Origin: Sulfurimonas sp.
Lineage (GTDB): Bacteria; Campylobacterota; Campylobacteria; Campylobacterales; Sulfurimonadaceae
NCBI GenBank assembly: GCA_027013185.1
Contig: JALUXS010000092.1
Span: forward strand, 1 to 40,841
Reading direction: 5' to 3'
DNA length: 40,841 nucleotides
The notes under the pieces were generated by a model. That model worked only from the letters and a program-made list of their open reading frames with translations. It had not been told where the DNA came from and did not search any database. Shown here piece by piece: positions 1 through 40,841 of the stretch; the stretch's first letter is position 1; every line of letters starts with the position of its first letter. A program made the translations under genes and the position numbers.

Positions 1-47
1 CTCTCTTTAAAACTAAGGTAATCTTTTAAATAAAATCTTTCTATCAT
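1..47 (-). CDS. recN: DNA repair protein RecN, N-terminal 15 codons (runs off left edge)
   Basis: A minus-strand reading frame begins with ATG at 47-45 and runs off the left end of the window. An AAGG ribosome site lies about 7 bases upstream. The visible residues are MIERFYLKDYLSFKE, which resemble the first beta strand and turn of RecN, the SMC-like ATPase that tethers DNA ends during double-strand break repair. No Walker motif is visible because only 15 codons are present. Context supports the call: in Campylobacter recN follows nadK on the same strand, and nadK lies further right here in the same orientation. Identity rests on a short match plus synteny. Another coiled-coil ATPase of the SbcC/RecF type cannot be excluded. 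Confidence 0.55.
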   Translation of the reverse strand, partial: MIERFYLKDYLSFKE

Positions 48-79
48 TTTTTTGCCTTGTAGTATTCATACACACTAAA

Positions 80-107
80 TATTTAAGAATGATATTACTT
101 TTTTCAA
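80..107 (-). promoter_or_regulatory. Candidate promoter for recN
   Basis: On the minus strand TTGAAA (107-102) is followed after 16 bases by TAAATA (85-80), about 30 bases before the recN start codon. The match is reasonable but the region is very AT-rich, so chance matches are easy. Confidence 0.3.
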
Positions 108-221
108 AAAAGAATTCTTTATTTGACAAATTGTCATATTTTTAATAATTAACACACAAATAGTTTGTTTGTTAATGTTGCTTTTTAGAGTTGATTTGTG
201 TAAAATGTGTTTGAATAAATA

Positions 222-299
222 GTTGCCTCGGACGCTTCGCTTACCAAGGCAACGGGGGCGCGGGCTTAACACCCGCTAGTTCCCCGGCGCTACAGCGCC
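222..299. repeat. GC-rich cluster of three hairpins without a gene, possible mini-cassette body
   Basis: In an otherwise AT-rich stretch three stem-loops follow each other: GTTGCCT (222-228) with AGGCAAC (247-253), GCGGG/CCCGC around CTTAACA, and GGCGC/GCGCC around TACA. GTTGCCT at 222 is also the exact inverse of AGGCAAC at 300-306, which begins the first attC. That is the relation expected between the first bases and the attC start of a single cassette, so 223-379 could be a cassette of about 157 bp with no protein gene. The rest of the region 48-221 holds only the recN upstream sequence and AT-rich DNA, including the palindrome TGACAAATTGTCA at 124-136. Confidence 0.45.
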
Positions 300-385
300 A
301 GGCAACAAGTGGGAGGAGCGAACAACTCCATCGGAAACCAAAAACTTTCAAATGAAGTTGTCACTCACCCGCGCTCCCGTTATCA
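300..385 (+). other. attC-like recombination site (first, 86 bp)
   Basis: Outer boxes are AGGCAAC (300-306) and GTTATCA (379-385). Inside, GGGAG (311-315) pairs with CTCCC (374-378), GCG (318-320) with CGC (370-372), and ACAACTCCAT (322-331) with ATGAAGTTGT (352-361) at 9 of 10 positions. This gives the imperfect hairpin with unpaired bases that integron integrases recognise on the folded strand. The outer boxes need not match each other because they come from neighbouring cassettes. Confidence 0.6.
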
Positions 386-393
386 GGAGAAAT

Positions 394-873
394 ATGAAAA
401 CACTCAGGAACATTTTATTTAAATTATTTGTAATCTTAGCATTTACCTTAATATTTATTGTCAGTGTGATAGGAGGTGTTTATGGACATTATAAAAAAAT
501 GGATGAAAGGAAAACTTGGATTGATTCAAGTGGTGTAATTGTTTCATCTTCAATAAGCAAAGTAATTCGATCAAAAGGAATAACATATTGTCCTAATATT
601 ATAGTTAAGTATTCCTTTCAAGAACAAAGTTTAAATTCACAATTAATTTTAGAAGATGGAGAGTGCCGACCAGTAAAGGTTTTTGTCAAGAATAATATAG
701 AAAAATATACCAAAGGAATGACTATTAATATTTTAATGAATCCCAAAAAACCAACAAAAATTTATGCCGATGATTATTCAGATGGCTTAATGTTTTATTT
801 AATGTTATTAGCATCTATAATATCATTTACGGGGTTGTTCTTTGCTATAATTACTCCTTCAAATAAACTATAA
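394..873 (+). CDS. DUF3592-like membrane protein, cassette 1 gene
   Basis: This 159-residue protein has a hydrophobic segment at about residues 8-29, an extracytoplasmic beta-rich middle and a second hydrophobic segment near residues 131-152. The order membrane helix, soluble domain with a WIDSSGVIVSSSI stretch, membrane helix resembles DUF3592 proteins, whose role is unknown. An in-frame ATG at 352 lies inside the attC hairpin. The ATG at 394 follows an AGGAGA ribosome site and lies just past the cassette boundary, so it is preferred. The gene ends 18 bases before the next attC, which is typical of cassette genes. The family assignment is from pattern only. Confidence 0.65.
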   Translation: MKTLRNILFKLFVILAFTLIFIVSVIGGVYGHYKKMDERKTWIDSSGVIVSSSISKVIRSKGITYCPNIIVKYSFQEQSLNSQLILEDGECRPVKVFVKNNIEKYTKGMTINILMNPKKPTKIYADDYSDGLMFYLMLLASIISFTGLFFAIITPSNKL

Positions 874-891
874 TATAAACATAAATATTAC

Positions 892-959
892 AGATAACAA
901 GACAGAGTAGCCAATAAGTACCCTAACGGGAACTTATTGGCTATATTCAGCCGTTATGT
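892..959 (+). other. attC-like recombination site (second, 68 bp)
   Basis: Outer boxes are AGATAAC (892-898) and GTTATGT (953-959). The central stem TAGCCAATAAGT (908-919) pairs perfectly with ACTTATTGGCTA (932-943), with CCC/GGG closing the loop. AGATAAC mirrors the GTTATCA at the start of cassette 1 except for one base, as expected for the two ends of one cassette. The style ATAACAA...CGTTATG is like the Vibrio-type attC sites. Confidence 0.75.
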
Positions 960-991
960 ATAAAATAATGACTTCCATAAAATCTAAGATC

Positions 992-1020
992 TTGAAATTA
1001 TGTTAAAATACTTTTATATA
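992..1020 (+). promoter_or_regulatory. Candidate sigma70 promoter inside cassette 2
   Basis: TTGAAA (992-997), a 17-base spacer and TATATA (1015-1020) lie 18 bases before the DUF4160 start codon. An internal promoter would let the cassette be expressed without an integron Pc promoter. Confidence 0.5.
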
Positions 1021-1037
1021 AATTTTAGGACTATAAA

Positions 1038-1274
1038 ATGCCAACAATTTTAAAAATTAAAGGCTATCGCTTTTTCTTCTTTTCAAGAGAAGAACTAAGA
1101 CAGCATATTCATATACAGTGCCAACATGGTGAAGCAAAATTTTGGCTAGATCCTCAAATTGAATTAGCAAAAAACTATAAGCTTTCTCGTAAAGAGCTCA
1201 ATGAAGTTGAAAAAATCATTGAAGAACATTATGAAGATTTTATTAAAGCATGGGAGGAACATTTTGGAAGCTGA
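1038..1274 (+). CDS. DUF4160 domain protein, first gene of cassette 2
   Basis: This 78-residue protein starts MPTILKIKGYRFFFFSREE and carries HIHIQCQHGEAKFW, the pattern of the DUF4160 family of small proteins of unknown function. AGGA at 1027-1030 lies 7 bases before the ATG. It overlaps the following DUF2442 gene by 11 bases, indicating translational coupling. DUF4160 and DUF2442 genes are often found side by side, and a toxin-antitoxin-like role has been considered for such pairs, but nothing in this sequence proves it. Confidence 0.75.
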   Translation: MPTILKIKGYRFFFFSREELRQHIHIQCQHGEAKFWLDPQIELAKNYKLSRKELNEVEKIIEEHYEDFIKAWEEHFGS

Positions 1275-1497
1275 AGTAACAAATATATCAAATCATGGAT
1301 TATGGATATTAGCAGGAGACAAAGAACTATTCTTGCCTTATGAACAGTTCCCTTGGTTTAAAGATAAAACTATTAATGATATAACAAAAGTTGAAAGTTT
1401 TGGGGAAGGTCATCTTTATTGGGAAAATTTAGATGTGGATTTGAGTTTAGAAATGATAGAACACCCTGAAAGATTTCCACTTCAAGCACATACATAA
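1264..1497 (+). CDS. DUF2442 domain protein, second gene of cassette 2
   Basis: The 77-residue product has the DUF2442 core ISNHGLWILAGDKELFLPYE followed by an FPWF motif. Longer frames begin at ATG 1201 or 1231, but those codons lie deep inside the DUF4160 gene. The TTG at 1264 sits 5 bases after GGAGG (1254-1258), so it is preferred. The stop codon TAA (1495-1497) is itself part of the ACATAAC box of the next attC, so gene and recombination site are fused end to end. Function is unknown. The partner gene overlaps upstream. Confidence 0.7.
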   Translation: MEAEVTNISNHGLWILAGDKELFLPYEQFPWFKDKTINDITKVESFGEGHLYWENLDVDLSLEMIEHPERFPLQAHT

Positions 1498-1561
1498 CAA
1501 AAACGAGGAGACCAATAATTTTTTCTAGCGATAAAATTATTGCTCACGATTGCCGTTATGT
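1492..1561 (+). other. attC-like recombination site (third, 70 bp)
   Basis: Outer boxes ACATAAC (1492-1498) and GTTATGT (1555-1561) are perfect inverses. CAATAATTTT (1513-1522) pairs with AAAATTATTG (1533-1542). The left box overlaps the DUF2442 stop codon. Nothing resembling a matching attC (an ACATAAC box) was found in the following 1.6 kb, so this may be the last site of the array. Confidence 0.75.
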
Positions 1562-1574
1562 GTAAAATCAAATA

Positions 1575-1602
1575 TTGACAGAAATGAAATTTTAGATACA
1601 AT
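1575..1602 (+). promoter_or_regulatory. Sigma70-type promoter for the pirin gene
   Basis: A perfect TTGACA (1575-1580), a 16-base spacer and TACAAT (1597-1602) lie 29 bases before the pirin ATG. It starts only 13 bases after the third attC. Confidence 0.6.
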
Positions 1603-1631
1603 ACTTTAAGACGCAGTATAAGGATGTAATC

Positions 1632-2309
1632 ATGAAAATTTTGCATAGGGATGATTTAAAACGTGGTGGATTTGCGGGACTTCGAGAATATCGCCTTGTT
1701 ACGGATAAACGATTATTCGGTGTTTCTAAGTTAAAAGATACATGGGATGGCATAGGTAATTTTGTTTATTTAGCAGATGCAAAATTTTTACCAAAAGGTG
1801 AAACAGGACTTCACAATCATAAAGAAATTGATGTAATTTCAGTCATGGTTGAAGGTCGTATTATGCATGAAGGTTCGTTAGAACATGGAAAGCTTATGGA
1901 TTCACATCAGGTTCAAGTACAACGTGCTGGGGGAGAAGGATTTGCTCACAATGAAATAAATCCAGATAATACTGAGAACAGAATGATACAGATTTGGGTA
2001 TTACCGGAGATGCCAAAACAAAGTGCAGGGTATAAACTGTATTTTCCTAAGAATGGCAGATTAGCACGTGTTTACGGTGGTGAAAAAAACCAGGAAGAGA
2101 CCTTTAATAGTCATACACTTATTGATACAGGGGTTATTTTAGCAGATGAAAGTATATCTATAAATGTACCAATTATGGCTTATATAGTACGTGGTTCAGG
2201 ACTACTCAATACTCAAACAGTAAAAGATGGCGATTTAATATACGATGATAAGCTCAAGTTTACAGCTAAAGAAAATACACAAATCATAATAATTCATAAA
2301 CTTATTTAA
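1632..2309 (+). CDS. Pirin family protein (YhaK-like bicupin)
   Basis: This 225-residue protein has the pirin bicupin layout. The N-terminal cupin contains HNH (H61, H63) and a later H106-x-E108, the four metal ligands known from pirins, so the metal site is intact. Pirins bind Fe(II) or similar metals. Some act as quercetin dioxygenases and others as redox or regulatory proteins, so the substrate cannot be read from sequence. The length matches the YhaK/pirin family. The gene has its own promoter directly after the third attC. It could be the first chromosomal gene after the cassettes or a cassette whose end site has been lost. Confidence 0.8.
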   Translation: MKILHRDDLKRGGFAGLREYRLVTDKRLFGVSKLKDTWDGIGNFVYLADAKFLPKGETGLHNHKEIDVISVMVEGRIMHEGSLEHGKLMDSHQVQVQRAGGEGFAHNEINPDNTENRMIQIWVLPEMPKQSAGYKLYFPKNGRLARVYGGEKNQEETFNSHTLIDTGVILADESISINVPIMAYIVRGSGLLNTQTVKDGDLIYDDKLKFTAKENTQIIIIHKLI

Positions 2310-2364
2310 AAAAGTTTAGATATACTTGTTAATAAACGAAATTAGTAAGGTTGGGAGTTTTTTC

Positions 2365-2907
2365 ATGAAAAAATTAATTTTAATAGTGCTTTTGATGCAT
2401 AATTTATTTGCATTAGATTCTGTCAGTTCAATATCAAAAGAACAAAAAAAAGTAGTTACAAGAGTTGTTGAAGTACTTGGATTACCATCAACAAAACAAA
2501 CAAAAGAACTTGTTTTTAATAAATTGGGGAGCTTTTTTACAAAAAACTGGTCTGCACACTGGACTACAAACACTACAGGGGCGAATTCTAAAATTAAAAA
2601 CAGTAAAACTCAAATATGCGACGTAACAATCTACAATAATAATCGCGTTGTAAATTGTACTTTTGTTTATTTCAAAAAAGAAAAACAATTATTTATTACA
2701 TTAAAGCAATATATTGAAGCAGAATCAAACTTAGTCTTAGATTTATACAAAAAACGTAAAAATGATTCTAAATATTCCTTGGAAAATGAAACAGACAATT
2801 ATGCATACTTTCAAGAAAAAGGTTATATGAGCTATGAAACATACCATATAAAATCTCCCGTTGGCATGGTAGTTTATGAAAGTTCTTATATTTTAAATAT
2901 TAAATAA
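2365..2907 (+). CDS. Hypothetical secreted or periplasmic protein
   Basis: I do not recognise this 180-residue protein. It begins with a clear signal peptide (two lysines, a hydrophobic core to about residue 16, then FALDS, cleavage likely after the alanine). The mature part is polar and rich in Lys, Asn and Tyr, with two cysteines around residues 77-87 (ICDVTIYNNNRVVNC) that could form a disulfide. An in-frame ATG lies at 2326, but the ATG at 2365 directly precedes the signal peptide and follows TTGGGAG. It lies in the accessory block between recN and nadK and has no visible operon partner. Confidence 0.6.
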   Translation: MKKLILIVLLMHNLFALDSVSSISKEQKKVVTRVVEVLGLPSTKQTKELVFNKLGSFFTKNWSAHWTTNTTGANSKIKNSKTQICDVTIYNNNRVVNCTFVYFKKEKQLFITLKQYIEAESNLVLDLYKKRKNDSKYSLENETDNYAYFQEKGYMSYETYHIKSPVGMVVYESSYILNIK

Positions 2908-2921
2908 TAAAAGGAAAGTTT

Positions 2922-3096
2922 ATTGACCAAGATTCGCCCTTAATAGAACTGATAAAAAACTAAATGATTATGTAGAAATAGCATGCATGTACCACTATCC
3001 TATCAAATTGACAATAATGAGAAATTAATCGTACTCGATGAAATTGCCATATTTGCAGCTGGTATAAAAACCCCCATTTTTAAAGCATTACCTTAA
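2922..3096 (+). pseudogene. Decayed Rho-binding antiterminator (Rof-like) gene
   Basis: Read in three pieces, this stretch gives DSPLIELIK, then after a +1 shift KLNDYVEIACMYHYPIKLTI, and after another shift EKLIVLDEIAIFAAGIKTPIF. The middle piece resembles the DYxxLELACxxHxxLxL core of Rof/YaeO, the small protein that binds Rho and inhibits termination. The last piece resembles its C-terminal LRLDKI strand. The central strand is missing and stops interrupt each frame (TAA near 2959, TAA near 3027). A ribosome-site-like AAGGAAAG precedes it. I read it as a disrupted gene with an internal deletion. The match is to a short, divergent family. Confidence 0.45.
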
Positions 3097-3112
3097 ATTA
3101 AATTTAAAATAT

Positions 3113-3141
3113 TTGACTTTTTTTTAATTTTTGGCTAGAAT
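3113..3141 (+). promoter_or_regulatory. Sigma70-type promoter for the amrS-memo operon
   Basis: TTGACT (3113-3118), a 17-base T-rich spacer and TAGAAT (3136-3141) lie about 50 bases before the amrS start. This is one of the best promoter matches in the window. Confidence 0.6.
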
Positions 3142-3193
3142 TATCTTTGGTTGAGTCTACTATCATCAATATAGTTAACTCATGGAGACTAAA

Positions 3194-4186
3194 ATGAATT
3201 ACTATGAAACAATACCACAAAAAGAAAAAATTAAATGTTTATTATGCCAACACTATTGTCAAATGAAAAAGGGTCAAGTCGGTGTGTGTGGGGTTAATAA
3301 AAATGAAAATGGAGAGCTAAAGACACTAGTTTATGGACATCCAAGTACACTCAATATTGACCCTGTTGAAAAAAAGCCTCTCTACCATCTTTTACCAGGT
3401 ACAACTGCCCTTTCTTTTGGAACAGTTGGCTGTAATTTCAAATGCCCATTTTGTCAAAACTGGCAAATTTCTCAAGAGCATATTGTAGATGAAAGTGTTT
3501 ATATCTCACCCGAGAAAATGGTTGGGTTTGCTTTAGAAAATGGAGCATCTTCCATCGCCTATACTTATAATGAGCCAACTATATTTTATCCCTATGCCAA
3601 AGATATTGGCGTTCTAGCAAGAGAAAAAGGCCTAAAAAATATTTTTGTCACGAACGGGTTTGAAACACCTGAAGTTGTCAAAGATATGGCTTCATGGCTT
3701 GATGCTGCAAATGTTGATTTAAAGAGCTGGGATGATGCTTATTATAAAAAAGTTTTAAAAGGCGGACTTGAAGCAGTAAAAGAGACCCTTCGTAGTATGG
3801 TTAAGGAAGGCATTTGGGTAGAGGTGACTACCTTACTTATTGAGGGAGACAACGATAGTGACAAAGATTTGAAAGCAATGGCAGCCTTTATAGCCAATGA
3901 TCTTGGCGTACATGTACCATGGCATTTGAGTGCTTTTCACCCTGATTATAAAATGCAGGACCATGAATCTACAAAATTACAAACACTCCAACGTGCCAGT
4001 GATATAGCAAAAAAAGCAGGTTTATTATATGTGTATATGGGAAATGTTCCTGTTCATGGCGACACCTATTGTCCGGATTGTGGAACGTTACTAATAGATA
4101 GAACCGGTTATTCAATTACGAAAAATTCTCTTATTGATGGACACTGTCCAAAATGTAAGAGAACGATAGAAGGAGTATGGAAGTGA
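3194..4186 (+). CDS. amrS: AmmeMemoRadiSam system radical SAM enzyme
   Basis: This 330-residue protein has an N-terminal cysteine cluster (C15, C18, C22), the radical SAM iron-sulfur motif C80-x3-C84-x2-C87 and a C-terminal zinc-ribbon-like pair (YCPDC and HCPKC). This is the AmrS family, the radical SAM part of the AmmeMemoRadiSam system, whose reaction is unknown. An in-frame ATG lies at 3182, but the GGAG inside it serves the ATG at 3194 with 6-base spacing, so the shorter start is chosen. The gene ends in a GTGA overlap with the Memo-like gene. The third member of the system, an AMMECR1-type protein, is not in the window. Confidence 0.88.
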   Translation: MNYYETIPQKEKIKCLLCQHYCQMKKGQVGVCGVNKNENGELKTLVYGHPSTLNIDPVEKKPLYHLLPGTTALSFGTVGCNFKCPFCQNWQISQEHIVDESVYISPEKMVGFALENGASSIAYTYNEPTIFYPYAKDIGVLAREKGLKNIFVTNGFETPEVVKDMASWLDAANVDLKSWDDAYYKKVLKGGLEAVKETLRSMVKEGIWVEVTTLLIEGDNDSDKDLKAMAAFIANDLGVHVPWHLSAFHPDYKMQDHESTKLQTLQRASDIAKKAGLLYVYMGNVPVHGDTYCPDCGTLLIDRTGYSITKNSLIDGHCPKCKRTIEGVWK

Positions 4187-4983
4187 CTATAAGAAAAGAT
4201 GCGGTTGCAGGACAATTTTACCCTGCAAGCAAAGAAGAAATAGAAACAATGTTCAATCATTACAATAATATTATAGATGATTCTATAAAAGAAAAATCAA
4301 TATTAAATTTAAAACCCAGAGCTATTATTGTGCCTCATGCGGGGTATATATATTCTGCATTTACGGCAAATATAGCGTTCAGATTGCTTAAAAACTCGAA
4401 TGCAAAATGTGTTGTTGTAATTGGTCCGAGTCATCATATTTATCTTAATGGCACAAGTGTTTCAGAATTTGACACTTTTGAAACACCGATGGGGAATTTG
4501 CCTATAAATACGAAACTGGTAAATGAACTTATAAAAAAATTCGGTTTGCACTTTCAAGCGGATGCACACTCAGAGCATTCTACGGAAGTTCAGATGCCGT
4601 TTGTTAAAAACTATCTACCCGATGCATCTGTTATTGAACTTGTTTACAGCAATGAAGATCCGAAAAACTTGGTAAAAGTAATCAACTATCTTTTAAAAGA
4701 TGAAGATACTGTTGTCGTCATCAGTACTGATTTAAGCCATTATTATAATATTGAAGAAGCAAAACAGCTAGATAGTGTTTGTCTTGATGCCGTATCCAAC
4801 CTTAATCTATCTGAACTGCATGAAGGCTGTGACGCCTGCGGGAAAATCGGCATTGAAGCGATGCTTATTGCAGCAAAAGAAAATGGCCTTGAATCAACAT
4901 TACTCGATTACAGAACAAGTGCTGATGCAAGTGGCGATAAATCTCAAGTAGTTGGATATATGAGTGCTGCATTTTCGGAGTAG
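4183..4983 (+). CDS. amrB: AmmeMemoRadiSam system protein B (Memo family)
   Basis: This 266-residue protein has the Memo fold signatures: VPHAGYIYS, GPSHHIYL, STDLSHYYN and the later DACG. These carry the His, His and Cys residues conserved across Memo proteins, which resemble nonheme iron dioxygenases. Two starts are possible. ATG 4177 lies only one base after AGGAG. GTG 4183 has 7-base spacing and forms a GTGA overlap with the amrS stop, so GTG is preferred. The tight coupling suggests the product works with the radical SAM enzyme. Biochemical function is not established. Confidence 0.85.
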   Translation: MTIRKDAVAGQFYPASKEEIETMFNHYNNIIDDSIKEKSILNLKPRAIIVPHAGYIYSAFTANIAFRLLKNSNAKCVVVIGPSHHIYLNGTSVSEFDTFETPMGNLPINTKLVNELIKKFGLHFQADAHSEHSTEVQMPFVKNYLPDASVIELVYSNEDPKNLVKVINYLLKDEDTVVVISTDLSHYYNIEEAKQLDSVCLDAVSNLNLSELHEGCDACGKIGIEAMLIAAKENGLESTLLDYRTSADASGDKSQVVGYMSAAFSE

Positions 4984-4984
4984 T

Positions 4985-5995
4985 TTATTTTAAAATAACC
5001 CACAGATGACTGTACCAGTACCATACACCTTTTTTTACATAAGCAGTACATGTATAATGATTTCGTGGATATTTTAAAGGTTGAAGTGCATGAATTTGCA
5101 CTTCTGTATCACTTAGCCATTTCATATCTATTTTTTTTCCATCAGATGTGAAGCATTGTAAAGTTTTTAGTGGTTGTAAAAGTCTTACATGTAGAAGTGG
5201 TGGGTTATTATTTTTATCTACAATTGTATTTTCACTTCTAACTGATTTTATTGGTAAAGGAAGAGTATTTATTTTCAATATAAACTCATCCATCTTACCA
5301 AAGCCTCCAGACATTGGAAATCTTGTTAAAGCCATAAAATCACTCTCTTTTGAGATTGGAGCAGAGTTTTGTGCTATACCTATATAGCCTAGTTCTTTTA
5401 CTATTTTAATTAATTTTGCATCGTATTCTCCAAATGGATATGCAAGCATTTTATGTGCTGTGCAAACATCAGAACCCAACTCCTTTTCTATTTTTATTTC
5501 ACATTTTTCTATCTCTTTTTCATAATTTTGCGAAGGTTTATTTGATTCTCGAACAAGGTAGGGATGCGAATACGTATGATTGGCAAATTCTGCACCATTT
5601 TTTGCCATTTCACGCATCTCTTTCCAGCTCATATAATTTTTTGACTTGTGAATAACAGGTAAGGAGTTGATAAATATAGTAAAAGGGAGCTTATATTTTT
5701 TCAATATTGGATAAGCTTTCATATAAACACTCTGATAAGCGTCATCCATAGTTAGACAAATTGTATGTTCAGGAACTTTTTTATTTTGTAATAAATATTT
5801 TACAACTTTTGACAAAGGCCATACATTATAGTTATTTTGCAACAAATATTTTATCTGTTTTTCAAAAAGCTTAGTACTAATATTTGTTGATGGATATTTA
5901 AACTCATCAAACCTATGATATTGTAAAATTACAGCATGACTCTGAATGGCAAATAGAGGAATACTGAAAAATATTAGTAAAAATACAGAAATCAT
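4985..5995 (-). CDS. Polysaccharide deacetylase family protein (NodB homology), exported
   Basis: This 336-residue protein starts with a signal peptide (residues 1-20, ending in SHA). A NodB deacetylase domain follows: motif 1 is TMDD (D84 catalytic base, D85 metal), motif 2 is HTYSH (H140, H144), and motif 3 is AYPFGEYD. These form the zinc site that removes acetyl groups from sugars of peptidoglycan or exopolysaccharide. The C-terminal 100 residues are an unassigned beta-rich extension. Start ATG 5995 forms an ATGA overlap with the nadK stop, so the two are cotranscribed. The stop codon lies in the palindrome TTATTTTAAAATAA (4985-4998). The natural polymer substrate is unknown. Confidence 0.85.
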   Translation of the reverse strand: MISVFLLIFFSIPLFAIQSHAVILQYHRFDEFKYPSTNISTKLFEKQIKYLLQNNYNVWPLSKVVKYLLQNKKVPEHTICLTMDDAYQSVYMKAYPILKKYKLPFTIFINSLPVIHKSKNYMSWKEMREMAKNGAEFANHTYSHPYLVRESNKPSQNYEKEIEKCEIKIEKELGSDVCTAHKMLAYPFGEYDAKLIKIVKELGYIGIAQNSAPISKESDFMALTRFPMSGGFGKMDEFILKINTLPLPIKSVRSENTIVDKNNNPPLLHVRLLQPLKTLQCFTSDGKKIDMKWLSDTEVQIHALQPLKYPRNHYTCTAYVKKGVWYWYSHLWVILK

Positions 5996-6831
5996 TCTCC
6001 CCAATTTAACTTCTTTTTTAAAACATCAAAATAATTAAACTCTTCTCTATGTATAAGTTTTACCTTTTTTCTTGCAAGCTGAATGTGAATGCTTTCTCCC
6101 ACTTCAAGTTCAAGTTTATCTTGCCCATCAATAATGACAAGAGCCCGTTCTTTTGGTGTTTTCATCTCTATAGAAAATTCTCCGGGAAGAACTACAGGTC
6201 TTTGTGTCAAAGAGTGCGGGCATATAGGAGTCAATGCAAATACATTTGTCAAAGGAAAAAGTACCGGTCCGCCGGCAGAAAGATTATATGCCGTTGAACC
6301 CGTCGGAGTGGAGACAATAACACCGTCACCATAGTAAGTATTAAATGCTTTTGAATCTACAAGTGTTTCTACATGTATCATATTTGAAACAGAAGGACGT
6401 GTTATAACTATGTCATTAAAAGCATAAAGTGTTACTTTTTTTTCATTTTGTATAAACTCAGCCTCAAGTATTGAACGTTCATCAACACGATAATCTCCTG
6501 CTACCAACTTTGCTACAAAACTATCTAATTCATCCAAATTTATATCAGCTAAAAAGCCTAAATTACCGGCATATATACCAAAAATAGGTATATCATACTT
6601 AAAAGAGCGTCTTACTGTCGAAATAAGCGTTCCATCTCCTCCTAATGTCACAAGTGCATCAGAATTTTCACACAAAATTTCAAATTCCATCCCCATAATA
6701 CCAATCATAGCAGCACTTCTACTATCTAAAATGGTTTTTAAATCATATTTTTTAAAAATTTTTTCAAGTTTAAAATAGCTTTCTCGTAATTCTGGAGTCG
6801 ACGGTCGCAAAACAATACCGATTTTTTTCAT
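5992..6831 (-). CDS. nadK: NAD kinase
   Basis: This 279-residue enzyme phosphorylates NAD to NADP. Visible motifs are GGDGT (residues 64-68, phosphate donor site), NLGFL (90-94) and [15 protein letters not shown] (175-189), all diagnostic. An in-frame TTG at 6864 and GTG at 6846 would lengthen it, but ATG 6831 starts the family-typical KKIGIVLRP. It is divergent from aspS with a short shared promoter region. The polysaccharide deacetylase overlaps its stop by four bases. In Campylobacter the next gene on this side is recN. Here that place is taken by the accessory block. Confidence 0.95.
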
Positions 6832-6869
6832 TATTTTTTTTCCCACACCTGCTCTTTTGTACAATTATT

Positions 6870-6898
6870 TTGTCAATTATACTATATTTAGGTATAAT
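6870..6898 (+). promoter_or_regulatory. Sigma70-type promoter for aspS
   Basis: TTGTCA (6870-6875), a 17-base spacer and a perfect TATAAT (6893-6898) lie 31 bases before the chosen aspS start. The site lies between aspS and the divergent nadK. The same GGTATAAT core recurs before rpoD (23396-23403) and folD (30319-30326). Confidence 0.65.
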
Positions 6899-6929
6899 CG
6901 CGAAAATTATTTATATAGGACTCTTTATT

Positions 6930-8684
6930 TTGAGAACTCATTACTGTACAGATTTAAATGAAATAAATGTTGGAGAAGATGTTGTTTTAACCGGTTGGGC
7001 GAATAATTATCGTGACCATGGTGGAATTATTTTTATAGATTTACGTGACAAGACAGGGCTTATTCAGCTTACTTGTGACCCGGAAGATTCCAAAGAAGCA
7101 CACGCAATAGCAAATAATGTTCGTGATGAATATGTTTTAATTGCAAAAGGAAAAGTGCGTCTTCGCGGAGAAGATTTAACAAATCCTCGTTTAAAAACCG
7201 GTGCTATTGAGATAGTAGTGAATGAGCTTATTATTGAAAACAAATCTGCACCTGTCCCTTTTGTCATAGGAGATAAAAATGTCGGTGAAGAGACAAGATT
7301 AAAATACCGTTATCTGGAACTTCGTGACCCTGATATGTTTGAGGTATTTCGTCTTCGTTCTAAAGCAGCAATCGCAGCTAGAAATATTCTTGATGAAAAT
7401 GGTTTTTTAGAAGTTGAAACACCAATTCTTACAAAATCAACTCCAGAAGGTGCAAGAGATTATTTAGTTCCTTCTCGTGTTCATAACGGCGAGTTTTATG
7501 CACTGCCTCAGTCCCCACAACTTTTCAAACAGCTTTTAATGGTTGGTGGCTTTGACAGATACTTTCAAATAGCTAAATGTTTCCGTGATGAAGATTTAAG
7601 AGCTGACAGACAGCCTGAGTTTACACAAATAGATGTTGAGATGAGTTTTTGTAACCAAGAAGATGTTATAAAAGTGGCTGAAGATTTACTCACTGCAATG
7701 TTTAAAGCATGTGATGTAGATATTAAACCTCCATTTAATCGTATGACACATTCCACAGCGATGGAATTATATGGTTCTGATAAACCAGATCTTCGATATG
7801 ACCTTAAAATGGTTGATGTTATTGATATTTTTGCACGATGCGATAATGAAATATTCACAAATATTGCAAAAGCACCTCATACCAACCGCATTAAGGCACT
7901 AAAAGTGCCCGGTGCAGATTTAATTTTTTCAAAACGTGAGATGAAATCATTTGAGGAGTACGTACGTAAATTCGGTGCACATGGTTTAGGCTATTTTCAA
8001 ATGAAAGAAGACGGACTTAAAGGTCCTCTTACTAAATTCTTCAGCGAAGAAGATATTGCACTTATCATAGAAAGGACTGAGCTTGAAGTTGGTGATGTTG
8101 TTTTCTTTGGTGCGGGTGAGAAAAAAATTGTTTGGGATTATATGGGAAGATTTAGAAACTTCATCGCTGAACATGAAAAAATGAACCTTATCGATGAAAA
8201 TGCCTTTGAATTTGTATGGGTTGTTGATTTTCCAATGTTTGAAGTTGAAGATGGACAAGTAAAAGCTCTACATCACCCTTTTACTATGCCAAAAAGTTTA
8301 GACAAAGACAATGTTGAAGACATAGAATCTATTGCTTATGACATCGTTCTTAACGGTACAGAACTTGGTGGCGGTTCTATTCGTATTCATAAAGAAGCAA
8401 TTCAAGAAGAGGTATTTAAACTTCTTGGTATTGAGGAAGAAGAAGCACAAGAAAAATTTGGATTCTTGTTAGATGCATTGAAATTTGGTGCGCCTCCACA
8501 TGGTGGTTTCGCTATAGGATTCGACAGACTTATTATGCTTATAGCAAAAAAAGCAAGTATACGAGATGTTATTGCTTTCCCTAAAACACAAAGAGCTGCT
8601 TGTATGCTGACAAAAGCACCAAGTCAAGTGGACAATACACAACTTCGTGACCTACATATAAGACTTCGTGAACAAACAAAATAA
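6930..8684 (+). CDS. aspS: Aspartyl-tRNA synthetase
   Basis: This 584-residue class II synthetase charges tRNA with aspartate. It has the N-terminal OB-fold anticodon-binding domain (about residues 1-105), class II motif 2 around [18 protein letters not shown], and motif 3 near the C-terminus ([12 protein letters not shown]). An upstream-extended frame exists to 6870, but that covers the promoter. TTG at 6930 begins MRTHYCTDL, the family-typical start, with AGGA 9 bases upstream. Whether the enzyme is discriminating or also charges tRNA-Asn, as in many Campylobacterota with GatCAB, cannot be decided here. It leads an operon with adk and thiI. Confidence 0.96.
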
Positions 8685-8702
8685 TCCCTTAAGGATTCAC
8701 TT

Positions 8703-9284
8703 ATGAAAAAACTCTTTTTAATTATTGGAGCTCCAGGCTCCGGTAAAACTACAGATGCAGAACTTATAGCACAAAACAATAAAGATATAAGCCACTACTC
8801 TACCGGTGATATGCTACGAGACGAAGTTGCAAGCGGCAGTGATAGAGGACAGGAGATAAATAAATATATTTCAAAGGGAGAAATTGTCCCTATAAAAATA
8901 GTTATAAAAACTATTGTCAATGCTATTAAATCATCTAAAACTCACGTAATTGTAATTGATGGGTATCCAAGAAGTATTGAGCAGATGATGGAACTTGATA
9001 CATACCTTCAAACACATACAGATATAGAGCTTGTCTCTGTTATAGAAGTCAAAGTCAGTGAAGAAACAGCAAGACAAAGAGTTCTTGGACGTGCTCGAGG
9101 GGAAGATGACAATGATGCAGTTTTCAATAATCGTATGAAAGTTTACACAGAACCTTTGCAAGAGATTAGAAACTTTTACACACAAAAAGAGATTTTACAT
9201 ACAATCTCAGGAGAAAGAAGTATTGAAGATATAGTCTCTGAGATGGAAAACTTTATTTATTTACAACTTACGAGGCTCTCATAA
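8703..9284 (+). CDS. adk: Adenylate kinase, short Campylobacter-type
   Basis: This 193-residue nucleoside monophosphate kinase interconverts AMP, ADP and ATP. The P-loop GAPGSGKT spans residues 9-16, and the NMP-binding [10 protein letters not shown] and DGYPRS motifs are present. The LID is reduced to about GRARGEDD, unlike the long LID of the E. coli enzyme. The sequence closely follows the form found in Campylobacter, which is also next to aspS. It begins 18 bases after aspS and its TAA stop overlaps the thiI ATG as TAATG. A second, different adenylate kinase lies at 10737-11387. Confidence 0.92.
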
Positions 9285-10729
9285 TGCAAAAATTCATATT
9301 AAAACTTTTTCCAGAAATTATGATAAAAGGTCCATCTGCAAAACGTCAGATGGTTGGACAACTTTACAACAATCTTCTTAGCATTTTACAACGTATTGAT
9401 TCGCAAGTAGCAGTGAAAAAGTTTTCTGATAAAATTGAAGTTTTAACACCAAAAAATGTGCTCCCAGAAGTAAGACAGAGACTTTTAGATACACCGGGAA
9501 TAGAACAGATTCTAGAAGTACTACAATTTGATGATATGGATACACTTGACAAAATCAAGCAAAAAGTTCGTGAACTTACAGCTGATTTGTTGAAAGATAA
9601 GACCTTTGTTGTTAGGGTAAAACGTACAGGGAAGCACCCTTTTAGCTCTATAGATATTGAAAGAACAGTCGGAGGGCATTTACTTGCAAATTCTCAAGCA
9701 AAAGGTGTTTCTTTAAAAAACCCAGATGTTACCGTGCAAATGGAACTGATTCAAAATCAACTTAATCTTATTACAACAAAATACAAAGGTCTTAGTGGAT
9801 TTCCTATAGGTACACAAGGAGATATTCTTTCACTAATGTCTGGAGGTTTTGACTCCACTGTTGCATCTTATCTGACTATGAAAAGAGGAATAAAAACACA
9901 TTTTATCTTCTTTAATCTTGGTGGTATGGCACATGAAATAGGTGTTAAACAAGTTGCACTCTACCTTTGGAATAAATTTGGTTCTTCGCATAAAGTTCAG
10001 TTTATTTCTGTCCCTTTTGATAGTGTAATTGAGGAAATATTTCGTTCAACTCCACCTACATATATGGGTGTAACACTCAAACGCCTTATGCTCATTGCAG
10101 CAGAAAAAGTGGCTGATGAGATGGAAATAGATGCTCTGGTAACAGGAGAAAGTGTTGCTCAGGTTTCAAGTCAAACCCTGCGTAACCTTGCCTTAATTGA
10201 TCAGGTGAGCCATAAACTTATTTTACGTCCGCTTTCAACTATGAATAAACCTGAAATTATTTCTATTGCCAATGAGATAGGGACACGTCACTTTGCAGAA
10301 AACATGCCTGAATACTGCGGTGTAATCTCACAAAATCCTATTATACACGGTTCATTTAAACGCATGGAAAAAATAGCACAAAAATTTGACTATACTGTAT
10401 TAGATAAAGCAGTATCTACAGCACAGCATCTAGGTATTGATGAAATTGTAGATGACATCACAAACTTAGCTCCTATAGAAGTCGTTAATGATTTAAATGA
10501 GCAGGAATTTGTTGTAATTGATATTCGTCCGGAAGATGCATGTATAGAAACTACATGTAAAAGTATCAAAATACCTTTTCATAAACTAAAAACTGAGTTT
10601 GACAAACTGCCGCAAGATAAAGAATATCTACTCTACTGCGACAAAGGTATTATGAGCCAGTTGCATGCACAATATCTCCGTGATGCAAAAGGCTGTAAAA
10701 ATATTCGAGTCTATCGACCAAAACAATAA
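9284..10729 (+). CDS. thiI: tRNA 4-thiouridine synthase ThiI with rhodanese domain
   Basis: This 481-residue protein adds sulfur to U8 of tRNA and may supply sulfur for thiamine. It has the NFLD/THUMP region (residues 1-165), a PP-loop SGGFDST (186-192), the conserved Cys345 in MPEYCG and a C-terminal rhodanese domain with active-site Cys452 in YCDKG. Cys345 and Cys452 correspond to the two catalytic cysteines of the 482-residue E. coli enzyme. Rhodanese-bearing ThiI is mainly gammaproteobacterial, so transfer is possible. It is coupled to adk by TAATG and converges on the second adk with 7 bases between. Confidence 0.94.
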   Translation: MQKFILKLFPEIMIKGPSAKRQMVGQLYNNLLSILQRIDSQVAVKKFSDKIEVLTPKNVLPEVRQRLLDTPGIEQILEVLQFDDMDTLDKIKQKVRELTADLLKDKTFVVRVKRTGKHPFSSIDIERTVGGHLLANSQAKGVSLKNPDVTVQMELIQNQLNLITTKYKGLSGFPIGTQGDILSLMSGGFDSTVASYLTMKRGIKTHFIFFNLGGMAHEIGVKQVALYLWNKFGSSHKVQFISVPFDSVIEEIFRSTPPTYMGVTLKRLMLIAAEKVADEMEIDALVTGESVAQVSSQTLRNLALIDQVSHKLILRPLSTMNKPEIISIANEIGTRHFAENMPEYCGVISQNPIIHGSFKRMEKIAQKFDYTVLDKAVSTAQHLGIDEIVDDITNLAPIEVVNDLNEQEFVVIDIRPEDACIETTCKSIKIPFHKLKTEFDKLPQDKEYLLYCDKGIMSQLHAQYLRDAKGCKNIRVYRPKQ

Positions 10730-10730
10730 A

Positions 10731-11695
<965 letters not shown>

Positions 11696-11756
11696 CTTCT
11701 GTCCTTATTAATTATTTATGTAATAATACTATAATTATGTAAAAAAAAGAGGTGCT

Positions 11757-12488
11757 ATGAATTTTTATGCAGTAATAATAGGAACAGAAATACTTAATGG
11801 TAGACGCGTCGATAAGCATTTTGAGTTTGTCAAAAATGAACTTGCTAAATATGGTCATGAATTGTTTGCATCTTTTATAATTAAAGATGATGAAACATTA
11901 ATGAAGCACACCTATTCAATGATTAAAGAAGATGAAAATGCTGTTATATTCTCTTTTGGTGGAATTGGTTCCACACCTGATGATTTAACAAGAGAGATAG
12001 CATCTGAAATTTTTAGAAATTCAAAGCTTGTTACACATGAAAAATTTAAAGAAGATATTATACAAAGATTTGGCGAAGAAGCATATCCACACCGAATTCA
12101 TATGGCAGATTTACCACCAAATGCAAAACTTTTACAAAATCCTATCAACAATATGTCAGGTTTTTCTTTAGATGATAGATTCTTTTTTACACCAGGATTT
12201 CCATCAATGTCACATCCTATGATTAGTGATGTAATTAAAAAACACTTTAGCCAATCTCATAAAAAATACAGATACACATTATTGGCACAAACAAGTGAAA
12301 ATACTCTGATTGACCTGATGCAGCAGCTTCCAAAGAGTATAGAGCTCTCATCTTTACCAATTTTTATTAATGAAAAACCAAACGTGGAGCTCTCCTTAAA
12401 TGGAGAAAACAAAGAAAACATCAAAAAATATTTTCAACTCTTTATAGAGGACCTTGAACAAAGAAATATACCTTTCGTATTAAAATAA
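11757..12488 (+). CDS. CinA/MoaB-like molybdopterin-binding domain protein
   Basis: This 243-residue protein begins with the MoCF_biosynth/CinA-N domain: GTEILNGRRVDKH (residues 9-21) and FGGIGSTPDDLTRE at about 72-85. The standard signature is GGLGPTxDDxT, so the family is clear. The C-terminal nicotinamide deamidase domain of full CinA is absent. Such stand-alone domains are annotated as competence/damage-inducible protein A homologues and are usually linked to NAD repair or pyrophosphatase activity. GAGGTG lies just before the ATG and a TATAAT at 11730-11735 may be its -10 box. Confidence 0.8.
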   Translation: MNFYAVIIGTEILNGRRVDKHFEFVKNELAKYGHELFASFIIKDDETLMKHTYSMIKEDENAVIFSFGGIGSTPDDLTREIASEIFRNSKLVTHEKFKEDIIQRFGEEAYPHRIHMADLPPNAKLLQNPINNMSGFSLDDRFFFTPGFPSMSHPMISDVIKKHFSQSHKKYRYTLLAQTSENTLIDLMQQLPKSIELSSLPIFINEKPNVELSLNGENKENIKKYFQLFIEDLEQRNIPFVLK

Positions 12489-12535
12489 AAGTCCTATTGC
12501 CGATTTATTATTATCATAACTCAAGGAATTTTATC

Positions 12536-12664
12536 ATGTTAGTTTGGTTATTGGTACTTTTATTGCTTTTTAGTTTTATATATGTTGTTTATCGTATGAC
12601 TTTGACTCCTCCAAGCGATGAGTTTCAAAAGAAAGAGGAGCACCATTACACATTTAAAATATAA
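12536..12664 (+). CDS. Small single-pass membrane peptide, 42 residues
   Basis: This is a short gene with an AAGGAA ribosome site about 7 bases before the ATG. The first 19 residues (MLVWLLVLLLLFSFIYVVY) form one membrane helix. A polar tail with TPPSDEF and an acidic/lysine-rich end follows. It ends 14 bases before the DUF6166-HTH gene. I do not recognise it. The ribosome site, clear helix and placement support a real gene. Confidence 0.55.
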   Translation: MLVWLLVLLLLFSFIYVVYRMTLTPPSDEFQKKEEHHYTFKI

Positions 12665-12678
12665 GAGAATAATAGACT

Positions 12679-13293
12679 ATGGCAATAATAATGAACAACC
12701 ATGTTTTTAAGGGGCATAGAACCCTACTTGGCAATAAATTTGTAACGTATAGAGAACTTGACCTTCCTCCAAGAATTGATTTATTTAAAAAATCAACGAA
12801 CGGTTTTGACTGGGGGAACAATTCTAAGGGGGCTGTGCAACTCGCTTTTGCTATGTTATACCAACTTAGTAATCAAGAAATAGCAACACAATATGCAGAA
12901 CAATTAAGTCAGGACATCATCAAAAAATTCAATTCTCGAGATTGGATTCTTAAAGCCTCTGAACTACTTACATGGATACAAAACAATTGTGATACCCAAG
13001 AACAGCCAAATGTTACAAAAAAAACACATCTTAAACCTATAAATAAAAAAATCACAAAAACAAAAAAAAGCAAATCTAATGTTGTCAAAGAAATTTGTCA
13101 AGAGCTCAATATTACACAAAAACAACTTGCACAAGTACTTGAAGTACCAGAAGGTACAGTTAGCAGCTGGGCTGTAAAAAATGAAATTCCACGTCTTGGA
13201 AAAAAGGCTATTGAATTTTATATACAAAATGCAAAAAACCAAAAAATTGTTGATAGCTATAGAAGTTTTATAGAACTTTTGCAAGCATCATAA
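12679..13293 (+). CDS. DUF6166-like domain fused to a helix-turn-helix domain
   Basis: This 204-residue protein has two parts. Residues 1-105 look like DUF6166 (a strand-rich start, then NGFDWGNNSKGAVQLAFAML, matching the GFEWGYGGSGPAQLALA-type core). A lysine-rich linker follows at about 115-133. Residues 134-180 form an XRE-like helix-turn-helix (ITQKQLAQVLEVPEGTVSSW). DUF6166 is common on plasmids and phages and has no assigned role. A DNA-binding regulator is inferred. A GTG-started small DNA-binding-like gene follows after 10 bases. A second in-frame ATG lies at 12691. Confidence 0.65.
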   Translation: MAIIMNNHVFKGHRTLLGNKFVTYRELDLPPRIDLFKKSTNGFDWGNNSKGAVQLAFAMLYQLSNQEIATQYAEQLSQDIIKKFNSRDWILKASELLTWIQNNCDTQEQPNVTKKTHLKPINKKITKTKKSKSNVVKEICQELNITQKQLAQVLEVPEGTVSSWAVKNEIPRLGKKAIEFYIQNAKNQKIVDSYRSFIELLQAS

Positions 13294-13303
13294 AAGGATT
13301 TTA

Positions 13304-13495
13304 GTGAAACCAAAAGACGAAGTAACAAGAAGTTTGTTAATTGATAAAAAAACATGGGATGAAGCCATGAAATACTCCCGCAGTCGATATAAAATGAGTT
13401 TAAGTAAAGTTATTGAATCACTACTCCAAGAGTGGCTTGCAAAAGAGAAAAGAAAACCGCTTGACAATACAAAGCAGGGGAAGTTTTTTGAATAA
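13304..13495 (+). CDS. Small ribbon-helix-helix-like protein
   Basis: The 63-residue product starts with GTG 13304 preceded by AAAGGA. The sequence DEVTRSLLIDKKTWDEAMKY followed by SLSKVIESLLQEWL has the strand-helix-helix pattern of CopG/Arc-type DNA-binding proteins, with a basic tail. It lies 10 bases after the DUF6166-HTH gene and probably shares its transcript. It could be a transcriptional regulator or an antitoxin without a visible toxin. The fold assignment is inferred from pattern only. Confidence 0.55.
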   Translation: MKPKDEVTRSLLIDKKTWDEAMKYSRSRYKMSLSKVIESLLQEWLAKEKRKPLDNTKQGKFFE

Positions 13496-13504
13496 ACTTG
13501 CCGC

Positions 13505-14008
13505 TTATCTAGCATATCCTGTATTTTTAGGGGAGTTTTCATCATAATCTAAGACTTCAAGGATACTTTTTTTATTCATTTTTCTTGCAAAATCTATGGC
13601 CGTAAATCCCTTAGAATCTTTTATACTTGGATTTGCTCCATTTGTTAAAAGAATTTTTGTAATTTCCACCCTTCCATAACATGCCGCACCCATAAGAGAG
13701 CTAAAACCACTTTTTCTAGTTATTTCATTGACATCTTTACCCTGCTCTATCAGATAATTTACAATCTCTACATTATCATATGTAATTGCCATATCAAAAA
13801 CACTTACGCCTTCCTCATCACAATGAAAAATATCAGCACCACTTTCAATTAAAAGCATAAGCGTTTCTTTGCAACACCCAGCCCTAAGTGCACAAGCAAA
13901 TACGGATTCGCCAATTTCATTTGTCTGCGATACATCAGCCCCATTTTGTATATATTTCTTTATACCAAGATAATTATCATTTTTTAGTAATTCCAGCCAA
14001 GTGTTCAC
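13505..14008 (-). CDS. Ankyrin repeat protein
   Basis: This 167-residue protein consists of about four to five ankyrin repeats: signatures such as YIQNGADVSQTNEIGESVF, LLIESGADIFHCDEEGVSVF, LIEQGKDVNE and LLTNGANPSIKDSKGFTAIDFA recur every 33 or so residues. Ankyrin arrays bind other proteins. There is no signal peptide, so it is likely cytoplasmic. It converges on the small DNA-binding-like gene and is divergent from dapD. The partner is unknown. Confidence 0.85.
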   Translation of the reverse strand: MNTWLELLKNDNYLGIKKYIQNGADVSQTNEIGESVFACALRAGCCKETLMLLIESGADIFHCDEEGVSVFDMAITYDNVEIVNYLIEQGKDVNEITRKSGFSSLMGAACYGRVEITKILLTNGANPSIKDSKGFTAIDFARKMNKKSILEVLDYDENSPKNTGYAR

Positions 14009-14060
14009 GGTACTCTCTTTTTATTCTATTATATACTAAACTTTGTTAGTAGTTTTTAAG

Positions 14061-14066
14061 TATAAT
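14061..14066 (+). promoter_or_regulatory. -10 box of dapD
   Basis: TATAAT stands 30 bases before the dapD start. No convincing -35 box is 16-18 bases upstream. This matches Campylobacterota promoters, which often rely on the -10 box and an upstream T-rich tract. Confidence 0.4.
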
Positions 14067-14096
14067 TGCACAACAAATTTATTAAGCGAGAATTCA

Positions 14097-15296
14097 ATGG
14101 ATATTATTCAAACAGCAGATGCTTTTAAAGCATTGATAGAAAATATTAAAACAAATACAAAAGGATACAAAGACCCTTTGGCTTTTGGTATTACAAGAGT
14201 GGATTTAGGACAACTACATGTAGATAAATCTCTACAGGCTACATACCCAATTATAAACTGGGATGAAAATTTTGGGAGTGCTGCAATTTTTATAAGAGCA
14301 CTTGCAGAACAAGGAATTGAGGTAGACTTTACACAAAATGAAGTAGTATGTGACATTAATTTACAATTTTTAAAAGATTGTCTGAATGCTTTTACACCTT
14401 ACTCGGATGAGGCACATGGTGATGCACATAAAAATATTCAAGTTGTTTCATCACTGTATTCTCAAATCGTTAACAGCGGTAGTTTAGAAGGTGAATTTAA
14501 AGTATGCTTTATTTTTGAAGATGCTCCTTGTGAGAGCGTTGAAGCAACTTATTTAAAACTTTATGCAATTTCTTTAGCAAAAGTAGGACTTCGTGAAATC
14601 AATCTCAATGGTGCATTTGGTGCATTACCAAATGTTGCATGGTCCAATGGACAACCAATAGAACTGGATTATTTAAGAGAATTTGAAATAGAATTAAAAC
14701 TTGTAAATGAGTACCCTCATATTGATTTTGTAGATAAATTTCCAAGATTTTTACAACACATTATTCCAGCAGACAATACACGTATATTAGAGACTTCAAA
14801 AGTTCGTTTCGGTGCACAACTTGCAGCCGGTACTACAGTAATGCCTGGCGCTTCATACATTAATTTTAATGCCGGAACTACTGGTTCTGTTATGGTTGAA
14901 GGACGTATCAGCTCTTCTGCAATCGTTGGTGATGGTTCTGATGTAGGTGGAGGTGCTTCTATTCTTGGTGTACTCTCTGGAACTGATGGTAATCCTATCA
15001 GCGTTGGAAAAAACTGTCTTTTAGGAGCAAATTCTGTTTGTGGTATTCCTTTAGGTGATGGTTGTATAATAGATGCAGGCCTTGCAATTCTTGAAGGTAC
15101 AAAAGTAGGTGTTTATGCTTCAGAACTTGAGAAAATAAGAGAAGTAAATACCGGTGTCACAATAGAAGGTGAAATTTTCAAAGCAAAACAGTTGTCTTTT
15201 TTTAGTGGTCTGCACTTTAGACAAAATTCGCTCAATGGTGAGATTACAGCATCTCGTTCAAAAAGAGAGATTAAACTAAACTCCCAATTACACTAA
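14097..15296 (+). CDS. dapD: Tetrahydrodipicolinate N-succinyltransferase
   Basis: This enzyme of about 399 residues transfers succinyl from succinyl-CoA to tetrahydrodipicolinate in lysine and diaminopimelate synthesis. The C-terminal half carries hexapeptide repeats of a left-handed beta helix (for example GAQLAAGTTVMPGASYINFN and SVGKNCLLGANSVCGIPLG), as in trimeric acyltransferases. Its length is that of the longer Campylobacter/actinobacterial DapD type, rather than the 274-residue E. coli type. ATG 14097 follows AAGCGAG. An in-frame start 18 codons upstream lies over the -10 box and is rejected. Confidence 0.92.
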   Translation: MDIIQTADAFKALIENIKTNTKGYKDPLAFGITRVDLGQLHVDKSLQATYPIINWDENFGSAAIFIRALAEQGIEVDFTQNEVVCDINLQFLKDCLNAFTPYSDEAHGDAHKNIQVVSSLYSQIVNSGSLEGEFKVCFIFEDAPCESVEATYLKLYAISLAKVGLREINLNGAFGALPNVAWSNGQPIELDYLREFEIELKLVNEYPHIDFVDKFPRFLQHIIPADNTRILETSKVRFGAQLAAGTTVMPGASYINFNAGTTGSVMVEGRISSSAIVGDGSDVGGGASILGVLSGTDGNPISVGKNCLLGANSVCGIPLGDGCIIDAGLAILEGTKVGVYASELEKIREVNTGVTIEGEIFKAKQLSFFSGLHFRQNSLNGEITASRSKREIKLNSQLH

Positions 15297-15329
15297 TTAT
15301 GCTACAATAGGAGAATTAAGGAGTAGTAT

Positions 15330-15635
15330 ATGAATATTTCAAATAACATTTCTTCTATTGGTGCACATCAAACTATGCTCAATACAACGGCAGACAATAT
15401 TGCCAATGTAAATACGGATGGTTTCATACCAAAAGACACTCGAATTACAAATGATTTTAATTCCATAAAAGCTAATGTTAGACAAGCTGATGATAGTGGT
15501 TCAAAAAGAAGTCAAACAGATTTGGCTAAAGAAATTCCTGATGAAATCGTTGCGCAGGATGCCACAGCCGTTAATGTTAACGTTATAAAAACACAAGATG
15601 AAATGATGGGAACGTTGCTGGATATAAAAGCCTAA
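15330..15635 (+). CDS. Miniature flagellar rod-like protein
   Basis: This 101-residue protein joins the two ends of a flagellar rod/hook protein and lacks the middle. The N-terminus has the basal-body rod signature (SSIGAHQTMLNTTADNIANVNTDGF). The last 25 residues resemble the C-terminal helix of FlgC/FlgG proteins (NVNVIKTQDEMMGTLLDIKA). Rod proteins polymerise through exactly these two helices, so a helix pair without the D1/D2 insert could cap, adapt or regulate the axial structure. AAGGAG precedes the ATG and a TACAAT at 15303-15308 may be its -10 box. It stands apart from other flagellar genes. Confidence 0.75.
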   Translation: MNISNNISSIGAHQTMLNTTADNIANVNTDGFIPKDTRITNDFNSIKANVRQADDSGSKRSQTDLAKEIPDEIVAQDATAVNVNVIKTQDEMMGTLLDIKA

Positions 15636-15637
15636 AA

Positions 15638-16972
15638 TTACTGAGTTACTATATTCATACTTTTTAGATTTTTTAACAGTGATGCTTCTTTATCAAAAGT
15701 AGTTAAGTTTTTGCCTGTTTCAAGTGTACTAAAAATTGTTTTTCCAATAACAAATCTGCCTTCGATACCATCTTTTTTCGTTTTAACGCCCCAAACATTT
15801 TGAAAAATAATAATTTTATCATTATAACTGCCCACATAAAGGACGATATGTCCACTTTTATATAAAAGTGTTTCAAAAGGAACAGCATTTTCTTTAATTG
15901 TTTTAATTTTTTCTTCGTCTGGCATATTCGCTAAAGATATTACTTTACCTATTCTACTCTGTTGATAGGAGTTCCTTGGAAGCCAAACACCAAAAGGTGC
16001 AAAAAAATCTCTAAGTGTTGAGGAACAGTCTCTTTGATTATATATACCTCCCCAACCATACTTTACATGTAAAAGCTGATGCATAATAAGATTGATATTT
16101 TTTGTATTAAATTCTAATATATTTTTATGGGCAATTATTTTAGAAAAAGTAGATTCTACATAATATGGTTTATTCATTTTATAATTAGTAATTGTCAAAA
16201 TCTTAAAATTTTTATTATCTTCATCTATTAAAGGAAGCATTGTTCCTATTGTCGATTTAAATAAAAAATCTTGCTTTGAAGTTAAAATCGCTTCATTGTC
16301 TTTTGTAAAAAAAATCTGTTTTGCATCTTGCCAGATATCTGTATATTTTTTTGGTATATATACAATATCTCGTGATTTTACCCATCCAAATGCAAAACTA
16401 GATTTTATAAAAACCCATTCTCTGTCTTTTGAGTAGTGAGAAACAAAAATCGGCTTATTTGCCGCAATGGTAGAATTTTGCATATAATCAAAAGGAAAAC
16501 CCTCTCCTGCTTTTTTAGGATTTCGCAAAACTGGTTTTATTGTAGGAAAGGCTCTTATATTGAGTTTTTTAAGTGTAATTGCCCGTTTATTAACAGTTGA
16601 ATATGCCCCGAAATTTGATTTTTTAAGTATATTTGTAAAAAAATCTTCACTTAAGGGTTGTAGATTTTCGCCATAACTATTTTTTGCATTAAAAACTTTG
16701 TACGCCCACATTGCTTTTTTTAGTGGTATATCTATTTTTTCTATATTCCACGGGCTAAAATACATCTTCTCATATTCGTCCAATGATGAAATGTAACCTT
16801 TATTTATGCCTTTACTATACAAAGATACATCTTGAGGAATATTTTTTAAATCAGCAACATATTCTGCTTTTTTTTGCGTAGCTTTTTGCTGTTTTGGTAT
16901 GGCAATTATTTCACTTTTTTGAGTACAGCCTTGTAAAATAAAAAGTGATAAACATACATATATGTATTTCAA
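15638..16972 (-). CDS. NlpC/P60 family cell wall hydrolase, lipoprotein
   Basis: This 444-residue protein starts with a lipoprotein signal peptide (LQGC lipobox, Cys16). An N-terminal stabilising segment and SH3b-like region (about 120-280) lead to an NlpC/P60 catalytic domain. That domain has Cys316 in GIYNQRDCSSTLRDFF and His375 in SGHIVLYVG. The layout matches periplasmic gamma-D-glutamyl-diaminopimelate peptidases that trim peptidoglycan. An AAAGGAG site precedes the ATG, which follows the S24 repressor gene by 9 bases, so the two are probably cotranscribed. Confidence 0.85.
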   Translation of the reverse strand: MKYIYVCLSLFILQGCTQKSEIIAIPKQQKATQKKAEYVADLKNIPQDVSLYSKGINKGYISSLDEYEKMYFSPWNIEKIDIPLKKAMWAYKVFNAKNSYGENLQPLSEDFFTNILKKSNFGAYSTVNKRAITLKKLNIRAFPTIKPVLRNPKKAGEGFPFDYMQNSTIAANKPIFVSHYSKDREWVFIKSSFAFGWVKSRDIVYIPKKYTDIWQDAKQIFFTKDNEAILTSKQDFLFKSTIGTMLPLIDEDNKNFKILTITNYKMNKPYYVESTFSKIIAHKNILEFNTKNINLIMHQLLHVKYGWGGIYNQRDCSSTLRDFFAPFGVWLPRNSYQQSRIGKVISLANMPDEEKIKTIKENAVPFETLLYKSGHIVLYVGSYNDKIIIFQNVWGVKTKKDGIEGRFVIGKTIFSTLETGKNLTTFDKEASLLKNLKSMNIVTQ

Positions 16973-16981
16973 AAAACTCCT

Positions 16982-17641
16982 TTAATCTACATCGCCAAAT
17001 CTGCTAACAACTCTTCCAATGACTTCTACTTCATTTGCATCAAGCGTTTGTGTATTATAAATTGAGTTATCAGATATAACATCTAGTTTGCCATCTATTC
17101 TTTTTTGTACGCGTTTAATAAAAAGACCGGCTTCTGTTCTAATCGTAAAAATCCCACCACGATTTATATCTGTTTTACTTCTATTGATAAATACAATATC
17201 ATTATAGCTAAAAGTAGGCTCCATAGAGTCGCCTGAAACATTTATGGCTTCTATATTAGTTAATTCTCTTTCACCACCCAGCATAAAAACAAACTGCTCT
17301 GGAATTTCTATTTCATCAATTGCTTCATATTCAATGTTACTACCACCTCCTGCACTTGCATTGATGTCAGAAAAGTATTTAACCATATAAAATTTATTGG
17401 TAGCTTCTACCAAACTCTCAGGAGATTGTCCATATAAAAGCCAATTTATAGATATACTTCTTTTTGCACAAAAATCAAGTAATTCATTAAATGGAATTTT
17501 ATTGCGTTTTTTCATTGTCGCAAAATTCATTTGTGAAATACCTAATACTGCTGCCACATCTTTGTCAAAAACTTTTTTTGGAGCAAGTTCATCAGAGATA
17601 ATGCTTTTAATCTCTTCTACAATATCTAAAAAACTATTCAT
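16982..17641 (-). CDS. S24/LexA-like repressor with N-terminal DNA-binding domain
   Basis: This 219-residue protein has an N-terminal helix-turn-helix (about 20-50, FDKDVAAVLGISQMNFATM) and a C-terminal S24 peptidase domain. Ser139 (SGDSMEP) and Lys176 (FIKRVQ) are 37 residues apart, as in LexA. ASAGGG at 95-100 gives an Ala97-Gly98 candidate self-cleavage site. It looks like a CI-type repressor that self-cleaves on RecA activation. There are no phage genes around it, so it may act on host genes. It is divergent from a 27-codon gene across a palindrome-rich gap. Confidence 0.85.
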   Translation of the reverse strand: MNSFLDIVEEIKSIISDELAPKKVFDKDVAAVLGISQMNFATMKKRNKIPFNELLDFCAKRSISINWLLYGQSPESLVEATNKFYMVKYFSDINASAGGGSNIEYEAIDEIEIPEQFVFMLGGERELTNIEAINVSGDSMEPTFSYNDIVFINRSKTDINRGGIFTIRTEAGLFIKRVQKRIDGKLDVISDNSIYNTQTLDANEVEVIGRVVSRFGDVD

Positions 17642-17708
17642 TTTGCACCCTTTTTATATTAAATATGCAATAGTATAGTCAATTTTAGAGAAAATGTCAA
17701 AATTTATT

Positions 17709-17762
17709 TTGCATTTTGCAATATTTTATTATTTTTTTCTGTATTACTGTAATATTGTTACA
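17709..17762. promoter_or_regulatory. Candidate operator region between S24 repressor and 27-codon gene
   Basis: Two inverted repeats lie in the AT-rich gap: TTGCA-TTT-TGCAA (17709-17721) and TGTAA-TATTG-TTACA (17748-17762). The second ends 10 bases before the ribosome site of the small divergent gene. They are plausible binding sites for the adjacent repressor, which is inferred only from position. Confidence 0.4.
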
Positions 17763-17783
17763 TTCTTAAATAAAGGAGACGCT

Positions 17784-17867
17784 ATGTCACTTATTATAAA
17801 AAATGCAGAAAATTTATTTGAAAAGTTTGAAAGACGTTTAGAAAATTGGGCAGAAAAATTATTTTAA
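17784..17867 (+). CDS. 27-residue peptide divergent from the S24 repressor
   Basis: A short ORF MSLIIKNAENLFEKFERRLE plus NWAEKLF begins 5 bases after a strong AAAGGAG. It would form a single amphipathic helix with charged and hydrophobic faces. Its position opposite a self-cleaving repressor and behind a palindrome suggests it is a repressor target, perhaps an SOS-type peptide. There is no recognisable family. Its stop codon overlaps the end of a converging 40-codon gene by four bases. Confidence 0.5.
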   Translation: MSLIIKNAENLFEKFERRLENWAEKLF

Positions 17868-17986
17868 GATTTTTTATTATCCTTTTTTTCTCGTTCTTGT
17901 GATTTTGTTTTATGATAACCGGCAAAAATAAATACCATAAACAATACAAAAAGTATTGTCATCAATATATCAAAAAAGGTACTCAT
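17864..17986 (-). CDS. Small single-pass membrane protein, 40 residues
   Basis: The product starts MSTFFDILMTILFVLFMVFI, one membrane helix of about 20 residues. A basic and acidic tail (HKTKSQEREKKDNKKS) follows. It begins just past the trmL stop with GCAGG about 8 bases before the ATG, so it is likely cotranscribed with trmL. I do not recognise the family. CcoQ-like or other small subunit proteins have a similar plan, but there is no specific match. Confidence 0.5.
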   Translation of the reverse strand: MSTFFDILMTILFVLFMVFIFAGYHKTKSQEREKKDNKKS

Positions 17987-17989
17987 TTT

Positions 17990-18460
17990 TTAAGCCTGCT
18001 TAAATGTAGCATAATTTTGTCGTATGGCATCATATAAAACAATACCTGTACTTATAGCTAAATTAAGACTGCGACCCTCTTTTGTCATTGGTATAGTAAT
18101 ATTTTGAGATTTATATTTATTTAAAATATCTTCAGGAATTCCCTTTGTTTCACTTCCAAAAAAGATATAATCACCTTCTTTGAATTTTGCATCAAAGTAA
18201 GGTCTATTAGTTTTTGTTGTAGCAAAATATGCATTATCGGTAATAACATTATGCTCAAAAAAATCTTCTATATTTTCCCAAACTTTTAAATCAACTTTTT
18301 CCCAGTAATCAAGTCCTGCCCTACGAACTGCTTTTTCATCAATATCAAAACCGATAGGTTTTATAAGGTGTAATGTAACACCAGCATTGACACATAATCT
18401 TCCAATTGCACCGGTATTATTAGGTATTTGTGGATTTACTAAAACTAAATTAAATGACAT
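17990..18460 (-). CDS. trmL: tRNA (cytidine/uridine-34 2'-O) methyltransferase
   Basis: This 156-residue SPOUT methyltransferase carries NTGAIGRLCVNAG near residues 15-27, FFGSETKGIP near 104-113 and SLNLAISTGIVLYD at the C-terminus. These build the trefoil-knot SAM site of TrmL, which methylates the wobble ribose of certain leucine tRNAs. A longer frame goes back to 18529, but ATG 18460 starts the family-typical FNLVLVNPQIP. The 96 bases before it hold no further gene. Confidence 0.9.
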   Translation of the reverse strand: MSFNLVLVNPQIPNNTGAIGRLCVNAGVTLHLIKPIGFDIDEKAVRRAGLDYWEKVDLKVWENIEDFFEHNVITDNAYFATTKTNRPYFDAKFKEGDYIFFGSETKGIPEDILNKYKSQNITIPMTKEGRSLNLAISTGIVLYDAIRQNYATFKQA

Positions 18461-18556
18461 AATAATTTCTTTCAAAAAATATTTTTTTTGTAGATTTAGG
18501 GGGTTGTAGGGACAATAAGTCCATGCCATTAAAATGGGCTTTGCTCATTTTTATCA

Positions 18557-19393
18557 TTAGAATATTACCGTTCTGTTTGCATAGCTGAAAATTCTATCTT
18601 CTAATGCTAGTTTTAAAGCGCGAGAAAGTACTATTTTTTCTACATCTCTTCCCGAACGCTGCATATCTTTCCAGCTGTACGCATGATTTACATGTATGAT
18701 TTCTTGAGCAATAATCGGCCCTTCATCAAGATTATTATTGACAAAGTGTGCTGTTGCACCTATAATTTTCACACCTCTATCGTACGCTTGCTTATATGGG
18801 TTTGCACCTACAAAAGCCGGCAAGAAAGAGTGATGTATATTCATAATCTTATTTTCAAAAGTCTCAACAAATCGAGGTGTTAAAATGCGCATATATTTTG
18901 CTAGAACTATAAAGTCAATATCACCTAACCCCTGTAAAGTTTCTATTATTTTATTTTCATGCTCTTGACGTTCTAGATCTTTATGTGAAATAGTTATATA
19001 AGGTATATCAAATTTACTTACAAATGATTCTAAATTATCATAATTAGAAATAACAGCCACAATATTTGCTTCAAGTTCACCAGCTTCATGGCGGACAAGA
19101 ATATCACCCAGAGCATGAATCTCTTTTGTCACCATCAAAACAATATTTTTCTTTTTTGGCGTAACAACTTTTATACCTGAATGTGCTGGAAGAACTTCTA
19201 CCAAAGCGTTAACAAGTTCGCTTTTGTCTATATCTCCTTCAATAACACTTCGCATAAAAAATTTATTACTTTCTCGATCAACAAATTCACTGTTTGATAA
19301 AATATTTAAATCATAATTATAAAATATGTTCGATACTTTATGCACAAGGCCTTTTTCATCATTTGCATCAATGAGGACTCTATATTGGCTCAT
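18557..19393 (-). CDS. purU: Formyltetrahydrofolate deformylase
   Basis: This 278-residue enzyme hydrolyses 10-formyl-tetrahydrofolate to formate and tetrahydrofolate. It has an N-terminal ACT regulatory domain (about 1-80) and a formyltransferase-fold catalytic domain. The active-site segment is MNIHHSFLPAFVGANPY, and the later LDEGPII contains the catalytic aspartate. The length is typical of PurU. Its ATG overlaps the stop of the CiaD-like gene as TAATG, so it belongs to the leuD-leuB-TPR-CiaD-purU transcript. Confidence 0.93.
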   Translation of the reverse strand: MSQYRVLIDANDEKGLVHKVSNIFYNYDLNILSNSEFVDRESNKFFMRSVIEGDIDKSELVNALVEVLPAHSGIKVVTPKKKNIVLMVTKEIHALGDILVRHEAGELEANIVAVISNYDNLESFVSKFDIPYITISHKDLERQEHENKIIETLQGLGDIDFIVLAKYMRILTPRFVETFENKIMNIHHSFLPAFVGANPYKQAYDRGVKIIGATAHFVNNNLDEGPIIAQEIIHVNHAYSWKDMQRSGRDVEKIVLSRALKLALEDRIFSYANRTVIF

Positions 19394-19716
19394 TATATAT
19401 TTCCTTTTTCCAGCTTTTCAACACGAGAATCTATTGTTGCTAAAGTGTATTCCAAGAAGTTCAGTGTCATATCTACTTTTGCTTCAATATTTACATTATT
19501 TGGTGCCTGAAAACCTTCAAAAAGTACTAAAAGACGTTCTCTTATTGAATTTAAATAAATTAACTCACTTTCCATCGATGTAGCACTATCATCATGTATG
19601 ACCTGTGGCGGCTTTTCTTCACATATTTTTTCATGTATTGTCTCTTCTACCGTCTGAACAGGCGTATCATCTTCCATTTCTGCCAGTGTAGATAATATTA
19701 CATCTTTTAGTTCCAT
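19393..19716 (-). CDS. CiaD-like domain protein
   Basis: The product has about 107 residues. The N-terminal half is acidic and probably disordered. The C-terminal half contains LNSIRERLLVLFEGFQAPN and KVDMTLNFLEYTLATIDSRVEKL, resembling the conserved tail of Campylobacter CiaD, a protein secreted through the flagellar apparatus. In free-living relatives a host-cell role is unlikely, so the ancestral function is unknown. A GTG start at 19731 is possible, but ATG 19716 has AAAGGTGG upstream. It overlaps the TPR gene by 10 bases. Confidence 0.5.
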   Translation of the reverse strand: MELKDVILSTLAEMEDDTPVQTVEETIHEKICEEKPPQVIHDDSATSMESELIYLNSIRERLLVLFEGFQAPNNVNIEAKVDMTLNFLEYTLATIDSRVEKLEKGNI

Positions 19717-19955
19717 GCTTTTAATAACCACCTTTCAAACTCTTTAAATTCAATTTCTGTATCCATTTTCAAGAAATACTCTTTCATTTGTGTATTTACA
19801 TGTAGAAACTTTTTTCTCATACCAGACAATCTACGAATTGCGATTTTTGCATCACTATTATTTGGATCTTTTTTTAAAACTTCTTTATAAATTTCCAAAG
19901 CTTCTTCTTTTAAGCCTTGTAGTTCATAAATATTTGCCAAAGTAAGTGTTTGCAT
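19707..19955 (-). CDS. Small tetratricopeptide-repeat protein
   Basis: This 82-residue protein has one clear TPR (LANIYELQGLKEEALEIYKE followed by VLKKDPNN). A second helical pair and a C-terminal amphipathic helix follow (EFKEFERWLLKAW). TPR modules bind other proteins. It sits between leuB and the CiaD-like gene in one transcript. The partner is unknown. Confidence 0.75.
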   Translation of the reverse strand: MQTLTLANIYELQGLKEEALEIYKEVLKKDPNNSDAKIAIRRLSGMRKKFLHVNTQMKEYFLKMDTEIEFKEFERWLLKAWN

Positions 19956-19967
19956 GAAAAAACTCGC

Positions 19968-21035
19968 CTATTTTTCTATATAATTTGCAATAATTGAACC
20001 CATTTCACTGGTCGAACAAACTTCTTTAGCATCAAATTGTGCCAAATCACCTGTTCTATACCCTTCACTGAGTGCTTTTTTAATTGCATTATCTATTTTA
20101 TCAGCTGCTGCATCTTCTTTCAAAGCATATCGTAACATCATAGATGCTGAGGCAATAGTAGCGATAGGGTTAGCAATTCCCTGCCCTGCAATATCTGGAG
20201 CAGAGCCATGAATTGGTTCATACACTCCAATTTTATCACCGACTGAAGCTGATGGAAGTAAACCGATAGAACCACAAAGCATGCTTGACTCATCACTTAA
20301 AATATCACCAAAAATATTTCCAGTCAGCATAACATCAAATTGTTTAGGGTCTCGAATAAGCTGCATTGCTGCATTATCAACATACATATGTGAAAGTTCT
20401 ACTTCTGGGTACTCTTTTGCTATTTCTTCTACAGTTTCTCTCCAAAGTTGAGAAACATCCAAAACATTTGCTTTATCAATTGAACAGACACGTTTACCAC
20501 GAGTCATTGCTATTTTAAATGCCTGATGTGCAATGCGAACAATTTCATCACGGCTATAAACCATAGTATTCCAGCCTTTTGTTTCATCTCTTCCTTTAGG
20601 TTCCCCAAAATAGATACCGCCAATAAGTTCACGAACGACCATAAGGTCAACTCCTCGAACAATTTCAGGTTTGAGTGAAGATGCATTTACAAGTTCTTCA
20701 TAAACAACAGCAGGACGAAGATTTGCATATACGCCAAGTTCTTTTCTAAAACGTAAAAGACCACTTTCTGGACGTTTTTCACGAGGAAGATTATCCCATT
20801 TTGTACCACCAATTGAACCAAAAAGTACGGCATCAGAATTAAGTGATCCTGAAACAGTTTCCTGAGGAAGAGGATCGCCAGTAATGTCATATGCACATCC
20901 ACCCATTAATAACTCTTCATATTGAAAAGAAAAACCACTGTATGATGCAACAGCATCTAAAACTTTTACAGCTTCATCTATGATTTCTGGACCAATTCCG
21001 TCACCTTTAATAAGCGCTATTTTATATGATTTCAT
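19968..21035 (-). CDS. leuB: 3-isopropylmalate dehydrogenase
   Basis: This 355-residue enzyme oxidises and decarboxylates 3-isopropylmalate in leucine synthesis with NAD. It starts [19 protein letters not shown]. It has [17 protein letters not shown] (substrate arginines), the [11 protein letters not shown] segment, and [14 protein letters not shown] with the metal-binding aspartates. [18 protein letters not shown] is the NAD site. It begins directly after the leuD stop. leuC is not in the window, so the large isomerase subunit is encoded elsewhere. Confidence 0.96.
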
Positions 21036-21542
21036 CTATTTTTTTCCTTCTACTTCATTTGTTGCAAAGTTCATTAACCCACCCGCATCAATTAATTCTT
21101 GCATAAATGCAGGAATCGGTGTAAAATTATATGTTTTATTTGTTGATGTGTTAGTGATGGTACCGGCATTCATATCTATATTGATTGCATCACCCTCTTT
21201 AATTTCATTTGCTTCTTTTAACTCAAATATAGGTAACCCCATATTGAATGCATTTCTATAAAAAATTCTTGCAAATGTTGGTGCAATTATTGCAGCAACA
21301 CCCGCAGCTTTAAGTGCAATTGGTGCATGTTCACGACTACTTCCACAGCCAAAGTTTTCATCAGCAACAATAACATCACCCGATATCATTTTGTTTACAA
21401 ATTCCGGATCAGCATCTTCCATTACATGCTTTGCAAGCTCCTCTGGCACTGAAGTATTTAAATATCTTGCAGCTATAATTAAATCTGTATCTATATCCTT
21501 ACCAAATTTCCAAACTTTACCATTTATATTTGCTTTTTGCAT
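21036..21542 (-). CDS. leuD: 3-isopropylmalate dehydratase small subunit
   Basis: This 168-residue swivel-domain subunit pairs with LeuC to isomerise 2- to 3-isopropylmalate. GKDIDTDLIIAARYL and ADENFGCGSSREHAPIAL are the diagnostic motifs of the short LeuD form. AGGATTTTAG precedes the ATG and a minus-strand TATAAT at 21582-21577 may be the -10 box of the leuD-leuB-TPR-CiaD-purU transcript. The gene ends one base before leuB starts. Confidence 0.95.
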   Translation of the reverse strand: MQKANINGKVWKFGKDIDTDLIIAARYLNTSVPEELAKHVMEDADPEFVNKMISGDVIVADENFGCGSSREHAPIALKAAGVAAIIAPTFARIFYRNAFNMGLPIFELKEANEIKEGDAINIDMNAGTITNTSTNKTYNFTPIPAFMQELIDAGGLMNFATNEVEGKK

Positions 21543-21627
21543 CTAAAATCCTATTCTTTTACTAAATAATTTTGCGATTATAGCTAAATTGTTATTTGAA
21601 GTTGATTAAAGAATAATTTAAAAAAAG

Positions 21628-21665
21628 AAAATAGCATTGATATTAATAAATATTAATGCTATTTT
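21628..21665 (-). terminator. Rho-independent terminator after flgG
   Basis: AAAATAGCATT (21628-21638) and AATGCTATTTT (21655-21665) form an 11-base stem. On the minus strand it follows the flgG stop by about 10 bases and is followed by a T-rich run (TTTTCTTTTTTT). Confidence 0.75.
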
Positions 21666-21674
21666 AGGAGAATA

Positions 21675-22463
21675 TTATCGTTTTAAATTGTTTGTAGTTT
21701 GTAGCATTTGATCACTTGTTGTAATGATTTTTGAGTTAGCATCATAAGCACGCTGTCCAGTAATAAGATCCGTTAGTTCAACAACCAGTTCAACATTACT
21801 TAACTCAACAAAACCTTGTCTAATTGTACCCAACCCATCGACACCGGGAGTACCTTCAACAGGTTGTCCAGAACTATCTGTTTCAAGATAAAGATTGCTT
21901 CCCATAGCATGAAGCCCTGCCGGATTTATAAAATCAGTTGTTTGAATCTGCCCAATTTGTGTTGCTTGCGTTTGACCCGGTTGAATAACAGTCACCGTAC
22001 CATCTGTACCAATATTTATATTTGTAGCATTGGGTGGAATAACAATTTGAGGTATTAAAGTATACCCATCACTATTTACTAATGTCCCATTCTGATCTAC
22101 TTTAAAAGCACCATTTTTAGAATAAACTTGTGTTCCATCAGGAAGTTCCATTTTAAAAAAACCTTTTCCTGTAATAGCCAAATCAAGATTATTACCTGTT
22201 TGCTTTAAAGAACCTTCCGAAAATATTTTATTCACAGCAGTTGGGCGAACACCTAAACCGACTTCAATACCTGTAGGACTTTTTGTTGTATCACTTGTTG
22301 AAGTTCCAGCATATTCCATAACATGGTACATCAAATCAGCAAACTCTGCACGAGATTTTTTAAAGCCTATAGTATTCACATTGGCAATATTATTGGCTGT
22401 AGTGTCAATTTGTGTCTGCATTCCCAACATTCCTGTTGAAGCAGTATAGAGTGATTGCATCAT
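21675..22463 (-). CDS. flgG: Flagellar distal rod protein FlgG
   Basis: This 262-residue protein builds the distal rod of the flagellum. The N-terminus has the rod signature (YTASTGMLGMQTQIDTTANN, then IANVNTIGFKKSRAEF). The centre holds the FlgG/F/E core (LDLAITGKGFFKMELPDG). The C-terminal helix (VELVVELTDLITGQRAYDAN) matches FlgG. It lies 17 bases after the flgF-like gene, in one transcript that starts from a sigma54-type promoter and ends in the terminator at 21628-21665. Confidence 0.95.
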   Translation of the reverse strand: MMQSLYTASTGMLGMQTQIDTTANNIANVNTIGFKKSRAEFADLMYHVMEYAGTSTSDTTKSPTGIEVGLGVRPTAVNKIFSEGSLKQTGNNLDLAITGKGFFKMELPDGTQVYSKNGAFKVDQNGTLVNSDGYTLIPQIVIPPNATNINIGTDGTVTVIQPGQTQATQIGQIQTTDFINPAGLHAMGSNLYLETDSSGQPVEGTPGVDGLGTIRQGFVELSNVELVVELTDLITGQRAYDANSKIITTSDQMLQTTNNLKR

Positions 22464-22480
22464 CTTATATATCCTTTATT

Positions 22481-23302
22481 TTATACTTTTCTGGCAATTT
22501 TTTCTATTGCATCTTTATTCATATCATTCATTTGTGTATCCATTGCTTTTTGATACATGCCTACAAGTCTGTTTGTTTCTATCAATTGTGTCATCATTTT
22601 CACAGCATTAACATTACTTTTTTCAATAAAGCCCTGACGAACAGCACCACTTGTTTTTATGCTTTTAAGAGAGCTCACATCAGCAATTTTATATAGATTA
22701 TCACCCTCTTTTACTAAAGCTTTTAAATTATCAGGTTGTGCAATAAAAAGTTTTTTATTTTCGGTCAATGTGACTTTGTTTGGTATATTCGTAAGTATTT
22801 GTCCATTTTTATCAACTTCAATTATAGTATCACTCGGAGCAAAACTAATGCCCTCTTTTGTCTTAAAGTAATCACTTGGAAGAACTTCATACCCTTGTTT
22901 AGTAACAAGCTTTCCTTCATCATTTGTTGTAAATGCACCATCTCTAGTAAGTCGTATGCCTTCGGGTGTTTTTACTGCAAAAAATAGCCCTTCTCTGGAT
23001 AATGCAAAATCTAAAGAGTTAGAACTTTTTTGTAGATTTCCTACAGAGTAATTCGTATAAGAATCAACAATCTGCGGTGTTCGTGTCATTGTTCGATTGA
23101 TGAAAGATGCACCATCTTTAGAATTGTTTGCATTTGGCAATTCATCTCTGGCCTCTTTATAAAGTCTCATAAAGTCACCAACGACAAGCTGATCCTCTTT
23201 AAATCCATTTGTATTGACATTAGCTAAATTATTTGCAATAGTATCGAGTCTATTAAACTGAGTCACCATTCCAGCAGCAGAACTATAGTAGCCTGTTTGC
23301 AT
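22481..23302 (-). CDS. flgF: Flagellar rod protein FlgF-like (second FlgG-type protein)
   Basis: This 273-residue protein is homologous to FlgG. The N-terminal rod motif is [29 protein letters not shown], the core has [19 protein letters not shown], and the C-terminus has [25 protein letters not shown]. In Campylobacter the equivalent gene pairs with flgG and is called flgF or flgG2. It forms part of the proximal rod. AGGGGC precedes the ATG. Upstream is a sigma54 -24/-12 element. Confidence 0.88.
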
Positions 23303-23337
23303 TTATTGCCCCTGTTGTACTTATTTTAGACTTTTCT

Positions 23338-23353
23338 AGCAAAGAGTGTTCCA
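23338..23353 (-). promoter_or_regulatory. Sigma54 (RpoN) -24/-12 promoter of flgF-flgG
   Basis: On the minus strand TGGAACACTCTTTGCT matches the consensus TGGCACN5TTGCW at all but one fixed position, with GG and GC exactly 10 bases apart between the pairs. The -12 GC lies about 36 bases before the flgF start codon. RpoN control of rod and hook genes is established in Campylobacter and Helicobacter. Confidence 0.8.
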
Positions 23354-23445
23354 TAAATTATTTCATAATCAAAAAGCAATTGTTAAGAATATTTGGGTAT
23401 AATCCACCTTTTAAAAACCTTAACTCAATTGGAGCATACTCCCAT

Positions 23446-25290
23446 ATGACAGCAAAAGAACTCAACAAAGCCTTAGAGACCTTTTTTGAAGAACATAAGT
23501 CCAAAGATTGCATCACTTATGAATCTTTAATCGAATTTTTCACAAAACAGCCAACAGCTGCACAAGCGAAAAACATTTACAAACTTCTCCAAAAAAATAA
23601 AAGATGTATTTACACTTCTAGCGAACATGCCAAAAAGCTCAATGATCAAGAAGCAGAAGCACGCAGAAGCGCACAAAGAAAAATGCTTGAAGACAACGAA
23701 ACAGATAAATTTGACATTTTAAAAGAGCATGAATTACTTGAGTGGTCTCGTTCTGACTCCCCTGTGCGTATGTATCTTCGAGAAATGGGTCAAATTCCTC
23801 TTCTTACAAAAGAAGAAGAGATAGAAATATCAAAAAAGATAGAAGCGGGTGAGAGCATCATTATAGATGCTATTTGTTCTGTTCCTTATCTTATAGATTT
23901 TATTTTAGATTATAAAGAACCTCTTATTAACCGTGAAAGACGTGTAAAAGAGTTGTTTAAAAGCTTTGAAGATGAAAAAGATGATGGTGATGATAATGAT
24001 GATGGTGATGAAAAACAAGAAAAAACATTATCTGTAAAAGATAAAAGTAGAGTTGATAAGGTTTCTACTAGTTTTAAAGCTTTAGAAAAAGCAAAAAAAG
24101 ATTGGATAAAAGCTGCTGAAAAAGCACCTGAAATTTCTGATGATGCACTGCATGAAGAAATTGTGCAATATTATTTGACAATAACATTCAAAAAAGCTGT
24201 ACTCAAAGAAAAACTTCTTGATTTGGGACCCACATCAAAACTTATTAATGAACTTGTAAAAGCAATGGAGACTGCACTTAAAAGTGATGAAGGTTATGAT
24301 AAAGAGCTGAAACGTTTAGAGTACAAGCTTCCATTATTTAATGCAACACTTAAAGCAAACCATAAAGTGCTTGTAGAAAAAATTCAAGACTTAACAAAAG
24401 AAGATATTGCAAATATGGTCCCTGAAGCAACAATGGTTTCTACCTATATGGAAATAAAAAAACTGGTACAAACAAAAGAAGCTTCAAAAAATAGTTTTGA
24501 TATGGAACCTGAAAAACTTGCTGATATTTTAGAACAAATCAAACGTGGTAAAAATATATCTGAGATTTCAAAAACAAAAATGGCAAAATCAAACTTGCGT
24601 CTTGTTGTTTCTATTGCTAAGCGTTACACAAACCGTGGATTACCATTCCTTGACTTGATTCAAGAAGGAAATATCGGTCTTATGAAAGCTGTTGATAAAT
24701 TTGAGTATCAAAAAGGGTATAAATTTTCAACCTATGCTACATGGTGGATTCGTCAGGCTATTTCTCGTGCCATTGCAGATCAGGCTAGAACTATCCGTAT
24801 TCCAATTCATATGATAGAAACTATTAACCGTATCAATAAAATCATGCGTAAGCATCTTCAAGAAAATGGGAAAGAGCCTGATGTTGATACTATTGCAGAA
24901 GAAGTTGGACTTTCAGTTGAAAAAGTCAAAAATGTTATTAAAATAACAAAAGAGCCTATTTCTCTTGAAGCACCTATAGGGAGTGAAGATGATGGTCGTT
25001 TTGGTGACTTCATTGAAGATAAAACATCAGTTTCTCCATCGGATGCAATACTCAAAGATGATTTAAGAATCCAAATTGAGCAAGTACTAGAACAGCTAAA
25101 TGAGAGAGAAAAAGCCGTAATTAAACTACGCTTTGGAATCATGGACGATGAAAGTGATAGAACACTCGAAGAGATTGGAAAAGAGCTCAGTGTCACACGT
25201 GAGCGTGTTCGCCAGATTGAATCAAGTGCAATTAAAAAGCTAAAGCATCCAAAAGTTGGACGTAGACTTAAAAACTATATAGAAGAATAA
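23446..25290 (+). CDS. rpoD: RNA polymerase sigma factor RpoD
   Basis: This 614-residue primary sigma factor has region 1.1 at the N-terminus and region 1.2 ([23 protein letters not shown]). A long acidic non-conserved insert around residues 180-190 ([17 protein letters not shown]) follows. Region 2 ([27 protein letters not shown], then [11 protein letters not shown]), region 3 and region 4 ([21 protein letters not shown]) are intact. ATG 23446 follows TTGGAG by about 11 bases. GGAG-CATA-CTCC (23431-23442) can fold and hide this ribosome site. TATAAT at 23398-23403 is the probable -10 box. Confidence 0.97.
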
Positions 25291-25292
25291 CA

Positions 25293-25982
25293 ATGCATAT
25301 GACGCTAGAACAAAAATGGATTGAAAATGATTATAATCCTTTTGTATTATTTAATTCTAGTGGAAGAATAATTTCTTTAAATGCAGAAGCTCAATTTTTA
25401 CTTGGTTCTACTCAAGCAAGTGAGCTTTTTAATCTTGCTCAAACATATGCGAATATTACTTTTGGCTTCAAAACAACATTTTTGAAGCTGAATTATGGAA
25501 GATATAAATTTTTTGCCATTACAGTCGGTTATGAAGACGAAGATCAGATTGGCATCAAACTCTATCAGGAACCAACATATAAAATTAATGCAAAAAAGCC
25601 AGATGGGGAACTGACAAATATTTTTACAATCACTGATTTATGTATAGCTACAAATTCCATTAGTTCCGAAATTAATTTTATAAAATCTTATGACCCAACT
25701 ATACCCGATGTAATTCTTAATGCAAACAACCTTATAAAACTGTTAAATCTCATCTATAAGACATGTCAGCAAAGTAACAGTATTGAAACAAAAATATTTT
25801 ACAGGATTGGTGAGCATATAAAATTCAATGAAAAAAAGTATAGTCTATTTTCAATTTCTATTATACCTCAGAATGTTGATGAAAATATGATTCCTGAGAT
25901 TAAAATGCTTGCTGAGAAATATAATTTTTTTGTAGATATTAATGACTCCATATCTATAAATCTTCCAATGATTACAGACTAA
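25293..25982 (+). CDS. Hypothetical PAS/kinase-like protein downstream of rpoD
   Basis: I do not firmly recognise this 229-residue protein. The start (NDYNPFVLFNSSGRIISLNAEAQFLLG) resembles a PAS domain. The C-terminal half has VILNANNLIKLLNLIYKTCQQ and ISINLPMI, similar in spacing to the N-box helix and last strand of a GHKL ATPase. No phosphorylatable histidine or G-box is visible. It may be a histidine-kinase relative that has lost catalysis. It starts two bases after the rpoD stop and is surely cotranscribed. It ends against the converging hemL operon. Confidence 0.6.
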   Translation: MHMTLEQKWIENDYNPFVLFNSSGRIISLNAEAQFLLGSTQASELFNLAQTYANITFGFKTTFLKLNYGRYKFFAITVGYEDEDQIGIKLYQEPTYKINAKKPDGELTNIFTITDLCIATNSISSEINFIKSYDPTIPDVILNANNLIKLLNLIYKTCQQSNSIETKIFYRIGEHIKFNEKKYSLFSISIIPQNVDENMIPEIKMLAEKYNFFVDINDSISINLPMITD

Positions 25983-26482
25983 ACAAAAAGCTCTTTAGAC
26001 ACTAAAGAGCCTGTTACAATACCTACCAATAGTGATGGCAAATAATATACCAAATCAAGTAAATTATTATTTTTCAAAGCAATAAACCCTAAAACTAAAA
26101 AGAGATAAGCCCCAAGCCTTACAAGTGAAAAGCTCCCTTTTGCACCATGTTTTGCATTTTTTAGACTCAGTGTTTTTATTTTTGCTTTTTCTTCTTTGAC
26201 TATCTGCTTGAAGTCTAACTCTTCAGCCGGTGTTTCATTTATTTCTTTGTCATAAAGTTCATAAGGATCATCAATAGCATCCAGAGCATCTCTGTCTTGT
26301 TCATATTCACCGGAATCTACTTTTGAATATATAATTTTTCTATAAGCAAAAGAAGAAGCCATAATCACAAAAAAAGCACTTAAAAAAGCAACTTCAACAT
26401 TGAAAAATATTTTTTGAGAAAAAAGGGCAAGAGTAAAAACAAGAACTTCAATGCCAAAAAAGATACTAATAGCTTTTTTCAC
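25979..26482 (-). CDS. Hypothetical membrane protein downstream of the AtpI-like gene
   Basis: The 167-residue product has two hydrophobic segments near the N-terminus, an acidic soluble middle (about 60-110, many Asp/Glu) and two further hydrophobic segments at the C-terminus (VRLGAYLFLVLGFIAL and LVYYLPSLLVGIVTGSLV). I do not recognise the family. The GTG at 26482 has GAGGA at good spacing, whereas ATG 26485 is too close to it. It overlaps the AtpI-like gene, indicating coupling. Its last codons form the transcription terminator at 25990-26010. Confidence 0.6.
   Translation of the reverse strand: MKKAISIFFGIEVLVFTLALFSQKIFFNVEVAFLSAFFVIMASSFAYRKIIYSKVDSGEYEQDRDALDAIDDPYELYDKEINETPAEELDFKQIVKEEKAKIKTLSLKNAKHGAKGSFSLVRLGAYLFLVLGFIALKNNNLLDLVYYLPSLLVGIVTGSLVSKELFV
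25990..26010 (-). terminator. Terminator hairpin inside the last codons of the hemL operon
   Basis: GCTCTTTAG (25990-25998) and CTAAAGAGC (26002-26010) form a perfect 9-base stem with an ACA loop. On the minus strand it is followed by CTTTTTGTTTAG, so the T run encodes the final Leu-Phe-Val and stop of the membrane protein gene. The same hairpin can stop the converging rpoD transcript. Confidence 0.75.
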
Positions 26483-26792
26483 CATAATCCTCATCATCAT
26501 CGTCTTCAAGTTGTTTTTTAATGGCATATCTCTCTTCTTTGGCCAATTTTTCAAATACTTTGTATTGTTTAGAATACGCTTTATATATATTCAATAAAGC
26601 TGCCGCAATACCAATAAAAACTCCTACCCAGAAGAGCCAGCCTATGTCTGTCCATCTTTTTAAAAGCCAGCCGATACCGACACCTAAAAGAACAGCAACC
26701 ACCATAGAAATACCTAAAGAAAGGCTGTCAGCAGCTTCTACAATAGGCTTTATTCTTGGTTTACGTTCTTGCTTTTGCTGATTATCCGGCAT
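26466..26792 (-). CDS. AtpZ/AtpI family membrane protein
   Basis: The 108-residue product has a polar N-terminus, then two membrane helices ([21 protein letters not shown] and [20 protein letters not shown]) joined by a short loop with WTDIG. This is the layout of AtpI/AtpZ proteins associated with ATP synthase assembly or magnesium transport. The acidic tail ([10 protein letters not shown]) is extra. ATG 26792 follows AAGGAAA and overlaps the hemL stop by 11 bases. The ATP synthase genes themselves are not in the window. Confidence 0.75.
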
Positions 26793-28077
26793 TTGTAATT
26801 TCCTTAAATACTGCATCACTTGCTCGTATTGTATTTTCTATCATTTCATCGGTAATTGCAGTAGATATAAAACCTGTTTCATACAAAGAACAGGCAAAAT
26901 AGTAGCCTTTATCTAACATACCTGCATGAAATTTTGCAAAAAGTTCAGCATCACTTTTTGCGGCATCTTTGAAATTTTTCACTGGATTATCATTAAAAAA
27001 GAAGCCGAACATACTTCCTCTTGTATCTGTCTGCATTGTTATACCATATTTTTTGGCAGCCTCTTGCATCCCTGTTACAAGTCTCTGCGCTTTTTCATTG
27101 AGTACAGCAATAATTCTGGAGTTCTTTTTAAGTTTAGTCAATGCTGTATATCCTGCTGCCATAGCAACCGGATTTCCGCTTAAAGTTCCCGCTTGATACA
27201 CCGGACCATCAGGTGAAAGTTTATTCATGATTTCAGCTCTTGCACCAAAAGCACCAACAGGCATACCGCCACCTATAACTTTACCAAGTGTTACAATATC
27301 AGGTTTTACGCCTGTAATAGATTCTGCACCGTTTACACTTGCACGAAATCCACTCATAACTTCATCAAACAAAAGGAGTGCACCATGCTCGTCACACAGC
27401 TTTCTAAGTCCATGTAAGAACTCTTTATCGGCAGGTACAAGTCCCATATTTCCAGCTATTGGTTCAATAATTACACAGGCAATATTATCTGAATCAGCAA
27501 AACATTTTTTGACACTTTCTAAATTATTATATTCTGCTAAGAGTGTATGTTTTGTAAAATCAGCTGGCACACCAGGACTTGAAGGATTTCCAAAAGTTGC
27601 TGCACCGCTTCCAGCTTCTACTAAGAGTGCATCACTGTGCCCATGATAGCATCCCGTAAACTTTACAATATCATCACGTCCTGTAAAACCACGAGCCAAA
27701 CGAATTGCACTCATTACCGCCTCTGTTCCGCTACTTACGAAACGCACTTTATCAATTGAATCAAAAAAGCCAACAACAAGTTTAGCAAGTTCTGTTTCAG
27801 AAAGTGTAGGAGCACCAAAACTCAAACCATGCTTTACTGCATCAATAACAGAGGCCTCTATAGACTCATCTCGATGACCAAAAAGAAGCGGACCCCAGCT
27901 TTGCACATAATCAATATATTTATTCCCATCAACATCTTTTAAGTAAGCGCCCTCACCTTCTGTAATAAAAATGGGAGTTCCTCCAACGCTTTTAAATGCT
28001 CTAACAGGTGAATCAACTCCACCTGGAATTAAATTTTGTGCTTCTTCAAATGCTTTTTTAGATGCTAATGTATTCAT
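26782..28077 (-). CDS. hemL: Glutamate-1-semialdehyde 2,1-aminomutase
   Basis: This 431-residue PLP enzyme turns glutamate-1-semialdehyde into 5-aminolevulinate for heme synthesis. It has [12 protein letters not shown] at the N-terminus, [16 protein letters not shown], the PLP-binding lysine in [16 protein letters not shown], and FDEVMSGFR. The length equals the family norm. AAGG precedes the ATG, and a minus-strand TATAAT (28110-28105) lies upstream. It heads an operon with the AtpI-like and membrane protein genes. Confidence 0.96.
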
Positions 28078-28169
28078 TTATGACCTTATATCTATTTTTT
28101 TATTATTATAGCTAAGTAGTATTAATATTGATTTGATATAATCTCGTAAATATACTAAATGGATTATGT

Positions 28170-29039
28170 TTGAATAGATCTTCTTTTGCCTTTTTTGTTG
28201 CTTTACTTATACATTTATTGGTTTTCTTACTACTGTGGATACTATGGACTATGACACCAAGTCTTCAACACAAGAAACAGCATCAAGAAAAAAGAATAAA
28301 AATTTCTCTTAAAGAGATGCCAAAGAAACATAAAAAATCTGGAATGACAAAGAAAAAAGTAAAACCAAGTCCAGTGGCTCCTCCAATGCCAAAAGGCTCA
28401 CAACTTAAAAAAATCGTACAACAAAAGCCTATAAAATATGAACCGAAAAAGCCAGTAAGAAAACCACATTTAAACAAGCCAAAGAAATCAAAAAAAATTA
28501 TAAAAAAGATAAGCAAAAAAATTAGAGTTAAGCCATTGCCAACAAAAAAGATGTATATCCCACTTAGAAAAAAAGAGTACAAAAAGAAACAAACAAAAAA
28601 CCCATTATCTTGGCTAGAGGAAGATAAATCATCGCAAGAGCTTAAACAAAAGAAAAAGAAAACAGCTTTCAATAGCGGAAATATATCTCAAAATATTAAA
28701 AAACTCTATGGTGATACATTTGGTAAACTCTCACCAGGTCAACAAAAATACATTTTAGATAATCAAGAAATTATGAGAAGAATTACACAACAAGTACTTA
28801 ATCGTGTTGCAAGAGTAAACATACCAAGAGATTTAAATGTAAACAGAACCAATGTCATAGAATTTAAACTTCATCCAAATGGTGATATGAGTGATTTTAG
28901 ATTTATTTCAAAAAGCGGTTATTATATTCTTGATGACACGACAAAAGAGACGATAGAGTATGCCTATAGCAGGTATCCGAGACCAAAAGAGACGACACTT
29001 ATACGCTATAATGTGTATTATAATTTAGCAAGATATTAG
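28170..29039 (+). CDS. TonB/TolA-like energy-transducing protein
   Basis: The 289-residue product has a short N-terminus, one membrane helix (about 8-28, FFVALLIHLLVFLLLWILW) and a very lysine- and proline-rich spacer (about 35-150). Its C-terminal domain (about 190-289) ends with the TonB-like pattern VIEFKLHPNGDMSDFRFISKSG. This is the build of TonB or TolA, which carry energy from the inner membrane to outer membrane receptors. No ExbB/ExbD genes are adjacent. The only start is a TTG at 28170. TATAAT (28137-28142) lies upstream. Confidence 0.78.
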   Translation: MNRSSFAFFVALLIHLLVFLLLWILWTMTPSLQHKKQHQEKRIKISLKEMPKKHKKSGMTKKKVKPSPVAPPMPKGSQLKKIVQQKPIKYEPKKPVRKPHLNKPKKSKKIIKKISKKIRVKPLPTKKMYIPLRKKEYKKKQTKNPLSWLEEDKSSQELKQKKKKTAFNSGNISQNIKKLYGDTFGKLSPGQQKYILDNQEIMRRITQQVLNRVARVNIPRDLNVNRTNVIEFKLHPNGDMSDFRFISKSGYYILDDTTKETIEYAYSRYPRPKETTLIRYNVYYNLARY

Positions 29040-29953
29040 GAACGAAGCAACTCTAATGCACCTTTATAAATTGGTTCATCTATAAAGCCGTATTCTTCAT
29101 CTACAAAACCTGTTATACCTTCATCTCTATGCATTTCAAAGAGTTTTATTATGATTTTTGCTCTTTTTATCTCTTCTTCTGGGTGTACAAACATTTTATT
29201 GACAAGTGTGACCTGTTTAGGTGAAATACATGCTTTTGCATCGTAACCCATTTGCTTCTCAAGTAACAGCCATTGCTCAAATGTTTGTAAATCTTCAAAT
29301 TCTTGAAATACAAAAGAGACTGGTTTTACTTTCATAGCTTTTGTAGTAATTAAAAAATGTGACAACATATAAAGCATAGTAGGATTATTTACATGTATAA
29401 GACTCTGCGGTAGTTCCATATCTGCAAAAAGGTCTAAAATTCCAAGGTAAAATGCACTTACTCTTTTATTCACTGCTAAAGAGGAAAGATTATGCCAAGC
29501 CTGTGCAGTTTCTATTGAAAGATGCAGATCAATATCTTCATTTAGCAGAGCAAGAACATTTTTGACTTCATCTTTATTGTGAATTTTTGGTACACGAATG
29601 GCATCAGGCATAAATTGATTCAAGTATGTAATTTCATCATATCCGCCCGTATCAAGTGCATTTACACGTACGACCAGTTTTTTAGCACTCTTTTTTATTT
29701 TACTTATAAATATAGCAGCCAAAACCAGAGCAAAAGGTTTGTCTTCTTTGGCAACACCATCTTCAAGATTAAGAATAATACACTGGGCATCTAAAGATTC
29801 TATTTTAGAAAGATGTTTCAAATTATTACAAGAGAGCATAAGAGCTGATGTAAAATCGTTTTTTTTATTTATTTCTCTGTATCTTGGCACTGCTAATTTA
29901 TCGAGTGCCTCCAAATCACGTTTGGCATATGCTTTTTCAATTTTTTTTAACAT
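29036..29953 (-). CDS. CitE/HpcH-type aldolase-lyase family protein
   Basis: The 305-residue product has the TIM-barrel signatures of the citrate lyase beta / HpcH-HpaI family: ALMLSCNNLKHLSKIESL, CIILNLEDGVAKEDK (metal-binding region), VVRVNALDTGGYDE and IRVPKIHNKDEV. There is no CitD or CitF gene nearby, so citrate lyase is unlikely. Stand-alone members cleave malyl- or citramalyl-CoA-type compounds. The substrate is undetermined. Two starts are possible (29974 and 29953). The 29953 ATG opens the more typical MLKKIEKAYAKRD. The gene overlaps the cytochrome c gene upstream. Confidence 0.75.
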   Translation of the reverse strand: MLKKIEKAYAKRDLEALDKLAVPRYREINKKNDFTSALMLSCNNLKHLSKIESLDAQCIILNLEDGVAKEDKPFALVLAAIFISKIKKSAKKLVVRVNALDTGGYDEITYLNQFMPDAIRVPKIHNKDEVKNVLALLNEDIDLHLSIETAQAWHNLSSLAVNKRVSAFYLGILDLFADMELPQSLIHVNNPTMLYMLSHFLITTKAMKVKPVSFVFQEFEDLQTFEQWLLLEKQMGYDAKACISPKQVTLVNKMFVHPEEEIKRAKIIIKLFEMHRDEGITGFVDEEYGFIDEPIYKGALELLRS

Positions 29954-30293
29954 GTTTTTTCTTTTTTTTATCATTTTTATGTAAGTAGAAATAGAGTGCT
30001 TTTATTTCTTGTGTGGTTAAGAAGTATCTTGGCATACCTCTTTTTCTTTTATTTAAAACCCTGTAAAACTCACTAAATGCAATATTGTTAATTTGTGGGC
30101 CTATAAAACTCTTTTTTTTATCTTTATGGACATAATTTGCTATAATTTTGCCCTCTCCATTGTCACCATGACAGCTTTGACAGCCTATACCTCTTGGATT
30201 TTTATACAGTTGTGAAGCGTACTCCATGGGTGTTATAAAAGTACTTGCAGCAACTAAAAGTAGCGGAGTCATCAAAAAAAAGATATATTTCAT
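29937..30293 (-). CDS. Small periplasmic cytochrome c
   Basis: This 118-residue class I cytochrome has a signal peptide (residues 1-16), one heme-binding motif CQSCH (C38, C41, H42) and a likely axial Met87 in KRGMPRYF. The C-terminal tail is very lysine-rich (KNDKKKKKHVKKN), which would bind acidic partners or the membrane. It probably carries electrons in the periplasm. It overlaps the CitE-like gene, but functional linkage is not evident. Confidence 0.85.
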   Translation of the reverse strand: MKYIFFLMTPLLLVAASTFITPMEYASQLYKNPRGIGCQSCHGDNGEGKIIANYVHKDKKKSFIGPQINNIAFSEFYRVLNKRKRGMPRYFLTTQEIKALYFYLHKNDKKKKKHVKKN

Positions 30294-30353
30294 TATTAGC
30301 CTAATATTATTTTAAAAAGGTATAATAACAAAAATATTATTTAAGAGGTTTAA

Positions 30354-31211
30354 ATGCAGATTCTTGATGGGAAAGCACTTGCGAAAAAAATTGAAGAAAA
30401 TGTGACAAATGAAGTTGCCAAACTAAAAGCTCAAACAGACAGAACACCCGGTTTAGCTGTAATACTTGTCGGACAGGACCCAGCAAGTCAAGCGTATGTA
30501 AGTATGAAGAAAAAAGCTTGTGATAAAGTTGGTTTTTATTCTGTAAGTCACGAAATGCCGGAAGATATCTCACAAGATGCCATTGAAAACACTATTAAAA
30601 TGATGAATCAAAATCCAAATATTGATGGAATTCTTGTACAACTTCCACTTCCTCCACAAATTGACACAACAAAAATACTCGAGCTAGTAGATCCTGCCAA
30701 AGACGTAGATGGTTTTCATCCTTACAATGTAGGTCGTCTTGTTACAAATCTTGATGGCTTTGTTCCATGTACGCCTCTTGGGGTTATGGCACTTTTAGAA
30801 GAATATAATATTAACGTAAAAGGAAAAAATTGTTGCGTTGTCGGTGCTTCAAATATTGTAGGAAAACCTATGGCATCCCTCTTATTGAACGCGGATGCAA
30901 CTGTTGAAATTTGTCATATTTTTACAGATGATTTGAAAAAACATACACTGCAGGCAGACATTATCCTAGTCGGTGTAGGCGTTATCAACCTTATTCAAGA
31001 AGATATGGTAAAAGATGGTGCTATCATTATTGATATTGGAATAAATAGAGCTGATAACGGAAAACTTGTCGGCGATGTTGATTTTGAAAATGTATCCAAG
31101 AAATGCTCTTATATCACTCCTGTTCCCGGTGGTGTCGGGCCAATGACAATTGCTATGCTTATGAGCAATACTCTCAAAGCTGCTAAGCTTAATACACAAA
31201 AGAAAGATTAA
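30354..31211 (+). CDS. folD: Methylenetetrahydrofolate dehydrogenase / cyclohydrolase
   Basis: This 285-residue bifunctional enzyme converts 5,10-methylene- to 10-formyl-tetrahydrofolate with NADP. It has VILVGQDPASQAYVSMKKKA (catalytic lysine), GILVQLPLPPQI, the NADP site VVGASNIVGKPMASLLL and the end PVPGGVGPMTIAMLM. TAAGAGG precedes the ATG, and GGTATAAT at 30319-30326 is a likely -10 box. lepB follows directly, as in Campylobacter. Confidence 0.97.
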   Translation: MQILDGKALAKKIEENVTNEVAKLKAQTDRTPGLAVILVGQDPASQAYVSMKKKACDKVGFYSVSHEMPEDISQDAIENTIKMMNQNPNIDGILVQLPLPPQIDTTKILELVDPAKDVDGFHPYNVGRLVTNLDGFVPCTPLGVMALLEEYNINVKGKNCCVVGASNIVGKPMASLLLNADATVEICHIFTDDLKKHTLQADIILVGVGVINLIQEDMVKDGAIIIDIGINRADNGKLVGDVDFENVSKKCSYITPVPGGVGPMTIAMLMSNTLKAAKLNTQKKD

Positions 31212-32021
31212 ATGAAAAAAGTTTTACATAAAGCCTACAAATGGTCAAACAGCTGGACAGGCACTATTGTCATTGTCCTTTTTATCATCTTTTTTATTGC
31301 ACAGGCATTTAGAATTCCAAGTGGAAGTATGAAAGATTCTCTTTTAATAGGAGACCATCTTTTTGCCAAGAAATTTGCTTATGGAATTCCTATGCCTTAT
31401 ATTCCGTTTTTGGAAGTTCCTATAATTCCATGGAGTAAAAAGCTCAAAATTGTTAATGGTGACACGCCAAAACGTGGTGATATTGTAATTTTCAGATATC
31501 CAAACAACATTAAACAGCATTTTGTAAAACGATGTGTAGCTCTTCCTGGCGATGAACTTTTTGTTGCGGATAAAAACTTGTTTATCCACTTTAAAGAAGG
31601 TGATGAATGGATTAAAAAACATTATAAAGATTATAAAATAACCTCATATGACTCAAAATTATGGGTAAAAAATCCTTATATGAAAATACATCATGGAATT
31701 CACCATGATCCTAAAATTATTAATAACGGACGCTATCCTATACAAATATTTTATGATGATCCTATTAAAGTTGAAAAAAATCATTATTTTATGATGGGTG
31801 ATAATCGTGATCATTCAAATGATAGCCGTTTTTGGGGAAGTGTTCCTTATGAAAATATTGAAGGAACACCTTGGTTTATCTATTTTTCCATTGATAAAAA
31901 TTACAAAGTAAGATGGGATAGAATCGGTAAAACGCCAACAGATTTAGAACAGTCTCCTTATATTGAAAAAGCGATAAAAGAGAGAAAAGAACAGGACAAA
32001 GAGTATTATGGAATTACTTGA
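31212..32021 (+). CDS. lepB: Signal peptidase I
   Basis: This 269-residue membrane protease removes signal peptides. One N-terminal membrane helix (about 16-33) precedes the catalytic Ser39 (PSGSM) and Lys106 (FVKRCVALPGD). The GDNRDHSNDSRFWG box is near the C-terminus. It begins immediately after the folD stop and overlaps the next protease gene by 14 bases. An insertion of about 70 residues between the lysine and the GDNRDS box resembles the Campylobacter form. Confidence 0.95.
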   Translation: MKKVLHKAYKWSNSWTGTIVIVLFIIFFIAQAFRIPSGSMKDSLLIGDHLFAKKFAYGIPMPYIPFLEVPIIPWSKKLKIVNGDTPKRGDIVIFRYPNNIKQHFVKRCVALPGDELFVADKNLFIHFKEGDEWIKKHYKDYKITSYDSKLWVKNPYMKIHHGIHHDPKIINNGRYPIQIFYDDPIKVEKNHYFMMGDNRDHSNDSRFWGSVPYENIEGTPWFIYFSIDKNYKVRWDRIGKTPTDLEQSPYIEKAIKERKEQDKEYYGIT

Positions 32022-32685
32022 TATACTAAAAATAGTCGCTGCTGTTATTGCTCTTGCTATTGCTATTATCGGGCATGAAATTATGCATGGATGGGTTGCT
32101 TACATGTACGGCGATATGACAGCTAAAAATGCCGGCAGATTAACGATTAATCCACTATCTCATATTGATTTAGTTGGAACTATTATTGTACCGGCAACTA
32201 TGTATTTTTTACCAATACTACTGGGGTCAAGCGGCGGCATACTCTTTGGTTGGGCAAAACCTGTTCCTATAAATACTTTTACAGTCATCAGTAAGGGCGG
32301 TTATAATGCTGCTATGCAGGTTGATTTGGCAGGTATAGTCTATAACTTTACAATGGGAGCTTTGGCTGCCATAGCACTCACTACTATGAGTGCTCCAACG
32401 ACAGCAGATTCACTTTTTTATGTATTTTTCTATATATTGCTTTATCAACTGCTTATTATCAATATTGTTTTAGGAGTGTTTAACCTCTTACCTATTCCTC
32501 AATTTGACGGTGGGCATTTTTTAATGCATCTTGCGTTAAAATACAAAATGAATTCTGTTGCAGAATTTTATTATAAAAATGAAAGATATGGTATTATTAT
32601 TGTACTTATCATATTGATGACACCATTAAATCAGTATCTCTTATTTATGCCTGTTCAGGCGATTATACATTTACTATTATCTTAA
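32008..32685 (+). CDS. Site-2 protease family membrane metalloprotease (M50)
   Basis: This 225-residue integral membrane protein has HEIMH (H23, E24, H27) in the first helix and the second metal motif LLPIPQFDGGHF with its aspartate near residue 168. This is the short M50/RseP-like type without a PDZ domain. Such enzymes cleave membrane-bound regulators. The substrate is unknown. It is coupled to lepB by a 14-base overlap and precedes rpiB, so several membrane and metabolic genes share one transcript. Confidence 0.88.
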   Translation: MELLDILKIVAAVIALAIAIIGHEIMHGWVAYMYGDMTAKNAGRLTINPLSHIDLVGTIIVPATMYFLPILLGSSGGILFGWAKPVPINTFTVISKGGYNAAMQVDLAGIVYNFTMGALAAIALTTMSAPTTADSLFYVFFYILLYQLLIINIVLGVFNLLPIPQFDGGHFLMHLALKYKMNSVAEFYYKNERYGIIIVLIILMTPLNQYLLFMPVQAIIHLLLS

Positions 32686-32694
32686 GGAGAAGCA

Positions 32695-33126
32695 ATGAAA
32701 TTTTATATAGGTACGGATCATGCCGGTTTGGAGTTAAAGAACTGGACAGTTGAAGTTTTAAAAGCTAAAGGACATGAAATTCATGACTTTGGACCATTTA
32801 CGACAGATAGAGTTGACTACCCTGATTATGCCCATAAAGTGGCAAATGCTGTGTTAGAAAATGAAGGTACACAGGGAATTTTAATCTGCGGTAGCGGCAT
32901 TGGCATGAGCATGGCAGCAAACAAACACCATGGAATTCGTGCTGCACTTTGTCATGATGCTTATACTGCGATTGTAGCACGCGGACATAATGATGCCAAT
33001 GTTTTATGTTTTGGCGAGAGAATCATAGGAAAAGGTGTTGCAGAATCCATACTTGATGCTTGGATCGCAAGTAGTTTTGAAGGTGGACGTCACAGTGCTA
33101 GAGTCAAGAAGATAGAAATACTGTAG
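32695..33126 (+). CDS. rpiB: Ribose-5-phosphate isomerase B
   Basis: This 143-residue enzyme interconverts ribose- and ribulose-5-phosphate. The start MKFYIGTDHAGLELKNW, the central GILICGSGIGMSMAANK (active-site cysteine) and GHNDANVLCFGER are RpiB signatures. The length is typical. AAGGAG lies 6 bases before the ATG. It provides ribose phosphate for the PRPP used by the downstream apt. Confidence 0.95.
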   Translation: MKFYIGTDHAGLELKNWTVEVLKAKGHEIHDFGPFTTDRVDYPDYAHKVANAVLENEGTQGILICGSGIGMSMAANKHHGIRAALCHDAYTAIVARGHNDANVLCFGERIIGKGVAESILDAWIASSFEGGRHSARVKKIEIL

Positions 33127-33148
33127 CAAATAAGCACAAGGATAGCGA

Positions 33149-33481
33149 ATGTTTTGGGAATGGTCACTTTTAACAATACTTTCTATTGTTTCAATCTATC
33201 TCTTTGTAAAAATGTTTTACTTTAAAAGTATTACAAACAAAGAACAAAGAAGCAATGATTTAATGAAACTCACTCTGCAAGAAGCAGAAATTTTGATACG
33301 AAAGTACCAAATTCAACTCCAACGTGCCCTTGGAAATGTTGATATACTCAGCGAAGAATTAACAAAACTCAGAAATGAGTTGAAAGTTTTAAAACAACGT
33401 AATTCACAGCATAGACATGAAGTAGACAGGCTCAATGCTAAAATTAAAGCACTTGAAAGTCGCATAGACGCTCTTTTATAA
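33149..33481 (+). CDS. Hypothetical membrane-anchored coiled-coil protein
   Basis: This 110-residue protein has one N-terminal membrane helix (about 5-22, LLTILSIVSIYLFVKMF) and a coiled coil from about residue 36 to the end with regular leucine and charged spacing. I do not recognise the family. It lies between rpiB and apt in the same transcript. AAGGATAG precedes the ATG. Confidence 0.7.
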   Translation: MFWEWSLLTILSIVSIYLFVKMFYFKSITNKEQRSNDLMKLTLQEAEILIRKYQIQLQRALGNVDILSEELTKLRNELKVLKQRNSQHRHEVDRLNAKIKALESRIDALL

Positions 33482-33490
33482 AGGACTTGC

Positions 33491-34042
33491 ATGATAACAC
33501 TTAGTAAAACAGAGAAACAAATTATAGAAAATTCTATTCGAGATATACAAGACTTTCCAAAGCCTGGAATTGTATTTAAAGACATTACTACTTTATTAAA
33601 TAATAAAGAGGCATATGCTGTTTTGATGAATCACCTATATCAACGATATAAAGAGTATGATTTAGACTATATTGCCGGTATTGATGCCCGTGGCTTTATT
33701 TTTGGTGCGGCACTTGCACAAATGCTCGGGCTTGGTTTTGTTCCTATTCGTAAAAAAGGTAAACTTCCCTACACAACTATCAGCGAAAAATATGCACTTG
33801 AATACGGTGTTGATGAGATAGAAGTACATATAGATGCCTTTGGCAAGAAAAAAGGAGCAAAAGTGCTGATTATTGATGATTTAATAGCAACCGGCGGTAC
33901 GGCAAATGCAGCGGCAACACTGGTAAACCAGACGGGTGCAACATGTGTTGAATGCTGTTTTATTATAGGACTTACCTTCCTTGATGGTATAAAAAAATTA
34001 GAAGAAAAAACAAACGTTTATTCTGTGATAGAGGTTAAATAA
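33491..34042 (+). CDS. apt: Adenine phosphoribosyltransferase
   Basis: This 183-residue enzyme salvages adenine with PRPP to AMP. It has [14 protein letters not shown] and the PRPP loop [16 protein letters not shown] around residues 116-130. AAGGAC precedes the ATG. It sits three genes after the pentose isomerase and directly before trpB, with 2 bases between. Confidence 0.95.
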
Positions 34043-34044
34043 AA

Positions 34045-35244
34045 ATGTATATCCCAACTCCTTCAAAATATGATCCTGATGAAAATGGACATTTCGGAAT
34101 GTTTGGCGGTCGTTATGTTCCAGAAACACTCATGCCCGCTCTGCTTCAACTTAAAGAAGAATACGAAGCTATTCGCTTTGATAAAGATTTTTGGAAAGAG
34201 GTAGATTACTACCTCAAAGATTATGTAGGACGCCCTAGCCCACTCTTTTATGCTGAGAATATATCTCAAGAAATTGGCGCGAAAGTTTACCTCAAACGTG
34301 AAGATTTAAATCATACAGGTGCTCATAAAATAAATAATGTCATTGCACAGGGATTAATGGCAAAGAGGCTCGGTTATAAAAAAGTAATAGCTGAGACAGG
34401 TGCCGGTCAACACGGTGTAGCAACAGCAACAATAGCCGCACTGCTAGGCTTGGAATGCGAAGTTTTTATGGGTGCAAAAGATGTAGCAAGACAAGAACTT
34501 AATGTATTTCGTATGAAACTTTTAGGTGCAAAAGTACATAGTGTAGAGAGTGGCAGCAGAACACTCAAAGATGCTATGAATGATGCTATTCGTCATTGGG
34601 TAACCAATGCACGTGATACTTTTTACATTATAGGAACTGTAGCAGGTCCTCATCCATACCCTATGATGGTACGGGATTTTCAGGCAATTATTGGCTGGGA
34701 AGCAAGAGCACAAATCCTAAAAAAAGAGCAAAAACTGCCAGATTATGTCATCGCATGTATAGGCGGAGGCAGTAACGCAATCGGAACATTTCAGCACTTT
34801 TTAGAAGATGAAAGTGTGCAGTGTATCGGTATAGAAGCCGGTGGATTAGGGATTGAGACAAACAAACATGGATGTTCTTTGGAAAAAGGACGTCCCGGTG
34901 TACTTCATGGACAAATGAGTTACCTCCTTCAAGATGAAGACGGGCAAGTTCTTGAAGCACACTCTATCAGTGCTGGGCTTGATTATCCGGGTATTGGGCC
35001 TGAACATGCTTTTCATAAAGATAATAAATCAATCTCTTATGATAATGTAACTGACCAAGAAGCCTTAGACGCATTTGTATGGCTTTCTCAAAAAGAGGGA
35101 ATTATTCCTGCATTTGAGAGTTCTCATGCCGTAGCATATCTCAAAAAAATGAAAAACATCAAAGATAAGCTTATCATAGTAAATTTATCTGGTCGAGGTG
35201 ACAAAGATATGATTCAAGCCAAAGATATTTTGCACTTTGATTAA
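34045..35244 (+). CDS. trpB: Tryptophan synthase beta subunit
   Basis: This 399-residue PLP enzyme joins indole and serine to tryptophan. It has the [13 protein letters not shown] start region, PLP Lys95 in [26 protein letters not shown], the phosphate-binding [10 protein letters not shown] and the C-terminal LSGRGDKD. It is the TrpB1 type. No trpA or other trp gene adjoins it, so the alpha subunit must be elsewhere. It ends the folD-to-trpB run. Confidence 0.95.
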
Positions 35245-35248
35245 AATT

Positions 35249-36148
35249 CTAAGCAACAAAAATTTTTGTATATCTTTGTTGCTTCGCTTCTTCTAATGCA
35301 AATTTTGCCCGTTCTATAACCATTTTCAATTCATCATTTTTAGCTATATCTGTAATGCCAAAAGCAAGTTCTAGCTTTAACTCCTGTAATTTTTCTATTC
35401 TTGAAAGTTTTACTATAAGTTTTTTTATCATTAGTTCTGCTGATTCTTTATTTGTATTTGACAATATTATAATAAAATCTGAGCCTTCCCATCTCGCCAA
35501 TATATCTGATACCCGTATAAGCTTTTTAATCTCTCCGGCAAAAGCAGATATAGCTTTTTCTCCATGATTTAAGCCAAATAGACCAATAATTTTACTTATA
35601 TTTATAAGGCTTAAATAGACAACGCTCGTTTCTGTTTCATATCTATTAAAATAATCAATTTGATATTTTAGTATCACCTGCATTTGCATTTTTGAAGTTA
35701 ATTTTGAAAGCTGATCAACTGCTGCAATATTTGCAAGTTTTTTTATTTTTGATTGATACTCCCGAATTTTATTATAGCCTTCTGCATGGTATTTCACCCT
35801 ACTAACAAGTTCAACAGATTCAAAAGGCTTTTTAACATAATCACTCGCTCCAGCCTTAAAACATTCAGAGAGTTTTTCTTTATCATATTTTTCAGCACCA
35901 TCTATAAAAATAGTAGGAATATTTACACCATCTTGAGTACTCTCTTGTATGATTTGCTCAGGTGTCGCATAAGAAATACTTGTATTAACAAGAATTATAT
36001 TGTTCTCAAACATATCTGCTTTTATTTTAAAAAAACTTTCTTCATCTAAAACAGCTTTACATGTAAAACCACTTTTTTGAAACAATGTATTTAAAATATC
36101 AAAATTATGCTGATTCACTTCTAGTATTAAAATTTGTTTTTTTATCAT
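35249..36148 (-). CDS. Receiver-GGDEF protein with both active sites degenerate
   Basis: The 299-residue product has a CheY-like receiver (1-120) and a GGDEF-type domain (about 150-299). The receiver lacks the phosphate-accepting aspartate: the expected site reads LVNTS (Asn55), and the first acidic pair reads EVN. The conserved lysine before proline (K107-P108) remains. The cyclase motif reads EGSDF (221-225) instead of GGDEF. It therefore probably does not make cyclic di-GMP and may act as a binding or scaffold protein. No ribosome site is obvious before ATG 36148. Confidence 0.8.
   Translation of the reverse strand: MIKKQILILEVNQHNFDILNTLFQKSGFTCKAVLDEESFFKIKADMFENNIILVNTSISYATPEQIIQESTQDGVNIPTIFIDGAEKYDKEKLSECFKAGASDYVKKPFESVELVSRVKYHAEGYNKIREYQSKIKKLANIAAVDQLSKLTSKMQMQVILKYQIDYFNRYETETSVVYLSLINISKIIGLFGLNHGEKAISAFAGEIKKLIRVSDILARWEGSDFIIILSNTNKESAELMIKKLIVKLSRIEKLQELKLELAFGITDIAKNDELKMVIERAKFALEEAKQQRYTKIFVA
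35251..35284. terminator. Stem-loop in the trpB / receiver-GGDEF convergent junction
   Basis: AAGCAACAAA (35251-35260) and TTTGTTGCTT (35275-35284) form a perfect 10-base stem lying in the last codons of the minus-strand gene. T-rich sequence follows on the minus side (AGAATTTTAAT). It could terminate both converging transcripts. Confidence 0.5.
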
Positions 36149-36237
36149 ATGATTATTTTATCATAAAATTGTTTTTTTATTCTTTGTTACTGATATTTTG
36201 TTATCATATTAAAAATAAATATACAAAATGGAACAAT

Positions 36238-37644
36238 ATGAATATAAAATTAATCGCTGATGAAGCGTATACGTCACAAAATAATCTACATGTAGAGTTT
36301 ATCTCTGCAAAAAATCTAAGTTCACATAAGCATTATAAATTGCTCAAAAAAGCTGGTTTTACAGCAAAGCAAGAGAGTGTTTGTTGCTTATATGAAAAAA
36401 ATATACTTGTATGTGGTATTGAAGACAATAGTAATGATACCTTGCGAAGCTCTTGCACTGTGGCCATTAAAGCCATAAAAAATACAAATTACAAATCTGC
36501 AAGCTTTACAGTAGATACACAAAACATACATCCAATAGTTGATGCCATTATACTTGGCGGATATGAATTCAACAAATATAAATCAAAAAATAAACAAGCT
36601 AAGATAAAAGATATTTTTCTTACATGTAAAAGTATAAAAGAAGTACAAAAAACTTTTGAAGAAGCTGTCATCATAGCAGAAGCTACAGCTTTTACTCGAG
36701 ATATAGTCAATGTTGCACCAGATGATTTAAACCCACCCTCTTTTGCAAAACTAGCAAAAAAAATAGCACATGATAATTCCCTTGAATGTACAATATTAGG
36801 AGAAAAAGAGCTTAAAAAAGAAAAATGTAAAGCAATGCTTGCCGTGGGACGTGCATCGTGCCATGATACTAAACTACTGCATTTAGCGTACAAACCAAAA
36901 AATGCCAAAAAAATCATTTCTTTAGTTGGAAAAGGTTTGACTTACGATAGTGGCGGACTTAGCCTAAAACCTGCTACATCTATGGTCACAATGAAAATGG
37001 ACAAAGCCGGAGCCTGTGCAGTGCTTGGCATCATTAAAGCTGTCAGCGAATTGAAGCTTGATGTTGAAGTACATGCCTTTGTCGGTGCAGTTGAAAACAT
37101 GATAGGTGGCAATGCTTACAAACCCGATGATATTTTAACATCTCGTAAGGGTGATACCATAGAAGTACGCAATACTGATGCTGAAGGTCGTCTAGTTCTT
37201 GCTGATGTCCTCGATTATGCACAAGAAAAAGTGCAATCTGATTATCTTTTTGATTTTGCAACACTCACAGGTGCATGCATGGTTGCTCTTGGACAGTATA
37301 CAACAGGTGTTATGGGACACTCAAGCAGATTAAAGCACAGCATTTCAAAATCAGCTTCAGTAGCAGGTGAACTAACCGCACCGCTTCCTTTTAACAAACA
37401 TCTTAAAAAACAACTCAAAAGCGACATTGCCGATATTTGCAATATTTCAAACAAACCTTATGGTGGAGCAATCACAGCAGGGCTCTTTTTAGATAATTTT
37501 ATAAAAGAAAAAAATAAAAACAAATGGCTGCATTTTGATATAGCCGGAAGTGCCTATACCGAAACCCCTTGGGACGTAAATGTATATGGTGGAACTGGTG
37601 CAGGTGTTCGTTTTATGAGCGAATTTTTAAAAAATATAAGATAA
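36238..37644 (+). CDS. pepA: Leucyl aminopeptidase (M17)
   Basis: This 468-residue cytosolic peptidase removes N-terminal residues. The C-terminal catalytic domain has VGKGLTYDSGGLSLKPATSM and MKMDKAGACA (metal lysine and aspartate), and the signature NTDAEGRLVLADVLDYA. It is PepA in length and layout. A longer frame reaches back to 36085, over the minus-strand gene start. ATG 36238 follows TGGAAC. The 89 bases before it are the shared upstream region with the receiver-GGDEF gene. Confidence 0.95.
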   Translation: MNIKLIADEAYTSQNNLHVEFISAKNLSSHKHYKLLKKAGFTAKQESVCCLYEKNILVCGIEDNSNDTLRSSCTVAIKAIKNTNYKSASFTVDTQNIHPIVDAIILGGYEFNKYKSKNKQAKIKDIFLTCKSIKEVQKTFEEAVIIAEATAFTRDIVNVAPDDLNPPSFAKLAKKIAHDNSLECTILGEKELKKEKCKAMLAVGRASCHDTKLLHLAYKPKNAKKIISLVGKGLTYDSGGLSLKPATSMVTMKMDKAGACAVLGIIKAVSELKLDVEVHAFVGAVENMIGGNAYKPDDILTSRKGDTIEVRNTDAEGRLVLADVLDYAQEKVQSDYLFDFATLTGACMVALGQYTTGVMGHSSRLKHSISKSASVAGELTAPLPFNKHLKKQLKSDIADICNISNKPYGGAITAGLFLDNFIKEKNKNKWLHFDIAGSAYTETPWDVNVYGGTGAGVRFMSEFLKNIR

Positions 37645-37685
37645 TTATGATATAATTACAAAAATATTTTACAAAAGGAGATGCA

Positions 37686-37880
37686 ATGGTACTAAGAAAT
37701 TTGCTTAGAATTACAGCTGTTATTAATAATGCAAAGCCATGCCATTGTCATCTTTTTTTAACAATGAAGTCAAAACTTATGGTTTTACTTAATCACTACA
37801 TTCCGAGATGTCCATACTATACTGTATGTTTTGCATTTCGTCGTAGTGGTGTGCACCCTCCTTTTTCAATATCTCTTTAA
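37686..37880 (+). CDS. Small cysteine-containing ORF upstream of metE, possible leader peptide
   Basis: A 64-residue ORF begins 5 bases after a strong AAAAGGAG, with a TATAAT (37651-37656) just before. The product is basic with a PCHCHLF cluster and a second PRCPYYTVC cluster. It matches nothing I recognise. It is followed by an 85-base gap containing the 12-base palindrome GGTTTTAAAACC (37906-37917) and then metE. A regulatory leader or a small metal-binding protein are both possible. No SAM or cobalamin riboswitch pattern was seen. Confidence 0.5.
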   Translation: MVLRNLLRITAVINNAKPCHCHLFLTMKSKLMVLLNHYIPRCPYYTVCFAFRRSGVHPPFSISL

Positions 37881-37965
37881 TAAACTAAACACTCTTCGCA
37901 AGCAAGGTTTTAAAACCTAAATTCCGAAAAAAATCAAAAATTTTATAAAAACAAAGGATATTGTA

Positions 37966-40248
37966 ATGTCAAAAAATTATGTAACAGGATTCGCCAGAAT
38001 TGGAGAACAAAGAGAACTAAAAAAAGCTTTAGAGAGCTATTGGGCAAATAAAAGTGATGTTAATGCATTAGAAAAAACTGCCAATGATTTAAAAATCAGA
38101 CACTGGGAATATCAAAAAAATGCCGGTATAGAGTATATTAGCTCTAATGATTTTTCTTTTTATGACAATATGCTAGATATGGCTGTCACACTCGGTGCAG
38201 TCCCTAAAAGATTTCAAAATTTAACAGGACATGAACTCTATTTTTCTATGGCTCGAGGAAATAAAGAAGCAGTTGCAATGGAAATGACAAAATGGTTTAA
38301 TACAAATTACCATTATATAGTTCCTGAACTCTCACCTGAAGAGAGCTACAAATTAAATGCAAAAAAAATCATTTCAGAGTATAAACAGGCAAAAGAATAT
38401 GGAATAAAAACTAAAATAAATATCATAGGTCCCCTCACATTTTTAGGACTTTCAAAAAGAGTTGACGGTGGTGATACTTACGAACTTTACGCAAAAATTT
38501 TACCTATTTATGTAGAACTTTTACAAGAAATAGCAAAACTTGATGATGAAATAACAGTACAAATTGATGAACCGATTTTTGTAAAAGATTTAGATACAAA
38601 GGTACTGAGTCTTATAAAACCAACCTATGATACACTAGCAAATACTGCTTCAAATATAAAAATTGCCGTTGTTACATATTTTGAAAATTCATGTGAAGCT
38701 AGTAAAATACTGGTGCATACTCCTATTTGGGCTTTAGGACTTGACTTTTTACATGGTGTTGAGAATTTTGACTCATTAGAGCTCATTGCAACTTCAAATA
38801 AAACACTCATCGCAGGGGTTGTTGATGGAAGAAATATTTGGAAAAATGATATAGAAAAAACAGTCAATTTACTCAATAAAATTTCTCTACATGTAAACAC
38901 AAAAAACATCTTGGTTGCATCATCTTGTTCTTTACTTCATGTACCTTTTAGTTTACAATATGAAGTAAAAATGGATGCAGAAATAAAAAGCTGGTTAAGT
39001 TATGGGAGAGAAAAACTTGATGAAATTGCTTTGGTATCAAAACTTTTTTTTCATGGCAAAAATAGTTTAAATGAAAATGAAATCATAGCATTAGAAGAAA
39101 ATATAGCTGCCAACAGTACAAGAAAAAGTTCAAAACTTATTCATGATGAAGAAGTACAAAAAAGAGTAAAAAACATCACAAAACTAGAGCGTGAAGGGAA
39201 GTATGAGCAAAGAATACAAATACAAAAAGAAAAACTTCAATACTTACCGCTTGCTACAACAACTATAGGTTCTTTCCCTCAAACAGCAGAGATAAGACAT
39301 GCTAGACGAGAATTTAAAAATGGCAACTTAGATGAAAAAAGCTACACAAATGAGATGAAAAAATATATTGATGATTGTGTGACTTTTCAAGAAGAGTGTG
39401 GACTTGAAATTTTAGTACACGGAGAGCCTGAAAGAAATGATATGGTTGAATACTTTGGAGAACAGCTCAAAGGCTATGGCTTTTCCCAAAATGGTTGGGT
39501 GCAAAGTTACGGAAGCCGTTGTGTAAAACCACCTTTTATTTATGGTGACATTTCCCGTCCAAAAGCTATGACAGTTGATTGGATTACGTATGCACAGAGT
39601 AAAACAGAGAAAATCATGAAAGGAATGCTTACAGGTCCAGTAACAATTCTTAACTGGTCATTTGTGCGTGATGATATGCCAAGAGGTGAAGTTTCAAAAC
39701 AAATAGCACTTGGAATTTGTGATGAAGTTGATGATTTACAAAATGCCGGCATTCAAATCATACAAGTCGATGAAGCTGCTTTTAAAGAGGGGTATCCACT
39801 CAGAGAAGCAAAAATAAAAGCTTATGAAGATTGGGCAGTACGAGACTTCAAACTCTCTGTAAGTTCTGCAAAAAAAGAGACTCAAATTCATACACATATG
39901 TGTTACAGTGAATTTAATGATATTATCGCTACTATCGAAGCTATGGATGCAGATGTCATCTCTATAGAGACGGCAAGAAGTGGGAATGAACTTTTAAAAA
40001 TATTTGCAAAAGTCGGCTATAAACAAGAAGTAGGACCGGGAGTATATGATATACACAGCCCGAGAATTCCTTCGGTTGAAGAAATTGTCACACAAATTAA
40101 ATTACTTTTAGAAGTACTGCCAAAAGAACAACTTTGGATAAATCCCGATTGTGGATTAAAAACAAGAAAATGGGAAGAAGTAAAGCCATCTTTAACAAAT
40201 ATGGTACAAGCTGTCCGTATCGTTAGAAATGAATTAAGCACAAAATAA
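37966..40248 (+). CDS. metE: Cobalamin-independent methionine synthase
   Basis: This 760-residue enzyme transfers a methyl group from methyltetrahydrofolate-triglutamate to homocysteine. It has two barrel domains. The zinc site is complete: His644 and Cys646 (HMC), Glu668 (SIETAR) and Cys729 (NPDCGLKTR), each 3 residues later than in E. coli. The N-terminal half lacks catalytic residues, as is normal. AAAGGA lies upstream of the ATG. The small cysteine-containing ORF precedes it. Confidence 0.96.
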   Translation: MSKNYVTGFARIGEQRELKKALESYWANKSDVNALEKTANDLKIRHWEYQKNAGIEYISSNDFSFYDNMLDMAVTLGAVPKRFQNLTGHELYFSMARGNKEAVAMEMTKWFNTNYHYIVPELSPEESYKLNAKKIISEYKQAKEYGIKTKINIIGPLTFLGLSKRVDGGDTYELYAKILPIYVELLQEIAKLDDEITVQIDEPIFVKDLDTKVLSLIKPTYDTLANTASNIKIAVVTYFENSCEASKILVHTPIWALGLDFLHGVENFDSLELIATSNKTLIAGVVDGRNIWKNDIEKTVNLLNKISLHVNTKNILVASSCSLLHVPFSLQYEVKMDAEIKSWLSYGREKLDEIALVSKLFFHGKNSLNENEIIALEENIAANSTRKSSKLIHDEEVQKRVKNITKLEREGKYEQRIQIQKEKLQYLPLATTTIGSFPQTAEIRHARREFKNGNLDEKSYTNEMKKYIDDCVTFQEECGLEILVHGEPERNDMVEYFGEQLKGYGFSQNGWVQSYGSRCVKPPFIYGDISRPKAMTVDWITYAQSKTEKIMKGMLTGPVTILNWSFVRDDMPRGEVSKQIALGICDEVDDLQNAGIQIIQVDEAAFKEGYPLREAKIKAYEDWAVRDFKLSVSSAKKETQIHTHMCYSEFNDIIATIEAMDADVISIETARSGNELLKIFAKVGYKQEVGPGVYDIHSPRIPSVEEIVTQIKLLLEVLPKEQLWINPDCGLKTRKWEEVKPSLTNMVQAVRIVRNELSTK

Positions 40249-40258
40249 GTAGTTAAAA

Positions 40259-40295
40259 ATTTACTCAGTTTTTTATAGTAATTAGCTGGGTAAAT
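40259..40295 (+). terminator. Candidate stem-loop after metE
   Basis: ATTTACTCAG (40259-40268) pairs with CTGGGTAAAT (40286-40295), nine Watson-Crick pairs and one wobble, just past the metE stop. No T run follows it, so a factor-independent terminator is uncertain. Confidence 0.4.
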
Positions 40296-40354
40296 ATAAG
40301 ATAAAGTAATGATTTGATAGAATTATTCATAGAAGCTCTTACAAGGAGTCTATT

Positions 40355-40841
40355 ATGGGTAACAATAAATTTACAATTGGAAATATTGTTCTGCAACAAA
40401 AATTATATGCTAAATTGTTAAAAAACTCGATGAGTAGAGATGGTTTACATGTAAAAAAACTTTCAAAAACTGCAAAAAAATATAATATTACCGTCGTTAT
40501 AGGTATAAATGAAAAAAGCAAAAGTAAAGGTTCTATATATAATACACTCCTTTTTATAAATCACAATGGGAAAATTTTTGGTCATCATCAAAAACTAATT
40601 CCAACATTGGCAGAAAGAATGATATGGAGTTATGGAAGTGCTGATACACTTAATGTTTTTCCTACAAAAACAGGCAATATAGGAGCCCTTACATGCTGGG
40701 AAAATTATATGCCTTTAGTCAGATATACACTTTATACACAAGGTATAGAAATATATATGGCACCCACCTATGATGAAAGCGAGGTATGGCAATCCGGTAT
40801 GCGTCATATTGCAAGAGAAGGCGGTGTTTATGTTCTTAGCA
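40355..40841 (+). CDS. Nitrilase-like carbon-nitrogen hydrolase, 5'-truncated, runs off right edge
   Basis: The open frame of 162 codons carries a nitrilase core: HHQKLIPTLAERMIWSYG with the catalytic lysine, then GALTCWENYMPL with the nucleophilic cysteine. The family N-terminus of about 55-65 residues, which holds the catalytic glutamate in an FPETF/W-type motif, is missing. Reading upstream meets an in-frame stop at 40310-40312, and nothing similar lies in the other frames. AAGGAG precedes ATG 40355 at 6 bases, so a short protein could be translated but should lack activity. This is a remnant or a structural relic. The gene end lies outside the window. Confidence 0.7.
   Translation, partial: MGNNKFTIGNIVLQQKLYAKLLKNSMSRDGLHVKKLSKTAKKYNITVVIGINEKSKSKGSIYNTLLFINHNGKIFGHHQKLIPTLAERMIWSYGSADTLNVFPTKTGNIGALTCWENYMPLVRYTLYTQGIEIYMAPTYDESEVWQSGMRHIAREGGVYVLS

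Follow-up and report, generated by a model that had tools for sequence, protein, structure and literature searches.

A cassette array with a retained attI and no adjacent integrase gene at the recN locus of a Sulfurimonas MAG

In integrons, the integrase IntI cuts folded bottom-strand attC sites and attI at G|TT, inserting or excising circular cassettes. The locus analyzed here raises the question of how an array of such cassettes came to stand beside recN with no integrase gene between them. Clusters of attC sites lacking an integron integrase are known as CALINs (Cury et al., as reviewed in PMC8618304). The window, by which we mean the whole 40,841-nt stretch analyzed, is contig C92 of a Sulfurimonas MAG (121 contigs, 78.8% complete). 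The original prediction, made from the sequence letters, had placed at its left end an integrase-less array beginning at position 300, with three attC sites and two same-strand cassettes. The array actually starts at 222 and holds three cassettes, the first of which has no ORF; the two gene cassettes are as predicted. The features of the locus are as follows:

1-47, minus strand: opening 15 codons of recN, the rest lying beyond the contig end; the start matches that of relatives
54-74, no strand: junction where intI is missing; the ribosome-binding region of recN gives way to sequence from the attI side
74-224, plus strand: attI region, up to and including the conserved GAATAAATA-GTT crossover (G222|TT); aligned with 12 intI-bearing relatives
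178-206, plus strand: predicted cassette promoter Pc, TTGCTT-17 nt-TAAAAT, assigned by eye
223-379, plus strand: cassette 1, ORF-less mini-cassette of 157 bp; G|TT boundaries identical in relatives
301-385, plus strand: attC1, of the mini-cassette; R'' GGCAAC-AAG at 301-309, R' GTTATC at 379-384; supported by fold and covariation
380-953, plus strand: cassette 2, encoding a small DUF3592-like membrane protein (394-873)
890-961, plus strand: attC2; AAC at 896-898, GTT at 953-955
954-1555, plus strand: cassette 3, with overlapping DUF4160 (1038-1274) and DUF2442 (1264-1497) genes
1490-1563, plus strand: attC3, last of the array; AAC at 1496-1498, GTT at 1555-1557

The attC sites were examined with two covariance models from which the window was excluded: R1, constructed from 24 Sulfurimonas attC sites in intI-adjacent arrays of relatives, and R2, constructed from 13 relatives' copies of the mini-cassette. 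R1 matched 889-962 at 69 bits (E 4e-13) and 1489-1564 at 56 bits (E 3e-10), both on the plus strand, and R2 matched 223-388 at 139 bits (E 8e-39). Folding of the bottom strand as ssDNA gave z-scores of -7.0 (245-391), -5.8 and -3.7 for the three sites in turn. Compensatory pair changes scored 0.35 for A2 (0.10 when shuffled) and 0.30 for A3 (0.12 when shuffled), and the covariation of both modelled structures was well over that of column shuffles and slid controls. The window sites carry inner and outer paired boxes with R'' AAC and R' GTT in a conserved structure, bearing out the prediction that all three fold as attC. attC1 has an alternative long form with pairing from AAC 251-253, attC2 has an 87% identical counterpart in the array of relative G011, and attC3 shares 88% identity over 67 nt with a site in locus L119. 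At intI loci, nearly all R1 matches fell on the array side and on the strand opposite intI. Among class 1/2 integron controls R1 matched 0 attC sites, while a simple finder reported attC-like sites in 3 of 5 control regions; R1 is therefore a model of this lineage, unlike the general one of IntegronFinder, and class 1 attC sites were not taken as a yardstick. Boundaries at G|TT in relatives provide indirect evidence that the window sites would be recombination-competent.

Strong hairpins after genes could also be ordinary intrinsic terminators between small genes, and one weak terminator-like match lies at 938-953. We give this reading practically no weight: a single terminator-like site was found against 0.8 expected by chance; terminators do not show conserved AACAA...CGTT boxes flanking the stem, variable intervening cassettes or junctions placed exactly at G|TT; and the cassette genes are missing from the corresponding locus in relatives. 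Nor were the sites seen to keep a fixed position after the same genes across all relatives. A scan of the window with Rfam gathering thresholds returned nothing, so no curated RNA family accounts for the hairpins. Window 222-1557 is almost certainly a genuine integron cassette array, comprising three head-to-tail units on the plus strand, each closed by an attC-like site whose final box starts with GTT. With three same-strand attC sites within 1.35 kb, it exceeds the two clustered sites at which a CALIN is called.

Between recN and the array lies an AT-rich stretch (20% GC, up to position 221) in which the original prediction had overlooked an attI, complete up to GAATAAATA-G|TT at 222. Its assignment is based on the alignment with the relatives and on the conserved GAATAAATAGTT. 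An AATARTT motif was present in 52 of the 57 intI loci having enough upstream sequence. Within the attI alignment, the spacing of Pc and a TATAAT-like -10 element are conserved; Pc was not listed by a generic consensus promoter scan and is thus a prediction only. The presence of attI bears directly on the origin of the array. Cassettes could have been inserted off-target by a distant IntI where no local integrase had ever existed, and dispersed attC sites elsewhere in this MAG (contig C69) and in G011 agree with such an orphan CALIN. We reject this origin as very improbable because a full attI ending in the conserved crossover stands between recN and the first cassette; moreover, the flanks match those of intI-bearing relatives on both sides.

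Comparison with relatives indicated what the locus has lost. The recN start at position 47 on the minus strand (MIERFYLKDYLSFKE), correctly predicted, is identical or near-identical to the recN starts of relatives, and the gene runs off the contig. Six relatives (G011, G027, G001, G018, G014 and G013) have intI immediately upstream of recN and in the same orientation. It occupies precisely the interval between recN and the array, hence the side where the prediction expected it; in G011 it ends ~13 bp before the recN start. With a strict pattern, 19 of 74 intI loci, among them that of the isolate S. indica, have recN immediately after intI. The order in G011, the closest relative by both NadK and RecN, is recN-intI-attI-array-rSAM-Memo-deacetylase-nadK, and in three integron-free loci (L037, L044 and L045) nadK is followed directly by recN. 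Against the intact relative G027, window 1-61 aligns with L021 3915-3856 and window 70-381, covering attI and the mini-cassette, with L021 2793-2482, at 93% DNA identity each, so that the window lacks 1,054 bp comprising the whole intI (L021 2890-3855) and some upstream DNA. The trinucleotide GCC (window 54-56) is present on both sides in G027, which is compatible with illegitimate recombination. The NadK proteins of the two genomes are just 81% identical despite the 93% identity of the attI segment, and the latter may reflect either strong constraint or transfer. Since relatives carry intI at the recN locus and the window retains attI and the recN start without it, the array, as it stands on this contig, is best read as a decapitated chromosomal integron, a CALIN that keeps its attI.

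Integrase function looks to have been lost repeatedly at this locus, given the absence of intI in the window, G009 and G010 and the palindromes in G011, G014 and G033. In G009 and G010 (both 99% complete), recN is followed by attI without intI, away from contig ends, and the attI of G009 is degenerate. In G011 (L016), G014 (L024) and G033 (C42:1514-1550), a palindromic repeat replaces the stretch of intI encoding the catalytic tyrosine (TMIYT), and palindromic insertion into the catalytic motif appears to be one route of loss. The repeat is dispersed, ~47 nt long (..CGCTTTAGCGACGG.GGT.TCGGCATTTAGTGCCAGA), and stands in frame at the same intI position in the three genomes. It also occurs elsewhere, after an apparent 5S rRNA gene in G009 and near other genes.

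Taken together, the comparison favors, with reasonable but far from complete confidence, a sedentary chromosomal integron remnant between recN and rSAM-Memo-deacetylase-nadK from which intI has been deleted, with the caveat that the junction lies 55-70 bp from the contig end of an incomplete MAG. A competing account, which we consider possible but clearly the less probable, holds that the array is real and the missing intI an effect of assembly or binning: the organism would carry an intact recN-intI-attI, and the first 60 bases would come from a joined strain variant, the junction not being that of the main haplotype. The contig does start 60 bp from the junction, inside recN, and the MAG is incomplete. 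Furthermore, the complete recN of the MAG lies on another contig (C109:1-1588; L128/L135), preceded by the 3' end of an intI (P-K-L-I-S-P-L-D-F-stop), and its best relative is G011 (83%), as for the NadK of the window (82%). The two recN starts differ at 3 of 53 bases (94% identical), so that two haplotypes, species or copies are mixed or present in the bin. Set against this, recN-attI without intI also occurs off contig ends in the two 99%-complete genomes; the recN and attI sides meet within a short region that lacks any long repeat prone to misjoining; and a second decapitated integron lies inside contig C18 of the same MAG. This C18 remnant (C18:13300-13700; L179 3333-3666) consists of attI and ~21 intI codons, followed by radC and restriction-modification-type genes. 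A DUF2442 cassette between two attC sites (C18:6361-6994; L148) is located ~6 kb from the C18 attI.

The genome-wide search for IntI that had been proposed found none intact in the MAG, the best profile match being a Xer-like gene at 60.7 bits against a cut-off of 265. The prediction of a Campylobacterota host with no adjacent intI is supported. Its description as integrase-less applies to the contig, on which no integrase was found, and to the MAG as far as intact genes are concerned; given the 78.8% completeness and the intI 3' end on C109, it is not proven for the organism, and an intact intI may exist in the population or in unassembled DNA.

Under the deletion account, the ancestral locus would have carried a closely spaced intI-recN tandem, from which attI and the cassettes pointed away. 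An illegitimate deletion of ~1.05 kb would then have removed all of intI and its upstream leader, leaving attI, the predicted Pc and the three cassettes, whose G|TT boundaries are apparent by comparison with relatives. Without intI, the array would be frozen unless an IntI acts in trans, and Pc could still transcribe the ORF-less cassette, the DUF3592 gene and the putative toxin-antitoxin pair of cassette 3. The three cassettes are probably still readable and no longer movable by an enzyme of their own.

The first of these cassettes, the mini-cassette, has a GC content of 58% against 33% for the window, contains no ORF in any of six frames and is bounded by recombination sites. It was found in 12 of 249 genomes of the class, spanning six genera of Campylobacterales, in many cases immediately adjoining attI (11 of 74 counted loci, with G011 and G001 in addition). 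Repeated copies in L014, L016, L092 and L095 agree in sequence over the whole unit, GTT through final G, wherever their ends are shown, and they are preceded by differing attC or attI sites and followed by differing cassettes, joined exactly at G|TT. These joins are the strongest sign of integrase action in the sequence comparison. The 5' box, the first R''-like box and the true R'' box vary together among species, as GTTGCC/GGCAAC/GGCAAC in one set, GTTGTTCG/CGAACAAC/CGAACAAC in another and likewise in others. The mini-cassette was absent from the 72,556 plasmids searched, its exact 21-base core pattern was found in none of the viral contigs searched, and the literature searched described no conserved gene-less cassette family of this kind in Campylobacterales. 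We tentatively raise, as an improbable proposal, that it is a functional element in itself: brought to attI by recombination, it would act as the structured 5' leader of the Pc transcript, or as a relay promoter or insulator, and would be copied from array to array by virtue of controlling neighboring cassettes. On this view, loss of the integrase beside recN would lock in one such regulated state, with recN placed under former intI/attI sequences. In L122 (8525-8980), three mini-cassettes stand in direct tandem beside intI.

No relative of cassette 2 was found in 59 other genomes searched. The predicted DUF3592 gene is present, and its Pfam match (24.7 bits) falls just below the cut-off of 25.3. 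In cassette 3, DUF4160 and DUF2442 matched Pfam at 66 and 56 bits, and the DUF2442 stop TAA (1495-1497) overlaps the ATAAC R'' box of attC3, both as predicted. The cassette 3 body (window 954-1557) is 91% identical to a copy in G030 (L168 1665-2338) that lies within another attC array. As NadK is only 76% identical between the two genomes, this is good evidence for horizontal movement of the DUF4160-DUF2442 cassette. Identity between the two copies stops at the R'' box and the attC sites differ, which suggests that a cassette body can exchange one attC site for another. The same domain pair, with the toxin gene first and the genes overlapping, is found in DhiTA of Dickeya dadantii, an experimentally tested toxin-antitoxin pair (PMC8198452). 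Unlike DhiTA, the pair here is inside an integron cassette and its function is putative: the NCBIfam toxin_DhiT model gave 24 bits against a cut-off of 100, so that the DUF4160 protein is a relative rather than DhiT itself, and we consider the two genes a candidate DhiTA-type toxin-antitoxin pair. Toxin-antitoxin cassettes are frequent stabilizers of large arrays, and cassette 3 may have such a role. PADLOC identified no defence gene among the cassette proteins examined.

Integrons in Campylobacterota and CALINs arising by intI loss are already known: the phylum is among the listed integron-bearing ones and the origin of CALINs by intI loss has been proposed (PMC8618304), and In0 and CALIN elements are tabulated for Sulfurimonas autotrophica and CALINs for Sulfurovum (PMC10295459). 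The statement that cassettes are seldom described in this phylum consequently holds for detailed work but not for such listings. The window shares with CALINs its attC sites and cassettes without adjacent intI, and intI deletion is among their proposed origins; however, CALINs are usually called without attI, whereas the window keeps attI and a predicted Pc, and comparison with an intact relative locates the edges of its deletion. In Xanthomonas, genus-wide erosion of intI at the fixed ilvD locus (PMC12444791) likewise involves an ancestral site with repeated intI loss or truncation leaving arrays, but the phylum and the locus (recN) differ here, and one route of loss appears to be a palindromic insertion in the catalytic motif. 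Gene-less cassettes with promoter activity have been described in Vibrio superintegrons (PMC11014356) and the oral metagenome (PMC6557892). They resemble the mini-cassette in having no ORF and recombination-site bounds, and those tested often bear promoters; the mini-cassette, in contrast, is a single conserved, GC-rich, highly structured family of ~160 bp, repeated in arrays, often attI-proximal and present in six genera. The apparent novelty lies in the recN locus and its recurrent loss of the integrase, together with this conserved gene-less mini-cassette.

The locus provides a precisely mapped, probable case of a chromosomal integron turned into an integrase-free array, with attI kept and intI cut out. 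Its phylum branches deeply and consists mostly of environmental chemolithotrophs, and relatives present the intact, palindrome-interrupted and deleted states side by side. Comparisons inside a single genus can therefore test what becomes of frozen arrays and whether toxin-antitoxin and gene-less cassettes help to maintain them. The shared mini-cassette lends itself well to tests of promoter activity and leader RNA.

Past the last attC, window 1632-2907 contains a pirin-like gene and a 193-aa ORF that are missing from the corresponding place in G011; these could be former cassettes without attC. Across the genomes, attC sites were found in 24 of 37 searched and IntI above the curated cut-off in 15 of 60. 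In G004, whose intI matches are all below the cut-off, ~16 attC sites lie on one contig (C32:94290-105723), forming a large integrase-less array.
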